Source: Candidatus Binatia bacterium (lineage in GTDB: Bacteria; Desulfobacterota; Binatia; HRBIN30). Taken from it: 64,000 bases of DNA. The notes beneath the pieces were generated by a model that searched no databases, was not told where the DNA came from, and saw nothing but the letters and a program-made list of their open reading frames with translations. Both the position numbers and the translations under genes were made by a program. Where the stretch lies: assembly GCA_026415395.1 (NCBI GenBank), contig JAOAHD010000002.1:310001-374000 (forward strand), written 5' to 3'. Below are positions 1 to 64,000 of the stretch, piece by piece (the stretch's first letter is position 1; each line of letters begins with the position of its first letter).

Positions 1-34
1 ATGTTGATTTCCGAGACAATGCCCTTGAGGCCAC
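1..34 (-). CDS. Possible start of an ExbD/TolR-type gene (partial)
   Basis: Only 34 bases are inside the window. Reading on the minus strand from a GTG 11 bases past the stop of the ExbB-like gene gives V-A-S-R-A-L-S-R-K-S-T with no stop. An ExbD/TolR partner normally follows ExbB/TolQ directly, and the basic start fits the cytoplasmic tail of ExbD. The call rests almost entirely on gene order, because no diagnostic residue is visible. Confidence 0.3.
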   Translation of the reverse strand, partial: MASRALSRKST

Positions 35-45
35 GATGCCGAGTA

Positions 46-687
46 CTAAACGCCACGGGCCTTCCTCCCTAGGTGGATGGCATCGAGAACACGATTGCAC
101 GCAATCGTGAGCGCAGCTTCGATGCGTTCAATCTGGGTTTGGAAAAAGTTGTAAAACACGAGTGCAACGATGGCGACGCCTAGGCCCAAGGCCGTGGCCA
201 CGAGCGCTTCGGAAATCCCGGCGGCGACTACAGAAAAGCCGCCGCTGCCCATCACCGCCATGCTGTGAAACGCTTTGATAATGCCCACCACTGTGCCGAA
301 CAGACCAATAAACGGCGCGGAGCTGCTCACCGTGCCAAGCACCCAAAGCGGCCCCTTAAGAGCTTCGATCTCTTCAAAGCGCTTGTCCTCGGTCAAATCC
401 GACAAGTACTCGAGCGAGTCGGTGGCGTGCCGCGCAATCACGTCGGAAAAGATTCGCCCGGCTGGCGTACTCGCTTGAGCTTGTGTCGCTTGGAGTGCGG
501 TTTGGAAGTCGCCGCTTTCCAGCGGCGAGCGGATGGCCTCAGCCAATTGCAAGGTTTGCGGAATGATTCCGCGCAGCGACCACGCGCGTTCTAGGATAAT
601 CGTTACCGTTGCCACGGAAAACGCGAGCAAGGGGTAGGTGGCAATCCACCCTTGCTGAATCATGTCGAGTACACTTAGACCCTCCAC
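46..687 (-). CDS. exbB: MotA/TolQ/ExbB proton-channel family protein
   Basis: This is an inner-membrane proton-channel subunit of the kind that energises TonB-dependent transport (ExbB) or the Tol-Pal envelope system (TolQ). The 213-residue protein has three membrane segments (about residues 14-33, 113-135 and 158-182). The last two carry the family pattern: a G-T-V-x-G-I-I stretch followed by S-E-A-L-x-A-T-A-x-G-L. The GTG start at 687 is preferred over the upstream TTG at 705 because AGGAGG lies seven bases before it. Length is typical for ExbB/TolQ. It cannot be decided here whether it serves TonB or Tol; a possible ExbD start follows 11 bases downstream. Confidence 0.88.
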   Translation of the reverse strand: MEGLSVLDMIQQGWIATYPLLAFSVATVTIILERAWSLRGIIPQTLQLAEAIRSPLESGDFQTALQATQAQASTPAGRIFSDVIARHATDSLEYLSDLTEDKRFEEIEALKGPLWVLGTVSSSAPFIGLFGTVVGIIKAFHSMAVMGSGGFSVVAAGISEALVATALGLGVAIVALVFYNFFQTQIERIEAALTIACNRVLDAIHLGRKARGV

Positions 688-1069
688 AGTGCTTCCTCCT
701 GACAAACGCTATCTTGTGCGAGCCATGCGAGTTTCATCGGGGCAAATTAGCGAGGGGAACTAGGTAGCGCGATACGGGCAAGGATCGGCGCAACACGATC
801 GGGCAAGACGCCGCCATTACCTGGGCCTCGCTCCTCAGCGCAGGCCGCTACTGAAAGGCACCGCCGGTGGCAAGCATAAAGCGGCGGACCTGCTCCAACG
901 GCCACCTGTGCGGTTTGCCGATGGGTGCCAACTGCACCGCGATCCGCGAACGGCGCCGATCGAGTCGGCCAGTGGCCAAGCCGATCGATGAACAGGTGAG
1001 GCTGGATGCTTTGGCAGAATTCGCTTGCACGGGGCCAACACTGTTGTTACGCGGCTGCATAAACGCATG
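688..1069. other. Intergenic gap between divergent genes
   Basis: About 380 bases separate the ExbB-like gene from the plus-strand MBL-fold gene. Short open frames exist on both strands, but none has a ribosome-binding site or a recognisable protein. The promoters of both flanking genes are expected here; I see no clear -35/-10 pair, operator or repeat. Confidence 0.5.
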
Positions 1070-1936
1070 GGGTCGGATGTTGAGCGGAGCGCGCAGCTCA
1101 AGCTGCGTTTTTGGGGAGTGCGGGGAAGCTATCCGACTCCGGGGGCCAGCACTGCTCGTATCGGCGGCAATTCGGTGTGCATGGAGGTCGAGGCGGGCGG
1201 GGTTTCGCTCGCGTTCGACGCTGGCACTGGCCTCATTGCCCTGGGGCAGCGGCTCGTCAAGGAGCGCACGCGTGGCACGGTGCACGTGTTTCTCAGCCAC
1301 TACCATCACGATCACATCGAGGGACTGAGGTTTTTTCAACCAGCGTACCACCCCAACTGGCGCACGGTGGTTTACGGCCCGGCCTTGCCCGGTGCGCGGG
1401 TCGAGCAGGCATTGTCGTTAAGCATGGCGCCGCCATTTTTTCCTGTGGCCCTTCACGAGTTATCCGGCGTCGTCAAACTGCACTCGCTGCATCACGGGCA
1501 AGAGGTACGCCTCGGCACCAAGCCTGCGGTGAAAGTGCGCCTATTTGTGAGCCGAGCGCACCCAAAACTGGGCGTCGGCCTCTATCGCGTGGAGTGCGCG
1601 GGGAATAGAGTCGTATACGCCACCGACATCGAAAGCGCACGGGGCGGACTGGAAGACGTGGTCACGCTCGCCCGTGGTGCCGATGTTCTCGTACACGACG
1701 CCCAGTACACCGACGAGGAATACCGCGACGCCCTGCGCAGCCGTGTGGGCTGGGGTCACAGTACGGTGGCCATGGCTTGTGAGGCGGCGCGCTTAGCCGG
1801 CGTGCGGCGGCTCGTTCTGTACCATCACGACCCGAGTCACGACGATGCCACAATGCGCGCCCTCGATCGTGATGCCCGCCGTTTGTTCCGCGCTAGCGTG
1901 ATTGCGCGGGAGGGCATGGAAATAGAGGTGAAGTAG
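1070..1936 (+). CDS. MBL-fold metallohydrolase (PhnP/phosphodiesterase-like)
   Basis: A 288-residue cytoplasmic metallo-beta-lactamase-fold hydrolase. It opens with R-F-W-G-V-R-G-S-Y-P-T-P-G, a signature of the branch that includes PhnP-type and cyclic-nucleotide phosphodiesterase-like enzymes. The metal motif H-Y-H-H-D-H is at residues 78-83, and later ligands include D in V-Y-A-T-D-I-E and D in L-V-H-D-A-Q-Y. A C-terminal H-H-D-P-S-H-D-D closes the fold. The ATG at 1070 keeps the conserved N-terminus; an in-frame TTG at 1025 is the alternative. The substrate cannot be told from sequence. The metal site looks intact. Confidence 0.82.
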   Translation, partial: GSDVERSAQLKLRFWGVRGSYPTPGASTARIGGNSVCMEVEAGGVSLAFDAGTGLIALGQRLVKERTRGTVHVFLSHYHHDHIEGLRFFQPAYHPNWRTVVYGPALPGARVEQALSLSMAPPFFPVALHELSGVVKLHSLHHGQEVRLGTKPAVKVRLFVSRAHPKLGVGLYRVECAGNRVVYATDIESARGGLEDVVTLARGADVLVHDAQYTDEEYRDALRSRVGWGHSTVAMACEAARLAGVRRLVLYHHDPSHDDATMRALDRDARRLFRASVIAREGMEIEVK

Positions 1937-2073
1937 CCTTGTCTGCGCTCCGGTCCGCATCGCGCGTGCAACCGTCAGCCCTCTACCGCTGCGCCGCCGG
2001 TCGGCGACGCCCGAACGCGCAGGTCTCGCTGGCAAGCGTCGCTGGCACTCGATTGGCATTTAGAAAGGTCGCC

Positions 2074-2754
2074 ATGCATTCCTTCCGGCTCACAACGCTC
2101 TTCGCTGATCGACAGCAGGGGAACGCTGCAATCTCTGCGAGCGAATGGGGGAGTTTGCCTTCCCGTGCAATCCTGGGTCTGCAGTGGGTCTGTTTCGGAA
2201 TTTGCCTGCCGGCCTTGGCCATTTTCGCCGCGAGTCCAAGGTTACTCCTGGCCGACCCTGGCCTACCTTCTGCAGCACCCGTGGTCGCTTCACCCGCACC
2301 CCCAGCGGTGCTGCTGGGTACTGGCGACGAGGACGGTGACGGCACTTGGGAGGAACGCCTGCTCCGCACCCTGGCTGAGTACTCGCTCCACGCTGGCACG
2401 GCTGCGGGCACGCTGCATCGCTGCCCAGAGGGTGGCGCGCTGCGGCCGGCGTGTCGCCCCGGTGAGCACCGCACCGTGGTGCGAACCGAGTTCCAAGGTT
2501 GCCGCGTTAAAGTGGAAGGCGGGGCGGTACTCGGTGCCACTGGGGAATTGATCCTGGCTCTTCCGGTTGAGGATGCATGCAACGGCCACGGGCGACAAGC
2601 CTGCGGTACACTCACGGTGGAGACCTTGCGTGCGGTCGGTACTGTGGCTGATGAGACTGGTCAAGTGCTCCGGGTCATCGATTTCTCGACTCTGCCGCTG
2701 CCGCGAACGGTCGTGGTGCCCTGTGCAGGCGGAAATACCGCTCGTGCTCCGTAG
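2074..2754 (+). CDS. Hypothetical membrane-anchored or exported protein
   Basis: I do not recognise this 226-residue protein. A hydrophobic segment at about residues 33-55 could be a late signal peptide or an anchor, followed by a Pro/Ala-rich stretch and an acidic D-E-D-G-D-G-T motif. The remaining 120 residues hold six cysteines and look like a small beta-rich extracytoplasmic domain. The start is uncertain: the open frame continues upstream to 1939, immediately after the MBL gene stop, but that extension is Arg-rich and unconvincing. The 206 bases after the stop hold no gene. Confidence 0.5.
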   Translation: MHSFRLTTLFADRQQGNAAISASEWGSLPSRAILGLQWVCFGICLPALAIFAASPRLLLADPGLPSAAPVVASPAPPAVLLGTGDEDGDGTWEERLLRTLAEYSLHAGTAAGTLHRCPEGGALRPACRPGEHRTVVRTEFQGCRVKVEGGAVLGATGELILALPVEDACNGHGRQACGTLTVETLRAVGTVADETGQVLRVIDFSTLPLPRTVVVPCAGGNTARAP

Positions 2755-2960
2755 CGACACAGCAAGAGGACCCGACTGGATGCCGCGGCTTCGCCGTGAT
2801 CCTTCGAAGTGTTCAAGCACTCCGGGGTCGACCGTCGCCCGGCCCAATTGACCAAAACGCGGACGAGGTCTTTAGCCGCGCTTGTTGCCAGGGTCGCGCC
2901 GCTGCGGAGGCGATTGCAGCGAGGGCCCGGCTGGCTTGGGCTTGAACGGCTAACCGCCGA

Positions 2961-3581
2961 CTAGCGCAGGCGGCGGCCTAGATCGTCGAGCAAGCGCTCC
3001 GCGCCCAAGCGAGCGAGTTCCTCAGCACTGAACCAACGCGGACCAGCACGCCAAAACATCCACCAGTTGAACAAGTTCGCTGTCAGCGGCTGTTGGGTTT
3101 GATCGAAGCGGCTTTGCCACAGCACCTGGCCCGATTTCACGGAGACCAGCGCTAGTCCGAACGACACACTGGCGGGCTTCTTCGCACCGTACGGTCCGCC
3201 CTCCCGTTCGACGAAGCGCTCCACCGTGCCGTACAGCACCGCATCGGCGCCCACCGCTCGCCCTAAGGCGACGGCGCGTTGCTCGACGGGAAGTTTCCGG
3301 TCCACCTTGCGCAGCGCCTCGATCACGGCGAGGTCCGGGACAAAACGAAAGCGGGGATTTTCCGCGAGCACGGCGTAAATCTGCGCGGTGACTGTTTGCT
3401 CCGCACCTTCGGGGAGGCGCACATGGTCCGCCTCGGCGCGTTCCAACGGCAGCACGGCAATCAGCTCTACCGGCTCCTCCAGGGGCGGAGCCGAACGCAA
3501 CCTCGCGCATCCCCCGAAGAAGGCTATGCACACTGCGGCGGTGCAGATGGTTCTCACAGAGCGGCGCCGGCGGCCATCCAT
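2961..3581 (-). CDS. Putative lipoprotein of the LpoB/CsgG-like (TolB-N fold) type
   Basis: A 206-residue exported lipoprotein: an Arg-rich start, a hydrophobic stretch and a lipobox F-F-G-G-C with the lipidated Cys at 25. The mature part contains A-V-L-P-L, a Q-T-V-T-A-Q-I-Y-A-V-L segment, and A-V-G-A-D-A-V-L-Y-G-T-V-E, the pattern seen in LpoB/CsgG/GNA1162-like envelope lipoproteins, where a strand follows a helix and ends in ADAVLYG. It starts 4 bases after aspS, so it is probably the last gene of the hisS-aspS operon. A role in envelope assembly is only a family-level inference. Confidence 0.6.
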   Translation of the reverse strand: MDGRRRRSVRTICTAAVCIAFFGGCARLRSAPPLEEPVELIAVLPLERAEADHVRLPEGAEQTVTAQIYAVLAENPRFRFVPDLAVIEALRKVDRKLPVEQRAVALGRAVGADAVLYGTVERFVEREGGPYGAKKPASVSFGLALVSVKSGQVLWQSRFDQTQQPLTANLFNWWMFWRAGPRWFSAEELARLGAERLLDDLGRRLR

Positions 3582-3585
3582 ACGC

Positions 3586-5391
3586 TCAAACCGTCAGTTT
3601 GATGCCCAGTTCCCGCAACTGCTTGGGCTCGACTTCGCTCGGGGCATCGGTCAGCAGGCACACGGCCTTTTGTGTCTTAGGAAAGGCAATCACATCGCGG
3701 AGTGACTGCGCACCAGAAAGCAACATCACCAGGCGGTCGAATCCCAGGGCAATGCCGCCGTGAGGCGGCGCACCGTAAGCCAACGCGTCGAGCAAGAAGC
3801 CGAACTTCTGCCGGGCTTCTTCCTCGCTGATGCCGAGCAAACGGAACACGCGTTGCTGGATGTCCGGCCGGTGAATTCGAATGCTGCCGCCCCCAAGTTC
3901 CGTACCGTTGAGCACGATGTCGTACGCCAGCGCTTTCACGCTCGCCGGGTCCGACTCCAAGCGCTCCCAGTCCTGCTCGCGGGGCGACGTAAATGGATGG
4001 TGCACGGCCACGTAACGCCTCTCCTCCTCGTCCCACTCGACGAGCGGAAAGTCGGTCACCCAAACAAACTCCCAGCGATTGGCGGGGATCAAGTCGAGCT
4101 GATGGGCAAGGTGCAAGCGCAAGTGCGCCAGAGAATCGTTGACCACTTTGGGGTGGTCGGCCACGAACAGCAGCAAATCCCCAACGCTCGCACCGCAGGC
4201 TTGCTCGATGGCTGCTTTCTCTGCGGCGGACAGGAACTTGGCGATGGGAGATTGCCAGCCGTCGCTTTGCAGGCGCACCCACGCGACGCCTTTGGCACCA
4301 AACGGGGCGACGATTTCCGGCAAGCCATAGAGTTCGCGCCGCGACAACCGGTCCCCGTCGGGCAAGCGCAGCACCTTGACGATCCCGCCCGCTTCCAACG
4401 CGGCGCGGAACACCTTGAATTCGCTGGTGCGCAGTGCCGCCGAGACATCGGTGAGCTCCAGGCCGAAGCGCAAGTCAGGGCGATCGATGCCATAGCGCGC
4501 TACAGCTTCGTCGTAAGTGAGCCGGCGCACCCTGGCAGGAAAATCCACGCCCGCCAGGCTGCACGCGGTGCCCAAAATCCCTTCGGTGATGCGCATCACA
4601 TCTTCGGGCCGCACGAACGACATTTCCAAGTCGATTTGCGTAAACTCCGGCTGGCGATCGGCACGCAAGTCTTCGTCGCGAAAACAGCGGACAATCTGAA
4701 AATACCGGTCGAACCCTGAAACCATGAACAGTTGCTTGAAGAGCTGGGGAGACTGCGGCAAAGCGTAAAACTTTCCGGGGTTCACCCGGCTCGGCACCAA
4801 GTAGTCGCGCGCGCCCTCCGGCGTGCTGCGGGTGAGGAACGGCGTCTCGAGTTCGACGAAGCCTTCGCTGTCCAGGTAATCCCGTACGGCTTTCGCTAAG
4901 CGGTGGCGAAACAGGAAGCGCTGCTGCATCTCCGGCCGGCGCAAATCGAGGTAACGGTATTTGAGCCGGGTCGCCTCCGCGACCTCGCCCGCGGCATCCA
5001 ACGCAAACGGCAAAGGGCGGGAGCGGTTCAACAACCGAGCTTCACTAGCTACGAGTTCCACTTCTCCTGTGGCAATGTTGGGGTTGGCGGTTTCCGCCGT
5101 GCGTTTGGCCAGCACTCCCCGCACCGCGACGACCGACTCGGTGCGCAGCGCCTCGGCAATGGCAAATGCTTGCGGGCCGCGTGCGGGGTCGAACACCACC
5201 TGCACCACGCCGGTGCGGTCGCGCAAGTCGACGAACACCAGCCCTCCATGATCGCGCCGCGCATCCACCCAGCCCATCAACGTCAGGGTTTGCCCGGCGT
5301 GCTCGGCGCGCAGGGTCCCGCAGTAGTGCGACCGGGTCCAGTCGCCCAACCCGGCCAGGCCTATCTCAGTGAGCTGTTCCTGTTCGTGCAT
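3586..5391 (-). CDS. aspS: Aspartyl-tRNA synthetase
   Basis: A class II aminoacyl-tRNA synthetase that charges tRNA-Asp (or tRNA-Asp/Asn if non-discriminating). The 601 residues match the bacterial type with a GAD insertion domain. Visible are the N-terminal anticodon-binding OB fold (about 24-125), the [10 protein letters not shown] linker (143-152), motif 2 F-R-D-E at 237-240 followed by T-Q-I-D-L-E, and motif 3 [10 protein letters not shown] near the C-terminus. The ATG at 5391 gives the expected N-terminus; longer frames reach into hisS. It lies 26 bases after hisS. Whether it is the discriminating form cannot be judged here. Confidence 0.97.
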
Positions 5392-5417
5392 GAGGTCACC
5401 GTACCAATTCTCGCGTT

Positions 5418-6719
5418 TCAGCCTTGGGCGGGCGCCGTGGGCTGCTCGCCCAGCGAAGCCAAGTAAGCACGCACCTCCGGCACCGTCCACCCGAAGCTCA
5501 CGGCGTGGCGATAGTCACGTTTGCGCAACATATCGCGCACCGTGGCTGCCCCGGCTTCGAGTTCCGTTCCTCCCACGATGAGCACAAACGGCGCACCACA
5601 CTTGTCCGCTTGCCGCATTTGGCTCTTCAGGCTCCGCGCCGCCGACCCCACTTCAGCCTTGAGCCCTTGCGAGCGCCAGCGATGTGCCAGTGCGAGCACG
5701 TGTTGTTCCGCCTCGGCGTCGAGCGGTGCCAAGAAAACTTCCAGCGGTGCGGCCAGTTGCTCGTCGATGGCCAAAGCCGAGGCCAGCAGCACCCGCTCGA
5801 GGCCAAGCGCAAAGCCGATGCCAGGCACGTCGGGCCCATCGAGGCTTTTGACCAAGCCATCGTACCGGCCCCCGCCGCCCACGGCATTTTGCGCACCTAG
5901 GCCCTCGGCTTTGACCTCGAAAGCTGTTCGCACGTAGTAGTCCAGCCCGCGTACGATCTGGGGGGCGAGCTCGTAAGGAATGTGCAACCGATCGAGGTAA
6001 CGACGTACTGCTTCGAAGTGCTCCCGGCAGCCCGGGCACCAAAAATCCTCCATCACCGGCGCCTGCGCCATCAGCGCGGCGCAAGTGGCGACCTTACAGT
6101 CCAAGAGGCGTAGCGGGTTGCGCTCGAGGCGGCGCTGACAGTTCTCGCATAGCTCGCTGCGGTGCGCCTCGCCGAAGGCTCGCACAGCTTCGCGGTAAGC
6201 GGGCCGGCAAGCGGCGTCGCCGAGCGAGTTCACCTCGATGGTAAAGCGCCGGAGTTCGCAAGCCGCGAGCAGGTCGTGGAGCAGGGCAAGCACTTCGGCG
6301 TCGATGGCAGGATCTTCACGGCCAAGCACCTCCACGCCCACTTGGTGGAACTGTCGCAACCGGCCTTTTTGCGGCCGCTCGCGGCGGAACATCGGCCCAA
6401 AGTAGTAGAGCTTCGACACCGGCTCTTGCTGCCATAGCGCGTGCTCCACGTAAGCGCGCACCACACCGGCCGTGCCTTCCGGCCGCAAGGTCAGTGAGGT
6501 GCCGTCCCGATCCACGAACGTGTACATCTCTTTTTCAACAATGTCCGTGGTGTCGCCGATGGAACGCGTAAAGAGCTCCGTGCGCTCCAGGATCGGGATG
6601 CGGATTTCGCGAAAGTGGTAGCGGGCAAACACGTCGCGGGCACGATCTTCCACCCATGACCAGCGCGCGCTCTCTCCCGGCAGGATGTCGTGGAACCCCT
6701 TGACGGAAGCGATTTTCAT
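5418..6719 (-). CDS. hisS: Histidyl-tRNA synthetase
   Basis: A 433-residue class II synthetase that charges tRNA-His. It begins [14 protein letters not shown], the conserved HisRS start, which fixes the ATG at 6719. Motif 1 with L-R-P-E-G-T is near residue 85, motif 2 F-R-R-E-R-P-Q near 112, the histidine-specific [11 protein letters not shown] near 265 and motif 3 [10 protein letters not shown] near 310. A C-terminal anticodon-binding domain follows. It is the first gene of a minus-strand operon with aspS and a lipoprotein; the gene to its right is divergent. Confidence 0.97.
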
Positions 6720-6792
6720 TTTGGGACCTTGCGCTGCAGGGTGCCGCTCGGTAACAGAGGGTTTTCTGCAAGTCAACGAACGGTCCACGCCC

Positions 6793-9789
6793 GTGGAGCA
6801 CAACGGCAAGCTCACACGTCGGTTTTGGCACCGCACCGTATCCGGTGCCGCGTTTCGTTGGCTGTGGATGGTGTGGATCGCGCTTCTCGTGGGAGCGCAC
6901 GCGGCAGGGGCAGAGCCCGTGTGTTGCCTCTGTGTGTTCACCAACGAGAACAACGAAGTGTTTTCCTTTTGTGGAATGTCCGATCCGCAAGGGAACTGTG
7001 GGCTCGGATGCGACCCGGTGCCGAACGCCGACTGTGTGCAAGGCACCTGCGTCCTGTTCACTGCCACCCCGACGCCCACGTTTACATCGACGTCCACGCC
7101 CACGCCGACACCGAGCGCCACGCCGTCGTTTACTCCGACGAACACTCCGGTGCCGACGGCCACCCCCACGCTGACGCCTACGGCAACCGTGACCCAAACC
7201 CCTACGCGCACGCCCACGCGCACGCCCACGGCGACGAACACCCTCACACCTACACGGACGCTGACCCCGACCGTCACCCAAACACCCACGGTTACGGCCA
7301 CGCCGACGATTACGCCGACGCCTACGATGACCCCCGGGGAGCGTGATTGCTGCCAGGTTGTGCTGGTGGGTCAACTCGCTTGTGCGGCACCGCAAAACAA
7401 CGACTGCGGCCCGGGCGTGATTGTTTACGGCGCCACCTGCCTCGACAGTGGCGCTTGCGCCACGTTTACGCCGACGTTCACTCCTACCGAAACCCCGACC
7501 ACGACCGCTACGCCGACCCTGACCCGGACGCCAACGCTGACCCCCACATCCACGCCCACGCTCGGAGCCAACGACTGCTGCCAGCTTGTTTCCTCGGGCT
7601 CGCAACTGTTTTGCGGTGTGCCCGTGAGCGCAGCCTGCCCGCCAGGCGCCACGCCGATTTACGGCGCGCAGTGTGTCGGGGGCGCGTGTGTCACCTTCAC
7701 CCCCACAATTACGCCGACGCCGACGATTACGCCGACGCCCACGAACACACCGGTGGCATTCCCCACATCCGGTCCCAACTGCCTCGCCCTGGCTCCGAGT
7801 GGGCCGGCTGAAGCCCCGGCAAACTTCGCCTTCAACTGCAGCCAAAATTGGCAATGCGTGGGCGGCAATGATGGCGATGCCACGTATGTGTTCTTCAATC
7901 AGGACACGGCGGCGCTCGGCCCGCGGATCGACATGTACAACATCGAAGATGTCACGCCGCGCAGCGAACGCATTGTTTCTGTCGACGTACACGTGGTCTC
8001 CCGCTCGCTGAATGGCAGCCCTCGCAGTACCACCGCTCCTTTGTTGCGCGGTGGCACGAGCACCATCTTCGAAGGGCCGGCACGTGTGCTCACTACCCAG
8101 TACACCGACTACTCGAATCGTTTTTGTCAGCGCATCGCCCCGACGCCGGGGCCGCCCCCATGCTTGAACCCTGCCTTTGGCGCGGAGTGGACCTGGGCAG
8201 ATATCAACCGCATGCAAGCAGGAGTAGCGCACCAGGTGGGTAGCAACGATGTGGTGCGCACAACCAGCGTTTGGGTGGAGGTTTGCTGGGAGGTGCCCAG
8301 CCCGACACCAACGAGTACGCCGACTCCTTCGGCCTCACCCACCTTCACACTAACCTTTACACCTTCGCCGACCCTGAGTTTTACCACCGCGCCGACATTC
8401 ACGCTCACACCCACGATCACGCCGACTTGGTCGCCAACGCCCACCCCCTCGGTGACGCCGACCGAAACCCCCAGCCCGACGGCTACGGTGACGCCGACGT
8501 TTACGGTGACCTACACACCTTCGTCGTCTCCAACCCCCAGCTTCACAGCGACGGCAACGCCCAGCCGGACGGTAACCGCCACGCCTTCGCGCACGACAAC
8601 GCTCACGGCCACCACCACGCCCTCGGCGACGTTTACGGCAAGCGCCACCAGCACTCCAGTTCCTTCATCGACGCCAACGTACACACGTACTGCCACTCGC
8701 ACTCCCACCATCACGAGTAGCCCGCTTCCCAGCAACACGCCGACGCTCAGCGCGACACCTTCGTCCACGGCAACAAACACAGCCTCGCCGACAGTCACGG
8801 GCTCACCACCGACAGCGACGCCAACCCCGGAGCCGCGCATCCCCTTCTTGTTCGGCTCGGGGAACAATCAGTTCTCCTGCATCTTCGACCTGGCCACCGC
8901 GCTTGGTTTTGATTCTGCGGTCACGAGTCTTGCCCAAATCGAGACGATGGACCCACTCTTCCAGCGGCAGCTCTTCCAAACGATCTACGTGGCGCCCGAC
9001 CTCAGCCTCGACGACTACGCCGTGCTGCAACGTTTGGTCGCACCTGGTGGAATGATCGAGCGTTTCGTTGCTGATGGCGGTGTGGCGGTTATTCACGTGG
9101 CCGGCCGCTTTAACGACCAGAACAACGTTGCCCCGGGAGGCGTTGGGTTTCAGCGCACATTCCCCCACGACGCTGAAACCATTGTTTCACCGACTCATCC
9201 GTATTTCGTCGGGCAGGGCTTCGGGGGCGTGGCCCTCAGCGAGAGCGACTTTCAAGGCTGGGGCAGCACAGACGAAGGCGTGCTGACCAACCTACCGGCA
9301 AACGCAACCGTGCTGCTGCAAAACGCTGACGGACCAAGCCTGGCCGAATACGTTTATGGGAACGGCCGAGTGATTGTCAGCAGTGTGGCGTTTTGTTGGG
9401 ACGGGCGGCCACGCTCCGCCGGAGCAGCGATGACCAATTTGCTTCGTTACGCGCCGTTCTTCCAAGGTAGCGCACTCACGCCCGCACCCACGGTTACCCC
9501 CACCGGCACCCCTACACCGACCTTCACGCGCCCCGCCACGCGAACACCGACACCCACTCGCACCCGCACCCCTACGCGAACGCCAAGCTCCACGCCAACC
9601 GCGCTTTACCTCGTCGGCGACACCGATGGGAATGGCGTGGTGAATGCAGACGATCTTTTGTACCTGCTGGCGGTGTTGTTCGGCGAGGTTCCCGAAGTGC
9701 CTGAGGCTGACGTGAACCGTGACGGGCGAGTGACGGCAGCGGACGTCACCGGGCTGCTGCAACTGCTGGACGCTCTTGGCCGACGCTAA
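6793..9789 (+). CDS. Secreted Thr/Pro-repeat protein with three Cys-rich modules and a dockerin-like C-terminus
   Basis: A very long surface or secreted protein of about 998 residues. After a hydrophobic signal segment come three copies of a 40-45 residue cysteine-rich module, each beginning with C-C and ending with C-x-x-F-T, separated by T-P-T-P linkers. A globular domain follows (about 350-500), then a second long T-P linker, a domain resembling ThuA/glutamine-amidotransferase-like sugar-processing proteins (about 690-890), a short T-P linker, and a terminal EF-hand pair with D-T-D-G-N-G-V-V and D-V-N-R-D-G-R-V. The start is uncertain: GTG at 6793 gives a basic n-region, ATG at 6868 starts inside the hydrophobic core. 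Probably extracellular and calcium-binding; function unknown. Confidence 0.75.
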
Positions 9790-9807
9790 GCGCTCAGCAA
9801 ATCCAGC

Positions 9808-10251
9808 TCAGCGCGGGCGCGTCCCGCCGCCAGAGATCGGCGCACGCGGTTTTGGCGGACCCGATTTCTCCACGAACTCCAATAAATCCCCTTCGAGCGC
9901 GCGCAGTTGCTCGAGAATCTTGAGCGCGAGCGGACGCAACTCAGGCTTCTCTTCCGCTTCGGCGAGCGAGTATTGCTTCGAGGCCAAGGTGCGAACCTTG
10001 CCGTCTTTATCCTCGGCCACCTCGGTTGCCTCGAAGGTTACCACCGTGTCCCCGGCTGCGCTGTTTTGCAGCGTGAGCGTGGTAATCAGCCGCTTTTTCT
10101 GCGCGGGCGCAGGGGTGGGTGCAGGCGTAGGCTCGAACGGCCCAAGGTTCCACACCACCGGGGGAGGGCCGAGGCGCGTGCCCGCCACTGCTGTCGCCAC
10201 CACGACCACACCCGACAACCAGCCAATCGCTAGGAGAAGTTTCCGCTGCAT
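9808..10251 (-). CDS. Small exported protein, unknown function
   Basis: A 147-residue protein with a signal peptide (M-Q-R-K, then a hydrophobic stretch to about residue 23), a short Pro-rich linker P-T-P-A-P-T-P-A-P, and a charged soluble domain of about 95 residues that ends in a Gly/Arg/Pro tail. No family is recognised. It converges on the Thr/Pro-repeat gene with an 18-base gap, and shares with it only the Pro/Thr-rich linker style. It is probably periplasmic. Confidence 0.6.
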   Translation of the reverse strand: MQRKLLLAIGWLSGVVVVATAVAGTRLGPPPVVWNLGPFEPTPAPTPAPAQKKRLITTLTLQNSAAGDTVVTFEATEVAEDKDGKVRTLASKQYSLAEAEEKPELRPLALKILEQLRALEGDLLEFVEKSGPPKPRAPISGGGTRPR

Positions 10252-10784
10252 GTCCGCCGACTCCGTGCGGGGCTTGTATCAGCACGGCATTGCCTGAACA
10301 ACGCACTTGCTGTCGCTGCCACGGCCCCACCCAGCCCTAAGGGCAACGCATGCGTCGCCCCTACGCACGCGTTGGTGCCGCTTACCAAGACGGTCAGGCG
10401 CGGGGCACTGGTGGCAACAGCATCCGCCAATCGGCGTATTGTCCATTCGCTGTTCGCCATTCTCCGGCCCACATCACTCGCTACTCGCCACTTGCGCCCC
10501 CTCACCCGCGGCTAACGCCGCACCCTCTCCCCCTGCGGCGGGCGAGGGTGTCTGCTTATCGCTGCGCGAGTGCCATTTGGTGACGATGTCTGTGGCTAAC
10601 AAAAATCCTTCCTCTCCCGCGGTACGGGAAAGGGAAGCGGGGTGACGGGGCGCCATCCACCCGAACGAGTACGCTCCTGCGCCGTGGCACCGTGGGCACG
10701 TGCTTGCTTCAACGGAGTGGTGGCTGCATGTAAGGGAGCAGCACGGCTGCCAAATGCCAAAGTTTCGTGTGCAAAGGAGCAACG
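10252..10784. repeat. Repeat-bearing intergenic region (copy 1 of the GACGCATGCGTC repeat)
   Basis: About 530 bases without a gene. At 10341-10360 lies GGGCAACGCATGCGTCGCCC, a near-perfect inverted repeat that recurs in three other gaps of this window. Around 10440-10500 there are short tracts such as CACTCGCTACTCGCCA, and at 10525-10560 and 10610-10640 C/G-rich hairpins of the CCTCTCCC...GGGAAAGGG type. This looks like a cluster of dispersed non-coding repeat elements, not a decayed gene. Confidence 0.6.
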
Positions 10785-11984
10785 ATGGACTTCTCGTTTT
10801 CGCCCAAAGTACAGGAGCTACAGCGCAAGCTCCAACAGTTCATGGAGGACTACGTTTACCCAGCCGAGCCCATTTACCACCAGCAGTTGCAAGAGAACCG
10901 GTGGGCACAGCCGCCGATCATGGAGGAACTCAAGGCTAAGGCACGAGCGGCTGGTTTGTGGAATTTGTTTCTGTCGCATAGCCCTCGTGGGGCGGGGCTG
11001 ACCAATCTCGAATACGCGCCCTTGTGTGAAATCATGGGGCGCTCACACATCGCCCCCGAGGTTTTCAACTGTGCTGCACCGGACACCGGCAACATGGAAA
11101 TCCTCGACCGGTACGGTACGCCCGAGCAGCAACAGCAGTGGCTCGAGCTGCTGCTGGCGGGCGAGATCCGCTCAGCCTTTGCCATGACCGAGCCGGACGT
11201 GGCTTCGTCGGACGCCACGAACATTCAGTGCAGCATTCGGCGCGATGGTGATTTTTACGTCATCAACGGACGCAAGTGGTGGACATCGGGCATTCTCCAC
11301 CCCCACTGCAAGCTCATCATCGTGATGGGAAAAACCAATCCCGATGCGCCTCGCCATCAGCAACAATCGCAAATTTTGGTGCCGCGCGACACACCGGGGG
11401 TGAAGATCGTGCGCCACTTGCCGGTGTTCGGCTACGACGATGCCCCGCACGGCCACGGGGAAGTGCTCTTCGAGGATGTGCGCGTGCCGGTGAGCAATAT
11501 TTTACTCGGCGAGGGCCGCGGCTTCGAAATCGCCCAAGGGCGGTTGGGCCCCGGTCGCATCCACCACTGCATGCGGCTCATTGGCCTGGCAGAGCGGGCA
11601 CTCGATGCCATGTGCAAACGAGTCAAGCGCCGGGTGGCCTTCGGCAAACCCTTAGCGGAGCAAACCGTCACGCTGGAACGGATTGCTGAAGCCCGCATTC
11701 GCATCGAGCAGGCACGTTTGTTGGTGTTCAAAGCGGCTTATATGATGGATACTGTGGGCAATAAGGCCGCACGGAAGGAAATTGCCATGATCAAAGTGGC
11801 GGCGCCGAACATGGCCTTGCGGGTAATCGACTGGGCCATTCAAGCGCACGGGGCAGCCGGTGTGTGCGACGACTTTGGTCTAGCTTACGCTTACGCGGGC
11901 GCCCGCACCTTGCGGATTGCCGACGGTCCCGACGAAGTGCACCGCAATCAAATTGCCAAGCTCGAACTGGCGGAGCACGAGTGA
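10785..11984 (+). CDS. Acyl-CoA dehydrogenase (ACAD11-like)
   Basis: A 399-residue FAD-dependent acyl-CoA dehydrogenase that would introduce the alpha,beta double bond in an acyl-CoA. Visible are the N-terminal helical domain, the [17 protein letters not shown]/substrate loop (about 128-141), the [10 protein letters not shown] strand, and the C-terminal Q-A-H-G-A-A-G-V and D-G-P-D-E-V-H motifs. The [14 protein letters not shown] helix is typical of ACAD10/11-like members, which often handle branched or hydroxylated chains. The start is set by AAAGGAG six bases before the ATG at 10785. The next gene begins 4 bases after the stop. Confidence 0.92.
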
Positions 11985-11988
11985 GTTC

Positions 11989-12594
11989 ATGAAACAGCTC
12001 CATCGCGACGACTTGTTTTGCTGGTCCCAGTTCAACGAAGAGCGCGACCTCGACTTCCATTCCGTCCTGTGGGTGCGTGCGGGAGGGAATGTTGCCATCG
12101 ATCCCTTACCGCTCAGTGCTCATGATCGAGCCCACCTCGCGCGGCTGGGTGGTGTTGCCTGGGTGGTCGTGACGAATTCCGACCATGTGCGCGCAACCGC
12201 TGAACTCGTCGCTTTGACCGGTGCGCAGGTTGCCGGCCCGCGAGCGGAGCGTGACACGTTTCCGATTTCCTGCCAGCGCTGGCTTGGCGACGGCGACGAG
12301 GTCGTACCTGGCTTGCGCGTGCTCGAGTTGCACGGCTCGAAGACGCCGGGCGAACTCGCCTTGTTACTCGACCCGGAAACCCTAATTACCGGTGACCTGT
12401 TGCGCTGCCACCGCGCTGGGTGGTTGTGCTTGCTGCCTGAGACCAAGCTTGCCGACCGAGTAGCGGCGCGCGCCTCAGTGGAGCGGCTCGTCGCGCTTCC
12501 CGGAATCGAGGCCGTGCTCGTGGGCGACGGCTGGCCCGTGTTCCGCGATGGGCACGCCCGTTTGCGAGAGCTATGGGAGAGCTTGCAGTGGTAA
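11989..12594 (+). CDS. MBL-fold-like protein with a degenerate metal site
   Basis: A 201-residue protein with the outline of the metallo-beta-lactamase fold: a V-x-V-T-N-S-D-H-V-R loop where active enzymes have H-x-H-x-D-H, then E-L-H-G-S-K-T-P-G-E-L-A-L-L-L, L-I-T-G-D-L-L and V-L-V-G-D-G-W-P-V-F. Of the first metal motif only one D-H remains. It starts 4 bases after the acyl-CoA dehydrogenase, so the two are almost certainly co-transcribed. It may be a non-catalytic binding protein or a hydrolase with an altered site. The ATG at 11989 avoids overlap with the upstream gene. Confidence 0.7.
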   Translation: MKQLHRDDLFCWSQFNEERDLDFHSVLWVRAGGNVAIDPLPLSAHDRAHLARLGGVAWVVVTNSDHVRATAELVALTGAQVAGPRAERDTFPISCQRWLGDGDEVVPGLRVLELHGSKTPGELALLLDPETLITGDLLRCHRAGWLCLLPETKLADRVAARASVERLVALPGIEAVLVGDGWPVFRDGHARLRELWESLQW

Positions 12595-12631
12595 CGTGGC
12601 AACGGATTGCGGTAGTGCGCAGGCCAGCGGA

Positions 12632-13780
12632 TTACGCCAGGCGATAGAGCGTAGCGGCATTACCACCCCGCACCGCGCGCGCCGCTGCCGGTGGAAGCTG
12701 TGCGCACAGTTCCGCAAGCTCTTCCATGTAGTCACCGGCGTGATCGCTGTGTGGGAAATCGCTCGCCCACAAAAACCGGTCGGCACCCACGGCGGCAACT
12801 GCTGCCGGCAAAAAGCTCTCGTCAGGGTCCGCCGCAATCCAACACTGCCGCCGAACATAGTTGCTCGGTAGGTCCTGCAGCGGCATGGTGATTCGCAGCG
12901 ACCCGCTGTACAGAGCGTCCATCCGCTCCATCCAATACGGTAGCCAACCGGCGCCCGACTCGAGCACGACAATCTTGAGTTGTGGAAAGCGGTCGAAGGT
13001 GGCGAACTGGAAAAACGTGGAAAATGCCTGCTGCACTGCTTGCGGGAACAGCATCTGCAAGTACCAGATTTGCGCCGGAATGGCCTCGGGCCACGACACG
13101 TGGTCGAAGCGGTGGTGCAAGCTTCGCGCTGGCGGATCCACTCCGGTGTGAATGGCAATCGGCACGTCAAGCTCCTGAGCCGCTTGCCAAAGCGGGTCGT
13201 GGTCGGGATGCCCGTGGGGAAGGCCATCCAAGGTGAACGGCAAAAGGAAACCGCCGCGAGCGCCGTTGGCCACCGCACGGCGGAGTTCCGCCGCGGCTGC
13301 ATGGGCGTCGCCGAGGCTCAAATGGGCAATCGGAATCAACCGCCCGCCGGAGTCGGCGCAAAAGTCTTCGATCCAACGGTTGTACGCCCGGCAGTGCGCC
13401 AACGCGTACATGGGGTCGGCCACCTCCGCTTCCCACTGCAGACCGAGCGTGGGATAGAGAACCGCATGCGTGACCCCCTGCGCATCGAGCAAGGCAAGGC
13501 GTGCTTTGGCATCGTAAGCGGCCGCGGGGGCGTACGCGAGGTAGCGGCCCGAGGTTGCTGCTTCGGCGAGCTCGGCGAGCGAGAGTCCCATGCCGCCGAT
13601 ACCGCCGAGCATCTCCGGAGTCGTCAGCCGAGCCGGGCGACCGTCGATTTCGAGGAGGTCTCTGCCGTCTTCTCCGCGCCGGATACGAATTGCCCGGTCA
13701 CGGAAGGGAGGATCGATATAGCGCGGCCACAGGTCAGGCGGCTCGAGCACATGGCCGTCAGCATCCACGACGAACTCCAT
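12632..13780 (-). CDS. Amidohydrolase-2 family protein (ACMSD-like TIM barrel)
   Basis: A 382-residue metal-dependent hydrolase or decarboxylase of the amidohydrolase-related superfamily. It begins D-A-D-G-H-V-L-E-P-P-D-L-W, the usual D-x-D-x-H opening of this branch. Further ligands are seen in A-I-H-T-G-V-D-P, the V-L-E-S-G-A-G-W-L-P-Y-W strand and L-W-A-S-D-F-P-H-S-D. Members act on aromatic or heterocyclic acids in catabolic pathways, which fits the neighbouring acyl-CoA dehydrogenase, but the substrate cannot be named. It converges on the degenerate MBL gene with a 37-base gap. Metal residues look complete. Confidence 0.88.
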   Translation of the reverse strand: MEFVVDADGHVLEPPDLWPRYIDPPFRDRAIRIRRGEDGRDLLEIDGRPARLTTPEMLGGIGGMGLSLAELAEAATSGRYLAYAPAAAYDAKARLALLDAQGVTHAVLYPTLGLQWEAEVADPMYALAHCRAYNRWIEDFCADSGGRLIPIAHLSLGDAHAAAAELRRAVANGARGGFLLPFTLDGLPHGHPDHDPLWQAAQELDVPIAIHTGVDPPARSLHHRFDHVSWPEAIPAQIWYLQMLFPQAVQQAFSTFFQFATFDRFPQLKIVVLESGAGWLPYWMERMDALYSGSLRITMPLQDLPSNYVRRQCWIAADPDESFLPAAVAAVGADRFLWASDFPHSDHAGDYMEELAELCAQLPPAAARAVRGGNAATLYRLA

Positions 13781-13917
13781 GGCACTTCGCCTACCGCAAA
13801 GCAGAGAACCGCGTCAAACCTCGCTGACACTGGAACCGGCGAGTAGCGAGCAGCGAGTGGCGAGTGGTGGCTGGCGTGAACCGGGAATGGTGAATCCTGA
13901 ATGGCCAATGAATCGTA

Positions 13918-13937
13918 GGGGCGACGCATGCGTCGTC
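13918..13937. repeat. GACGCATGCGTC repeat, copy 2
   Basis: In the 253-base gap between the amidohydrolase and the DUF4412-like gene lies GGGCGACGCATGCGTCGTC, sharing the 12-base palindrome with the other copies. It is preceded by repeated tracts of the GCGAGTGGCGAGTGG and GAATGGTGAATCCTGAATGG type, which resemble the reverse complement of tracts seen at the 10.4 and 24.1 kb copies. Confidence 0.65.
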
Positions 13938-14033
13938 GGTGCCACGACAGCGCACGAGCGTGCTCGTTTGGTGCGGCAGCGTCCCCTCCGCGGGGAAAGG
14001 TCTTGTTAGCGACCAACTCGTGGCTGGTGCGAG

Positions 14034-14810
14034 TTAGCGAGGAAGCGGTGGGCCTGGGCGCAGCTCGAAGCCCTGCGGCACTTCGAACTCGGTTTCTGGC
14101 GGCGCCGTGGTGTCCACCTTGGTCACTACAGCGCGAACGCCACCCATTTCGGTCTCCAAAGGAAACCCAGGAATTTCCCCGTAAGTCTCTTGCAGGTTTC
14201 GGCCACCAAACGGATTCAGTTTCCCCAGCCGCTGTTGAGCCGTCAGCCAGTCCTTCCGCAGCTCGCGAAAGGCGGGAATTTGATCGGTCGTGCAAGCCGT
14301 GAGCAACGTTTTGCCCTCCGCTTCGGCGACGTATTCGCTGCATCGGTAGCCGGCTATGGTTTTTGTTTTCCCGGTCTTGCGTACCTTGGCTTTGGTTGCG
14401 GCTGCTTGGCGTTCGCCCACCATGTGTTCGAGCAATCGGCGCTGCTCTGGCGGAAGCGACTCTAACTCCTTTTGCATGTGCTTCAGTGCCAACTGCATGT
14501 GCTCCCGCGCATTTGCGGCGGCGCGCTCCAGTTCCGTTAACTGCACTTTCTGGTAGGTGCGCTTTTTGGCATCGATGAAATACACTTCGCCACGATCGAG
14601 GCGCACGAGGTATTCCGTGCCGCCGTCACGCGGTTGGATCTTGAAGCGCTGCGGGGCAGTCAGGACGCGCACGACCTGGGGTTCGCTGCCGGCGGTCGTC
14701 ATTTCCGCCTCCCAAGCCATACCCGACCCCAGCGCGATGCCAGTGATCGAACACGTTGCTGCCACACTGAGTGCAGCGATGGCGCAGGTGCGCCAAGCCT
14801 GTGCTGCCAT
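14034..14810 (-). CDS. Exported DUF4412-like protein
   Basis: A 258-residue exported protein: signal peptide to about residue 28 (ending A-L-G-S-G), then a beta-rich domain with V-L-T-A-P-Q-R-F-K-I-Q and a strongly charged helix (about 100-150, L-x-x-H-M-Q-K-E-L-E-S-L-P-P-E-Q). A second part has G-Y-R-C-S-E-Y-V and T-T-D-Q-I-P. This layout resembles DUF4412 periplasmic proteins. The ATG at 14810 follows GAGAGGAGA at good spacing. It lies 20 bases after npdG on the same strand, so both may be one transcript. Function unknown. Confidence 0.65.
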   Translation of the reverse strand: MAAQAWRTCAIAALSVAATCSITGIALGSGMAWEAEMTTAGSEPQVVRVLTAPQRFKIQPRDGGTEYLVRLDRGEVYFIDAKKRTYQKVQLTELERAAANAREHMQLALKHMQKELESLPPEQRRLLEHMVGERQAAATKAKVRKTGKTKTIAGYRCSEYVAEAEGKTLLTACTTDQIPAFRELRKDWLTAQQRLGKLNPFGGRNLQETYGEIPGFPLETEMGGVRAVVTKVDTTAPPETEFEVPQGFELRPGPPLPR

Positions 14811-14830
14811 CGGTTGGTCTCCTCTCGGTT

Positions 14831-15505
14831 TCACACGGTTTTGGGCAAACCCAAGATTTGGATGGAAGTGAGCGCCTTGTAGCGGCGGTTGAGATTCATG
14901 AGCAGCGTCGTGATGCTCTCCAGGTGATGGGCGTTGGCAAGCATGCCGGCGTCGACCGCGCGAAGCTCGGGGATGCGGCGTACCAATTGCGCAACCCAGG
15001 CATTCGCCTCGGGCACGTTGCCACACAACAAGATGTCGCCATGCAACACCTCGTTCAAATCCATCAGTTCCTTGGCACTCGAATTTTTAAAGCAGGCCAC
15101 GACACGCGAGGCAGGCAAGAGCTCTTGAATGCGCTCCCCTGCGGAACCTGCAGGTACGCGCATTAAGTGAAACACTCCGTCGCGGAGTTCCATGGGATTG
15201 ATGGTGTCCATCACGATTTTCCCCGCCAATGCTGGCTGTAACGGCGGGAGCAAGGTTTCCACGCCCTCGTAAGGGAAGGTGAGTACGGCCGCTTCGCACC
15301 AGTCCGCCACTTCGCCGTTTTCCCCGCCGGTAATCGTGCCATCGAGCTGGTGGCTGCGCAGCTTCTCTTGCAGCTTGGCAGCAACTTCTTGAGCCCGTTC
15401 CTTCTGGCGGGAACCTACGCGCACCTCTTCACCAATTGCGGCGAACCGCAGCGCGAGACCCTTTCCTTCCGGTCCTGTACCACCGAGCAACCCAATTCGT
15501 GCCAT
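14831..15505 (-). CDS. npdG: NADPH-dependent F420 reductase
   Basis: A 224-residue Rossmann-fold enzyme that moves hydride between NADP(H) and coenzyme F420. The start M-A-R-I-G-L-L-G-G-T-G-P-E-G-K-G is the dinucleotide-binding loop of this family, and V-G-S-R-Q-K-E-R-A is the strand/loop that recognises the NADP 2'-phosphate. V-L-T-F-P-Y-E-G-V and the G-K-I-V-M-D-T-I-N-P strand also fit. Length matches NpdG. It is divergent from the inositol-phosphate synthase with about 100 bases between, a natural place for two promoters. With the luciferase-like gene at 48.1-49.0 kb it indicates an F420-using organism. Confidence 0.88.
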   Translation of the reverse strand: MARIGLLGGTGPEGKGLALRFAAIGEEVRVGSRQKERAQEVAAKLQEKLRSHQLDGTITGGENGEVADWCEAAVLTFPYEGVETLLPPLQPALAGKIVMDTINPMELRDGVFHLMRVPAGSAGERIQELLPASRVVACFKNSSAKELMDLNEVLHGDILLCGNVPEANAWVAQLVRRIPELRAVDAGMLANAHHLESITTLLMNLNRRYKALTSIQILGLPKTV

Positions 15506-15606
15506 CGCAAACCCTTTCTGCCGCAAGTGCGGCCTACCACAGCGTGCTGGCAAGGCAAACCACGCTGTGCTTGCCGCCCACCGACTTCCTTTGTACACAG
15601 CTTAGT

Positions 15607-16920
15607 ATGGATCCTGGGAAACCGATTCGACCCGCCGAGGGCAATCTCGGCGTTTTCTTAGTGGGGCTCGGTGCGGTTAGCAGCACCTTCATCGCCGGTG
15701 TGGAGCTTGTACGGCGCGGGCTTGCCAAACCGATTGGGTCGTTGACGCAAATGGGCACGATTCGGCTCGGCAAGCGCACGGAGCACCGCGTGCCGCTAAT
15801 TCGGGACTTTGTGCCGCTGGCGAGTCTCGACGACTTGCGGTTTGTGGCGTGGGACATTTTCCCCGACAACGCCTACCAGGCGGCGAAGCGCGCTGGCGTG
15901 CTTGCCGAGCATCACCTTGAAGCCGTGCGCTCCACGTTAGAACAAGTCGAGCCCTTGCCCGGTGTGTTCCAGCAAGAGTACGTGCGCCGGCTGCGGGGCA
16001 CGCACGTGAAATCAGGTCGCAACAAGCGGGAGTTGGCCGAGCAGGTGAAGGCGGACATCCTTGCTGCGTTTCGCCGTTGCGAGCTCAAGCGAGCGGTGAT
16101 GGTGTGGTGCGGGAGCACGGAAAGCTACCTGCGTCCCGGAGCCGTACACGCTTCCTTGGCGGCATTCGAAGCAGGTCTCGAGCAAAACGATCCGGACATC
16201 TCGCCGAGCATGATCTATGCGTATGCTGCGCTCAGTTGCGGGGTTCCCTTTGCCAACGGTGCTCCCAACCTCACCGTGGACATTCCTGCGCTGGTAGAAC
16301 TTGCGCAACTGAAGAAAGTGCCGATTTGCGGCAAGGACTTCAAAACCGGCCAAACGTTGATGAAGACGATCCTAGCGCCAGGCCTTAAAGCGCGCCTCCT
16401 CGGTCTGACCGGCTGGTTTTCCACCAACATCCTCGGCAACCGCGACGGGGAGGTGCTCGACGAGCCGTCGGCATTCAAGACCAAGGAAGAGAGCAAGCTT
16501 TCGGTGCTCGACGTGATTCTGCGCAAGGACCTGTATCCGGATCTCTACGGCGACTACGTGCACCAAGTGCACATCCATTACTACCCGCCGCGCGGCGACA
16601 ACAAGGAGGGTTGGGACAACATCGATATCTTCGGCTGGCTCGGCTATCCGATGCAGATCAAGATCAATTTCTTGTGCCGCGACTCGATCCTCGCTGCCCC
16701 GCTCGTGCTCGACTTGGCGCTGTTCCTCGATTTGGCGCAACGTGCGGGCATGCGTGGAATTCAGGAGTGGCTCTCGTTTTACTTTAAGAGCCCGCAAACA
16801 GCCGAGGGGCTTTATCCGGAGCACGACCTGTTCATTCAGTTGATGAAGCTCAAAAACACGCTGCGCTACCTGCGCGGCGAGGAACTCATCACCCACCTTG
16901 GGCTCGAGTACTACGACTGA
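15607..16920 (+). CDS. ino1: Myo-inositol-1-phosphate synthase
   Basis: Converts glucose 6-phosphate to 1D-myo-inositol 3-phosphate with NAD. The 437 residues have the N-terminal NAD-binding loop L-V-G-L-G-A-V-S-S-T-F, the V-W-C-G-S-T-E strand, N-G-A-P-N, and the catalytic block G-K-D-F-K-T-G-Q-T-L-M-K-T followed by G-W-F-S-T-N-I-L-G-N-R-D-G. The short form resembles the archaeal and actinobacterial enzymes. The ATG at 15607 keeps the conserved N-terminus; the longer upstream frame is antisense to npdG. Product could feed inositol lipids or compatible solutes such as di-inositol phosphate. Confidence 0.93.
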   Translation: MDPGKPIRPAEGNLGVFLVGLGAVSSTFIAGVELVRRGLAKPIGSLTQMGTIRLGKRTEHRVPLIRDFVPLASLDDLRFVAWDIFPDNAYQAAKRAGVLAEHHLEAVRSTLEQVEPLPGVFQQEYVRRLRGTHVKSGRNKRELAEQVKADILAAFRRCELKRAVMVWCGSTESYLRPGAVHASLAAFEAGLEQNDPDISPSMIYAYAALSCGVPFANGAPNLTVDIPALVELAQLKKVPICGKDFKTGQTLMKTILAPGLKARLLGLTGWFSTNILGNRDGEVLDEPSAFKTKEESKLSVLDVILRKDLYPDLYGDYVHQVHIHYYPPRGDNKEGWDNIDIFGWLGYPMQIKINFLCRDSILAAPLVLDLALFLDLAQRAGMRGIQEWLSFYFKSPQTAEGLYPEHDLFIQLMKLKNTLRYLRGEELITHLGLEYYD

Positions 16921-16921
16921 C

Positions 16922-16949
16922 CTGGCAGAGCCCACACGGGTTCTGCCAG
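16922..16949 (+). terminator. Strong hairpin just after ino1
   Basis: CTGGCAGAGCCC and GGGTTCTGCCAG form a 12-pair stem (one G-T) around the loop ACAC, beginning two bases after the ino1 stop. No T tract follows, so it may end transcription weakly or protect the 3' end of the message. Confidence 0.5.
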
Positions 16950-17192
16950 CACGCACTCGCAGCGGCTTGCACGCGCGGCGGGGTCTGGGCCAGCGCTTCC
17001 TCTGGGGTCGATCCATCTAGCGCTGCGCCGCGGGGGGAGAGAGTTTTCTGCCGAAAAAAGACAAAAAGTCGCCCCGGTTTCTTGACTTGACGCGGCTTTC
17101 CGTTGCACAAAGGCAGGCGTTATTTTGTCTCGCCGGTTGTGCGCGAGGTTCGGAAGCAGACACTTTGAACGTGGGGAGAGGAGAGTGAGAGT

Positions 17193-17483
17193 ATGACCAA
17201 ATCGCAACTGGTGCAGAAACTCGCAGATGCCGCTGGGATCACCAAGAAGCAGGCCGACACGGTGTTGCAAACGTTGGTGGATGTGACGGTGAACACAGTC
17301 AAGAAGGGCGACCCGGTCAAGATCCCAGGGCTCGGGACCTTCCGCAAGGTGCAAACCAAAGCGCGGACCGGACGGAACCCGCAAACCGGGGAGCCGATCA
17401 AAATTCCGGCTCGCAAAAAGGTTCGCTTCTCCGTCGCAAAGAGCTTCAAAGAGTCTGTTCTCGGTGCCAAGCCGAAAAAGTAA
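17193..17483 (+). CDS. hup: HU-family DNA-binding protein
   Basis: A 96-residue nucleoid protein of the HU/IHF family that binds and bends DNA as a dimer. It begins M-T-K-S-Q-L-V-Q-K-L-A-D-A-A-G, has the G-L-G-T-F-R-K strand, the R-x-G-R-N-P-Q-T-G-E-P-I-K-I-P-A beta-arm with the DNA-intercalating Pro, and ends V-R-F-S-V-A-K-S-F-K-E-S-V. Length and order are those of HU. AGGAGAG precedes the start. A gap of about 270 bases upstream probably carries its own promoter. Confidence 0.95.
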   Translation: MTKSQLVQKLADAAGITKKQADTVLQTLVDVTVNTVKKGDPVKIPGLGTFRKVQTKARTGRNPQTGEPIKIPARKKVRFSVAKSFKESVLGAKPKK

Positions 17484-17645
17484 ACGCCAGGATTTGGTTG
17501 TTTTTGTGCGCACAACCAGCGGGGACAAGTCGTCGAATCCCAGGGGGGCGTCGCTTCGAGCGAGAGGGGGCGCTCCCGTCTTTTAAGACAACGCGGTTTG
17601 TGGCAGAGGAGCCACGCACGACGTAACGCGGAGGGGGATCGCATT

Positions 17646-18023
17646 ATGGAGCGAGTTCAGGGTCCTTTCGAACCAGATGCACTTGTGCCGGTGCAGTTCT
17701 ACGCCAACTTCCGGCAAGGCAGCGCAGCGTACCCGGAGCGGCGACTGATGCTGGCCGTGCTACAAGATGCTCTGGAGTGTTACCGGAAGTACGCCTTTGC
17801 TCGCGACAACCGCGGTCGGCAAATGTTTTTGGAAGCGCGCGATTGGATCTTCAACCAAGATCGGCAGTGGTGGTACTCGTTCGAAAACATTTGTGAGATC
17901 CTCGGGTTCGATCCCGCTTACTTGCGCCGACAAGTGGAGGAATGGCACGCCCGGGCTCTTGCGGACCCGCAGTCTTGGGCGCAAAGCCAAAAGCTCCCTC
18001 GTCGCCGCGTGCGTGCGCGCTAG
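17646..18023 (+). CDS. Small putative HTH protein, paralogue of 18780-19079
   Basis: A 125-residue cytoplasmic protein with no named family that I can assign. Its core (about 34-100) reads R-L-M-L-A-V-L-Q-D-A-L, then W-I-F-N-Q-D, then S-F-E-N-I-C-E-I-L-G-F-D-P-A-Y-L-R-R-Q. The last part looks like a helix-turn-helix. The C-terminus is basic (P-R-R-R-V-R-A-R). GGAGGGGG precedes the ATG at 17646. The same core occurs in the minus-strand gene on the other side of coaE. A role as a small regulator is an inference from the HTH-like pattern. Confidence 0.68.
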   Translation: MERVQGPFEPDALVPVQFYANFRQGSAAYPERRLMLAVLQDALECYRKYAFARDNRGRQMFLEARDWIFNQDRQWWYSFENICEILGFDPAYLRRQVEEWHARALADPQSWAQSQKLPRRRVRAR

Positions 18024-18154
18024 CCGGCGCGCGCCTGAGCGCTTCCACGCGCTCGTTCGTTGCACCCTTGCTCCACTCGGTCTCCACACCGGTGCAGACA
18101 CGGGTGCCGTGCTTGGTCGGGCTCGGTCGCTCCTTTTAATGGCGAGCTAGTAGC

Positions 18155-18748
18155 ATGAAGGTCATCGGTCTTACCGGCGGCATCGGGAGTGGCAAGTCCA
18201 CGGCTGCGGCGATTTTGCAGCAGCTGGGCGCGGCAGTGATCGATGCCGACAAGGTTGCCCATGAGTTGTACGCTCCCGGCACCCCAGGGTGGCAGGCGGT
18301 GGTGGCTGCATTTGGTCGCGAAATCGTCGGTGCCGATGAACAGATCGACCGCAAAAAGCTCGCCGCTATTGTTTTTGCCGATCCCAATGCGCGCCAACGA
18401 CTGGAGCGCATCATGCACCCGCTGGTCACGGAAGAAATCCGCCGCCGTCTTGCAGCATTGCGGGCGCGTGGAGAGAAACCACTCGTTGTGCTGGAAGCGG
18501 CGTTGCTGCTCGAGGCCGGCTGGCACGAGCTCGTAGATCAAGTCTGGCTTGTCACCGCTCCGGCAAATGTGGTTGTGGAACGGTTGCAGCAGCAGCGGGC
18601 CATGGCACCCGACGATATCGAGGCGCGTCGCCGCGCACAAATGAGCGACGACGTCCGGCGCGCATACGCCCACGTGGTCGTCGAGAACTCCGGGTCGCTC
18701 GACGAGCTGCGAAGACAGCTCGAGGTTGCCCTGGCGCGCGATTGCTGA
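18155..18748 (+). CDS. coaE: Dephospho-CoA kinase
   Basis: Catalyses the last step of coenzyme A synthesis, phosphorylation of dephospho-CoA by ATP. The 197 residues start M-K-V-I-G-L-T-G-G-I-G-S-G-K-S-T, a P-loop at residues 8-16, followed by the conserved V-I-D-A-D-K-V-A-H-E-L and the R-x-R-L-E-x-I-M-H-P substrate motif. L-L-L-E-A-G-W and the Q-M-S-D-D-V-R-R motif are also present. Length is typical. It stands between two related small genes that point in opposite directions. Confidence 0.95.
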   Translation: MKVIGLTGGIGSGKSTAAAILQQLGAAVIDADKVAHELYAPGTPGWQAVVAAFGREIVGADEQIDRKKLAAIVFADPNARQRLERIMHPLVTEEIRRRLAALRARGEKPLVVLEAALLLEAGWHELVDQVWLVTAPANVVVERLQQQRAMAPDDIEARRRAQMSDDVRRAYAHVVVENSGSLDELRRQLEVALARDC

Positions 18749-18779
18749 ACGCCTTAGGGGTTGCGCATGCAATGCCGAG

Positions 18780-19079
18780 TTACGCCGCTCGGCGTAACGA
18801 CCTCGGCCCCTTGCCCCGCAACGGCCGGCGCGGTCGATTTTTCAGTGCTTGGCGTACTGCCGACGGCGACAAATTGAAGTAGCGGCACACCGAGTCGAAG
18901 CTGAAAATGCTGTAGTCCGGGTCGTAGGAAAAAATGTAGGCGTCGGCATCCGCGCGGATTGCGGGGCAAGGATGGTCGAGGTCAGCTACAGCCTGCTCCA
19001 ACACCGCCAACATCAACAACTCCTCCGCAGCAAGAGCCCGCCGTTTGGGCTCGACTGGCTGCAACGGACCTCGCGCCAT
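18780..19079 (-). CDS. Small putative HTH protein, paralogue of 17646-18023
   Basis: A 99-residue protein whose core L-L-M-L-A-V-L-E-Q-A-V, Y-I-F-S-Y-D, S-F-D-S-V-C-R-Y-F-N-L-S-P-S-A-V-R-Q-A-L aligns with the gene before coaE, including the HTH-like segment. It is about 25 residues shorter, with a deletion in the middle, and ends in a basic tail. The ATG at 19079 follows GAGGAGGTGG, which decides the start; the frame is open further upstream but that part has no coding character. Converges on coaE with a 31-base gap. Confidence 0.65.
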   Translation of the reverse strand: MARGPLQPVEPKRRALAAEELLMLAVLEQAVADLDHPCPAIRADADAYIFSYDPDYSIFSFDSVCRYFNLSPSAVRQALKNRPRRPLRGKGPRSLRRAA

Positions 19080-19458
19080 CGTCCACCTCCTCATCCACTC
19101 CTCGCGCAGCAACCCCGATGCCACTGCTGCGCCAACAACCAGTGCCCGCCTCCATTGCACAAGTCGACCTCGTTTGTACAGAGGTCTGGTCTTGAATTGC
19201 ACAAAAATGTCCAGCGGTGGCTGGCGAGCGGCGAGTGGTGGCGGAGGGGCGACGCATGCGTCGCCCGTGGTGCCTGATCGCGGTAGTGTGCCCAGTGGAG
19301 CGGCGGCGCCCTTCACCCTGTTTCCCTGTCCCCCGGTGGCGGAGAGGGAGATTCTCTCGCTGGTCTCTGCATGCCTGCCGCACAGGCACGCGCGCCGCGA
19401 CGGAACGCGCCCGCGCCCCACTGGCGGCCCCCACGCGCTTCGGGTACATCGCGCGGCC
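19080..19458. repeat. Gap with GACGCATGCGTC repeat, copy 3
   Basis: About 380 bases between divergent genes. GGGGCGACGCATGCGTCGCC at 19247-19266 is the cleanest copy of the dispersed palindrome. It is preceded by GCGAGCGGCGAGTGG and followed at 19315-19360 by CCCTGTCCCCC...GGAGAGGGAG, a hairpin of the same type as near the 10.3 kb copy. The open frame of the next gene runs through this region but has no coding character here. Confidence 0.6.
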
Positions 19459-21471
19459 ATGCATTACAGACGACGCGAGTGGAGGCAGTGCTGGTTCAAT
19501 TGGATCGCTCATTGTGCGGTGGTGGCTGCAGTCGTCAGCTTCGTTGCGTCGGGTTGCGGCTCGGATGGCGAGCCCGCGGCCGCCGGCAGCGGTGACCTCG
19601 GCTTTCCCTTCACCGCACCTCCGGCGTGCAACCCGGTGGCAGCAGAGTTCGATTGCCTCCTCCCGTTCCCCTCGAACGTGTTCACTGTCCAGGACAGCTC
19701 TCTCCCCTCCGGTCGCCGAGTGGACATCCCCGACTCCGCACTGCCGCACGACATTCACGATCGCCCCTTCAACCCAGCACGAGTGCATGTGGCCGATGGC
19801 TTCTCGATGGGGACGCAAATTTTGGCCCTGTTGGGGAACGCAGTGGACACCACTGGCCTCGCCGTGTACGACCCCGCGAACCCGCAGCTGCTTTTGCGCT
19901 CGTTGGCGAGCGATAGCCCGACCTTGATTCTCGACGCGGCCACAGGGGAGCGCATTTTACACTTGGTCGACCTGGATGCTCGCGCGCACAGCGACGCGCG
20001 CCGTGCGCTTGTGTTGCGCCCCCTTGTTCGCCTCGAGCCGGAACATCGCTACGTGGTCGCGCTGCGGCGCTTGGTCGGACCGAACGGGCAGTTGCTGCCG
20101 GCACCAAACGGTTTTCGCCAAATCCGCGATCGCCGGGTGAGCGAGGCAACGCTGGCGCAGTTAGCACGCTACTATGAGCAAGCCATCTTCCCGGTTCTGG
20201 CCGCTGCCGGGATCGATCGGGGGGAGTTGCAACTGGCGTGGGATTTTACCGTCGAGTCGGAAACGCACGTGACCGCCGATCTGCTGGCCATGCGCGAGGA
20301 TGCTTTGCAGCGCTTCCGCGAGCAACCGCCTGAGGTCACAGTGACGAAAGTAGGGACCTCGGAAAGGGATGAGATCTCGCGCCGCATCGAGGCCACCGTC
20401 GAAGTGCCGCTGTACATGGAAAGCTCTCGGCCGGGGGCTCGTATCCGCCGCGACCTGAGTGGGAAGCCCGTGGCGCAGGGAACCGTACGGGTGCCGTTTT
20501 TGATTCTCGTGCCGCGGCGTGCCGACGAGGCCAGTGCTCCGCTGCGTTTGTTGCAATTCGGGCACGGCTTTTTCGGCTCGGTGGCTGAGATGGAGTTTGG
20601 TTATTTGCCGCAGTTTCTTCAGGACTACGGCTTTGTGGCCATCGGCACGGAGTGGTGGGGGATGTCGCAAGCCGACCTGACCACGGTGGCGGCCGACCTG
20701 TTGAACGACCCGAGCCTGGCGATTCGCTTTACCGACCGCGTGCATCAGGCGATGGTGAATTTCCTCGCGCTGGCGGCAGCGCGCGAGCGCATCTTTGCCC
20801 TCCCAGAGTTGCAAGGCAGGGCCGGGCCGGTGGCCGATCCAGGCGCACTTTACTTTGTCGGCCTAAGCCAGGGTCATATTTTGGGATCTACGTACCTCGC
20901 GCTCTCGCCCGACATCGAGCGCGCTCTCGTGGGCGTGGGTGGGGCGGACTTTACCTTCATTATGTTCCGCTCGCGGGCTTTTGGCTTGTTCCTCGGGATC
21001 ATTGAGGGCATGTTTCCGGATCCGTTGGATCAGCAGAAGATGACCACGCTCCTGCAAACCATTTTCGACCGCATCGACCCGCTCACCTACGCCCCGCATT
21101 TGGTCCGCAATCCGTACCCGCAGGCGCGACCCAAACGGGTGTTGATGCACATGGGGACGGGAGATGCGGAGGTGCCAAATCTGGCCACCGAGCTGCATGC
21201 CCGTGCCGCCGGGATCCCGCTCGCCGTGCCGAGTGCGCATACAGTGCCGCTGTTGCCTACCGTGCCCTTTCCGGTGGACGGCTCGGCGTTGGTCGTGTTC
21301 CGCTACGATGTGAAGCCATTTCCCGGAATTCTGCCGATCCCGCCCGCAGATCCCAACGAGGTCCACGAAGGACAGCGCGAGCTCCGCAGCGCTCAACAGC
21401 AGGTGGATGCCTTTTTTCGGCCCGGCGGACTCATTGAAAATTTTTGCACGGGAGCGTGCGACCCGGAGTAA
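19459..21471 (+). CDS. Lipase-like alpha/beta-hydrolase lipoprotein
   Basis: A 670-residue surface or periplasmic lipoprotein: basic start, hydrophobic segment and lipobox F-V-A-S-G-C at about residues 28-33. The N-terminal part has C-L-L-P-F-P-S-N-V-F-T-V-Q-D and I-P-D-S-A-L-P, as in bacterial virulence-factor lipase N-domains. The C-terminal half is an alpha/beta-hydrolase with L-Q-F-G-H-G-F-F-G (oxyanion strand) and nucleophile elbow G-L-S-Q-G. It is a distant relative of the 42022-45213 protein, which shares the order of parts. The ATG at 19459 is the first that gives a signal peptide. The photolyase start overlaps its stop by one base (TAATG). Confidence 0.72.
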   Translation: MHYRRREWRQCWFNWIAHCAVVAAVVSFVASGCGSDGEPAAAGSGDLGFPFTAPPACNPVAAEFDCLLPFPSNVFTVQDSSLPSGRRVDIPDSALPHDIHDRPFNPARVHVADGFSMGTQILALLGNAVDTTGLAVYDPANPQLLLRSLASDSPTLILDAATGERILHLVDLDARAHSDARRALVLRPLVRLEPEHRYVVALRRLVGPNGQLLPAPNGFRQIRDRRVSEATLAQLARYYEQAIFPVLAAAGIDRGELQLAWDFTVESETHVTADLLAMREDALQRFREQPPEVTVTKVGTSERDEISRRIEATVEVPLYMESSRPGARIRRDLSGKPVAQGTVRVPFLILVPRRADEASAPLRLLQFGHGFFGSVAEMEFGYLPQFLQDYGFVAIGTEWWGMSQADLTTVAADLLNDPSLAIRFTDRVHQAMVNFLALAAARERIFALPELQGRAGPVADPGALYFVGLSQGHILGSTYLALSPDIERALVGVGGADFTFIMFRSRAFGLFLGIIEGMFPDPLDQQKMTTLLQTIFDRIDPLTYAPHLVRNPYPQARPKRVLMHMGTGDAEVPNLATELHARAAGIPLAVPSAHTVPLLPTVPFPVDGSALVVFRYDVKPFPGILPIPPADPNEVHEGQRELRSAQQQVDAFFRPGGLIENFCTGACDPE

Positions 21472-22919
21472 TGCCCACCACCGTTGTGTGGTTTCACAAC
21501 GACTTGCGCGTCCGCGACCACGCGGCGTTGTCGGCCGCGTGTGAGCGCGGCGCCGTGGTGGGTTTGTTCGTGTGGGCCCCGGGGGAGCAAGGGGAACGGG
21601 CACCAGGGGCAGCGCGACGTTGGTGGCTGCACCATGCGTTGGTGAGCTTGCGCGCCGAGCTTGCGCAGTGCGGTGTGCCGCTCGTCTTGCGGCGGGCGGA
21701 GCGGGCTGCGGTGGCGGTGGAAGAGGTTGTACGGGCAAGCTCCGCGGACGCCGTGTTTTGGAATCGCCGTTACGATCCAGCGGTCGCGGAGCGGGATACA
21801 GCCGTGGCAAGCCAGCTTCGCTGCCATGGCATTTGGGTTGAGGAGCATGCCGGCGGCTGGTGGCAGGACGCGGTGGGACTCGCCGGGGGGTTGCAGCGCC
21901 GGTACCAAGTCTTTACCCCGTTCTGGCGCTGGCTCGCGAACTATGTTCCAGCATCGCCGCTGCCCGCTCCACGGGCTCGGGCGACGCCGACGAGCGTGCC
22001 CGCCAGTGATGACCTTGCTGCGTGGCACTTTTTGCCCCGCATTCCTTGGGATCGCGGTTTTTACGAGGTGTGGCAGCCCTCGGAAGCCGGGGCGCACCGA
22101 GTGCTCGAACGGTTCGTGCACGAGCAATTGGGAGAGTATGCTCTGCGCCGCGACCTCCTCGCTGCTGAAGGCACCTCGCGTCTCTCGCCATATTTGGCGC
22201 ACGGCCAGCTTTCGCCCGCGCAGGTGTGGCACGCGGTGCGGCAGGCAACGGTCGACGCTGCCGCCAAAGCTGCGTTTTTGCGACAACTCGCGTGGCGGGA
22301 GTTTGCGTACCAGTTGCTCGTCGAACACCCAGATTTGCACGTCCGGCCCCTGCGGGCGCAGTTCGAGACCTTTCCCTGGCGGGAAGAGACCAATGATGAG
22401 ATGGTGCAGCGTTGGCGGCAGGGCAACACCGGCATTCCTCTGGTGGATGCCGGCATGCGCGAGCTTTGGGCCACGGGTTGGATGCACAATCGCGCCCGGA
22501 TGGTGGTTGCATCGTGGCTGACCAAAAACCTGCTGTGCCATTGGCGTTTGGGGGAGCGTTGGTTTTGGGACACGTTGGTCGATGCCGACCCTGCGAACAA
22601 CCCGTTCGGCTGGCAGTGGGTGGCTGGTTGCGGGGCAGACGCGGCGCCTTATTGGCGGGTGTTTCAGCCAGTGCGGCAGGGCGAAACGTACGACCGCGAG
22701 GGTGCATACGTACGGCATTGGGTGCCGGAGCTTCGCCACCTTCCGGATCGTTGGATTCACCGGCCTTGGCAGGCGCCGGGGGATGTGCTCGCGCGAGCCG
22801 GGGTGGTTCTTGGGAAAACCTACCCGCAGCCGCTTGTGGACCCGGACGAAAGCCGGAAGCGCGCTCTCGCCACGTTCGAAGAGTGGCGCCGCAGCCATAC
22901 CGCAGGGCACTCTACTTGA
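21471..22919 (+). CDS. phrB: Deoxyribodipyrimidine photolyase
   Basis: A light-driven flavoenzyme that splits UV-induced pyrimidine dimers. The 482 residues have the N-terminal antenna-binding domain (V-V-W-F-H-N-D-L-R-V-R-D-H) and the C-terminal FAD domain with F-L-R-Q-L-A-W-R-E-F, then G-M-R-E-L-W-A-T-G-W-M-H-N-R-A-R-M, F-W-D-T-L-V-D-A-D-P-A-N-N and W-Q-W-V-A-G-C-G-A-D-A-A-P-Y. These fit class I CPD photolyase. The ATG overlaps the stop of the lipase-like gene as TAATG, which implies translational coupling, although a functional link is not obvious. Confidence 0.93.
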   Translation: MPTTVVWFHNDLRVRDHAALSAACERGAVVGLFVWAPGEQGERAPGAARRWWLHHALVSLRAELAQCGVPLVLRRAERAAVAVEEVVRASSADAVFWNRRYDPAVAERDTAVASQLRCHGIWVEEHAGGWWQDAVGLAGGLQRRYQVFTPFWRWLANYVPASPLPAPRARATPTSVPASDDLAAWHFLPRIPWDRGFYEVWQPSEAGAHRVLERFVHEQLGEYALRRDLLAAEGTSRLSPYLAHGQLSPAQVWHAVRQATVDAAAKAAFLRQLAWREFAYQLLVEHPDLHVRPLRAQFETFPWREETNDEMVQRWRQGNTGIPLVDAGMRELWATGWMHNRARMVVASWLTKNLLCHWRLGERWFWDTLVDADPANNPFGWQWVAGCGADAAPYWRVFQPVRQGETYDREGAYVRHWVPELRHLPDRWIHRPWQAPGDVLARAGVVLGKTYPQPLVDPDESRKRALATFEEWRRSHTAGHST

Positions 22920-22960
22920 GCGGGTGGCTGAGGCTCAGCCCGCCGGGCGAGTTGCAAAAA

Positions 22961-23032
22961 GCTGGCGGGGAGAGTCGAACTCCCGACCTACTGATTACGA
23001 ATCAGTTGCTCTGCCGACTGAGCTACGCCAGC
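22961..23032 (-). tRNA. tRNA-Thr (anticodon CGT)
   Basis: On the minus strand a 72-base cloverleaf: 7-bp acceptor GCTGGCG/CGCCAGC, D-arm GCTC...GAGC, anticodon arm ACTGA-TTCGTAA-TCAGT with anticodon CGT, and T-arm GGGAG-TTCGACT-CTCCC. CCA is not encoded. A TTTTT run follows at once and may end transcription. Confidence 0.96.
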
Positions 23033-23313
23033 TTGCCACGATACAGCCCAGCCCTGCTAGTGAATTTGCGCGGCTGTGTCCAGTCGCTCTTGCGCGTGTG
23101 GCGCCGAAGGTTGGTAGGCATCCAGCACCAAATACCTGCGAGTCCGGGTGGAGTGTTGCCCTGGTCTTGCCGTCCATGCGGCTAGCCATCTGGCGCGTTC
23201 GTTAGTGGTCAGCTCGGATTCAGCGCGTGAAGTGCTGGGTTTTCCCGTGAAGCACCCTTGTCGCTTTGGGTCCGTTGTGGTCTCTTGCCGGTCGGAAACG
23301 GAGGGAACGATTC

Positions 23314-24114
23314 ATGCCTCAGGTGGACGTGGGTGACGGCATTGCCCTGTATTACGAACTGTACGACTTCACACCGCCGTGGAAACCGGGTCCACCCCCG
23401 GTGGTGTTCTTACATGGATTGGGGGGCGACCGTCGGCTGTGGCTGTTCCAAATTCCGGTTTTTAGTGCGAAGTATCCGACGGTCGTTGTGGATTTGCGCG
23501 GCCATGGCTTGTCGACGCCAGCGCGGGGTGACTTTACGACCGCCGACATGGCGCGCGACGTCATCCGTCTCACGCGCCACCTAGGCATTGAGCGGGCGCA
23601 TTTTGTCGGGCTGTCCATGGGTGGGGTGGTCGCTCAACAGGTGGCCTTCGACTTCCCGTTGGTAGTTGCCTCGTTGGTACTGGCCGATACCTTCGGGAGC
23701 TTGCCCGAGCCGGCGCGTGAAATGGCAAAGGCAGCATTGCAGCGCATGGAGGAGCAATCCATGGCGGATATCGCCCGGGAGCGCATCACCGCTGCGTTTT
23801 CCGACGCCGTCGATCCGGCCATGCGTGAATATTTCATCGAACAAGTGGCCAAGAACGATCGCGAAGCGTACTTGCGTGCAGCGCGGGCAACGTTCCGCTT
23901 CGATCCTGGCGAGCGGCTGTCTACCTTGCGGAGCCCGACGCTCGTGGTGGTGGGGAAGGAGGATCGGGTGACACCGTTGCCACTGGCGGAGCTCTTGGCG
24001 AAGGCGATCCCTGGGGCAAAACTTGCGGTCATCGAGCGCGCAGGCCACATCGCCAGCGCGGAGAACCCACAGGGATTCAATCGCGCGGTCTTGGATTTTC
24101 TAGCGACCCTGTAA
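23314..24114 (+). CDS. Alpha/beta-hydrolase (3-oxoadipate enol-lactonase-like)
   Basis: A 266-residue soluble alpha/beta-hydrolase. The oxyanion strand F-L-H-G-L-G-G-D (about 30-37), nucleophile elbow G-L-S-M-G-G (about 99-104), acid loop V-V-G-K-E-D-R-V-T-P and final E-R-A-G-H-I-A-S-A-E-N-P are all in place, giving Ser-Asp-His. Order and length are like 3-oxoadipate enol-lactonase, but also many ester hydrolases. The ATG at 23314 follows GGAGGGA at seven bases. It is a single gene, with no aromatic-degradation genes beside it. Confidence 0.85.
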   Translation: MPQVDVGDGIALYYELYDFTPPWKPGPPPVVFLHGLGGDRRLWLFQIPVFSAKYPTVVVDLRGHGLSTPARGDFTTADMARDVIRLTRHLGIERAHFVGLSMGGVVAQQVAFDFPLVVASLVLADTFGSLPEPAREMAKAALQRMEEQSMADIARERITAAFSDAVDPAMREYFIEQVAKNDREAYLRAARATFRFDPGERLSTLRSPTLVVVGKEDRVTPLPLAELLAKAIPGAKLAVIERAGHIASAENPQGFNRAVLDFLATL

Positions 24115-24169
24115 CGCGTTCCGCCGCTCTCACACCACTCGCCATTCACCGCTGCCGCTCCCAGCCTCA

Positions 24170-24192
24170 GGGGCGAACCATGCGTCGCCCCC
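24170..24192. repeat. GACGCATGCGTC repeat, copy 4 (one arm changed)
   Basis: GGGGCGAACCATGCGTCGCC with flanking C's lies in the 181-base gap before recC. One arm has AACC instead of GACGC. Upstream are CACTCGCCATTCACCGC tracts, like those beside the 10.3 kb copy. Confidence 0.55.
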
Positions 24193-24295
24193 ACGGTGAC
24201 TCATCGCAACTCGGCATCCACTGGCCCCTTGCCGCGGTGCACGCCGCTGGTGTTGCTGGGGCGACGGCGATAGGATGGGCCGGAGGCAGGATGCG

Positions 24296-27200
24296 ATGAC
24301 GCAAGGGCAGGAAGGCATGGCGCGTGTTCCCCACTTGGTATTGCACCGCAGCAATCGGCTGGAGTGTTTAGTGGATGCCTTGTGCGAAAGCTTGCAAGCT
24401 ACCGACCTGCACCCGCTACGTCCGCGCACCATCGTGATCCCCGGGGCCGGGATGGATCATTGGCTGAGTCTCGAACTCGCGCGTCGGTTCGGGATTTGGG
24501 GACACTCGCGCTTTTTGTATCCCCGAGATTTTTTTGAGCAACTATTCGTGGCCACGGGGGTGGGAACCGGCGGAGTGGTCGACCCGTACAGTGTCGAGTG
24601 TCTCACCTGGGCGATCGCTCGCTGCTTGCCGGCAGTCGTGGAGCAAAAGGAATTTGCTGAGGTGCGGCACTACCTCGAAAACTTTGGCGAGGGGCAGTTG
24701 GATTGGTCGGACCTTGCCACTGCCACCGGCCGCTTCGCGCTCGCGAGCCGGCTTGCCGAAGTGTTTGCCGATTACATCGTGTATCGCCCGCAATGGTTGC
24801 ACGAATGGCAGCGTGCGTTCGGCCGGGGGCAGGCGCCGCGCGACTGGCAAGGTCATTTGTGGCGGGTTCTCGTGCAAGAATTTGGCGACACGCACTTTGC
24901 CGCCCGCGCCTACCGGTGGACGGAGCAGCTCAAAACCGGTGCTGTGGCCACCCTGCCGGAGCGCGCATTTTGGTTTGGCTTTACCCGCTTGGCGCCACTT
25001 TACCTGGAGCTTCTCGGTGCGCTCGCAGGTTGTTGCGAAGTGCATTTGTTTGTTCCCAGCCCCTCACCGGAGTATTGGGCGGAAATTCGGAGCCGGCGAG
25101 AGATTTTGCGCGAAGCTTGGGCCCGCTCCGGTGGCCTGCCGGACGTCGAGGCGGAACTCGGTGCGGCCGAGGGTCACCCTTTGCTTGCCTCGCTCGGCCA
25201 AGCGGGCCGGGAATTCCAAGCAGCCGTGGAGAGTATTCTCACGTACCGAGAAGACGATCGTTACAAGCCTCCAAAGGGCGATTCGCTGTTACACATTTTG
25301 CAGCGCGACATTTTCGAACTCGTGCAGCGCGGACACTTGCCTGGAAGTGTCCCAGCGGTGGAAGTCCCCTGCGAGGACCGCTCCATCCAAGTCCACGCCT
25401 GCCACAGCCCGATGCGGGAAATCGAGGTGCTCGCTGATGTCCTGCGCGACTTTTTGGAACGAGACCCCACCCTGGCCCCCGAGGATATTTTGGTGCTGTG
25501 CTCCGACATCGAGCTGTACGCTCCGCTCATTGCCGCAGTGTTCGAACGGGAGCTCGATCCTCAGCGGCGCATCCCGTACTGCATTGGCGACCGCCCTCAG
25601 CGCGCGCTGGACCAGGTGGTCGATGCGTTTATCGCCGCCGTCGAGGGGCTCACTGGCCGCGTCGCCTTGAGCGATGGTGTGGCGTTGCTGCACGCCGCAC
25701 CGGTGCGCGCACAGCTTGGCTTGAGCGAAGCGGAGTGGGAGCTGGCTCGTTCGTGGCTGCGCGATGCTGGTGCTCGTTGGGGCATCGACGAACGCCACCG
25801 CGAGGAAGTTGGCCTGCCGCCGTTTCGCGAGTACACGTGGAGCTTTGCTCTCGATCGCATCCTGCTCGGTCTGGCGCTTCCCCCAGAGGACACCGCTCTG
25901 TTTCGGAACGTCGCTCCGTACGGGGAAATCGAAGGCGAGGCCGCCATCGTGGCGGGGAAGATTGCTTCGTTTTGCTCGCGTTGGTTTTCCTACCGTCCTC
26001 CAGAAGGGGCGCGGAAAACGCCGCTCGAGTGGATCGAGTCGCTCGACCGACTGCGAGCGGACTTGCTCTCGCAAGCCGATCCGTTCGTTGATGGCCACGC
26101 CCGCCTCGAGCGCGTGCTCAAACAAGTGCGCCAAGCCGTGGAGCAAGCCAACTTTACCGAACCGGTGCCGTTTGCCGTTGTGTGGGCGCAAGTGCAAGCG
26201 CTGCTGCAGCAAGAAGGCAGCGCATTTGGGGTGTTTCGCGGCGGAGTGAACTTCGCCGCCATGCGCCCGACGCGTTGCGTGCCGGCAAGGGTGGTGTGTT
26301 TGGTCGGCATGAGCGACGGGGTGTTCCCGCGTCCGGGCGCCGCCGACACCTTGAGCCGAGCGCACCAGCGCCGCTGCACGGGCGATCCCGATCGCCGCAG
26401 CTCGGATCGTTACCTCTTTCTCGAGGCGTTGCTCAGCGCCCGCGATGCGTTGGTCATCACCTACCAAGGGCGCGACATCCGCAACAACACCGAGCGGCCT
26501 CCTTCGGTGGTCGTCACTGAACTCCTCGATTGCTTGGACCAGACGTTCGCTCCCGCCGGTGGCCTACCCACGCGCAAGCACCTGGTTGTTCAGCACCCGT
26601 TGCAGCCGTTCAGCCCTCGTTACTTTGAGGGCGAGCCGCAGCTGTTCAGCTTCGCTGCGGACCAGTGCGAGGGCGCACGCGCTTTGACGGAGCGGCGAGA
26701 TTCACCAGCGCCGCTCGTGCGGGCCCTGCTCCCCGAGCCCGAGCCGATGATGGTATCGCTCGAGCAGCTCATCGCCATGCTGGAGCGGCCGCACGTGTCG
26801 TTTTTAACGCAGCGGCTCGGAATCGTGCCGCAAAGCGACCTGGAAGTGGCCAGCGACGATGTGCCGTTGGAGCTGAGCGGGCTGGGTGCTTGGCAAGCGG
26901 GGGACCTGGCAGTGCGTTTGCTGATGCAAGGCGTGCCGCTCGAGCAGGCAGAGACCTTGTGCCGCGCGCGCGGACTCTTGCCCCCGGGGCGTCTCGGGGA
27001 ACTCGCATGGCGAAGCATCGCCCCGGCGGTTGCCCAGCTCGTTGGCCAGGCTCGCGGGCTCACCCAGCGCAAGAAGCCATTTCCAGCGCCGGTGGAGTTC
27101 GTGCTGGACTTCGCACCCGACCGCTTGATCGGCTTTCTGCGCAACCTCTGGCCACACGCGCAAGTGGTGGTGACATATTCCAAACTGTCGCCACGCCTGT

Positions 27201-27679
27201 ATTTGGCAACCTGGATTCGTCACTTGGCGTTGAACGCGTGGGCGGACAGCAGGCTGCCGCGCACAACATTTCTCGTCGCGCGGGAAGAGAAAAGTCCGCA
27301 CGACCCGCGAGTGGTCACCTTCCCGCCGGAGACCCAAGCCCGCACTTACCTGGAGGGACTGATGCGTTTATATCGCTGGGGGATGCGATTCCCGCTGCCG
27401 TTCGAGCCGCGCGCGGGGGCAGCTTACGTCAAAGCTCTGCAGAAGAAACAAGCGCAGGAGGCGCTGCTCGCCGCGGCAAATGAGCTCAGACTGAATCCTT
27501 ACGGTGGGCCAGCAATTCCGGAATCGTACCGGCTAGCATGGCTGCTCCTGTACCGAACGCCGGCGCCGGGAATTTCCGACTGGGAGCAGGGCATGGCAAA
27601 CGCGAGCCTCAACTTCGCTGAACTTGCCGTGCGCTTGCAGCGATTCTTGCAACCTCCGGCGGAAAACAAAGTGGTGTAA
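24296..27679 (+). CDS. recC: Exodeoxyribonuclease V gamma subunit RecC
   Basis: The 1127-residue Chi-recognition subunit of the RecBCD helicase-nuclease, which loads double-strand ends for recombination repair. The N-terminus has the RecC pattern R-S-N-R-L-E-C-L and P-G-A-G-M-D-H-W-L-S-L-E-L-A-R-R-F-G-I-W. A degenerate helicase 1A region carries F-W-F-G-F-T-R-L, and the middle has the inactive 2A-like V-C-L-V-G-M-S-D-G-V-F-P-R. A C-terminal RecB-like nuclease fold without catalytic residues is expected. The ATG at 24296 has GGAGG nine bases upstream. recB follows almost directly. Confidence 0.93.
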   Translation: MTQGQEGMARVPHLVLHRSNRLECLVDALCESLQATDLHPLRPRTIVIPGAGMDHWLSLELARRFGIWGHSRFLYPRDFFEQLFVATGVGTGGVVDPYSVECLTWAIARCLPAVVEQKEFAEVRHYLENFGEGQLDWSDLATATGRFALASRLAEVFADYIVYRPQWLHEWQRAFGRGQAPRDWQGHLWRVLVQEFGDTHFAARAYRWTEQLKTGAVATLPERAFWFGFTRLAPLYLELLGALAGCCEVHLFVPSPSPEYWAEIRSRREILREAWARSGGLPDVEAELGAAEGHPLLASLGQAGREFQAAVESILTYREDDRYKPPKGDSLLHILQRDIFELVQRGHLPGSVPAVEVPCEDRSIQVHACHSPMREIEVLADVLRDFLERDPTLAPEDILVLCSDIELYAPLIAAVFERELDPQRRIPYCIGDRPQRALDQVVDAFIAAVEGLTGRVALSDGVALLHAAPVRAQLGLSEAEWELARSWLRDAGARWGIDERHREEVGLPPFREYTWSFALDRILLGLALPPEDTALFRNVAPYGEIEGEAAIVAGKIASFCSRWFSYRPPEGARKTPLEWIESLDRLRADLLSQADPFVDGHARLERVLKQVRQAVEQANFTEPVPFAVVWAQVQALLQQEGSAFGVFRGGVNFAAMRPTRCVPARVVCLVGMSDGVFPRPGAADTLSRAHQRRCTGDPDRRSSDRYLFLEALLSARDALVITYQGRDIRNNTERPPSVVVTELLDCLDQTFAPAGGLPTRKHLVVQHPLQPFSPRYFEGEPQLFSFAADQCEGARALTERRDSPAPLVRALLPEPEPMMVSLEQLIAMLERPHVSFLTQRLGIVPQSDLEVASDDVPLELSGLGAWQAGDLAVRLLMQGVPLEQAETLCRARGLLPPGRLGELAWRSIAPAVAQLVGQARGLTQRKKPFPAPVEFVLDFAPDRLIGFLRNLWPHAQVVVTYSKLSPRLYLATWIRHLALNAWADSRLPRTTFLVAREEKSPHDPRVVTFPPETQARTYLEGLMRLYRWGMRFPLPFEPRAGAAYVKALQKKQAQEALLAAANELRLNPYGGPAIPESYRLAWLLLYRTPAPGISDWEQGMANASLNFAELAVRLQRFLQPPAENKVV

Positions 27680-27718
27680 GCGATGGCGCGCGCTGCCGGT
27701 GAGGAGAGGAAACGTGCG

Positions 27719-30700
27719 ATGTTTCAACGGCTCCATCCGTTGCAGTGCCCGTTAACGGGGACCGTACTTATCGAAGCGAGTGCAGGCACCGGTAAAACGT
27801 ACACGATCGCCAACCTTTATCTCCGCTTGTTGCTGGAGCGGAACTTGACTGTGGAGCAAATCCTCGTGGTGACCTTCACGAATGCCGCGACTGCGGAATT
27901 GCGCGATCGCTTGCGTGCGCGCGTGGCGGCATTGCGGGAGTGTTTGCGGGGTGGTCAGCCGCCGGACCCAGATCTCGCTGCGCTCGCCGCTCAGCGGATG
28001 GCTGCGGGAACGCAGCTCGACGATGAGCGCCGCTTGCAAGCGGCACTCTACGGCTTCGATCTCGCGGCCATCCACACCATTCACTCCTTTTGCCAGCGCA
28101 TGTTGGAGCGACACGCCTTCGAAGGAGGATTGCCGTTCGAGGCCGAACTCGTGGGCACGGCCGCAAATACCGTTTCTCGGCTGGTCCGGGACTTTTGGGT
28201 GCGGCAACTCGAGAGCGCCCCTGCCGAGTTCTTGTGGGACGATGAAGGAAACCCCGGGCCTTTGCAGCGCAGTTTGCCACTTCTCGAACATGCGGTCGGC
28301 TTGGCCCTGCGGTACCCGGACTTGCGCCTGCTCCGCAGGCCGGAGGCGACGGGTGGCTGGCCAGCCTACCGTGCTGCGTTGATTGCTGACGCCATTGCGT
28401 GGGTGCGGCGAGAGCTGGCCCGTGGCAGCCGCTTGCGCCGCGAACGCCGGTTTGACGATTTGTTGCAAGAATTGCGCGATGCATTGCGCTCGCCCGTTCG
28501 AGGCTTGGAATTAGCGGCGGGCATCCGAGAGCAATTCCGTGCTGCCTTGATCGATGAATTCCAAGACACCGACTCGCTGCAGTACGACATTTTCCGCACC
28601 GTTTATGCGGGCCGCAGCGATACCGCGTTGTTCCTGATTGGCGATCCCAAGCAGGCCATTTACGCCTTTCGTGGTGCCGACGTGTTTGCCTATCTCAGCG
28701 GCAAGCAGGATGCCGACCACCACTTTACGCTGGAGCAAAACTGGCGCTCCGTGCCGCAACTCGTCGAGGCAGTGAACCTACTTTTTTCCGAAGAGCGAAC
28801 CGAGCGTCCGTTTCTCCTCGCTGGGATCGAGTACCACCCCATCCAACCTGCGCTGCCAGCGATAAGCGATGCGCATGCCGGCTTGGAAATCCTCTTTGTT
28901 CCGGCTGAAGACGGCAAGGCCATCACGAAAGCTTGGGCGGAGAAGGAGCTTTGCCACATCGTGGCGCAGGACATCTGCAAGTTTGTGCGCAGGGTGCCGG
29001 CCATCGGTCCGCACACCGTGTCGTTCGCCAGTATCGCGGTGCTGTGTCGAACCAACGATCAGGCAGCAGCGATGCAACGCGCGCTCGCCAAGTTGGGCAT
29101 CCCGTCGGCTCTCGAGGGTGAGCTCAGCGTATTCGAGACGTCCGAAGCGATGGAACTCGAGTGCTTGTTGCGCGCCTTGGTGGACCCGGGCGACGGTGCG
29201 GCAGTGCGGGCGGCGCTGGCAACGTCGTTTTTTGGCCTCGATGCCGCCGCCCTGGCGCATTTGCAAACCGCCGATGCGGATTGGGATTCGTGGGTGCAAT
29301 TGTTTTTCGACTGGCACCGAACGTGGCGGGAGCAGGGGTTCATGTCCGCCTTGCAGCAGGTGTTTACGCACGGACAAGCGGCGCGCCGCTTCTTAAAGCT
29401 CGTCGATGGCGAGCGGCGTATGACCAACGTGCGCCATTTGGCGGAATTGCTGCACACGGCCTCCGTGGAGCAACGGCTCTCCCCGGAGCGCGTCCTCGAA
29501 TGGCTGGCGCTCATGCGGCGCGACCCCAGTGCGCGCAGTTCCGATATCGGTCTTGGCGAGGCGGCACAGTTGCGTTTGGAGAGCGACGAGCATGCGGTGA
29601 AGCTGGTCACCATCCACAAGGCCAAGGGGCTGCAATACCCCGTGGTGTATTGCCCGTTTTTGTGGGACTTTCCCAAGCTGCGAGACGAGGAGGCAAAGCT
29701 CCCATGCTTTCACGATCCGAAGACCTTCGAACTGTGCTTGGATTTGCGCGAGCCACCCGACACCAACTCGCTATGGCAGGCTTGGCAGGAACGCAAGGCC
29801 GAAGATGCGCGCTTGCTTTACGTGGCGCTCACACGGGCGCAATACCGCTGCGTGGTTGTGTGGGGCCATTTTGCAGCCGCTCCGGAATCCCCCTTGGCTC
29901 GCTTGCTGCACCCCGGGCGGTTGGCGATGGAGAAAAAGGGGAGCGGAATCCCCAAGATGCAGTGGGCGCCGCAGTTCAAAGACGGAGTGGAAGATTGGAT
30001 GCTCGCTGACCTCCAGAAATTAGCGCGTGCGGCGAACGGGAGCATTCGCGTTCGGCGGTGGCGTGGTTCCCGCTTACAGTCCAGCGCGAAGCCGCAAGCA
30101 AGCGCAGCAGCAGGACTCAAGCCGCGTGTAAGTCGGCGCGCCTTCACAGTGCGCTGGCAAATCGCCAGTTTCTCGGCGCTAACGGAAAAAGCAAAAGGGC
30201 AGAGCTCGGCGGCCGAAGGATTCGATTTTGATGCGGCCTTGGCACCCCGGCCGGTGCCGCTTGCCAAGGTGCCTGACGCTCCACTCTTGCTACGGCTTGC
30301 CGCCGGCGGCCGGATCGGCGAGGCCTTGCACCGGCTGTTTGAAGTGTTGGACTTTGCCAGCCCGCTCGCGGGGCAGATCGACAAGCATGCAGATCTCCTG
30401 CGTCCGCTGGGCGAAGAAGTAGAGCCGGTCACGCTGGCGCAGGCATTGGAGGAGGTGGTGCACACGCCACTGGATCCCTTGGACTTTCGCTTGTGCGACG
30501 TTGCGCGCAGAAAGCGGTTGAACGAGTTGGACTTTTGGTTGCCTGTGTGTACTTCCGGCCAGGCTACGCCGAGTTCGCAACCGGCGGTTGTGCCGCAAAA
30601 GCTCGGGGACGCGTTTGCGCAACACGCTGCCGATCCCTTGCTCCGCGCGTACGGAGAACAGCTCGCCGAGCTCGATTTCCTTCCGTGGGTGGGGTTCCTC

Positions 30701-31054
30701 AAGGGTTACATGGATCTCGTGTTCGAGCACGAGGGGCGCTGGTTTGTGGCAGACTACAAATCGAATTTTCTGGGTCCGACTGCTGCCGATTACTCCCGCG
30801 ATGCGCTCGTTCGCGAAATGCGCGCGCAGCATTACGTGCTCCAGTACCACCTGTACGCCGTCGCCTTGCACCGGATGTTGCAAACCTCCGTGCCCAACTA
30901 CAGCTACGAGCGCGACTTTGGCGGAGTGTTTTACTTATTTGTGCGCGGCATGTCGCCGGCGTATCCACGGGGGAACGGCGTGTACTTCGACCGGCCGCCG
31001 CTTCCCCTCATGGAAAGTTTGCTGCGCGTGTTCACCGGTGAGGACGGAGTGTGA
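27719..31054 (+). CDS. recB: Exodeoxyribonuclease V beta subunit RecB
   Basis: The 3'-5' helicase and nuclease subunit of RecBCD. In 1111 residues: Walker A E-A-S-A-G-T-G-K-T (about 20-28), the UvrD-type T-F-T-N-A-A-T motif, Walker B D-E-F-Q-D-T-D, motif VI Y-V-A-L-T-R-A-Q-Y-R, and the C-terminal nuclease with G-Y-M-D-L-V-F and V-A-D-Y-K-S-N, whose Asp and Lys are the catalytic residues. The ATG at 27719 follows GAGGAGAGGA at good spacing; an in-frame ATG at 27683, only 3 bases past recC, is the alternative. The stop overlaps the GTG of recD. Confidence 0.95.
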   Translation: MFQRLHPLQCPLTGTVLIEASAGTGKTYTIANLYLRLLLERNLTVEQILVVTFTNAATAELRDRLRARVAALRECLRGGQPPDPDLAALAAQRMAAGTQLDDERRLQAALYGFDLAAIHTIHSFCQRMLERHAFEGGLPFEAELVGTAANTVSRLVRDFWVRQLESAPAEFLWDDEGNPGPLQRSLPLLEHAVGLALRYPDLRLLRRPEATGGWPAYRAALIADAIAWVRRELARGSRLRRERRFDDLLQELRDALRSPVRGLELAAGIREQFRAALIDEFQDTDSLQYDIFRTVYAGRSDTALFLIGDPKQAIYAFRGADVFAYLSGKQDADHHFTLEQNWRSVPQLVEAVNLLFSEERTERPFLLAGIEYHPIQPALPAISDAHAGLEILFVPAEDGKAITKAWAEKELCHIVAQDICKFVRRVPAIGPHTVSFASIAVLCRTNDQAAAMQRALAKLGIPSALEGELSVFETSEAMELECLLRALVDPGDGAAVRAALATSFFGLDAAALAHLQTADADWDSWVQLFFDWHRTWREQGFMSALQQVFTHGQAARRFLKLVDGERRMTNVRHLAELLHTASVEQRLSPERVLEWLALMRRDPSARSSDIGLGEAAQLRLESDEHAVKLVTIHKAKGLQYPVVYCPFLWDFPKLRDEEAKLPCFHDPKTFELCLDLREPPDTNSLWQAWQERKAEDARLLYVALTRAQYRCVVVWGHFAAAPESPLARLLHPGRLAMEKKGSGIPKMQWAPQFKDGVEDWMLADLQKLARAANGSIRVRRWRGSRLQSSAKPQASAAAGLKPRVSRRAFTVRWQIASFSALTEKAKGQSSAAEGFDFDAALAPRPVPLAKVPDAPLLLRLAAGGRIGEALHRLFEVLDFASPLAGQIDKHADLLRPLGEEVEPVTLAQALEEVVHTPLDPLDFRLCDVARRKRLNELDFWLPVCTSGQATPSSQPAVVPQKLGDAFAQHAADPLLRAYGEQLAELDFLPWVGFLKGYMDLVFEHEGRWFVADYKSNFLGPTAADYSRDALVREMRAQHYVLQYHLYAVALHRMLQTSVPNYSYERDFGGVFYLFVRGMSPAYPRGNGVYFDRPPLPLMESLLRVFTGEDGV

Positions 31055-32919
31055 ATCGCCGTACGCTCCAAGAGCAAGGCTTGGTGAACGATTTCGATCT
31101 CCACTTGGCGGCCACCCTGGGGCGCGTGGGCGGGGAAGAGCGAGAGGCTGTTCTTGCGACGGTGGCGTTGCTTAGTCGCTCCTTGCGCGACGGACATGTG
31201 TGCTTGAACGTCGCCTCCGCGGGTGCGGCCCTCGGCGTCGGTGCCGGGGATGATGACAGCTTGGCTGCACTCCAGTGGCCGCCTGGTTTGCTCGATGCAC
31301 TGGCAGCAAGCCCGCTGGTGGGCTCCGGCAGCGGCGACACTCCGTTGGTGCTCGACCGCGCCGGCCGTTTATATCTTCGCCGCTATTGGTGGTTCGAGCA
31401 AAATGTGATTGCGGCACTGCGGCAGCGCGCGCAGGTGCCGCCCAAGGAGGTACCGATCGAATTTCTCAAGAACACCCTGCCAGCGTTGTTCGCTGGTTCT
31501 GACACGAAGCCCCCGGCGATCGACTGGCAGCAAGTGGCCACCTTGGTCGCCTTCTTGCGCCCATTGTGCATCGTGTCGGGTGGGCCCGGTACCGGGAAAA
31601 CCTTCATCGTGGCCAACATTTTGAGCTTATTGCTGGCGTGGGCAAGTGCCTGCGGGCAGCGTTTGCCGCGGATTATGTTGCTCGCGCCCACGGGCAAGGC
31701 TGCGGCACGGTTGAGTGAGTCGTTGCAGCGCGCACGCTCTCGCCTGCCTGTGGGCTCGGAGCTCCTGCAAGCCATTCCCACAGAGGCCAGCACGATTCAT
31801 CGCGCGCTGGTGCCGCTCGGTGGCTCGCGCACGCGGTTTCGGTACCACCGGGACAACCCACTCGGGGCGGATGTGGTGGTCGTGGACGAGTGCTCCATGG
31901 TGGATCTTGCCCTCATGGCCCGCTTGCTGGACGCCTTGCCCGCCACCGCGCGGCTTGTGTTGTTGGGCGACGAGTATCAACTGGCGAGTGTGCAGGCAGG
32001 ATCGGTACTCGGCGACCTTTGCAACCGGGGCGAGCCGGCGCGGTTTTCACGCCAGCAGTGGCAGTGGATCGAAGCGGTGCTCGGGGTGCCGCCGCCGAAA
32101 CCAGGGGAGTTGCCCGCTCGAAGTGGCATTCATGATTGCCTGGTGCGGCTGACGCGCAGTTACCGCTTTCGCGAAGACGGCGGCATCGGCGCGGTGGCTG
32201 CGGCGGTGAAGCGGGGTGACGCTGAGCTTGCGTGGGAGGTGCTCATGGCGGGTAAGGACCAGGCGGCGACAGACGTGGCCAGCTTGGGCGAGGCGCCGCT
32301 GCCGTGGAGGCTGTCCGCTGCTCTCGGCCGTGCCGTGCAAAGTGGATTTCAGCAGTACTTTCGCGCGTCCGACCCGGAGGCACGTCTTGCCGCGTTCGAG
32401 CGCTTTCGCGTTTTATGCGCTAACCGCTACGGTCCGTTCGGCATCCATGCCCTGAACACCGCGATCGAGCGCCTGTTGGAGAGCTGTGGGTTAATCGAGT
32501 GCGACAGCCCCTGGTATCTAGGGCGCCCCATTTTGGTGACGGAGAACGACTACCAGATTCGACTGTTCAACGGCGATTGGGGAAGCATCGTGCGCACGGC
32601 CGGAGAGCGCGGGCACCAGCGTATGGCTGCGTTTCGCGATGGACAAGGAAAGTTGCGCTTGATCGCACCCGGGCGCTTGCCGCCGCACGAGACCGCCTTT
32701 GCCATGACCATCCACAAAAGCCAGGGATCAGAGTTCGATGAGGTGGAAGTGGTGCTGCCTCCAAGCGCCTCGCCGTTACTCACCCGAGAACTCGTGTACA
32801 CGGCGCTCACCCGCGCCAGGCACCGCGTGCGTGTACACGCCACGCGCGAGGCATTTGCGCACGCGGTGCGCAGCCGCATCGAGCGGTCTTCGGGGCTCCG
32901 CGACGGCTTGTGGGGGTGA
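31051..32919 (+). CDS. recD: Exodeoxyribonuclease V alpha subunit RecD
   Basis: The 5'-3' helicase of RecBCD, 622 residues. Walker A G-G-P-G-T-G-K-T-F lies at about 177-185, Walker B V-V-D-E-C-S-M-V-D near 278, and the C-terminal motifs A-M-T-I-H-K-S-Q-G-S-E-F and Y-T-A-L-T-R-A-R complete SF1B motifs V and VI. It starts with GTG overlapping the recB TGA by four bases (GTGA), a coupled start. The N-terminal domain is short but typical of RecBCD-type RecD, not RecD2. It is the last gene of the recCBD operon. Confidence 0.94.
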   Translation: MNRRTLQEQGLVNDFDLHLAATLGRVGGEEREAVLATVALLSRSLRDGHVCLNVASAGAALGVGAGDDDSLAALQWPPGLLDALAASPLVGSGSGDTPLVLDRAGRLYLRRYWWFEQNVIAALRQRAQVPPKEVPIEFLKNTLPALFAGSDTKPPAIDWQQVATLVAFLRPLCIVSGGPGTGKTFIVANILSLLLAWASACGQRLPRIMLLAPTGKAAARLSESLQRARSRLPVGSELLQAIPTEASTIHRALVPLGGSRTRFRYHRDNPLGADVVVVDECSMVDLALMARLLDALPATARLVLLGDEYQLASVQAGSVLGDLCNRGEPARFSRQQWQWIEAVLGVPPPKPGELPARSGIHDCLVRLTRSYRFREDGGIGAVAAAVKRGDAELAWEVLMAGKDQAATDVASLGEAPLPWRLSAALGRAVQSGFQQYFRASDPEARLAAFERFRVLCANRYGPFGIHALNTAIERLLESCGLIECDSPWYLGRPILVTENDYQIRLFNGDWGSIVRTAGERGHQRMAAFRDGQGKLRLIAPGRLPPHETAFAMTIHKSQGSEFDEVEVVLPPSASPLLTRELVYTALTRARHRVRVHATREAFAHAVRSRIERSSGLRDGLWG

Positions 32920-33153
32920 GTCCTGACGAGTCACGGGAGGCCCTCGGGAGATGAGCAAGTGCCTCCTCAATTGGCCGAACGGGCGTCGTGGCTTCGCCAG
33001 GCACCTGGCGGGGCATTTGAAAAGGTAGGTCTCTTGTGGCGAAAACTCTCTCGAAATCCTCTGGGTTACCTGGGGAGCCCTACGATAGTAGAGCAAGCAT
33101 CGCGCTTTACCGTAATCGCTATGGTTTCATGGCCTTACTGGAAAAGCGCAGCC
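32920..33153. other. Intergenic gap between convergent genes
   Basis: A 234-base gap between recD and the 3' end of the frameshifted minus-strand gene. I see no gene, no repeat shared with other gaps and no clear terminator hairpin with a T tract. Confidence 0.45.
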
Positions 33154-34163
33154 CTAGGAAAACTTGATTGCGCTCCGAAGGGGATGAGCTGGCAAGTAAG
33201 ACTCGTTCGTCGTGCCTGCTGCGTGGCGCTCACAGCCCGATAACGCTGAGATAACCGCAGAAATAATCTCCTCGATGCTGACCGCTCTGTCGCGATTCTG
33301 ATCTACTCCGTTGCACAGGTCTACAGAGGAGAGGCCGAGCGCGATCGTGACTGCCGTCACAATCTTATCTATCGTCACTTCGCCGTTACTGTTGCAGTCG
33401 CCGTTACAGAGAACGGAGGTGGTAGTTGGCGTGTGTGTGGCTGTAGGTCTTGGGGGCGCCCTCGGAGACGCTGTCGGTGTGGCCTCTTCGGGCGGGGGCG
33501 GGGTTGCTGTGGGCAAAGATTCCCGCGCGAGTGTCGGAGAGAACTGACGCGGTTCCGTCGGAGTAAAAAAGGGCTCGGTGTAGGAAGATTCGGCGCAACA
33601 GTTGCTGTCGGGCTCGGGCTGTTTGATGGCTTGGCGGTCGCGGTTGGACTGTGCGGCGGAGGAGAGGGAAGAGCAACCAAAAGGACCACACTGTAAGTGT
33701 CTGATGCAGCGTAGGCGCCTAGGGTGTCGACCAAACGAAATTGTAACGGTAGACTGCCGGATTGTCCGGCTGGCAGTTGTGCTTGCCAACTTGGGTGAGA
33801 GTGAAGGTTTGGTTCGGTGCCTAGAAGGGCGCGGTCTCCTGAAAGAGTGAGAATCCGACCATTAACGTTGATCGACACCCCAGGGCAGCGGAAACCAGCT
33901 CAAGGTAAACGGGGGGTCCCGGGACGAAGTGGGAACGATCCTGCAACGGCCAGATCTGCGGACAGACCGATGAAGCCCGGGCTGATGGCTGAGTACAGGC
34001 AAAGGGACGGGGTACATAGGGTACGAGAGAGGCGAATTTCGGCTTGCTGTTGGAAGTTGGCAATCTGAAGCTTTCCACCGGCAACTTCGGTCCCAGCAAC
34101 GAGAAAATCCCCCTCGTGGAGCTGAGCGGAAACGATTCCAGCCACGAAAAGTAACAAAGGCAT
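33154..34163 (-). pseudogene. Frameshifted secreted protein with dockerin-like tail (cluster copy A)
   Basis: Reading three frames in turn gives one sensible protein of about 335 residues: a short signal peptide (M-P-L-L-L-F-V-A-G-I-V-S-A), Q-L-H-E-G-D-F-L-V-A-G-T, a beta-rich domain with N-L-H-S-H-P-S-W and L-P-L-Q-F-R-L-V-D, a Pro/Thr linker, and an EF-hand pair C-N-G-D-C-N-S-N-G-E-V-T-I-D ... D-Q-N-R-D-R-A-V-S-I-E-E ending L-S-G-C. The frame breaks at a G6 run on the plus strand (33911-33916), near a C4 run (33878-33881), and at an A6 run (33565-33570). Each is a one-base change in or near a homopolymer, so either the gene is decaying or the sequence has errors. It is related to the genes at 34543 and 35772. 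Confidence 0.7.
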
Positions 34164-34269
34164 GAACGCTCGGATCGAGCGCAGAGACTATCCTCCGGTT
34201 TGTAGAAGCACGGTCCAGCGAGACAGGCAGTAAGGGGGGCACGCGAAGCCCCCTTACACACGGCGACGG

Positions 34270-34542
34270 TTAATGTCGCTCGGCGATGGTTCTCAGGCAA
34301 GGTGAGTACTCGGGCAGAGGGTTCCCGCCTTTACTGGGCCTCGCTTGGAATTGCTCGAGATTACACAGAATCCCTGGGAACGCGGCGCTGAGGGCGGTCT
34401 CTGCTTGACAACGGATCAACGCGATGTGGGCTTGCAGCGTTTCAGGGGTTGGGAAGTCGTTCGACGCGGAGTTTGGAATCACTCGGCCATCTAAAGTGTT
34501 CGGGCCGGGAGTGCCGCATTTTAGCTGGAGCTCTGACACCGT
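34270..34542 (-). pseudogene. Severed C-terminal part of cluster copy B, after an in-frame TAG
   Basis: These 90 codons continue the frame of the gene at 34543-35385 directly past its TAG: T-V-S-E-L-Q-L-K-C-G-T-P-G and on to P-C-L-R-T-I-A-E-R-H and a stop. The cysteine spacing continues the Cys/helix domain of the upstream part, where K-C-G-T-P would be the natural next turn. It is either dead sequence behind a nonsense mutation, a readthrough extension, or a separate GTG-started gene (34539). No ribosome-binding site supports the last option. Confidence 0.55.
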
Positions 34543-35385
34543 CTAGCGTTCCAGATCTTCGAGCCGACCGAGCATAGTCTTGCTGTCGGGGGCGCTGCCG
34601 CTGAGGTTTGTGCACATTCGCTCTGCTGTGGCCAAGGCTGACGACGCTGACGGATCACCGACGTGATCCTTGGCTTTCCACACAGCAACGCGGTCGAAAC
34701 ACCTGCGCAACTCGCGGCTGACTCGCGCATAGTATCGAGGCACGGTCGCGCTCAACGCGCGTTGGCAGCGCAGGCTGATGCTATCGACTCCAGAGGTGGA
34801 GCTGTAGTCCAGTTCGGGTAAGAAGGCGTTGCTCAAGCGCAGCACGTAGGGTTCTGAGGGTTGGTAACCGTTGGAGCTGGTTCCCTCGATGATGCGAAAC
34901 ACAACTAAACCTTCACCCAGCAGGCTTGTCGGGACCGTGCTAAGCAAGATGCGGAAAGGTGCATGCTGATGCAAATCAGACCCGGCTCCCGGTACATCGT
35001 GGGTTCCGATTAGATAAGACCCTGGTGCAGTGATAGGCACGCAGCGTAGTTCAAGGGCGACGCCCGGGCTCACGTACAACACCTCGAGCCCGACTTCCGT
35101 GTTTAATAGGAGTTCGTAAATTTCAGGCGCTTCCGTGTCGGACGGTGCGAAGCCTAGGTCGGTTGCCTCGAACAGATAAGGAAACCCAGTGTATCGTAAT
35201 CCGACAACGTGACGTTCGAAGTCGAAATCAACATTGAGGACCCCGCCGTTCGAGGCAGCTGAACCGATAAGAAGGTCGCCGGTGTGGGCCTGCGCTCGAC
35301 TGACGTCGATGAGAGCGAGAGCAGCGAGGCCCGCCACAGGCAGAATTTTAGCATTCCATTTCAGATGGTTATCTCCTCTGTCCAT
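34543..35385 (-). CDS. Secreted protein of the 33-36 kb cluster (copy B), probably truncated
   Basis: 280 residues with a signal peptide ending S-R-A-Q-A, then H-T-G-D-L-L-I-G-S, F-E-A-T-D-L-G-F-A-P, T-E-V-G-L-E-V-L-Y-V and S-D-L-H-Q-H-A-P-F-R-I-L-L. The same order of motifs appears in copies A and C. From about residue 205 a Cys/helix domain begins (C-Q-R-A-L ... Y-Y-A-R-V-S-R-E-L-R-R-C-F) of a kind common in secreted deltaproteobacterial and Binatota proteins, but it stops at a TAG and continues in frame beyond. The start is uncertain: AGAGGAGA lies inside the open frame, seven bases before a CTG at 35364, which may be the true start. The N-terminal domain resembles HxH-bearing exported proteins such as the all3515-type family; this is a weak match from memory. 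Confidence 0.6.
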   Translation of the reverse strand: MDRGDNHLKWNAKILPVAGLAALALIDVSRAQAHTGDLLIGSAASNGGVLNVDFDFERHVVGLRYTGFPYLFEATDLGFAPSDTEAPEIYELLLNTEVGLEVLYVSPGVALELRCVPITAPGSYLIGTHDVPGAGSDLHQHAPFRILLSTVPTSLLGEGLVVFRIIEGTSSNGYQPSEPYVLRLSNAFLPELDYSSTSGVDSISLRCQRALSATVPRYYARVSRELRRCFDRVAVWKAKDHVGDPSASSALATAERMCTNLSGSAPDSKTMLGRLEDLER

Positions 35386-35696
35386 TCTTCTTGTGGAAGC
35401 CGTGGTAGGCCTTGATGCGCCAATTGGAGTTCCGCCTCAGGTCCTGGTCCGCTGGGCGGAGCTCGGCCAAAGCGCCGCTTCCGTCGGGTCGGAAGCTTGG
35501 CCCGTAGGATGCGACCCTCGACGCGTCTGCGCCTTGGGAGTAGGATGGGCACGACCATCGCGGGCTTCCCCTGAGGAGTTGCAGCGGGAAAACTCAAGCA
35601 CTTCCAGCAGGCGCCGACGTGGTCGGCGATGTGCGCTGCGCGGTGGTGGATTCCTCCAACGAAAGACGCCAGTAGGGCCAGACCAGAAAGAAGCAC
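35361..35696 (-). CDS. Small His-His/CxxC membrane protein (DUF2946-like), copy 2
   Basis: 111 residues from a GTG: a hydrophobic segment L-A-L-L-A-S-F-V-G-G-I followed by H-H-R-A-A-H-I, then D-H-V-G-A-C-W-K-C. This aligns with the gene at 36567-36854 (A-L-L-A-x-x-V-x-G, H-H, A-C-x-x-C), but the C-terminal half is Arg/Pro-rich and less convincing. The frame overlaps the start of copy B by 25 bases. The GTG falls within the hydrophobic segment and no ATG or ribosome-binding site is upstream before a TGA, so the 5' end may be damaged. A metal-binding role is inferred only from His and Cys pairs. Confidence 0.45.
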   Translation of the reverse strand: MLLSGLALLASFVGGIHHRAAHIADHVGACWKCLSFPAATPQGKPAMVVPILLPRRRRVEGRILRAKLPTRRKRRFGRAPPSGPGPEAELQLAHQGLPRLPQEEWTEEITI

Positions 35697-35771
35697 CAGA
35701 GCCTGGATCAGACGCTTGCTGAGCCTTCAAAGTGGGTTTCGCGGTAACCCGCGCAAGTCGGTGGCCCTCCT

Positions 35772-36341
35772 CTACTGTAAGCGGAAGGTGAGTGTGTACG
35801 GTGGCGAAGGTTCGTGTGAAGGATTTTCTGCCAACTCGACCAACCGAAAACTGATGGTCAGGGTGGAAGCGCGCTCGGTGCCAACGAAAAACCACTCGAC
35901 GTGCGCGTGGAGACTGCCCGACTCGCCGAGCGGGATTCGATCTCCCGGAGCCGCGGCGACCGCCTCGTCAGATTTAACTTGTATGCCTTGATCATTGGAG
36001 ACAATTTCCAAGGCGAGAGGGACCGGCTTTGTCAGTGGCTCGTATCCCCCGCTGCGCAGTTCAAGGTCGGCGAAGCCTGGTTCGGAAGCAGTACACAAGT
36101 GGAAGTCGCCAAGTTGCTGGCACGGTAAGGAAATTTCAACGTCGAAGTTAAACCAGGCCGCGAGCTGTTTGGCGTTGACTTGGCTTGACCCAACAAGAAT
36201 ATCGACGTGGGGAGCGGGTTCCTTAAAGCCCGGCGGCTCTTCTGGTCCACAACCGCATATCGTCAACAGCCAGAACGACACCGCGGTGAGTGCGACCAAA
36301 GACTTTGACAAACCTTTGTGATTTTGCAGTGTTTGAACCAT
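35772..36341 (-). CDS. Lipoprotein of the 33-36 kb cluster (copy C)
   Basis: 189 residues with signal peptide and lipobox L-T-I-C-G-C (Cys at about 31). The mature part starts P-H-V-D-I-L-V-G-S-S and carries S-E-P-G-F-A-D-L-E-L, V-P-L-A-L-E-I-V-S-N-D-Q-G-I-Q-V and G-S-L-H-A-H-V-E-W, ending S-P-P-Y-T-L-T-F-R-L. It shares motif order with copies A and B but lacks a linker and extra domains, so it is the minimal form of the family and the only intact one. GGGGGAG precedes the ATG at 36341. Probably anchored in the outer or inner membrane; function unknown. Confidence 0.65.
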   Translation of the reverse strand: MVQTLQNHKGLSKSLVALTAVSFWLLTICGCGPEEPPGFKEPAPHVDILVGSSQVNAKQLAAWFNFDVEISLPCQQLGDFHLCTASEPGFADLELRSGGYEPLTKPVPLALEIVSNDQGIQVKSDEAVAAAPGDRIPLGESGSLHAHVEWFFVGTERASTLTISFRLVELAENPSHEPSPPYTLTFRLQ

Positions 36342-36566
36342 TGTAGCGTTCTCCCCCGTCCCCAGAGGGACGTCTCGATGTTTGAGCCCTGATCCGAACC
36401 CTTTCAGGGCAGCCGCGGCTGGAGGAACGGAGCCTCCAGCAAACCGCGTGAGCGGCATACGCGATGTTTGCTCAGCGGCGTAGGCGACGTTTGCGGGGAT
36501 GCGGGTGCGCCGCTGAAAAACGGCGTACCCGCTGAGGCCGGATCGTCTCTAAACGTCGCGCGAACG
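36342..36566 (-). other. Hairpin-rich spacer with a direct repeat
   Basis: Read on the minus strand, five hairpins follow each other: CTCAGCGG/CCGCTGAG enclosing GGGT-CGCCG/CGGCG-ACCC; AGCAAAC/GTTTGCT enclosing GCGT/ACGC; CTGGAGG/CCTCCAG; CCCTGA/TCAGGG; and GTCCC/GGGAC just before the ribosome-binding site of copy C. GCAAACGTCGCCTACGCCGC and GCAAACATCGCGTATGCCGC are an imperfect direct repeat. No riboswitch class fits that I can recognise. It could be a structured leader or a small repeat element. Confidence 0.4.
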
Positions 36567-36854
36567 CTAGATCACTGGTGGGCTCCACCCGGAGACGGAC
36601 GCAACGCCACGAGCCGGAACCGGATAGGACTTGGCCGGCAGTAAGCGGTCGATCGGTACCGTAGTAGGGGCCCCGCAATCGCTACTTTGCTCCAACAAGG
36701 GAACAGCGGCGGCCACACTACAGGCAATGCACGCATCGGGGTCGGCGGAGAGTCCGGTGGAGTGATGCGCGTGCCCCCTTACGAGCCCTGCGAGCAACGC
36801 AGCGCAAATCACCACCGGCGCTACCCAGCGAACGCAACAAGGCTTTGCTCGCAT
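36567..36854 (-). CDS. Small His-His/CxxC membrane protein (DUF2946-like), copy 1
   Basis: 95 residues: M-R-A-K-P-C-C then a hydrophobic segment A-P-V-V-I-C-A-A-L-L-A-G-L-V, then H-A-H-H-S and D-A-C-I-A-C-S, then a Pro/Ala-rich tail. Small proteins of one membrane segment followed by His pairs and CxxC are known as DUF2946 and often lie near metal transport genes; no transporter is seen here. It is the first gene of the cluster. No clear ribosome-binding site precedes the ATG at 36854, and a candidate promoter lies very close upstream. Confidence 0.55.
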   Translation of the reverse strand: MRAKPCCVRWVAPVVICAALLAGLVRGHAHHSTGLSADPDACIACSVAAAVPLLEQSSDCGAPTTVPIDRLLPAKSYPVPARGVASVSGWSPPVI

Positions 36855-37255
36855 AAGATGCACAGCGGTAGCTGCCACTAATGAGGGCGCGAGCACGTGT
36901 CAAGAAGCAAAGCGCAGTTCAGCACTGGAACACGCTTTTGGGGACTGAGGTGCTCGCACCCTCGACTGCCTGTCCTGCTGATAGCCAGGTAACAGCGAGG
37001 GCAGTCTACGTTCTCTTGCCGTAAGTTGATGCAGAGGAGCAGCCTCATGAACGAGAGCACAGAACAGAGGCTTGTCTGGCTTGGATGGCCTTCGGTGAGA
37101 GCGAACGAAGTCCCAGCACAAAATTTCGGGTACGAGGTGACGGAACTTTGGGCCAGAGATTAGTTGCTTGGCCCCGCCCGGTTGACACTGGCGTGCGGCC
37201 GGTGCGAGCTTGCCGGAACTTGCGTGGCAACTTGAACCACAGAAGGAGAAGCAGG
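36855..37255. other. Divergent gap between the 33-36 kb cluster and the PLP-lyase operon
   Basis: About 400 bases with no supported gene. It holds the candidate promoter for the minus-strand cluster at 36875-36903. Short open frames on both strands lack start signals. I found no palindrome of Zur or Fur type. Confidence 0.45.
36875..36903 (-). promoter_or_regulatory. Candidate promoter of the 33-36 kb cluster
   Basis: On the minus strand TTGACA (36903-36898) is a perfect -35 box, and 17 bases later TAGTGG (36880-36875) is a poor -10. If used, the leader to the ATG at 36854 would be only about 14 bases. Confidence 0.35.
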
Positions 37256-38710
37256 ATGTTGACGATTCCAGCACGGGGACGGTCGAAGGAGGAAATTTTG
37301 CGCGACCTCGAGCGGTTTCGCGCGCACGATGTGGATTGGCGAAGCGGGCGCACGTGGGCCTACGTGTACGATCCCGGCCCCGAGGCGGAAGAGGTCATCA
37401 AAGAAGCGTACATGATGTATTTGTCGGAAAACGGGCTCGACCCCACCGCCTTTCCCAGTGCATTGCAACTGGAGCGTGAGCTCATTGCCATGGCGGCGTC
37501 GCACCTGCGCGGCGACGAGAACGTGGTGGGCAACTTTACGTCCGGCGGCACCGAAAGTATCTTGCTGGCAGTGAAAACCGCGCGCGACTGGGCACGGGCG
37601 CATCGTCCCCACGTCCGCGAGCCCGAGATTGTACTGCCGGTCACAGCTCATGCGGCGTTTCAAAAGGCGGCGCATTACTTCTGCCTGAAACCGGTGCTCG
37701 TGCCCGTGGACCCGCGTACCTTCAAGGCCGATCCGGAGCTGATGGCTCGGGCAATCACCGAAAACACCATTCTCCTCGTCGGCTCGGCCGTGTCGTATGC
37801 CCATGGCGTGGTCGACCCCATTCGGGAGCTCGGTGAGTTGGCGCAGCACCATGGCCTGCTGTTGCACGTGGATGCGTGCATGGGTGGATTTTTGTTGCCG
37901 TACTTTCGCCGGCTCGGTGCGCCGGTGCCGGACTTCGAGTTTCACGTACCCGGGGTGACGTCGATCTCCATGGATTTTCACAAGTATGCCTTTGCCGCCA
38001 AAGGCGCCTCGGTAATTCTCTACCGGAGTGCAGAACTGCGGCAGTATCAGATCTTCACCTGTGCAACGTGGACGGGCTACACGATGATCAACCCCACGGT
38101 GCAGAGCACGAAGTCGGCGGGTCCGATGGCCGCCGCATGGGCGGTGCTGAATTTCTTTGGCGACGAGGGTTACCTGGAGCTCGCGCGCAAAGTCTTGGAA
38201 GCGACGCGCTATCTCGCACGCGAGATCGAGCGTATCCCCGGCTTGCGGCTTCTCGGTCAGCCGGAGATGAACCTCATCGCGTTCACCTCGGACGAGGTGA
38301 ATGTTTTCCAAATCGTCGATGAAATGAAGGCGCGTGGTTGGTACGTGCAACCGCAACTGGGCTTTGGCGGTTCGAAAGAGAACATCCACCTGTCGGTGAA
38401 CCCAGCGAACGTCAAATGGATGGATGCGCTGCTGGCCGACTTGCGGCAGAGCGTGGAAGCGGCACGCCAAGCGCAGTTGGAGGAGATTTCCCAATTGCGC
38501 GACATGCTTGCGGGAATCGATTGGAATCAGCTCTCTCCCGAGATGCTGCGCAACATGTTGGCGATGGCAGGGGCAGGCGGCGGGTTGCCTCAGCGTATGG
38601 CGGCGATCAGTTCGTTGCTTAACCAGTTGCCGCCGGAAGCGGCGGAGCGTCTGTTGACCGCATATTTCAACGACTTGTATCGTCCGGCGGAGGAGCGCCC
38701 TCGTGCGTGA
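37256..38710 (+). CDS. PLP-dependent lyase/decarboxylase (sphingosine-1-phosphate lyase-like)
   Basis: A 484-residue fold-type I PLP enzyme. The T-S-G-G-T-E-S-I block (about 97-104) binds the cofactor phosphate, H-V-D-A-C-M-G-G (about 204-211) carries the PLP-nitrogen Asp, and M-D-F-H-K-Y-A-F-A-A-K-G-A-S-V (about 240-254) holds the Schiff-base Lys with the second Lys typical of sphingosine-1-phosphate lyase. S1P lyases cut long-chain base phosphates into a fatty aldehyde and phosphoethanolamine; other members decarboxylate amino acids. GAAGGAGAAGCAGG precedes the ATG. The last 60 residues form an extra helical tail. The M20 peptidase overlaps its end by 8 bases. Confidence 0.85.
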   Translation: MLTIPARGRSKEEILRDLERFRAHDVDWRSGRTWAYVYDPGPEAEEVIKEAYMMYLSENGLDPTAFPSALQLERELIAMAASHLRGDENVVGNFTSGGTESILLAVKTARDWARAHRPHVREPEIVLPVTAHAAFQKAAHYFCLKPVLVPVDPRTFKADPELMARAITENTILLVGSAVSYAHGVVDPIRELGELAQHHGLLLHVDACMGGFLLPYFRRLGAPVPDFEFHVPGVTSISMDFHKYAFAAKGASVILYRSAELRQYQIFTCATWTGYTMINPTVQSTKSAGPMAAAWAVLNFFGDEGYLELARKVLEATRYLAREIERIPGLRLLGQPEMNLIAFTSDEVNVFQIVDEMKARGWYVQPQLGFGGSKENIHLSVNPANVKWMDALLADLRQSVEAARQAQLEEISQLRDMLAGIDWNQLSPEMLRNMLAMAGAGGGLPQRMAAISSLLNQLPPEAAERLLTAYFNDLYRPAEERPRA

Positions 38711-40190
38711 GCGACGGCGCCGGCGCGGGTGGATCGGCCGGGCGGCAGCCACGGTGTTGGCTGCCGGGCTCGGATTGTGTGCTGTTCTGCTCGTGCGGGT
38801 GGCGACACTCCCCTCGCTGCAACCGCACGTGCAGCCAGCGCAGTCGTTGGGGATCGATGCCCACGCGGCTGCTGAGCGCCTAGCCGGTGCGGTGCGCATC
38901 GCCACGATTTCCGAAGGGGAGACGGCACCGGTTCGTGCTGCGGAGTTTGCCGAGCTGCGAGCCTACTTGGAGTCGTCGTTTCCGCGCGTGCACCGTGTTC
39001 TGCAGCGCGAGATCATCAACGGCCAGTCGCTGCTGTACACATGGACGGGCCGCAACCCTAGCGCTGCACCGGCAGTGCTGATCGGCCACTTGGATGTAGT
39101 GCCGGTGGAACCGGGAACGGAAGGGAAGTGGCAACATCCGCCTTTTTCCGGGGCTATTGCTGGCGGGTTTATCTGGGGTCGGGGTACACTCGACGACAAG
39201 TTCACCGTCATCGGCGTGCTCGAAGCCGCTGAGCGTTTGCTCGCGGAAAATTTCCAGCCTGAGCGCACCGTGTTTTTTGGTTTTGGCCACGACGAGGAGA
39301 TCGGCGGCGACCAGGGGGCTGCTCAGATTGCCGCTGAGCTCGAACGCCGTGGCGTGCGCGCGGAGTTTGTACTCGATGAGGGCGGAGCGCTGATGCGCGA
39401 CGTGGTGCCGGGCCTGAGGGCGCCTTTGGCGTGTGTGGGAATCGCTGAGAAAGGAAGCGTGGGGGTACGTTTGGAGGCTCGTGCAGCGGGCGGACACTCC
39501 TCCGCACCGCCCCGCCAGACAGCGATTGGAAAACTCGCCGCGGCCGTGGCCGCACTCGAACGGCAACCGATGCCGCCACGGTTTTCGCCCCCGGTCCGCG
39601 CGATGTTCCGCTACGTTGCTCCCGAACTGTCCCTGTTTCCCTACCGCTTGGTGATGGCTAATCTTTGGCTGTTCGAGCCGTTCGTAATCCGAGCCCTCAC
39701 GGCCGAGCCGGCAACCAACGCTACGGTGCGGACCACGAACGCCGCCACCATGGTGGGCGGAGGGGTGAAAGAAAACGTCTTGCCGGCGTCAGCCTGGGCG
39801 GTGGTGAACTACCGCATTTTACCGGGGGACAGCGTGGCCAGCGTGCTGGAGCACGTGCGCAAGGTGGTGACCGATCCCGAAATCGAAGTCCAGGCGCTGC
39901 GTGGCAGCCGCGAACCGACCGTGGTATCGCCTACCGATACCGCGGCATTTGGCCTGCTAGCAAAAACCATCCGCAGCGTGTTTCCAGAGGCCGTGGTGGC
40001 GCCGTACTTGACCATCGGCGGAACGGATGTGCGGCATTACCAGCGGGTGAGCCGCAACCTGTATCGCTTCATGCCGCTTGTGGGCGACCGTGGGGACTTG
40101 GCCCGAATGCATGGCAGCAACGAAAGGGTCAGCGTCGAGGGCTTCGCAAAGGGTGTGGAGTTTTACGCGCGTTTGCTCGCCAGCTTGTAG
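38703..40190 (+). CDS. Membrane-anchored M20 peptidase (CPS1/PM20D1-like)
   Basis: A 495-residue zinc peptidase with an N-terminal membrane anchor (about 11-35). Metal and catalytic motifs are I-G-H-L-D-V-V-P-V, R-G-T-L-D-D-K, F-G-H-D-E-E-I-G-G and the final G-G-T-D-V-R-H-Y. The N-terminal helix and motif spacing match the carboxypeptidase S/PM20D1 branch, whose animal member joins and splits fatty acids and amino acids. It starts with GTG 8 bases before the stop of the PLP lyase, so the two are coupled. The active site probably faces the periplasm. Confidence 0.86.
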   Translation: MRERRRRRGWIGRAAATVLAAGLGLCAVLLVRVATLPSLQPHVQPAQSLGIDAHAAAERLAGAVRIATISEGETAPVRAAEFAELRAYLESSFPRVHRVLQREIINGQSLLYTWTGRNPSAAPAVLIGHLDVVPVEPGTEGKWQHPPFSGAIAGGFIWGRGTLDDKFTVIGVLEAAERLLAENFQPERTVFFGFGHDEEIGGDQGAAQIAAELERRGVRAEFVLDEGGALMRDVVPGLRAPLACVGIAEKGSVGVRLEARAAGGHSSAPPRQTAIGKLAAAVAALERQPMPPRFSPPVRAMFRYVAPELSLFPYRLVMANLWLFEPFVIRALTAEPATNATVRTTNAATMVGGGVKENVLPASAWAVVNYRILPGDSVASVLEHVRKVVTDPEIEVQALRGSREPTVVSPTDTAAFGLLAKTIRSVFPEAVVAPYLTIGGTDVRHYQRVSRNLYRFMPLVGDRGDLARMHGSNERVSVEGFAKGVEFYARLLASL

Positions 40191-40504
40191 CTTCAGGTAG
40201 GGCACGCCGCGGGCGCCGCAAACTGCAGGAGTCCGCGGCCACCGTCCGCTGAATGATTGCCGCGGCGACGCAATGCAGGAGGAGTGCGTGCGTAAACGCC
40301 GCCCGCGCCCTGCGAGGATGCACGTTGCCAGCCAAGCCTGGCTTACCGCGGGGCTGTTGGGTCGGCCTGGTGGTCGCCCATAAGATTGTCCCCACTCACC
40401 CGTCGCCACGGATACGCTCCCCATTCATCCGCTGGGGCGCAGGCTTGCAACTGTCCACACAATATGGATAACGGGCTGCGAGCCTGGAGGGAGGGGCTTC
40501 GGGA
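40191..40504. other. Intergenic gap before the outer-membrane barrel gene
   Basis: About 310 bases without a supported gene or repeat. GAGGGAGGGG just before 40505 is the ribosome-binding site of the next gene. No clear terminator for the upstream operon or promoter for the downstream one is visible. Confidence 0.4.
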
Positions 40505-42010
40505 ATGCGTTGGATCCGCTTGTGGTTGTTGAGTGGGTGGGTGTTTGCGTGCAGCGTGCCGTGGCCGAGCTTTGCGCAGGAGTGCGGCTGGGCTTGTGCC
40601 GAGGGCGACTTTTGGCGGCTGCACGGGCGCGCGCAGTATCAAACTCGCCTCGAAGGTGTGAGCACCTTTCCGATCGATCGTTATGGCACGACGCTGGAGT
40701 CGAACTTCTTCTTTCTCCCCGTGCTGCGCGTGGGGATGACGGCCGAAACTAAGGAGCGTGCACGGCGCCCGTATTCGCTGCAGTTGGATTACGAGCACGA
40801 TTTGATCACGGGTGTGGAAGACGGGGCCCCTTCTGACCGCCTGGGCGCGGAGCTTCCCTTTGGCCGCAAGAGTCACGCAGAGCTGCGCCGCCTGTTCCTG
40901 CGCGCCACGGTGCCGTCCGCCTTCTTGGTCGTGGGGGGTGGGTATACGATGAGCCATTGGGGGCTCGGCTTGTTGGCGAACGACGGAGCGCATGGGTGGA
41001 CGAAAAACAACGCGTACTTCGGCGACCCGCGCAGTGGCGATCGGGTGATCCGCGCCACCATCGGAACCACACCGCTGACGAGCGCCAATGTGGTCCTGCG
41101 CTTGGCCTACGATGAGGTGGAGGGCGACGATGCCCTTCTCCGCCGCGACGATGCCCAGCAGTACATCGGTAGCGTGTTGGTCGGGTCTGGCCTCAAGCAC
41201 TCTGCTGGCTTGTACGTCGTCTACCGCACCCAAGATGCCAAAGTGCGGCGCGGCTTCGACGTGGTGGTGTACGACATTTTTGCCCGGACAGCGCGAGACC
41301 TCGGCTTTTTGGGGGAACTCACCTTGGCGGGTGAGGCGGCGGTGATCGATGGTAGCACCACGTTAGGGCCCACCGTCGATTTCCCTAAGCATGACATCCT
41401 GCAAGTGGGGGCCACGGTGCAGGCACGTTTGGACCGGCAGACGCACGGCCTTGCGCTGGACTTCTTGTTTGCCAGCGGTGATGAAAACTTCGATGACCGC
41501 GATCAAAACGCCTTCAAGGTCGACCCCAACTACGAGTTCGGGTTACTGCTCTACCGAGTGGTCTTGGCGGCACAAAGTGGTCGCACGGTGGTGACGGCTG
41601 CCGACCCCACGCTGGTCGGTCGCCCAGTTCCCGACCTTGAGCGCATCCCCACCCGTGGTGCACCAACGAATACCATCGCCATCTTTCCGCGCGCGTGGTG
41701 GCAGGTCATGGAACCCTTGGTCCTGTACGGCGGGCCGCTGTTTGCGTGGAGCGATGTCGACTACGCGGATGCCTTCAACACTCGGCTGTTCGGCGGCGAA
41801 CCGCATAATGCCTTGGGTGGCCGGCCAAACCGATTTTACGGCACGGAGCTCGATCTCGGTTGGCGCTACGTGCGCAACGTGCGGGGATTTGATTTTCAGC
41901 TCGGTGCGGAAGGGGCGGTGCTGTTTCCTGGCCCTGCGTTCCGGAAGCTCAACGGCAGCACGATGGGTGAAGTGTTCTTGGGCAGGGCAATGCTGGAGGT
42001 CCGGTTGTGA
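40505..42010 (+). CDS. Outer-membrane beta-barrel protein
   Basis: 501 residues with a signal peptide ending P-S-F-A-Q, then a long run of alternating strands with aromatic girdles and many acidic loops (for example G-D-E-N-F-D-D-R-D), and a C-terminal strand M-L-E-V-R-L. This is the pattern of a porin or alginate-export-like barrel of 16-18 strands. A good ribosome-binding site precedes the ATG. The lipase-like lipoprotein starts 11 bases after its stop, so they form an operon; the barrel could help export or display that lipoprotein, or take up its products. Confidence 0.68.
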   Translation: MRWIRLWLLSGWVFACSVPWPSFAQECGWACAEGDFWRLHGRAQYQTRLEGVSTFPIDRYGTTLESNFFFLPVLRVGMTAETKERARRPYSLQLDYEHDLITGVEDGAPSDRLGAELPFGRKSHAELRRLFLRATVPSAFLVVGGGYTMSHWGLGLLANDGAHGWTKNNAYFGDPRSGDRVIRATIGTTPLTSANVVLRLAYDEVEGDDALLRRDDAQQYIGSVLVGSGLKHSAGLYVVYRTQDAKVRRGFDVVVYDIFARTARDLGFLGELTLAGEAAVIDGSTTLGPTVDFPKHDILQVGATVQARLDRQTHGLALDFLFASGDENFDDRDQNAFKVDPNYEFGLLLYRVVLAAQSGRTVVTAADPTLVGRPVPDLERIPTRGAPTNTIAIFPRAWWQVMEPLVLYGGPLFAWSDVDYADAFNTRLFGGEPHNALGGRPNRFYGTELDLGWRYVRNVRGFDFQLGAEGAVLFPGPAFRKLNGSTMGEVFLGRAMLEVRL

Positions 42011-42021
42011 GGAGCAAAGCC

Positions 42022-45000
42022 ATGAATTCGCTAACCGTTGCAGGGCGAGTGCGTACTGATTGTTGGGTGTTTGCGCTGATCGTAGCCACCGCGTTCGTGG
42101 CCGGTGGTTGCTCGCTCTCCGAATCGAAAGGAGTCGCCACCTCTCAGCCGGCGCGCACCACTGTGAAAATGGATTTCTTCCACAAGCCACTGCCGGAAAT
42201 TCCGTTGCCGAACGATGTGGCGACGGTGGTGGACCCGACGTCGGCAACGGGGCGGCGCATCAACGCCTCGATGGTGGCGCCGACGGGGTTTGAACGCCTG
42301 ACCCGCGAAAAGATCGACGAGCTCGACGGCTGGGGTGTATTCCAACCCATCACGATTCCGTTTACCGGCCCGATCGACGTCGAATCGCTCCTCGTGGGGC
42401 ACCGCGACCCGCTGTACGAGACAGACAACGATGTTATTTACCTCATCAACATCGATCGCCGGTCGCCCGAGTTTGGCCGCATTCATCATTTGGACGTCGG
42501 CAATGGCAATTACCCGATCGTGCTCGAACGGCGTGACAATTACTGGGATAACGATCCGCGCGCCGGCACGGTGTCGATTTTGTTCGAAGAGGCGGACGAA
42601 GACGTGAATGGCAACGGCCTGCTAGATCCCGGTGAGGATACCGATGCCGACGGCGTGCTTGACAGGCCTAACTATCTCCCCGGAAGCCATCCACCGGCCG
42701 ACGACATCAAAGCGCGGGTCGACAACTTCATGACCTTCTACGAGCGGGAAACCAACACGGTGATCGTGCGCCCGCTCGTGCCGCTGCGCGAGCGCACGAC
42801 TTACGCGGTGGTGGTCACCCGCCGTTTACGCGACATCCACGGAGAGCCCGTAGGCTCGCCGTATCCGACGATCAACCATACGTCGCAAACCGAGGCCTTG
42901 CGGGCGCTGCCCGAGGTGTTGCCTCACGGGTTGACTTTGGCCGACGTGGCCTTTGCCTTCACGTTCACCACCCAATCGGTGGAGAGCCATTGGCGCGCGG
43001 TACGCGAAGGATTGTACGGCTATGGACCGCAGCGCCACTTGGCCCACGAGTACCCCGCCAAAATCGAAGCGCTTTTGCCGCTGCGTGACGCCGAGCGCTT
43101 CCCCAACAGCAAGCGCCGCTACTTGCTTTACGGAGAAAACTGGTTGCAAGCGGCGCGCCCGTTAGTGACCACCTTTCTCGGCCTCGACGCCAACTCGGAA
43201 GAGTACCGCCAGCTCGCAACTTCGCTCGAGTACGTGGACTACTTTGTCATCGGCACTTACCGCTCGCCGCAATTGTTCCCCCGCACCGACGAGGCGGGCA
43301 ATTTCCTCGATTTGAACCGCCAGGCGTGGCCCCCGGATCTCGATCGCCTTCCGGCCCCGGCGCGAGAGGAAATCGTCTATTTCACGTTGGCCGTGCCGCG
43401 CAAAGAGGTTTCGGCACGGAAAGACGGCCGCCCGGCGCCCGTGGCCATTTTGAGCCACGGGTACACCGGCAACCGTTTCCCGATCATGCAGTTCGCGGGT
43501 TACTTCGCCCGGCACGGCTTGGCCACGATCGCGATCGATGGGCCGTCGCACGGTATTGGTCTCACCCCTGAGCAGGAGGCGCTCGCGCGTCAGCTCATGG
43601 GAGCCATGGGCTATCGTGCGGCCGTTGATGCAACGTTGTCCGACCGCGCCTTCGATCAAAACGGGGACGGCATCAAAGACTCAGGAGCTGATTTTTGGAC
43701 CGCGTATTTGTTCCACACCCGCGACATCGTGCGGCAATTCATGCTGGATTACTCACAGCTCGTGCGCATCTTGCGGAGTTGGAATGGGCGCCGGTTGTGG
43801 GACTTCGATCTGGGCGAAGATGGCGTGCCGGACATCGCCGGGGACTTCGATGGTGACGGCTACGTCGATGTCGGCGGCGATGCGCCGATTGTCATGACGG
43901 GGGCGTCACTTGGCGGCATCATGTCGATGGTGATGGGCGGAGCCGAGCCGCAAATCACTGCCGTCGCCCCGATTGCGGGCGGGGGCGGCTACGTCGACAT
44001 CGGGATGCGAACGGTGCAAGGCGGCGCTTTGGAGGCGTTCGTGCTGCGCATGATGGGCCCACTGTACGTGGGCAACCTCGATCCAGAAACCGGGCAGATG
44101 CAACTGCAAACCGTGGTGGTCAACCTCAACGACTTGGCGCGGCGGCCGCTGGGATCTGTCGAGGGTGTGCGTGTCGGCGACACGCTGGTTGCCGAAAATC
44201 TCACCAACGGTGCGCGCGGGTGCGGCGTCGTGTTGCCTCCGGGGCGGGTGCGCGCCTCGCTCGAGAGCGACCGTGGGGATCGAATCCGCTTGGTCTTTTA
44301 CGCCGGATCGGTGCTGGTGCCGGGAACGAAGTGCGAGGTGCAGCCCGGAAGCAGCGTGCGTGCGGTGCTCGATCGGTTGGGTGTTGACTTTTCATACCAG
44401 GCGCAAGAGTTCCGCGCTGGAGAACCGCTGCGGGCTTTGGAAGACGGCTTGGGCCGCCCCCGCAACACGCCGGAGGTGCGCCGCTTGGGCACCATTGGCC
44501 AACTCGTGGTGGACCCGGCTGACCCGGCCGTGTTCGCTCCTCACTTGCTGCTCGAGCCGCTGGAGTTTCCGTTTACCCGCGAGCGCACCGGCAGCCACGC
44601 GCTGGTGGTGACCTCTCAAGGCGACATGAACGTGCCGACGAGCTCCGGTGTCACCTTTGCGCGCGCCGCCGGGCTCGTTTCCTACTTGGAAATCGATCCC
44701 CGTTTTGGCCGCTCGGCAAACCAAGTGTTGATCGACACGTACACGGTAGAGGCGGTGGATAACCTAGCGCGCTTCACCGATGCCACGGGCAAAGGGGTGC
44801 ACTTGGACGTGGAGAACTTCAGCGGCGGGGACGACATTTGGGGCCCACAGTATCCGCGGCTCGATCCGCCGTTGCGGCTGGGCTTCGACCGGTGGGATCG
44901 GCTTGGAGGCCGCTCGGCAGCGATTTTCCCGTTGGCCCGCGACACGGGGGAGCACGGCTTCAGTTTGCCAGGGGCCATGACCGATGACTTCCGTGCGAAG

Positions 45001-45213
45001 TGTGCACGTGAGTGCCCGATTGCCGGTAGTGGCGATCCGTGCGGTTGCCGCACGCGAACGACATACGACATCGGGAATTTCTTGATCAACATGATTTCGC
45101 GGTTCTTGGTAACGAACGGCATGGAGCTGAGCGCGGATTTGTGCCAGTCGCGCAACGACTGCCCTGGCTACCTCCCTCCACCCCCGCGGCGTGAGATCAG
45201 TGCATTGCCTTGA
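42022..45213 (+). CDS. Giant lipase-like lipoprotein with calcium-loop insertions
   Basis: A 1063-residue lipoprotein (lipobox F-V-A-G-G-C). The N-terminal region contains P-L-P-N-D-V-A-T and a V-F-Q-P-I-T-I-P-F core as in the 19459 protein. D-V-N-G-N-G-L-L-D-P-G-E-D-T-D-A-D-G is a thrombospondin-3/EF-like calcium loop. The alpha/beta-hydrolase part has L-S-H-G-Y-T-G-N, then D-Q-N-G-D-G-I-K-D and D-F-D-G-D-G-Y-V-D loops, and directly after them the nucleophile elbow T-G-A-S-L-G-G. A C-terminal part holds six close cysteines. GGAGC precedes the ATG at 42022. A hairpin terminator follows the stop. Confidence 0.72.
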   Translation: MNSLTVAGRVRTDCWVFALIVATAFVAGGCSLSESKGVATSQPARTTVKMDFFHKPLPEIPLPNDVATVVDPTSATGRRINASMVAPTGFERLTREKIDELDGWGVFQPITIPFTGPIDVESLLVGHRDPLYETDNDVIYLINIDRRSPEFGRIHHLDVGNGNYPIVLERRDNYWDNDPRAGTVSILFEEADEDVNGNGLLDPGEDTDADGVLDRPNYLPGSHPPADDIKARVDNFMTFYERETNTVIVRPLVPLRERTTYAVVVTRRLRDIHGEPVGSPYPTINHTSQTEALRALPEVLPHGLTLADVAFAFTFTTQSVESHWRAVREGLYGYGPQRHLAHEYPAKIEALLPLRDAERFPNSKRRYLLYGENWLQAARPLVTTFLGLDANSEEYRQLATSLEYVDYFVIGTYRSPQLFPRTDEAGNFLDLNRQAWPPDLDRLPAPAREEIVYFTLAVPRKEVSARKDGRPAPVAILSHGYTGNRFPIMQFAGYFARHGLATIAIDGPSHGIGLTPEQEALARQLMGAMGYRAAVDATLSDRAFDQNGDGIKDSGADFWTAYLFHTRDIVRQFMLDYSQLVRILRSWNGRRLWDFDLGEDGVPDIAGDFDGDGYVDVGGDAPIVMTGASLGGIMSMVMGGAEPQITAVAPIAGGGGYVDIGMRTVQGGALEAFVLRMMGPLYVGNLDPETGQMQLQTVVVNLNDLARRPLGSVEGVRVGDTLVAENLTNGARGCGVVLPPGRVRASLESDRGDRIRLVFYAGSVLVPGTKCEVQPGSSVRAVLDRLGVDFSYQAQEFRAGEPLRALEDGLGRPRNTPEVRRLGTIGQLVVDPADPAVFAPHLLLEPLEFPFTRERTGSHALVVTSQGDMNVPTSSGVTFARAAGLVSYLEIDPRFGRSANQVLIDTYTVEAVDNLARFTDATGKGVHLDVENFSGGDDIWGPQYPRLDPPLRLGFDRWDRLGGRSAAIFPLARDTGEHGFSLPGAMTDDFRAKCARECPIAGSGDPCGCRTRTTYDIGNFLINMISRFLVTNGMELSADLCQSRNDCPGYLPPPPRREISALP

Positions 45214-45214
45214 G

Positions 45215-45244
45215 AGGGAACCCTTCGGTGTTCCCTGCTTTTGG
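45215..45244 (+). terminator. Rho-independent terminator of the barrel-lipase operon
   Basis: AGGGAAC and GTTCCCT form a 7-pair stem around a CCTTCGGT-type loop, followed by GCTTTTGG. It begins two bases after the stop codon. Confidence 0.7.
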
Positions 45245-45305
45245 TCATTAGGAGGTGGGTTCGCACCGTCGGGGCGCGCGTAAGATTGTGAATGCGGGAG
45301 AGAGG

Positions 45306-46982
45306 TCATCGGTTGTCCAGGCACGATGCCACTCGCGCCTCGGGGAAGACCACAAAGGCCCAACTCGTAGCGGGCAGCGTTACCGTAGGTCCGTTAAGGA
45401 CGAGGGGTGTCGGCTCTGGTGGTGCGCCGTCGGTTGCGACCGATAGGGGTTCTCCGTTGAGGTGGAGCTCGTGGCTGGCCAGATCCGTAGAGCTTGCCAG
45501 GTAAACGTTTGCAGGGGGCTGCAACCCGAGGTCAGCAACGCGAAGAGTTAGAGGCCCTTCTCGACTAAGGTTGAGAACGAGGAGTGTAACCCCACCGGCT
45601 GGCCCGTTGTGCTGACAGTGTGCGTAAATCCGCGCTGGAACTGCAGCAGAAATCAACGGAGGCTCCAAGACTCGTGTGCCCATTAGCCGACGCCATAAGA
45701 ACGTGGCCCAGTAATCGGGTCGAGGACGAAGGGAGACATCGTCGATTAAGCCGTACGTACTACCAGAGAGCGTTTGCCGCACCACGACGAAGTGCCCTCT
45801 GCGGGCAAGCCGGGCAAGGGTGTTGAGATACCAGAAGGTGTTCGCGAAGCGATCTGCAACACCAACTTGTCCGCCGCAAGACTGCCCGCCAGTCTCGGTT
45901 AACCACACGGGCCGCCCGGGAGAGTATTGATCGCGCAAAGCATCCACCGCTGCGGCCGCCTCGTCGATGCCGTCGAGGTAATCGGGGTCCAGTGCCGACT
46001 CGATGGTTACGCGCGGTCCCGACGGGGGGCAGCGCGTGGAGACGGCGCCATAATAATGATAATTGACGCCTTCGATCGAGCCTCCAACGAGCGGTAGGAT
46101 CTCAGTCATGCGCGGGCCAAAAACGAAGTTGCCGAACACGTTCTCGCCTTGCGTCCGCATATATACGTTGCCGGCTGCAAGAATGGGGATCCCAGGGGCG
46201 ACGCGGTCCCGCAGCTCGCCAAAGATGGTAAGATCGCGCGCATACTCTTGGGCAGAGTAACCGGCGATTCCCGCCCTGACGGCGAATAGGTTTGGTTCGT
46301 TGCCGAACTCCAAGGCCGCGAAGGGGTATCCGCGCGAAAGAGCATAGCTCAACAGTTCTTCGGCGTTTCTGGGGTCCCATCGTCCAGTGCCGTCGCGGGG
46401 ACCGGGCCCTGCGTTGATCGTGAAAATTAGCCCCAGACCGAGCTCTGTGGCGAACTGGCTGGCGGCGTCGAATTGAGCCTTTGTCAACACCAAAGAGAAC
46501 CGTTGCGGAGGTTCAGCGGGCGCCTCGGAAAGATCGTAAAAAATTCGGTCGGCTGCGCTGCCTCCGAGCCGAAGGTAGGCCGGAGCGAGGGCAGCCGTGA
46601 GCGCCCGGAGCCGTGGTCGCGAAAAATCGTAGGGTTCCACAGGAACTTGCTCCGTTCCGCCCGTGGGGTCCCAAAACGTGCCGCCGACAACTTGATCGAG
46701 GTCGACAGCGAACGACAAGAATCGCTCACTCACAACGGCCACGACTGGAAATCGGTTGGGGTTCGCCGTGGGTGTGGGGGAAGGAGCGCTGGTTACCATC
46801 CGGTCGGGGGTTGAGGGTGAGTGAGCCTCGCCTGCTCCCTCGCTCCCGCATCCTGTGACGAGTGCGGTCATTAGGACGGTGAGTGCGAACGGGTATGGAG
46901 CCGGCCGGTGCGCACAGCGCAGCAGGGGATCGACGATCCTTTGAAGCAGCTTGCCCACGATGACCGCAAACGGGTGCGACAT
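45306..46982 (-). CDS. GH79 heparanase-like lipoprotein
   Basis: 558 residues. After a basic, then hydrophobic, segment comes lipobox A-L-V-T-G-C and a Pro/Thr/Ser linker, then a TIM-barrel glycosidase. A-Y-L-R-L-G-G-S-A-A-D-R-I-F-Y matches the heparanase R-I-G-G-x-x-x-D motif, A-L-E-F-G-N-E-P-N carries the acid/base Glu and P-V-W-L-T-E-T-G-G the nucleophile Glu; a C-terminal beta-sandwich follows. GH79 enzymes cut beta-glucuronides or heparan-type chains. It is likely displayed on the cell surface. It lies alone between a terminator and an SGNH hydrolase on the same strand. Confidence 0.78.
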   Translation of the reverse strand: MSHPFAVIVGKLLQRIVDPLLRCAHRPAPYPFALTVLMTALVTGCGSEGAGEAHSPSTPDRMVTSAPSPTPTANPNRFPVVAVVSERFLSFAVDLDQVVGGTFWDPTGGTEQVPVEPYDFSRPRLRALTAALAPAYLRLGGSAADRIFYDLSEAPAEPPQRFSLVLTKAQFDAASQFATELGLGLIFTINAGPGPRDGTGRWDPRNAEELLSYALSRGYPFAALEFGNEPNLFAVRAGIAGYSAQEYARDLTIFGELRDRVAPGIPILAAGNVYMRTQGENVFGNFVFGPRMTEILPLVGGSIEGVNYHYYGAVSTRCPPSGPRVTIESALDPDYLDGIDEAAAAVDALRDQYSPGRPVWLTETGGQSCGGQVGVADRFANTFWYLNTLARLARRGHFVVVRQTLSGSTYGLIDDVSLRPRPDYWATFLWRRLMGTRVLEPPLISAAVPARIYAHCQHNGPAGGVTLLVLNLSREGPLTLRVADLGLQPPANVYLASSTDLASHELHLNGEPLSVATDGAPPEPTPLVLNGPTVTLPATSWAFVVFPEARVASCLDNR

Positions 46983-47105
46983 AGTTCAGCGCACGCCATG
47001 CCGAACGCGATGATGAATTACGGGAGTGTCAGGCACGTGGCAATAGCATCGCTGGGGACGCGCTGGCCGCGGAATGCCGATTCGAAGGAGTTCGCGCGGT
47101 TGGGG

Positions 47106-48071
47106 TCAGTGGGTGTCACCGAGAGATTGTCGGAAGAAAGCCACCAAAGCCTCCGCCACGCGGCGGTGCCCTTTTTCGGTTGGGTGTTGGTCAGGGAAAA
47201 GTTCGTCGCAGCTCCATTCCGGGCAAGTCTGCGCGAAGTCGTCAGTGACGTCGACCAACGGAGTGCCGGTCGACCGGGCGACCTTGCGCACGACGTCGTT
47301 GGCGGCCCCGTAGATGAAGGACCCCGAAGGGTAGGTCATGAGGATCAGCGGGATGTTCCACCACCGGGCTGCTGCGATAATGGCTCGGAGGTTCGCCTCC
47401 ACTCTCTTCATCCAGTCTGGCACACCTGCTGGTGCCATCTTGTGGCCGAGTTCAAACTCATGCTCACCAAAGCGTGCCACGCCCGAGCCGGAAGCGACGT
47501 TGGCGGGATCCGAGACCATCGTCACCTCGAGCCGGGAGTTTTCCCGTGCACGCCAGAGCATGTAAAGCAGCCGATAGAGCCGGGAGTGCGCCCAAAGCCA
47601 CCGTTGAAGGTGGCGGGAGATGGCGTGCTCTCCCGTCGCCGTAGATGTCACCGGCAGGGTCCAGGCGTCGTTGGCGCCGATCATGAGAGTGACGAAGTCG
47701 GGTTTGAATGCGGCCATGTAGTGGTCAAAGGCGGCGAGCACTTGCGACGAATTTGTTCCCGGATACCCAAGGTTGAATACTTCGATGCGCGACTGCCCTG
47801 CTCGTTCGTTCCAAAGCGTTTCCGTGAGTTTCGGGTAGGCAGCTTCCCGTTCGATCCACAGCCCGAAGGTATTCGAATCGCCGAGGGCAAGAATGCGCAC
47901 CCTGCGAGTGTGCATCAGCGGTGCATGGATCGGTCGCCGGGAATTTGCTTGGAGATGCGCTCCGAGTTGCAGGACTGCTTCCGCGGCGCCGAGTCCGAGC
48001 GCCATCCCCAGCAGGAGCAGGCCGGCGCGGGTTAGCCAAGTACGATTGTTACCTTGCTGTGCTACCGCCAT
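47106..48071 (-). CDS. SGNH/GDSL hydrolase, membrane-anchored
   Basis: 321 residues with an N-terminal membrane segment (about 14-34) and an SGNH esterase domain outside. Block I I-L-A-L-G-D-S-N-T-F-G has the nucleophile Ser, block II G-Y-P-G-T-N-S the Gly, block III I-G-A-N-D-A-W the Asn and block V D-Q-H-P-T-E-K-G-H the Asp-x-x-His. Such enzymes often remove acyl groups from polysaccharides or lipids. It follows 69 bases behind the F420-type gene on the same strand and lies 123 bases before the GH79 gene, so it may act on the same glycan. Confidence 0.85.
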   Translation of the reverse strand: MAVAQQGNNRTWLTRAGLLLLGMALGLGAAEAVLQLGAHLQANSRRPIHAPLMHTRRVRILALGDSNTFGLWIEREAAYPKLTETLWNERAGQSRIEVFNLGYPGTNSSQVLAAFDHYMAAFKPDFVTLMIGANDAWTLPVTSTATGEHAISRHLQRWLWAHSRLYRLLYMLWRARENSRLEVTMVSDPANVASGSGVARFGEHEFELGHKMAPAGVPDWMKRVEANLRAIIAAARWWNIPLILMTYPSGSFIYGAANDVVRKVARSTGTPLVDVTDDFAQTCPEWSCDELFPDQHPTEKGHRRVAEALVAFFRQSLGDTH

Positions 48072-48140
48072 GTCGCGGAATCGAACTACATTTCCTCCTG
48101 CGTTTTCCCGCGCAACCGCGTGGGCCGCTCGCGCAGGGTG

Positions 48141-48995
48141 CTACGAGGGGCACAATCCGAGCTGTTGTGCCAGGGCTTCGAGGGCAGCCTCGGCCTCACG
48201 GTCGTGGCGCCAAGGCAAAACGACCAAGCGAGTGACGCCAACAGCAGCGAAGAGATCCGCTTCTTTCCGATCGATCGGGCCGGCACTGACCGTGATCTCA
48301 AAATTCTCAATACTGCGGCCTCGTTTTGCCAGCAGTGCGCGCAGCCGTTCGACCTGGGTGCGTGCACTTTCCGGAGTGTGCCGCACGCCGTACCAGCCGT
48401 CGCCTAGTTCGGCAGCCCGTTCGAGAGCAGCTTCCGTTTCCCCACCGAAGAGAATGGGCGGACCAGGGCGCTGCATCGGCTTCGGCTCAAACATGACCGG
48501 CCCAAAAGAAAAAAACCGGCCGGAGAACGACGGCGTTTTCTCCTGCCACAACACGCGCCAGGCGCGCACACATTCGCGCAAGCGCGCGCCGCGCGAGGCA
48601 AAGTCGACTCCCAACGCGGTGAACTCTTCCTCGAGCCATCCGGCACCGACCCCGAGTGAGAGGCGCCCGCGGGAGAGCACATCTAAAGTGACAATCATCC
48701 GTGCACTGACGATTGGGTGGCGCAACGCGGGCAAGTACACGTTGGTGCCCAGGCGAATGCGCTCGGTTTTGGCCGCCACATGGGCGAGCAATACCAGCGG
48801 ATCCAACAGCGGCATGTCGGTTCGCACCGGTGCCCCAGTTTCCGAGTACGGATAGCGGCTGCGGATCTCAGGAGGAAAAACAACGTGCTCGGGCAGCCAT
48901 ACCGACTCGAACCCTAGCGCCTCTGCGTGCGCGGCAATGGTGGCCATTCGTTGTGGCCGCAGTAAAAAAAGCGGAACCCCAATGTGCACCGGCAA
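48141..48995 (-). CDS. Luciferase-like F420-dependent oxidoreductase
   Basis: 284 residues of the luciferase-like monooxygenase fold (TIM barrel). G-V-P-L-F-L-L-R-P at the start, E-A-L-G-F-E-S-V-W-L-P-E-H, T-E-R-I-R-L-G-T-N-V-Y-L-P-A-L-R-H-P and S-L-G-V-G-A-G-W-L-E-E-E-F fit the Rv2161c-type F420 subfamily. The cofactor could be FMN instead, but npdG elsewhere in the window supports F420. Substrate unknown. The start has AGGAGGATTGCC upstream. Confidence 0.86.
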   Translation of the reverse strand: MPVHIGVPLFLLRPQRMATIAAHAEALGFESVWLPEHVVFPPEIRSRYPYSETGAPVRTDMPLLDPLVLLAHVAAKTERIRLGTNVYLPALRHPIVSARMIVTLDVLSRGRLSLGVGAGWLEEEFTALGVDFASRGARLRECVRAWRVLWQEKTPSFSGRFFSFGPVMFEPKPMQRPGPPILFGGETEAALERAAELGDGWYGVRHTPESARTQVERLRALLAKRGRSIENFEITVSAGPIDRKEADLFAAVGVTRLVVLPWRHDREAEAALEALAQQLGLCPS

Positions 48996-49178
48996 TCCTC
49001 CTTCTCGTCCGCCAGCTTATGCCATAGTGCGGCTTGCGGCGCGAGGGAGTGGATCGAGTCTCCGGCTGGGCGGTTGGCAATGTGGACTTTGCCAGGGCGG
49101 GTTTTCAGTCGTTCTCAGAATGCTTAGTAAGCAAAAGTGCCGCTGTTGGCGGCGGATTGAATAAGAGGAGAGGACACG

Positions 49179-49694
49179 ATGGGATCGACGAAGGGACTAA
49201 TTCGGGCCATGAACAAGAAGGGGAGCCGGAAAACGAAGAAGCCGCCCGTGGCGGTGAAGCTTCCGCCCCCTCCGGATCCATCCTGCTGCGAGCGCTGCGG
49301 CGCGTTGTATACCAAGCAAGCCTGGCGCCGCGCTGGGGAGCGCTCGCACACTCTGTTGCAGAAAGTCAACTGGACGGTGTGTCCCGCTTGCAAACAAGCG
49401 GAGCGGGGGGAGTACTTTGGCCGGGTGGTGATTCGCGGTAAGTTTGCCGCCGAACACGAAGAGGAAATCCGCCGTCGCATCCGCAACATCGAAGAACGGG
49501 CGCGGTTTACGCAGCCGCTGCGCCGGTTGGTTTCCGCTGATCGGGAGGGCAATGTTATCGAGGTTCTGACCACCTCGCAAAAACTCGCGCACCGGATCGT
49601 GCACGAACTGAAGAAGCTGTACAAAGGAAAGGCCTCGTACCACTGGTCGCCTGACGATGGGTGCTTGTACGCGGTGTGGGAACGTAACGAATAG
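49179..49694 (+). CDS. BCAM0308-like zinc-ribbon protein
   Basis: 171 residues: a basic N-terminus (K-K-G-S-R-K-T-K-K), then C-C-E-R-C-G-A-L-Y and V-C-P-A-C, forming a four-Cys zinc ribbon, then a helical and alpha/beta part with L-T-T-S-Q-K-L-A-H-R-I-V-H-E-L. The layout matches the BCAM0308 family and recalls the N-terminal NMD3 ribbon, which suggests RNA or ribosome binding. GAGGAGAGG precedes the ATG. A second small zinc-ribbon gene follows 57 bases later. Confidence 0.7.
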   Translation: MGSTKGLIRAMNKKGSRKTKKPPVAVKLPPPPDPSCCERCGALYTKQAWRRAGERSHTLLQKVNWTVCPACKQAERGEYFGRVVIRGKFAAEHEEEIRRRIRNIEERARFTQPLRRLVSADREGNVIEVLTTSQKLAHRIVHELKKLYKGKASYHWSPDDGCLYAVWERNE

Positions 49695-49751
49695 CCTGCA
49701 TTTGATCGGCCCCCTTTGACTTTTTGCGACCGGCAAAAAATAAGAAAGACC

Positions 49752-49967
49752 ATGGGTGAGGTCATTGACTTCCGCTCGTACCGGCAAAAGAAGCAAGGCG
49801 GTGCCAAGTTCGTGCACTGTGCTTACTGCGGGGAACGGCACCCGGTCGTGCGTTTGGTGAACGGATCGGAAACCTGTCCCACCGCCTTCTGTGACGGGGG
49901 CTTGTGGTTTTGCCGCAATCGCGGCTGCCGCTCTGCGTACTTTTCGCAAGGCAAGCCCCGCCGGTGA
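49752..49967 (+). CDS. Small zinc-ribbon protein
   Basis: 71 residues: M-G-E-V-I-D-F-R-S-Y-R followed by H-C-A-Y-C-G-E-R-H, T-C-P-T-A-F-C and F-C-R-N-R-G-C. Seven cysteines could hold one or two zinc ions. No family is recognised. It starts 57 bases after the BCAM0308-like gene and probably shares its transcript. AAGA-type sequence before the ATG is a weak ribosome-binding site. Confidence 0.6.
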   Translation: MGEVIDFRSYRQKKQGGAKFVHCAYCGERHPVVRLVNGSETCPTAFCDGGLWFCRNRGCRSAYFSQGKPRR

Positions 49968-50063
49968 CTGAGCGGCGTCTCTCGCAGTGCGCTGTGCGGC
50001 CCGCTTTGGCCACGAGGCGAGGAGTGCCGTCTGCGAAGCCTGCCGCGCGCGAGGATGCCCGGT

Positions 50064-50972
50064 ATGGGGGCGGCTAAGCAGAGCAAGGCGGGCACGGCGC
50101 CTCGCTCGGCTGCGCATTGCGCCGTGTTTGCATTGGCACCCTCGTGGCCTCTGGCCCGTGCGCTTGCCAGCGCCAAAGGGGTGCCTGCGCATGTGATTGC
50201 TTGTCATCGCTTTCCGGATGGGGAAACGTTGGTGCAGGTCCCTGCTCGCGTCGCGGAACAAGCCATCGTGGTGCAGCGGCTCCACGATCCGGACGCCAAG
50301 CTGTTTCCTCTGCTGCTCGTTGCCGATGCGTTGCGCCGCGCTGGAGCGCAACGGGTGGTGTTGGTGGCTCCGTATCTACCGTACATGCGTCAGGATGCGG
50401 CGTTCCGTCCCGGCGAGCCGATCTCGCAACGGGTGCTCGGGCGGCTGCTCCGCTTGGGGTTCGATCGCGTGCTGACCGTTGAGCCACACTTGCATCGGGT
50501 GCAGGGGCTCAAGCAGGTGGTGCCAGGTGGGGAGGCAATTTCGGCGGCCCCGGCCATCAGCGAGTATTTGCTTCGCCGGGGTTGGCGCGGGGTTTTGGTG
50601 GGGCCGGATGCGGAATCTGCGCGGTGGGTCAAAGCGATCGCGTGTGCCAGTGGGTTACCCTGGATGGTCGGGGAGAAACAGCGGCTCGGCGATCGGCGGG
50701 TGCGGATTTCGTTTCGGCAAGAGTTGCCCTCTACGGCGGTGATGTTGGTGGACGACATTGCCAGCAGTGGGGCTACTTTAGCGCGGGCCGCCCGCGGGCT
50801 CCGACGCATGGGAGCGGAGCGGGTGGAGGCGATTGTCGTCCACGCCATTTTTGCCCCGGGCGCGGCGGAGCGCATGCAAGCTGCTGGGATTGCGCGCGTA
50901 GTATCCTGCGATACCGTGCCGCACCGCACCAATCGCATCGCTTGTGCTCCCTTGATTGCCCAGGCATTGTAG
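50064..50972 (+). CDS. prs: Ribose-phosphate pyrophosphokinase homologue
   Basis: 302 residues of the PRPP-synthetase family, which makes phosphoribosyl pyrophosphate from ribose 5-phosphate and ATP. R-F-P-D-G-E-T, the D-A-L-R-R-A-G-A core, Y-M-R-Q-D (ATP loop), G-P-D-A-E-S-A-R-W-V and the PRPP loop V-D-D-I-A-S-S-G-A-T-L are present. The sequence is divergent from the standard bacterial enzyme and closer in style to short archaeal-type forms, so it may be a second, specialised copy. The ATG at 50064 has GAGG nine bases before; 50055 is the alternative. Confidence 0.82.
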   Translation: MGAAKQSKAGTAPRSAAHCAVFALAPSWPLARALASAKGVPAHVIACHRFPDGETLVQVPARVAEQAIVVQRLHDPDAKLFPLLLVADALRRAGAQRVVLVAPYLPYMRQDAAFRPGEPISQRVLGRLLRLGFDRVLTVEPHLHRVQGLKQVVPGGEAISAAPAISEYLLRRGWRGVLVGPDAESARWVKAIACASGLPWMVGEKQRLGDRRVRISFRQELPSTAVMLVDDIASSGATLARAARGLRRMGAERVEAIVVHAIFAPGAAERMQAAGIARVVSCDTVPHRTNRIACAPLIAQAL

Positions 50973-50978
50973 AGGGTG

Positions 50979-52397
50979 ATGGCTACCCGCTCGCGGCCAC
51001 GAGGTCCAAGCGTCCCGGTGTTGCGCTTTCTTGGCGCAACGGAAACCGTAACCGGTAGCCGCTTCTTGATAGACACGCCGCGGGCGCGGGTGCTGGTGGA
51101 CTGCGGCTTGTATCAAGGGCTCAAACAATTGCGCTTACGCAATTGGGAGGGACTGCCCGTTCCGCCGGAAACCATTGATGCGGTGGTGCTGACTCACGCC
51201 CACCTCGACCACTCTGGGTATTTGCCGGCCATTGTTCGCGACGGTTTTCGCGGACCCATCTACTGCACCCTGGGCACGAAGACTCTTTGCGGCATCGTTT
51301 TGCCTGACAGCGGGCGCGTGCAGGAGGAGGATGCCGCGTATGCCAACCGCAAGGGGTTCTCCAAACATACCCCCGCCTTGCCGTTGTACACCGAGGAAGA
51401 TGCGAACCGGGTGTTACCGCAATTGCGCTCCATGGACTTTGACTCGCTCACGGAAGTGGCTCCCGAGGTAGGGGTGATCTTCCACCGCGCGGGCCACATC
51501 TTGGGCTCCGCCTTCGTGGAATTACGGATTGGGGGCATGGTGTCGCGCGTGGTGGTGTTCAGTGGTGATCTCGGCCGTCCCCGCCACCCCATCCTTCGCC
51601 CGCCAGTGCCGCGTGCGACCTGCGATGTGCTGCTCGTCGAATCCACTTACGGCGATCGTTTGCACGAAGACGTGGCTTCGCTTGAGCGGTTCCGGGAGGC
51701 CATTCAGCGCACAGCCGCGCGACAAGGGATGGTGCTCATTCCCTCGTTTGCCGTCGATCGCACAGAAGTGATCTTGTACCACCTGCGGTCGATGATGCAG
51801 GCCGGAGAGGTGCCACAACTTCCGGTTTGGGTGGATAGTCCGATGGCGATCGAAACGCTGCGGGTCTATCGCGCGGCGTTGGCACAACAAAATGACGAGA
51901 TCCAGCCAGAGCTGATCGGAAACGATCCGTTCGATCCTGGTCAGCTCATCGAGGCGCGAACCCCCGAGCAGTCGAGAGCGATTAACGTGGAGCGCGGCCC
52001 CGGCATTATCATTTCTGCCTCCGGGATGGCGACCGGTGGGCGGGTGCTGCACCATTTGCTGCAACGCTTGCCCGACCCGCGGAACACCGTGGTGCTGGTT
52101 GGGTTTCAAGCCGAGGGCACGCGCGGGCGGGCGTTACTCGAAGGAGCGCGGGAGATCAAATTGCTCGGGAGATATGTCGCCGTCCGCGCCGAAGTTGTCG
52201 ATGTACCGGCGTTTTCCGTGCATGCCGATCGCAACGAGCTGCTTGCCTGGATGCGTTCGAACCGCCGCGCTCCGGAGATGACTTACATCGTGCACGGCGA
52301 GCCGGTGGCGTCGCAAGCGCTGCGCAGCGCCATAGCCGGGGAACTCGGCTGGCCCGCGGTGGTCCCTCGCTACCAGGAAACCGTCCGGCTGGATTGA
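50979..52397 (+). CDS. Beta-CASP metallo-beta-lactamase ribonuclease
   Basis: 472 residues of the MBL-beta-CASP family (CPSF73/YsxJ-like RNases). Motif 2 H-A-H-L-D-H-S-G, motif 3 R-A-G-H-I-L-G-S, motif 4 F-S-G-D-L-G-R-P, beta-CASP motif A E-S-T-Y-G-D-R, motif B S-A-S-G-M-A-T-G-G and motif C S-V-H-A-D-R-N-E-L are all intact. Likely cuts or trims RNA. It starts 6 bases after the PRPP-synthetase stop; an in-frame GTG at 50976 is equally possible. Confidence 0.92.
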   Translation: MATRSRPRGPSVPVLRFLGATETVTGSRFLIDTPRARVLVDCGLYQGLKQLRLRNWEGLPVPPETIDAVVLTHAHLDHSGYLPAIVRDGFRGPIYCTLGTKTLCGIVLPDSGRVQEEDAAYANRKGFSKHTPALPLYTEEDANRVLPQLRSMDFDSLTEVAPEVGVIFHRAGHILGSAFVELRIGGMVSRVVVFSGDLGRPRHPILRPPVPRATCDVLLVESTYGDRLHEDVASLERFREAIQRTAARQGMVLIPSFAVDRTEVILYHLRSMMQAGEVPQLPVWVDSPMAIETLRVYRAALAQQNDEIQPELIGNDPFDPGQLIEARTPEQSRAINVERGPGIIISASGMATGGRVLHHLLQRLPDPRNTVVLVGFQAEGTRGRALLEGAREIKLLGRYVAVRAEVVDVPAFSVHADRNELLAWMRSNRRAPEMTYIVHGEPVASQALRSAIAGELGWPAVVPRYQETVRLD

Positions 52398-52642
52398 ATC
52401 GCTGCTCGCTTCTGGCAGCGAGCGTCGCATAGCGCGGCATTCTCTGCCCAGGAAACCTCGTCCTGCTGGGGAAAACGGGAACGACAGATCAGGGAGATGC
52501 TCTCGGTCCGCGAACCGCGAGCGAAAACGTGCAGCACTGCAGCGGGTAAGCTCCGTGGTGCCTCACGCTGCGGTGGCTTCGGGTTCAAAGCAGCGCAAGC
52601 CGCGAGCAGTGCGGAAGGCGCGAGCTTAGCGTTTGTCCGCCT

Positions 52643-53485
52643 TTAGAGGAGATAAGCTAAGCCGAGGCCAATGCCCCAGTCTGGCGACGCAAGGCGACCG
52701 ATCATCCCCGTCGGCCGTACCAGGAGACGATCGGAGAAATGCAAATCAACTCCCGGCCATACCGTGAGGTCGACATTGCGGAAGCCGCCCTGATGGAAGA
52801 CGCGAATGACGGTCTCCCCACGCAGTGTGTAAAAGTCGTTGCCCTTGAGGAACAAAGTCCAACTATTGTTGAACACGTCGGGCACGTCACCGGTGAACAT
52901 CTCGTACCCAACCTGACCGCCGAGTCCGATTCGCTTCCAAGTGACCCGTCCGGCGACGAACGGATTGAGGCCCACTTCGTCCGTGCCAAACTCTTTGCGT
53001 TTGGAGCCCGACGGCACGGACACTTGCACACCGGCGGTCCAGCGGATGAGGTCACCGAGCGGCTGCGTGAACTTGCCGTACAGTTGCACGTCGCCCATGT
53101 CTTCTCGAGTTTGTTTCTCGCCGGCTACGGTGCGGCTTTCGATGTAGCCGGGCAGCAAAAAACCAATTTCCGCATTTTTCGCGAGGCCATACGACCCGAT
53201 GAGGTTGAACACCCCGCCATCGCTGCCGATGGCTTCACGCCGGACTTGTGGAGGCTTGGGAATCCGAAAGCCAATGAGATTAAGGCGTGCGCCTTCCGGG
53301 TCCTCAATTTTGATTCCTTGCACCTCGAGGCGAAAGCGCCCTTCGTCCACCGTCACGGGGTCCACAATAAAGCTGCGGAACGACCGCTCCTTCCCAGAGA
53401 GCTCCATTCCGCGAGACTGCGCGCCGATCACTCCAGCCAGTAGGATTACCGCGATCCCAACCCACCGCCGAACTGCGTCACCCAT
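52643..53485 (-). CDS. Outer-membrane protein of the phenol/MetA-like transporter type
   Basis: 280 residues with a signal peptide ending G-A-Q-S-R-G or nearby, then E-G-R-F-x-L-E-V-Q, a run of amphipathic strands with Y-G-L-A-K-N-A-E-I-G-F-L-L-P and V-Q-L-Y-G-K-F, and a final G-I-G-L-G-L-A-Y-L-L strand. The pattern fits the putative outer-membrane transporter family named after phenol degradation (PF13557). Substrate unknown. The 245 bases downstream toward the beta-CASP gene hold nothing recognised. Confidence 0.65.
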   Translation of the reverse strand: MGDAVRRWVGIAVILLAGVIGAQSRGMELSGKERSFRSFIVDPVTVDEGRFRLEVQGIKIEDPEGARLNLIGFRIPKPPQVRREAIGSDGGVFNLIGSYGLAKNAEIGFLLPGYIESRTVAGEKQTREDMGDVQLYGKFTQPLGDLIRWTAGVQVSVPSGSKRKEFGTDEVGLNPFVAGRVTWKRIGLGGQVGYEMFTGDVPDVFNNSWTLFLKGNDFYTLRGETVIRVFHQGGFRNVDLTVWPGVDLHFSDRLLVRPTGMIGRLASPDWGIGLGLAYLL

Positions 53486-53640
53486 CGCTTCCCCTCCTTA
53501 AAAACCAGCCGGCCCGCCACCTGGCGCCGCGCAAGGCTTCCCAGACTGTACGGCCGTGCAATTTGGTGGCCGATGCTATGCCGTTGCACGCGAAGTTGTC
53601 AAGCGTTGGCGCCGATTCGGCCGGCGGCCTTCTCGTCGCC

Positions 53641-55329
53641 TCACGACTCCAGTTTGGCAAGAAGTTCGCGGACGTAGCGCTCCGACTCCGCCGTTGGGCT
53701 TCCCAACATGCGCGCCAACTCACGGACTCGTTCTTCACCGGAAATGGCGCGCGCGGTCGTGAACGTGCGCCCCCCACGGACGAGTTTTTCCAGCGCGAGA
53801 TGGTGGTCGGCAAAGGCGGCGATTTGCGGCAGGTGGGTGATGCAGAGTACTTGCTGTTGGCGCGCGAGGGCGCGCAGCCGCTTTCCGACGGCAGTCGCCG
53901 TCGTGCCACCGATGCCGGCATCGACTTCGTCGAAAATCCACAGCGCCCCAGGACTGCCCCCGCCACCGAGCACCTTGAGGGCCAGCATCACGCGGGAGAG
54001 TTCCCCACCAGAAGCAACCCGGGCCAGCGGCCGGGGCTCTTCGCCAGGGTTGGCCGACAAGTAAAATTCCGCTTCGTCGGCACCGCTCGCCGTGAGTTCC
54101 GCTACTTTCAGAGGGTCGGACGCGCCGCCATTGGTCGTTGCCGCTTGCCGCTGGAAGCGCACCTCGAACACGGCTTTGCCCATACCGAGCGCTTGTAGCT
54201 CTTTGCGGATTTTCTCGGCGAGCCGCCGGGCAGCTTCGGCCCGTTCACGCGAAAGCTCGCCAGCGACGCGCTCTGCCTCGGCGAGAGCACGGACAGCCTC
54301 GCGCTCGAGGGTTTCCGTGTTTTCCGTGCCCTGCTCGAGCAAAGCCGCTTCTGCTCGAATGCGCTGCAAAACCTGGGGAAGATCATCGGCCGTACAGGCG
54401 TACTTGCGCTTGAGGCGGGCAATTAGGGCGAGGCGGTCTTCGATGAATGCCAGCCGCTCGGGGTCGAATTCAAGCCGATCGAGGTAGCGGCGCACTTGAA
54501 AGGCGGCCTCGCGCAGCAGCGTCGAGGCTTGGGCCACGAGTTGTGCGCTATCGCTGAGTTGCGGATCGATTGCGCTCGCCTCTTCTAAAGCATGGGTGAT
54601 GCGGGCAGCGAGGCTGAGCACGGGTTGTTCGCCGGAGTCCAGCGCAGCCTCGCTCTCGACACACAGCCGCTGCAACTTTTCCACATGGCGGAGCTTTTCC
54701 CGCTCTTGCTGCAACGCCGCCTCCTCGCCCTCGGTCACACCAGCTTGTTCGAGTTCCGCCACCTGAAACCGGAGCAGCTCGAGACGCTCGCGCCCAATGT
54801 CTGCCATGCGACGCACTTCGGCAAGGCGCTGCGCCAGAGCGCGCCACGCATGGTATGCTTGATTCATCCGCGCACGTAGCGGCGCGAGCGCACCAAAGGC
54901 GTCGAGGATGTCGAGGTGGGTTTCGTTGCGCAGCAGCGAAGTCTGCTCATGTTGCCCGTAAATGCGCACGAGTGCGCTGCCTAAGTTGGCCAATTGCGCG
55001 GCCGACACTGCCGCGCCGTTGACCCACGCACGGGTGCGACCGTTGCGGTAGAGTACCCGTCGCACGACAATGTCGGGTGCGCTTGGAAGGCCGACGGTGT
55101 CGAGGATCTCGCTGGGAACTTCCTCGAACAGGCCTTCGACACTTCCTTCCTCGGCCGCGGTGCGAACGAGGTCAGCATTGGCCCTTTCGCCGCAGAGCAA
55201 CGACAAGGCACGAATGACGATGCTCTTCCCAGCCCCAGTCTCGCCGGTCAGGACGTTGAAGCCCGGCTCGAACTCCAGGGTGAGTTCGTCGACCACTGCC
55301 AATTGTCGAATCGTTAGGGATCGCAGCAT
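53641..55329 (-). CDS. recN: DNA repair protein RecN
   Basis: 562-residue SMC-like ATPase that acts at double-strand breaks. Walker A G-E-T-G-A-G-K-S (about 31-38), long coiled coils (about 160-380), the ABC-type signature A-S-G-G-E-L-S-R-V-M-L-A, Walker B L-W-I-F-D-E-V-D-A-G-I-G-G and the C-terminal C-I-T-H-L-P-Q-I-A-A are intact. It follows NAD kinase by 29 bases on the same strand, a common pairing. Confidence 0.96.
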   Translation of the reverse strand: MLRSLTIRQLAVVDELTLEFEPGFNVLTGETGAGKSIVIRALSLLCGERANADLVRTAAEEGSVEGLFEEVPSEILDTVGLPSAPDIVVRRVLYRNGRTRAWVNGAAVSAAQLANLGSALVRIYGQHEQTSLLRNETHLDILDAFGALAPLRARMNQAYHAWRALAQRLAEVRRMADIGRERLELLRFQVAELEQAGVTEGEEAALQQEREKLRHVEKLQRLCVESEAALDSGEQPVLSLAARITHALEEASAIDPQLSDSAQLVAQASTLLREAAFQVRRYLDRLEFDPERLAFIEDRLALIARLKRKYACTADDLPQVLQRIRAEAALLEQGTENTETLEREAVRALAEAERVAGELSRERAEAARRLAEKIRKELQALGMGKAVFEVRFQRQAATTNGGASDPLKVAELTASGADEAEFYLSANPGEEPRPLARVASGGELSRVMLALKVLGGGGSPGALWIFDEVDAGIGGTTATAVGKRLRALARQQQVLCITHLPQIAAFADHHLALEKLVRGGRTFTTARAISGEERVRELARMLGSPTAESERYVRELLAKLES

Positions 55330-55358
55330 GCGCCCGACTGTCGTTTACGTCTGGCCAC

Positions 55359-56213
55359 TTAACGTTCGCCCCAGCGCAACTTACTGCGCAGCACTTCAAA
55401 GTAGCTGCGTTGCGGCGACTGCACGAGCGGCGCTCGCACCGGTGCTTTACGGATTTCGACGATATCGCCGGTAAGCAGCGGGAACGCTTCTTGCCCGTCG
55501 ATGGTGAGGACCACGTCCTCACCCGGGGTTTCCACGGCCACCTGCACCACGGCGCGGTCGGGAAGCACGATCGGCCGATTTGTCAGCGTGTGCGGGCAAA
55601 TGGGGCTGAGCAGGAGCACCTCGACTGCGGGGTGCACAATCGGGCCGCCAGCCGAGAGCGAGTAGGCAGTGGAGCCGGTGGGAGTCGTGACGATGAGCCC
55701 GTCGGCCTTGTACACGCACAACTCTTGGCCATCAACCAACGTGCGCAGGTCGATCATGCGAGCGAGCACGCCTTTGTTAATCACGGCGTCGTTCAACGCC
55801 AAACGCTCGGTCTGTATTTGTTCGCCGCGTTGCCAACGCACGGAGAGCATCATGCGGCGGTCGATCAGCATGTGCCCGCCTAAAAGGGCCTCCATGAAGG
55901 GGAACAGTTCGTCCACCGTGGTTGCGGTAAGGAACCCGAGTCCGCCGAGGTTGACTCCCAAAATGGGCACTTCTCGTGTCTTGAGCAGTCGCGCCACACT
56001 CAGAATGGAACCGTCGCCGCCGAGCACGACGACAAGGTCGACCATGTTGATGAGCTGCTCACGTTCGGCAGCAGCGGCGTCGGGCACGTCTGAGCGAAGA
56101 GCCCGCTCCACGACCACGTTCACTTGTCGGGTGCGCAACCACGCGCTGAGCTCTCGCGCAACGGCCGCTGCTCGGGGTTGGCCCCGCTTGGCGACGATTC
56201 CAATTGAGTTCAT
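55359..56213 (-). CDS. nadK: NAD kinase
   Basis: Phosphorylates NAD to NADP. 284 residues with the V-V-L-G-G-D-G-S-I-L loop (about 63-72), G-V-N-L-G-G-L-G-F-L-T, A-L-N-D-A-V-I and the P-T-G-S-T-A-Y-S-L-S-A-G-G-P-I motif. Length is usual. The first gene of a two-gene unit with recN. Confidence 0.96.
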   Translation of the reverse strand: MNSIGIVAKRGQPRAAAVARELSAWLRTRQVNVVVERALRSDVPDAAAAEREQLINMVDLVVVLGGDGSILSVARLLKTREVPILGVNLGGLGFLTATTVDELFPFMEALLGGHMLIDRRMMLSVRWQRGEQIQTERLALNDAVINKGVLARMIDLRTLVDGQELCVYKADGLIVTTPTGSTAYSLSAGGPIVHPAVEVLLLSPICPHTLTNRPIVLPDRAVVQVAVETPGEDVVLTIDGQEAFPLLTGDIVEIRKAPVRAPLVQSPQRSYFEVLRSKLRWGER

Positions 56214-56357
56214 GGCGGCACGCTACCATAGCATGGGAGCGGCCAGCTACGGCCTGTCGGAAACGGCGCCCTTAGGGCCGGTAGCGCTTGCTCTGTCGCA
56301 CAGCGTTGCTAGCAAGCGCACATCGGGTCACGGGCAACTGGCGCGAGGCGGTTGAGG

Positions 56358-57995
56358 GTGGATAGAAACGAGAAGGAGCGAGGCAGGAGGCGCGCCACCG
56401 CACTTTTGCTCGTTACTGCTTGCGCAGGTTTCGCAGCATTCACAGGGGGGCGTGCTCTCCACGGCCAGCCCGTGGCAGGAACAGTGGGCGCGAGCTCTGC
56501 GCAAGAGCTCTTGGAGCAATGCCCGATCGGAGAGGTGCGTACTGATGTCATCGTGCCCGCCCCGCCCGAGTTGGTGCGGGCGCCACGGAAGGAAGCCTGG
56601 GAGCGCCGCTTTCCGAGCAAAGACGCCTTACTCGTTGCGCTGCAGGAGCGGTTGGCTGGTTGGCCGGAGCGGCTGCCGGCGGCCATGCCGGAACTACCGG
56701 AGGAGCCGACGCAGTTTTTGCAGCAGGTGGCGCGCGACACGTGGCGCGGATTGCGGTCGTTGCGCGACCGGGAGCACGGGCTGCCGATTGACCACGTGCG
56801 CTGGCTGGGTTTCGACTTCGATCCTCGCCGAGCCCAAATTGGTGACTACACAAGCAGCTCGAACCTTGGCTTATTTCTTCTGGCCGCAGTGGCCGCGCGC
56901 GAGTTGGGCTTGGAAACCCACGAGAGCACCGTGGCCCTGGTCCGCGACGTGTTCGATACCATGGAGCGGCTCGAGCGCTACGAGGGGTTTTTCTTTAATT
57001 ACTACGACACGACCTCGCTCGAGCGCACGAGCCATTTTGTCTCGTTTGTCGATTCCTCCTGGCTGACCGCGGCGTTGGTCGTGGTGCGCAATGCGCTACC
57101 GGAACTCGCCCCGCGCGCCACGCGGTTTTTGTCGCGCGAAGACTATGGATTCTTTTACGATCGCGCACGCGGGCAAATGCGCCACGGCTACTACGTGAAG
57201 CCGGGGCTCATTTCTCCTTTTCATTACGGGATGTTGTTCACCGAGGCTCGCTTGGGGAGCTTGCTCGCCATTGGCAAAGGCGATGTCCCGCGGGCGCACT
57301 GGTACGGGATGGTGCGCACCTATCCTCCTGGTTGCCGGTGGCAGCGGCAGTTGCCGCTCCAGCCTGCGGCCGAGCGGAAAAATGGCTTCGTCGTGTATCG
57401 GGGGTACTATCAGTGGAACGGGGTGTCTTATGTCCCTTCGTGGGGCGGTAGCATGTTCGAGGCGCTCATGCCGCTCCTTGTGATCGACGAAGCACGCCAT
57501 GCTCCCCACGGTTGGGGGGCGAATGCCCGAGCACATGCCGTAGTCCAACGCCGCTGGAGCGAAGAAGAGTTGCACCAGGTGGTGTGGGGGCAATCGCCGT
57601 GTATGAATCCGCACGGGCTCGACTACCGGGAGTTTGGAGTTCCGCCGCTCGGTGCTCGTGGCTACCCAAGTGGAGCCGTAACCCCTCATGCCGCCGCGCT
57701 CGCACTCGCCGTCACCCCGGCGGACGCCATTGCGAACTTGCAGCGATTAGCTCGAGAATACCCTTTGTACGCTGACTTTGGATTTTTCGATGCCGTGGAT
57801 CCTGCCACCGGGGTGGTGGCTCGTGGCTACTTGAACCTGGATCAAGCCATGATCGTCGTTGCCATTGCCAACCACCTCGTTCCGGGTGGGGTGCGCCAGT
57901 ACTTTGAACGGGATCCGTGGGTCCGCCGGGCGTTACCGTTGCTGGCGGAGGAAAATCTCTTCGGCGCTCTTGACCCAGCGGTGGCCCGCCAGTAA
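56358..57995 (+). CDS. Glucoamylase-like (PF10091-type) exported protein
   Basis: About 545 residues from a GTG (a TTG two codons earlier is possible). An N-terminal hydrophobic segment (about 14-32) exports or anchors it. The rest is an alpha/alpha barrel with Y-T-S-S-S-N-L-G-L, Y-E-G-F-F-F-N-Y-Y-D-T, S-F-V-D-S-S-W-L, a central W-G-G-S-M-F-E-A and the C-terminal Y-L-N-L-D-Q-A-M-I. These motifs match the putative glucoamylase family found in cyclic-glucan and other glycan enzymes. It may trim or bind periplasmic glucans. Confidence 0.8.
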   Translation: MDRNEKERGRRRATALLLVTACAGFAAFTGGRALHGQPVAGTVGASSAQELLEQCPIGEVRTDVIVPAPPELVRAPRKEAWERRFPSKDALLVALQERLAGWPERLPAAMPELPEEPTQFLQQVARDTWRGLRSLRDREHGLPIDHVRWLGFDFDPRRAQIGDYTSSSNLGLFLLAAVAARELGLETHESTVALVRDVFDTMERLERYEGFFFNYYDTTSLERTSHFVSFVDSSWLTAALVVVRNALPELAPRATRFLSREDYGFFYDRARGQMRHGYYVKPGLISPFHYGMLFTEARLGSLLAIGKGDVPRAHWYGMVRTYPPGCRWQRQLPLQPAAERKNGFVVYRGYYQWNGVSYVPSWGGSMFEALMPLLVIDEARHAPHGWGANARAHAVVQRRWSEEELHQVVWGQSPCMNPHGLDYREFGVPPLGARGYPSGAVTPHAAALALAVTPADAIANLQRLAREYPLYADFGFFDAVDPATGVVARGYLNLDQAMIVVAIANHLVPGGVRQYFERDPWVRRALPLLAEENLFGALDPAVARQ

Positions 57996-58013
57996 GTGAA
58001 CGATCGTTCACTT
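57994..58013. promoter_or_regulatory. Perfect 20-bp palindrome, likely TetR-type operator
   Basis: AAGTGAACGATCGTTCACTT is its own reverse complement. It begins in the stop codon of the glucoamylase-like gene and ends 17 bases before the nitronate monooxygenase ATG, just upstream of GGAAGGAGGA. TetR-family repressors commonly bind sites of this form; no TetR gene is in the window. Confidence 0.6.
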
Positions 58014-58030
58014 GGGAAGGAGGACCCAGT

Positions 58031-59167
58031 ATGCGTACGCCAATCTGCGACCGCCTCAAGATCGAGCTGCCAATTTTTGCCTTTAGTCACTGTCGCGACG
58101 TGGTCGCCGAGGTCAGCAAGGCAGGCGGTTTCGGCGTTTTAGGGGCGGTCGGGTTCACACCCGAACAGCTCGAAGTCGAACTCCAGTGGATTGATGAACA
58201 CGTAGGCGACCATCCGTACGGAGTCGATATTGTGATCCCGGGCAAGTACGAAGGCATGGGTGAGCTCGACCCGGTGAAGTTGGAAGAGCAACTCCGCGCG
58301 ATGATTCCGCCTGAGCACATTGCGTTCGCGGAGAAGATTTTGGAAGAACACGGTGTGCCAAAGCTGCCACCGGGAGAGCGCCCTGTGGGCCAACTGTTAG
58401 GTTGGACCGCGGCCACCGCCACTCCGCAAGTGGAGGTGGCGCTTAAGCATGAGAAGGTACGTCTGATCGCCAATGCGTTGGGGACCCCGCCGAAGGACGT
58501 GATCGACGAGATCCATGCCACCGGTCGCTTGGTTGCGGCACTGTGTGGTTCGGCGAAGCACGCGCTGTCACACAAAGAAGCGGGCGTGGATATCGTGGTG
58601 GCCCAAGGTACGGAAGGCGGCGGCCACACCGGCGAAATCGGTAGCATCGTGCTGTGGCCGGAGGTGATCGATGCGGTGGCCCCATTGCCGGTGCTTGCTG
58701 CGGGAGGAATCGGCACCGGGAGGCAAATCGCCGCTGCACTCGCCATGGGTGCGCAAGGGGTGTGGACCGGTTCGTTGTGGCTCACGGTGCGCGAGGCGGA
58801 TGTGCCGCCGGCACAGATGGAATGCTATTTGCGGGCCACGAGCCGTGATACCGTGCGCTCGCGTTCGTTCACGGGGAAGCCATGCCGCATGCTGCGCAAC
58901 GCTTGGACCGAAGCATGGGAGCGCCCCGATGCACCGAAACCTTTGGGGATGCCGCTGCAATTCATGGTGACGGCCGATGCCGTTGCCCGCGGCCACCGCT
59001 ACGCCGAAAAAGCGAAGGATGTCTTGTTCAACCCGGTAGGGCAGATTGTCGGCCGCTTGAACACCGTGCGGAGCGTGAAGGAAGTCATCTACGACTTGGT
59101 GCAAGAGTACCTCGAGGCAGTGGAGCGTTTGCAGCGCCTAACGAACCTTGAAAGCCAAGCGGCTTGA
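58031..59167 (+). CDS. Nitronate monooxygenase family protein
   Basis: 378-residue FMN-dependent TIM-barrel enzyme. F-G-V-L-G-A near the start, the catalytic region E-G-G-G-H-T-G-E-I-G with the active His, then A-A-G-G-I-G-T-G-R-Q-I-A-A-A-L-A-M-G-A-Q-G-V-W-T-G-S for FMN phosphate. Members oxidise alkyl nitronates or act as enoyl reductases and related flavoenzymes. A strong GGAAGGAGGA precedes the ATG, and a 20-bp palindrome sits between, suggesting local control. Confidence 0.9.
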   Translation: MRTPICDRLKIELPIFAFSHCRDVVAEVSKAGGFGVLGAVGFTPEQLEVELQWIDEHVGDHPYGVDIVIPGKYEGMGELDPVKLEEQLRAMIPPEHIAFAEKILEEHGVPKLPPGERPVGQLLGWTAATATPQVEVALKHEKVRLIANALGTPPKDVIDEIHATGRLVAALCGSAKHALSHKEAGVDIVVAQGTEGGGHTGEIGSIVLWPEVIDAVAPLPVLAAGGIGTGRQIAAALAMGAQGVWTGSLWLTVREADVPPAQMECYLRATSRDTVRSRSFTGKPCRMLRNAWTEAWERPDAPKPLGMPLQFMVTADAVARGHRYAEKAKDVLFNPVGQIVGRLNTVRSVKEVIYDLVQEYLEAVERLQRLTNLESQAA

Positions 59168-59319
59168 TGGAGCACGGGACAAACGACTGACAGAAAAAGT
59201 CGCGCCCGGTGCGCGTCCCGCCAATCGTGCTCCGACGTGCCATCAGGCGGATGTGCAGGCGAGGCCCACTTGTTGTCGGGCTTTGGGCTGCGTAGAGCTG
59301 CAGCGAGCGAACTCCGCAC

Positions 59320-60459
59320 ATGGCCAGTGTCACGTTGAAGCACGTATCGAAGATATTTCCCAACGGCGCCGTGGCTCTGGACGGCATCGATCTCGAAGTG
59401 GGAGATGGCGAGCTGCTCGTCGTGGTGGGGCCCTCGGGCTGCGGCAAGTCGACGCTGCTCCGCATCGTGGCAGGCTTGGAAGAGGTCAGCCAGGGAGAGG
59501 TGTGGATCGGGTCGACGTTGGTCAATGGTTTGTCCCCGCAACGGCGCAATGTCGCCATGGTCTTTCAAGACTATGCGCTGTACCCCCACCTCACGGTGGC
59601 GGACAACCTAGCGTTCCCGCTGCGCATGCGGGGAATGCCGCGCGCAGAGCGCCGCGAGCGCATTCAGCGGGTGGCCCGCCTGCTGGAAATTGAGTCGTTG
59701 CTCGACCGTTATCCGGCGGAACTTTCCGGCGGGCAGCGCCAGCGCGTGGCCATGGGGCGCGCGCTGGTGCGTGAGCCCACGGTGTCGCTGTTCGACGAGC
59801 CGCTTTCCAACCTGGATGCCAAGCTGCGCGTGAGTGTGCGGGCGGAAATTGCGGCCATTCAGGAACGCACCGGGACGACGATGATTTACGTCACCCATGA
59901 CCAGACGGAGGCGATGACGCTCGGTCACCGTGTTGCCGTGCTCGATCGTGGGCGCCTGCAACAAGTTGCGCCACCGCGCACGCTGTACGACGAGCCCGCA
60001 AATGCCTTTGTCGCCGGGTTTATCGGCAACCCGCCGATGAATTTGTTTGCTGCCCGAGTAGGGGCGGCGGCCGGGCGGTGGTGGTTGGAAGCTGGCGACG
60101 GCCGTTTCCCTCTGCTGGCAGAACGGATCCGTTTTCCGGTGGAGAGCAGCGACCCGGTCATAGCCGGAGTTCGTCCGGAAGCCATCGCCTGCAGCCGCAC
60201 AGCCCAGGAATGCGCGCTGCCCGCGCAGGTCGAACACGTGGAGCAGCTCGGACACGAAACCCTGCTCTATCTTCGCTTGGCCGGTGCCCCGGCCATTCGC
60301 TGGGTGGCACGCCTTCCCGGCATGCAAGCGATCAAAAAGGGAGACCGCGTATTCGTGCAGGTTCCGCCTGAGCGCTGGTATGTGTTTCCCGCGTCTGCAG
60401 ACGAAGGCCAACTTCAAGGGCAAGCGCCTCCGCCCCAAAGTCGCAACACAGCCAAGTAG
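59320..60459 (+). CDS. MalK/UgpC-type ABC transporter ATPase
   Basis: 379 residues with Walker A G-P-S-G-C-G-K-S-T (about 37-45), Q-loop V-F-Q-D-Y-A-L-Y-P-H, signature L-S-G-G-Q-R-Q-R-V-A, Walker B V-S-L-F-D-E-P-L-S-N-L-D-A and T-H-D-Q-T-E-A, plus the C-terminal OB-type regulatory domain. It would drive uptake of sugars or glycerol phosphate. No permease or binding protein is near, so it may be shared by distant transporters. The last 46 bases overlap the convergent phosphatase gene. Confidence 0.92.
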   Translation: MASVTLKHVSKIFPNGAVALDGIDLEVGDGELLVVVGPSGCGKSTLLRIVAGLEEVSQGEVWIGSTLVNGLSPQRRNVAMVFQDYALYPHLTVADNLAFPLRMRGMPRAERRERIQRVARLLEIESLLDRYPAELSGGQRQRVAMGRALVREPTVSLFDEPLSNLDAKLRVSVRAEIAAIQERTGTTMIYVTHDQTEAMTLGHRVAVLDRGRLQQVAPPRTLYDEPANAFVAGFIGNPPMNLFAARVGAAAGRWWLEAGDGRFPLLAERIRFPVESSDPVIAGVRPEAIACSRTAQECALPAQVEHVEQLGHETLLYLRLAGAPAIRWVARLPGMQAIKKGDRVFVQVPPERWYVFPASADEGQLQGQAPPPQSRNTAK

Positions 60460-60926
60460 GGCACGCAGGTGCGTCGCTCCTGCACCCAAGTTCGCGCCGC
60501 TTCCAAGCTGAGCTTGCGGCTCGCCTGCAAGTAGGCGATGGCCACAGTGGGAGCTCGGTTGATGCCGGCGTTGCAGTGCAAATACACCCGGCAGCCTTCA
60601 GCCGCACGTTGGGAGATCCATTCGACAGCCGGCGTCAGTGCTCGAAGGAGCTCTTGGTTGGCACCGTCCGCCACTGGAATGCGGTGGAACATGATGCCGT
60701 GGGATGAGAACGCCTGGGCGAGGGCGGTAAGCGAGAGATTTTTTGCCACGAGGTCGGAATCGTGCTGCAAGCTCAGGACAGCGTTGATGCGAAGGTCTCT
60801 GGCGAGCCACGGAGCGTCGCTCGGGAGTAGGTATTCTCCGATCACGAGCTCGGGAACAATTTCGTTACACGAGGGTTGAGGAGTGGGTCGCCCGGGAGGG
60901 CCCCAAGCGCGCAACCAGTAGCTCAT
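60414..60926 (-). CDS. Dual-specificity protein phosphatase
   Basis: 170 residues with the phosphatase loop V-Y-L-H-C-N-A-G-I-N-R-A-P-T at about 117-130 (Cys and Arg of C-x5-R) and the general-acid region R-I-P-V-A-D-G-A-N upstream. It resembles eukaryotic-type dual-specificity and laforin-like phosphatases, which remove phosphate from proteins or from glycans. The ATG at 60926 was chosen because the upstream frame loses coding character. Its 3' end overlaps the convergent ABC ATPase gene. Confidence 0.8.
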   Translation of the reverse strand: MSYWLRAWGPPGRPTPQPSCNEIVPELVIGEYLLPSDAPWLARDLRINAVLSLQHDSDLVAKNLSLTALAQAFSSHGIMFHRIPVADGANQELLRALTPAVEWISQRAAEGCRVYLHCNAGINRAPTVAIAYLQASRKLSLEAARTWVQERRTCVPYLAVLRLWGGGACP

Positions 60927-61098
60927 TGGGCTCCGCTTGTATGCGAGTTGCCACCCGCGCACAAGTTGCACGCAGCCACTAATCGGTGGCGTGCGCGATT
61001 GGAGGCCAGGCCAACCGCAGCGCGCGTAGGGGTTGCTGGGACGCGCAAGCTGCGCTGCGTAAGTTGGATGCGGCGGCGAGCGAAGATGGGGATGGCTT

Positions 61099-61126
61099 TT
61101 GACTTTTCTCTGGTGTGCCACATAAA
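61099..61126 (+). promoter_or_regulatory. Candidate promoter of the 61154 gene
   Basis: TTGACT (61099-61104), 16 bases, then CATAAA (61121-61126). The ATG at 61154 follows with GGAGG at the right distance. Confidence 0.42.
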
Positions 61127-61153
61127 TAGTGTGCGTTCGTGGAAGGAGGACGG

Positions 61154-61576
61154 ATGGCAAACACTGCTCGCGTGTTGGTGGGAATCCTTGCTGGGCTGTG
61201 CTTGTGGAATGTGCTGCAGGGGCCGGGCTGGGCGCAGCGGGGCCGCGTAACCAATCCACAAGAAATTGCTGCGGTGCTGACTGTGCGCGACGTCCGCGTT
61301 GATGGTGATGTGGTGCGGGCCACGCTGGTCAACCAGTCGCCGCGCCGCTTGGCGGATGTGCGGCTGTTGATTCGCCATTCATGGCTGTGGAACAACGAGC
61401 GGAATCCGGGCTCGGACAACCCTGGGCGGACCGACACCTATACGATTCCCGATGAAATCCCGGCTGGGGGCACCTACAACCTTGTGTACAAGATTGTTCC
61501 TCCCTTGCCGCGTCGCCACGACGGGCGATTTGTGACCACGGTCGAGTTAATTGGTTTTACTGAAGTTGGCTTCTAG
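61154..61576 (+). CDS. Small exported protein, unknown function
   Basis: 140 residues: signal peptide ending G-P-G-W-A-Q, then one immunoglobulin-like beta domain with V-R-A-T-L-V-N-Q-S-P-R-R-L-A-D-V-R-L-L-I and I-P-A-G-G-T-Y-N-L-V-Y. Such FxLYD-like domains handle envelope stress or binding in other proteins; none is named here with certainty. GGAAGGAGGA precedes the ATG. Its 3' end overlaps the DUF523 gene frame by 26 bases. Confidence 0.65.
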   Translation: MANTARVLVGILAGLCLWNVLQGPGWAQRGRVTNPQEIAAVLTVRDVRVDGDVVRATLVNQSPRRLADVRLLIRHSWLWNNERNPGSDNPGRTDTYTIPDEIPAGGTYNLVYKIVPPLPRRHDGRFVTTVELIGFTEVGF

Positions 61577-62564
61577 TCGACCCGAGCACAGAGAACACCC
61601 CCCTCCGTGGTTTACTGCCGAGCGGCCGCGGATCGGCATTTCTGCCTGCTTGCTCGGGAAGCCGGTGCGGTACGACGGTGGGCACAAGCGTGATCCGTTT
61701 CTGACGGAAACGTTTGGGCAGTTCGTGGAATGGGTGCCGGTTTGTCCGGAGGTGGAACTCGGGCTCGGCGTACCGCGGCCGACCCTTCGCCTGGAAGCCG
61801 ACGAAACTGGTGTCCGCCTGCGCGTGCCTAGCACCGGCGCAGACCTTACCGCTGCGATGCAACGTTGGGCGGATAAAAAGCTCCGCGCACTCGCCGGAGA
61901 GCAGTTGAGCGGCTTCGTGGTAAAAAAAGATTCGCCGAGTTGCGGCATGGAGCGAGTACGCGTCTATCAAGGGAGTGGGGCGCCGCGGCGCGGCGGCACG
62001 GGGCTGTTTACTGCTGCATTGCGCGCGGCGTGGCCGCTGTTGCCTGTGGAAGAAGAGGGGCGGCTGCACGACCCGCGGTTGCGGGAAAATTTCGTTGAAC
62101 GAGTGTTTGCCTACCAGCGGCTGCAACGGATGTTTCGCGGCCGTTGGAGCGTAGGGCAGGTGGTGGCGTTCCATACCGCTCACAAACTACAGTTGCTCGC
62201 GCACTCGCCGCGACTCTACCGTGAATTGGGCCAATTGGTCGCACATGTTCGCGAGTTCAGCCGCGAGGAGTTCCGTGCGCGCTACGCGGAGCAATTCATG
62301 CGCGCGTTGCAAACCTTGGCCACGCCTGCCCGGCACACGAACGTGTTGCAGCACATGATGGGGTATTTGCGCGAGCACATTGATGGCGAAGCGCGCGCAG
62401 AGCTTGTACAGCTGATCGGCGAATATCGGCGTGGTTTGGTTCCTCTAGTCGTGCCGCTTACCCTCCTCAATCATTTCGTTCGCCGGCATCGAATCGCTTA
62501 CCTGCTCGGGCAAACGTACCTCGAGCCGCACCCACGCGAGCTGATGCTGCGCAATCACGTGTAG
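61551..62564 (+). CDS. DUF523-DUF1722 fusion protein
   Basis: 337 residues. The DUF523 part (about 23-165) has I-S-A-C-L-L-G-K-P-V-R-Y-D-G-G, V-C-P-E-V-E-L-G-L-G and K-K-D-S-P-S-C-G; these three cysteines hold the iron-sulfur cluster in thiouracil desulfurase (TudS), a DUF523 member. The DUF1722 part (about 170-330) has F-V-E-R-V-F-A-Y and the H-T-A-H-K-L-Q-L-L-A-H-S-P motif, as in YbgA, whose gene often lies near photolyase. The start is uncertain: TTG at 61551 overlaps the preceding gene, no ATG is available, and later TTG or GTG codons are possible. Confidence 0.88.
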   Translation: MVLLKLASSRPEHREHPPPWFTAERPRIGISACLLGKPVRYDGGHKRDPFLTETFGQFVEWVPVCPEVELGLGVPRPTLRLEADETGVRLRVPSTGADLTAAMQRWADKKLRALAGEQLSGFVVKKDSPSCGMERVRVYQGSGAPRRGGTGLFTAALRAAWPLLPVEEEGRLHDPRLRENFVERVFAYQRLQRMFRGRWSVGQVVAFHTAHKLQLLAHSPRLYRELGQLVAHVREFSREEFRARYAEQFMRALQTLATPARHTNVLQHMMGYLREHIDGEARAELVQLIGEYRRGLVPLVVPLTLLNHFVRRHRIAYLLGQTYLEPHPRELMLRNHV

Positions 62565-62621
62565 GCGCGGCGCCGGCCAGAGCCGCGGACGGCTCTTTGG
62601 CAATGTGGGGGATCACCCGGC

Positions 62622-63413
62622 TTATTTGGGAGCGTCCGTATTGACCCAGCGGATGTAGGCGATGAGCGCATCCACCTGCTCGTCGGTGAGGAAGTCGTAG
62701 GCTGGCATGTACACACGCTGCCGTTCCAAAAAGAAGCGAGCGATCGGGTGGGTGCGCAACCGCTCGATGCTGCCCTCGCGAATCCACTGGCGCAGCTCGG
62801 CATCGCTGCGCACAAGGTCGCGAAAGTCGTGACCCCACCACCCGGGGATGTAGCCTTTGAAGGAGCCAGGATTGGCGGGTCCGCCACTGCCCATGGGGCC
62901 GTGGCAGTGAAAGCAGCCGAGTTGCACTGCCAGTTCGTGGCCCTGGGCGGCAACCGGATCGGAGGGAACGACCAAGTCCGAGCGGGCGCGAATGTAGGCA
63001 ACCAGGTCGTCCACTTCGCGCTCGCTCAACATGCCTCGGTACGCCGGCATAACCAGCAGCCACTTGCGCGTCTTCTCACGGTATTCGGGGTCCTGCCGCT
63101 TGCGGGCAGGGGCACCATCTAAAATGTACTCCCGCAGTTCGTGGTCGTCCTTCGCCCACATCATCGGCACGCCGCCGGCAAAACCTGGCACTTCTTCGTC
63201 TTCGCTGCCGGGGTTCTTCACGCCGCCGATGCCGTCCGGACCGTGGCAGGTAAAGCAGCCAGAGCGCAGCGCCACCTCATAGCCGCGACGAGGGGCCGTG
63301 ACCTCCACATTCAGCACCAGCGCGCGCCCGTAAGGATACAAGAGCGCACCCAGGGTGAGGGAAAAGGCAATCGCCCAACCTCGTTTCCGTAACGATTCCA
63401 CCAACCGCTGCAC
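62622..63413 (-). CDS. Membrane-anchored dihaem cytochrome c
   Basis: 263 residues with an N-terminal membrane helix (about 13-32) and two cytochrome c domains, each with a haem motif, C-F-T-C-H-G near 53 and C-F-H-C-H-G near 166. Each is followed by a G-x-G-G-x-x-N-P-G stretch and a C-terminal M-P-A-Y methionine ligand (V-M-P-A-Y-R-G and Y-M-P-A-Y-D-F). The duplicated form suggests electron transfer in the periplasm to or from a membrane dehydrogenase or oxidase. No partner gene is in the window. Confidence 0.9.
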   Translation of the reverse strand: MQRLVESLRKRGWAIAFSLTLGALLYPYGRALVLNVEVTAPRRGYEVALRSGCFTCHGPDGIGGVKNPGSEDEEVPGFAGGVPMMWAKDDHELREYILDGAPARKRQDPEYREKTRKWLLVMPAYRGMLSEREVDDLVAYIRARSDLVVPSDPVAAQGHELAVQLGCFHCHGPMGSGGPANPGSFKGYIPGWWGHDFRDLVRSDAELRQWIREGSIERLRTHPIARFFLERQRVYMPAYDFLTDEQVDALIAYIRWVNTDAPK

Positions 63414-63434
63414 CTGCCCACCTCGTCGATTCGT

Positions 63435-63866
63435 TCAGAGATCCACCACCACCGTGGCAACCCACCGCCCGTCCTCTTGGTGCACCGACAGGCGGTGCAA
63501 GGTGACCGCTTTCACGTCGGCACTCAACAGATGCCGCTCGCGATCTGCCCGTTCGCCCGCGAGTTCAGCCGAGGCTCGCCGCGGGATGGCGTCAGCAGCG
63601 ACGGCGCAGCGGACGACCCTCAGGAGCAACTGCTCGGCATCTTTGTAGTACAGAATCTCTTCGAGGAAGCGGACGAGCAACAAATCCAGGTCGTCGTGCT
63701 CGACGGTGAATGCGCGCGTTTCCCGAGGCTCGACCGCCTCCGGGTTTGCCACCATTAGGGCGAGTAACGCGTCAGCGGCGCTGTGGAAGCATTCGTCTAG
63801 CGTCGTACCCCACGCCTCAAAACCGGCGTCGGAGATGGGCGCGTCTTCCAGCCAACGAAAGGGCAC
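63435..63866 (-). CDS. Archease
   Basis: A 143-residue cofactor that helps guanylate the RNA ligase RtcB. F-E-A-W-G-T-T-L-D-E-C-F-H-S-A-A-D-A-L-L-A-L-M and the D-L-L-L-V-R-F-L-E-E-I-L-Y-Y-K-D block are characteristic, as is the terminal V-V-V-D-L with the metal-binding Asp. The N-terminal metal loop, usually L-E-H-T-A-D-I-G, reads L-E-D-A-P-I-S-D-A-G, two residues longer, with the Asp kept. It starts with GTG 10 bases after rtcB. Confidence 0.85.
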   Translation of the reverse strand: MPFRWLEDAPISDAGFEAWGTTLDECFHSAADALLALMVANPEAVEPRETRAFTVEHDDLDLLLVRFLEEILYYKDAEQLLLRVVRCAVAADAIPRRASAELAGERADRERHLLSADVKAVTLHRLSVHQEDGRWVATVVVDL

Positions 63867-63876
63867 AAACGACCTC

Positions 63877-64000
63877 TCAGCCCTTCACGTTGCCGACCGG
63901 CGTGAACCGCACCACGGGCAAGCTCAGCCCCGCCTCCGTTGTCGCCGCGACCACCGCATCGATGTTCTTGTACGCCGCACCCGCTTCTTCGGCTAAGCCG
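63877..64000 (-). CDS. rtcB: RNA-splicing ligase RtcB, C-terminal end (partial)
   Basis: Only the last 41 codons are in the window: A-A-Y-K-N-I-D-A-V-V-A-A-T-T-E-A-G, then P-V-V-R-F-T-P-V-G-N-V-K-G and stop. This is the conserved RtcB C-terminus (Y-K-D-I-D-x-V ... P-V-x-x-x-x-P-x-x-x-x-K-G). The archease gene 10 bases downstream confirms it. RtcB joins 2',3'-cyclic phosphate or 3'-phosphate RNA ends to 5'-OH ends. Confidence 0.85.
   Translation of the reverse strand, partial: GLAEEAGAAYKNIDAVVAATTEAGLSLPVVRFTPVGNVKG

Follow-up and report, generated by a model that had tools for sequence, protein, structure and literature searches.

The closest described systems are the protein leaders CruR and CutF. 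CruR of Bordetella pertussis (Bp2923, DUF2946) is a copper sensor in which a CXXC motif is followed by 45 residues and by RAPP near the C-terminus; a gap of 162 nt separates it from the next gene, and its leader holds a rut site where C exceeds G (PMC9426467). As described in the same work, CruR-type ORFs often precede TonB receptors, unrelated genes are found downstream of them, and zinc moderately affected bfrG mRNA; its authors point out that neither copper nor zinc had a described riboswitch and propose that protein leaders fill the copper gap (PMC9426467). CutF of Rhodobacter capsulatus is a nascent exported DUF2946-like copper sensor with a Cys motif and a proline-rich end, which acts on the next gene, copper favouring CutO production via a stem-loop (PMC9973294). 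Its authors noted clusters that contain His and the possibility that other metals (Ni, Co) are sensed by some, and the main text contains no occurrence of 'zinc', 'Zur' or 'ZnuA' (PMC9973294). In the literature searched we found no zinc version of a CruR/CutF leader. The nearest printed hint of a link between DUF2946 and zinc is CC2720, a Caulobacter DUF2946 gene beside the czr RND genes, which stands in the Zur regulon table with a predicted site (PMC4176598). Among exported proteins, ZepA/All3515 is described as a zinc protein that is secreted, linked to Zur and built on an Ig-like sandwich (PMC10957091).

Within the window, i.e. the whole stretch of 64,000 nucleotides analysed here, five elements follow one another along the minus strand in the order D1 leader, C, D2 leader, B and A. 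D1 (36567..36854), a CruR-like leader ORF of 95 aa with its ATG at 36854, is separated by 225 nt (36342-36566) from C, and this gap contains a predicted hairpin (36501..36532). C (35772..36341) is an open frame with a lipobox, identified by eye, and nothing attached to its HxH-family domain. The frame of the internal CruR-like leader D2 (35361..35726; first listed start GTG at 35696) runs 25 bases into the start of B. B (34543..35385), an HxH-family domain with a Cys/helix tail, is an open frame that stops at TAG; beyond it, the frame runs on to 34270 (34270..34542) with sequence found in aligned B orthologs, resembling their C-terminal end. A (33154..34163) is a broken copy of the family. The initial annotation had placed two small His-pair/CxxC proteins between the family copies; both exist, but only D2 lies between copies, D1 being upstream of C. 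It had also taken A for a gene with a dockerin-like part, and here domain and tail are indeed present, but not as one gene: the domain pieces (33912-34163 and 33633-33884) share a frame with an in-frame TGA (33900-33902) between them, and the PT-rich linker and dockerin/EF-like tail sit in another frame. An unbroken counterpart of A is found in L038, its tail touching Pfam Dockerin_1 (E 0.0034) and EF-hand, both under their cut-offs. The D2-B-A half looks decayed in this genome, and D1 is imperfect.

Judging by sequence, one exported sandwich protein is present here in three old types, C, B and A. A single profile matches C, B and pieces of A, in agreement with the earlier view of divergent copies of one secreted family with a common exported domain. 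In a tree of 36 domains, 32 of them labelled, each type forms one side of a branch, with support of 98/94 for B, 90/76 for A and only 71/61 for C. Two further copies are present in the same genome, on C20 and C3. As had been anticipated, the H-x-H motif is conserved in homologues: among 59 distinct domains from the regions fetched, the first His is kept in 57 and the second in 51. Some C-type proteins (in L049, L052, L105 and L106) carry His/Asp-rich tails. A histidine brace formed by the mature N-terminal His, as seen in B, was rejected because this residue is replaced in many members (judged by eye) and C is a lipoprotein. The family has no matching Pfam entry, except that one of 42 members touches Big_3_5 (E 0.0006). 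AlphaFold2 predicted beta-rich sandwiches for C, at a mean pLDDT of 92, and for B, at 83 with domain and tail together; since the predicted strand order is alike in both, the difference in fold that was to speak against kinship is absent for B and C. The best hit in a PDB sequence search had an E-value of 0.11. Foldseek against PDB gave the PorA N-terminal domain (6kjk, E 1e-4, TM 0.43) as the best match, along with two matches at E 0.001, and the best Z of 7.8 obtained with VIA-align against PDB lay among unrelated sandwiches, i.e. generic matches. Plasmids searched with C at E 1 yielded nothing.

The link to all3515 suggested in the initial annotation survives only in part. All3515/ZepA (NF040463) is the top NCBIfam match for C, and at E 1 six of the 42 members also touch it; export, the predicted sandwich fold and a FUR/zinc-type context would all suit true orthology. 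The match of C, however, reaches just 19.5 bits against a curated cut-off of 75 (E 0.0034 in its own genome), and neither the ZepA triad H-X2-9-H-F/Y-H nor PEP-CTERM (sought as a plain [VLI]PEP pattern within 45 residues of the end of the frames as fetched) occurs in any of the 59 domains. Moreover, the aligned part, positions 134-222 of 227, lies at the C-terminal side, whereas the triad (His80, 89 and 91 of the precursor; approximate placement) is N-terminal. Orthology with ZepA already fails these defining features, and we consider it very improbable. Searching 297 genomes of the phylum with NF040463 at E 0.001 gave no match, but neither did 14 control genomes, so that the search is uninformative on absence.

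D1 comprises a hydrophobic segment, HAHH, CIAC, 44 residues, WSPP, 2 residues and the stop, and D2 comprises HHRAAH, CWKC, 44 residues, RAPP and then 30 residues. Against leader models not containing the sequence in question, D1 and D2 scored E-values of 0.0027 and 8.5e-9, respectively; later D1 E-values come from a model that includes D1. Both have flaws: D1 ends in WSPP in place of RxPP, so that its Arg is lost, and is devoid of C over G skew (-0.011), and D2 lacks an ATG and has the 30 residues beyond RAPP. In their own genome only D1 and D2 match the leader model, though ZnuA is present; ZnuD was not found there at 1e-20. Neither leader matches DUF2946 (PF11162) in Pfam, and nothing in this genome exceeds the PF11162 cut-off.

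The same plan, i.e. hydrophobic segment, His pair, CxxC, about 44 residues, RxPP and stop, defines a leader class in relatives. Among 40 leaders drawn from 58 genomes, the spacing from CxxC to [RW]xPP is 44 in 29, 43 in seven and 45 in two, with no pattern in the remaining two; where a leader has several xPP, the one nearest 44 was counted (the leader at L038:6140 has LAPP at 38 and RGPP at 44). The 38 leaders with spacing 43-45 end in RAPP, RGPP, RSPP or WSPP, followed by 2-15 residues in 37 of them, D2 having 30. At least two His residues lie within 28 residues ahead of CxxC in 55 of 58 leaders. Ungapped linker identity among the 29 spacing-44 leaders is 14% versus 10% for shuffled sequences. 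Seven weak matches to the leader model (E 0.22-0.75), five of 21 pattern hits unlike leaders (L046, L047:1361, L048, L050 and L057) and six weaker genome-search places (E 0.0019-0.0098) were left out. A fresh sample of 19 leaders from 15 regions of 14 unseen genomes had spacing 43-45 in 18 cases, and in one of these genomes (G393) the order leader-family-leader-family-family recurs. DUF2946 is the Pfam family most often touched (10 of 17 leaders at E 5, best 0.0018), which agrees with an earlier 'DUF2946-like' remark; the PF11162 gathering score is reached by none of the leaders tested.

The next recognised gene behind the 40 leaders belongs to the HxH family in 18 cases, to a stretch of an outer-membrane protein (OMP) with ZnuA-ZnuC in 12 and to TonB receptors in eight, two being left unassigned. 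ZnuB was seen in ten of the 12 stretches, the other two ending before it, and six of the eight receptors are ZnuD-like; in the 14 unseen genomes these kinds were largely repeated. For example neighbours, the best profiles were ZnuD, AztC/ZnuA, AztB, ZIP/ZupT, ZigA and the FUR family, names that stand for best profiles, none attaining its NCBIfam cut-off; in Pfam, by contrast, ZnuA, Zip, FUR and the TonB receptor do exceed their cut-offs. Manganese binding proteins came second, nearly equal at L103 (84.3 vs 83.7 bits), and no Zur was assigned because it is iron Fur or PerR profiles that the FUR proteins match most strongly. Leaders before a second type of TonB receptor (six places) and before ABC ATPases (two places) received no zinc assignment. 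Leader genes head putative metal operons, a rule from which internal leaders such as D2 depart. The neighbourhood of the family with a DUF2946-like protein was recovered as the same cassette in G001, G003, G025 and G045, and by order in G393, but a leader adjoins the family in only 10 of the 17 genomes carrying it; of the first 20 family regions fetched, 13 have no leader. FUR-family, ZnuD-like or ZnuA-ZnuC genes adjoin the cassette or the family in G003, G025, G039 and G045, and not in the window. Thus, the suspected role in metal handling gains from zinc-type uptake genes next to the family in relatives.

Ahead of D1, a promoter is predicted on the minus strand, with a -35 box TTGACA (36898..36903) and, 17 bases past it, a weak -10 box TAGTGG (36875..36880). 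Its score is 9.2 versus a 95% background of 9.0 (1000 random stretches); that of D2, 8.7, lies below this background, which was exceeded by 19 of 32 first leaders and none of six internal ones. CTTGACA occurs, on either strand, in 11 of the 32 regions upstream of first leaders (0.34 expected). A search for a Zur palindrome in leader upstream regions revealed none common to the leaders, and TGAAAATGATTATCA is present at L097. ATTGCAA/TTGCAAT lies about 55-85 bases ahead of the leader model start in six of 32 regions, four of which precede ZnuD-like receptors; no site of this type was found upstream of D1. Folding of the whole D1-C gap gave a z of -2.3, with four of 200 shuffles as good. Downstream of leaders in general, mean z is -0.95 (n=39) versus -0.22 for controls (n=58), a class effect too weak to lean on. 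The C over G skew is 0.108 in leaders versus 0.005 in other genes, and may arise from the Pro/Ala/His-rich peptide.

At the level of sequence, the family, the cassette, the leader layout and spacing, and the zinc-type uptake genes behind leaders in relatives are established. From these and from analogy we infer a single transcript, the binding of zinc by the exoproteins and its sensing by the leaders, ribosome arrest and Rho control, and propose, with a probability of about 0.6, that the locus is a zinc-acquisition operon of Binatia with zinc-binding exoproteins under CruR/CutF-type leaders whose arrest is relieved by metal. A single promoter would probably read D1, C, D2, B and A as one operon. 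Lipid-anchored C, helix-tailed B and PT-linker/dockerin-tailed A would bind zinc, most likely via HxH, and aid its capture outside the inner membrane. The His pair and CxxC of D1 and D2, possibly a C2H2 zinc site, may sense the metal during translation and export, and RxPP about 44 residues past CxxC may arrest the ribosome. By analogy with CruR, arrest in the absence of metal would shield the RNA from Rho, allowing the downstream genes to be made, and in its presence arrest would be relieved and transcription would stop. The internal leader D2 could then be a second check ahead of B and A. Since leaders precede zinc-uptake genes in related bacteria, they may switch zinc uptake during their own synthesis. 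The broader proposition, to which we give slightly less than even odds, is that Binatia control zinc uptake by zinc-sensing arrest peptides: with an added His pair, the copper CXXC would become a C2H2 zinc site, a single type of leader would head three zinc modules that are unrelated to one another (ZnuD-like receptor, OMP-ZnuABC and HxH exoproteins), and a second, operon-internal copy would make a two-step switch.

An HxH motif can also bind copper, and the leaders might be copper sensors, with the HxH proteins binding copper outside the cell. CruR and CutF do sense copper (PMC9426467, PMC9973294), and CxxC is their copper motif. Yet in relatives the genes behind the leaders fit zinc-type profiles best, 38 of 40 such genes fell to other families in an assignment not aimed at copper families, and 55 of 58 leaders have the added His pair, which makes copper sensing unlikely. 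The hydrophobic segment and four metal-ligand residues of the small proteins would equally suit mature membrane or periplasmic metal chaperones acting with the HxH proteins, and the initial annotation saw them as small membrane proteins whose motifs suggest metal handling. However, layout and spacing fit CruR/CutF-type leader ORFs better: the linker is conserved in length and hardly in sequence, nearly all leaders stop shortly after xPP (2-15 residues in 37 of 38), and three unrelated kinds of genes stand behind them, as published for CruR. A chaperone role is accordingly rather improbable. We find it just as hard to regard the cluster in this genome as mere debris without function, because C is open and cassettes persist in the relatives listed above, G393 by order, even though A and B are broken and D1 and D2 altered.

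If the zinc-acquisition reading is correct, a zinc-tied leader family would extend CruR-type protein leaders from copper to zinc, with dozens of natural leaders of differing His spacing on hand, and the leader link would suggest a role for exported proteins that Pfam does not cover. With ZepA, this family shares secretion, a weak sequence match to C and, in relatives, a zinc/FUR-family neighbourhood, and its predicted beta-rich sandwich may resemble the Ig-like one of ZepA; it differs in having several types with other tails and, in some genomes, CruR-like ORFs ahead. CC2720 differs in that it is lowered and adjoins efflux genes, no leader function being proposed for it in the table passages (PMC4176598). 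The leader layout resembles the account of CutF as a nascent exported sensor with a Cys motif and a proline-rich end. It also resembles what is reported for CruR, in that a small exported ORF heads a metal operon, CXXC-RAPP spacing is 45 there and 43-45 here, and a long gap precedes the next gene (162 nt in CruR, 225 nt between D1 and C); TonB receptors are among the genes behind in both, and an excess of C over G marks both the rut region of CruR and the leaders as a group. In contrast to CruR as described, the leaders here have a His pair before CxxC and zinc-type genes behind them, and they also occur inside the operon, where D2 overlaps B.

Sequence comparison establishes a family of exported proteins with an HxH motif, a recurrent cassette of its members, a leader layout and, in relatives, a zinc-type gene context. 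In the 3.69-Mb genome (25 contigs) that contains the window, a search with the family member C (35772-36341, minus strand) detected five family places, namely, C itself, its neighbours B (34543-35385, minus strand) and A (33154-34163, minus strand, broken), and one each on contigs C20 and C3. In the alignment of these copies, with A represented by its second half only, residues G132, G138, H144, H146, R165, S178 and Y181 (C numbering) are invariant. A profile built from the five copies identified the family, frequently in tandem, in 17 of 58 genomes, including the window's own. Among 59 distinct domains from the fetched regions, 57 retain the first His of HxH and 51 the second, several of the others carrying Asp, and one Ser is invariant in all 59. 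Pfam searches returned no family of note for C, B or the pieces of A and, for 42 family members, isolated single matches only, the best being Big_3_5 (E-value = 0.0006, one member). NCBIfam all3515_fam matched C with E-value = 0.0007 and 19.5 bits (cut-off 75) and was touched by six of the 42 members at E-value = 1, exceeding every other NCBIfam family. AlphaFold2 predicts a confident sandwich for C (pLDDT 92) and, for B, strands resembling those of C followed by helices (pLDDT 83); PDB matches are generic.

The gene order C form, B form, A form is found in the window, in G001 (region L038; same genus as the window's genome), G003 (L041), G025 (L052) and G045 (L045), with differing arrangements in L044, L047 and L049. 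The C form is the domain with no attachment or a short tail, the B form adds a Cys-helix tail, and the A form has a PT-linker and, in some members, EF/dockerin-like loops. By eye, C and several relatives have lipoprotein character; a simple lipobox pattern covered only the stretch before the domain and missed them. On a tree of 36 domains, 32 of them labelled according to tails and position and the window's broken A left out, the types need two label changes, the minimum possible, and none of 200 shuffles was equally low (support 98/94 for B, 90/76 for A and 71/61 for C). His/Asp-rich tails, frequent among metal-binding proteins, are present at the C-termini of four C-type proteins (L052:6226-6726, L105:3366-3890, L106:4609-4947 and L049:14018-14596).

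In the window, A is split by a TGA and has additional frame changes, and B has an early stop. The leader ORF between C and B, D2 (35361-35726, minus strand), has no ATG and continues for 30 residues beyond its RAPP into the start of B, while the leader ORF upstream of C, D1 (36567-36854, minus strand), has lost the Arg of RxPP. Since the neighbouring long frames near A (27683-31054 and 31051-32919) are open, true decay seems likelier than poor sequence; D1-C may still be functional. By eye, the two long frames beside the decaying A (27683-32919) resemble RecB and RecD.

D2 reads CWKC-44-RAPP and D1 CIAC-44-WSPP, and neither has a Pfam match. A model from 15 relatives' leaders detects D2 at E-value = 8.5e−9 and D1 at 0.0027. 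A pattern permitting a spacing of 40-48 residues gave 21 matches across the window plus 20 family regions; five are not leader-like, and all 16 leader-like ones have a spacing of 43-45. The A4 profile, made from 17 leaders including D1 and D2, matched 26 of 58 genomes at E-value = 0.01 and 39 places at 1e−5. For 40 leaders of the fetched regions, the spacing from CxxC to [RW]xPP is 44 in 29, 43 in seven and 45 in two, the remaining two, L103 (CxC) and L105:2978 (truncated), lacking the pattern. Linker identity is 14% vs 10% shuffled, and ten of 17 leaders touch DUF2946 at E-value = 5. At least two His lie within the 28 residues preceding CxxC in 55 of 58 leaders; they are separated by three residues in 12/22 family leaders and 6/9 ZnuD-type leaders, and by one residue in 15/16 Znu leaders. 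A leader adjoins the family in ten of 17 family-bearing genomes; in the initial set of 20 family regions, seven contained one.

Downstream genes were identified by comparison with twelve example proteins, an approach that would leave other kinds unnamed. The next recognised same-strand gene belongs to the HxH family after 18 of 40 leaders (twice via a second leader), 12 are followed by an outer-membrane-like protein, ZnuA and ZnuC (with ZnuB in ten), eight by a TonB receptor (six L052-like, two L107-like), and two have no assigned next gene. ZnuD is the best profile for the receptors of L052 (E-value = 1.9e−93), L105, L045 and L095, and for the L049 receptor preceding family genes. AztC/ZnuA is best for the L041, L089, L094 and L103 examples, manganese binding proteins ranking second in this group; further best profiles are AztB (L099), ZupT (L091) and ZigA (L095). 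None of these neighbour examples reached NCBIfam cut-offs; Pfam cut-offs were passed for ZnuA, Zip, FUR, ArsR-type HTH, MerC and TonB receptors. For the FUR proteins encoded in L052, L045 and L105, the top-scoring profile is iron Fur or PerR, and they were therefore not assigned as Zur. In G003 the cassette lies back to back with leader-OMP-ZnuA-ZnuC, and in G025, G039 and G045 FUR-leader-receptor lies back to back with family genes.

The outer-membrane-like protein (~460-540 aa, coiled start), located between leader and ZnuA (L041:8668-10284, L091:4589-5962, L094:1500-2993, L099:3771-5273), has no Pfam or NCBIfam family over cut-off, with weak coiled-coil matches under it, and is a candidate zinc porin. 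A second TonB receptor type is also headed by leaders (L104, L107, L118, L119, L121, L126); the L107 receptor contains a carboxypeptidase-regulatory domain, and the genes that come after it resemble TonB/ExbB/ExbD by eye. In L117 and L122 the leader is followed by an ABC ATPase only distantly like ZnuC. A ZnuD-like receptor directly precedes family genes, with no leader match, at L049:10648-13409 and L051:5374-8086.

Across the class, 32 of 148 genomes have a leader at E-value = 1e−6. The test set (16 places, 15 regions) came from 14 previously unexamined genomes, not all independent because G399 is close to G025. Its 19 leader matches show a spacing of 44 in 12, 45 in four, 43 in two and 47 in one; they precede the family (four), ZnuD-like receptors (three), OMP/Znu genes (four), other TonB receptors (four) and ABC ATPases (two), with two left unassigned. 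G393 again has the order leader-family-leader-family-family.

Promoter scores exceed the 95% background (9.0) for 19 of 32 first leaders, with one tie, and for none of six internal leaders (5.8-8.7). CTTGACA, counted on either strand, occurs upstream of 11 of the 32, with 0.34 expected. The -35 box of D1 lies just upstream of the GTG start in the ORF list, which makes the ATG at 36854 the more likely start. The D1-C gap (225 nt) folds better than shuffles (z = −2.3). ATTGCAA/TTGCAAT, ~55-85 bases upstream of leaders in L045, L052, L095, L099, L101 and L105, and TGAAAATGATTATCA, upstream of the L097 leader, are possible FUR-family operators.

Among the full-text articles listed for CruR/DUF2946, arrest leaders, Zur, Binatota zinc and ZepA, with most subscription papers and all preprints outside this scope, no zinc-responsive CruR-type leader was found. 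The nearest printed hint of a zinc-linked DUF2946 is in the available part of the Caulobacter Zur table, where two DUF2946 genes are listed with lowered levels; one of them, adjacent to czr RND genes, has a predicted site (PMC4176598). The published DUF2946 counterparts of the small proteins, as far as the accessible texts go, are CruR (PMC9426467) and CutF (PMC9973294). The word histidine is absent from the available main text on CruR (PMC9426467), and clusters with His motifs are remarked on in that on CutF (PMC9973294). The CruR rut site, as described there, lies within a C-over-G region of its leader (PMC9426467). C-over-G skew is 0.108 vs 0.005 for our leaders as a class, slight in D2 (0.061) and absent in D1 (−0.011), and would also be expected from a Pro/Ala/His-rich peptide. 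By analogy with CruR, metal would relieve arrest at RxPP, leading to a Rho-dependent stop; gene context and the His pair suggest that the metal sensed may be zinc. The HxH proteins might capture zinc in the manner of ZepA, for which the available text reports zinc provision and 1.48 zinc per monomer (PMC10957091).
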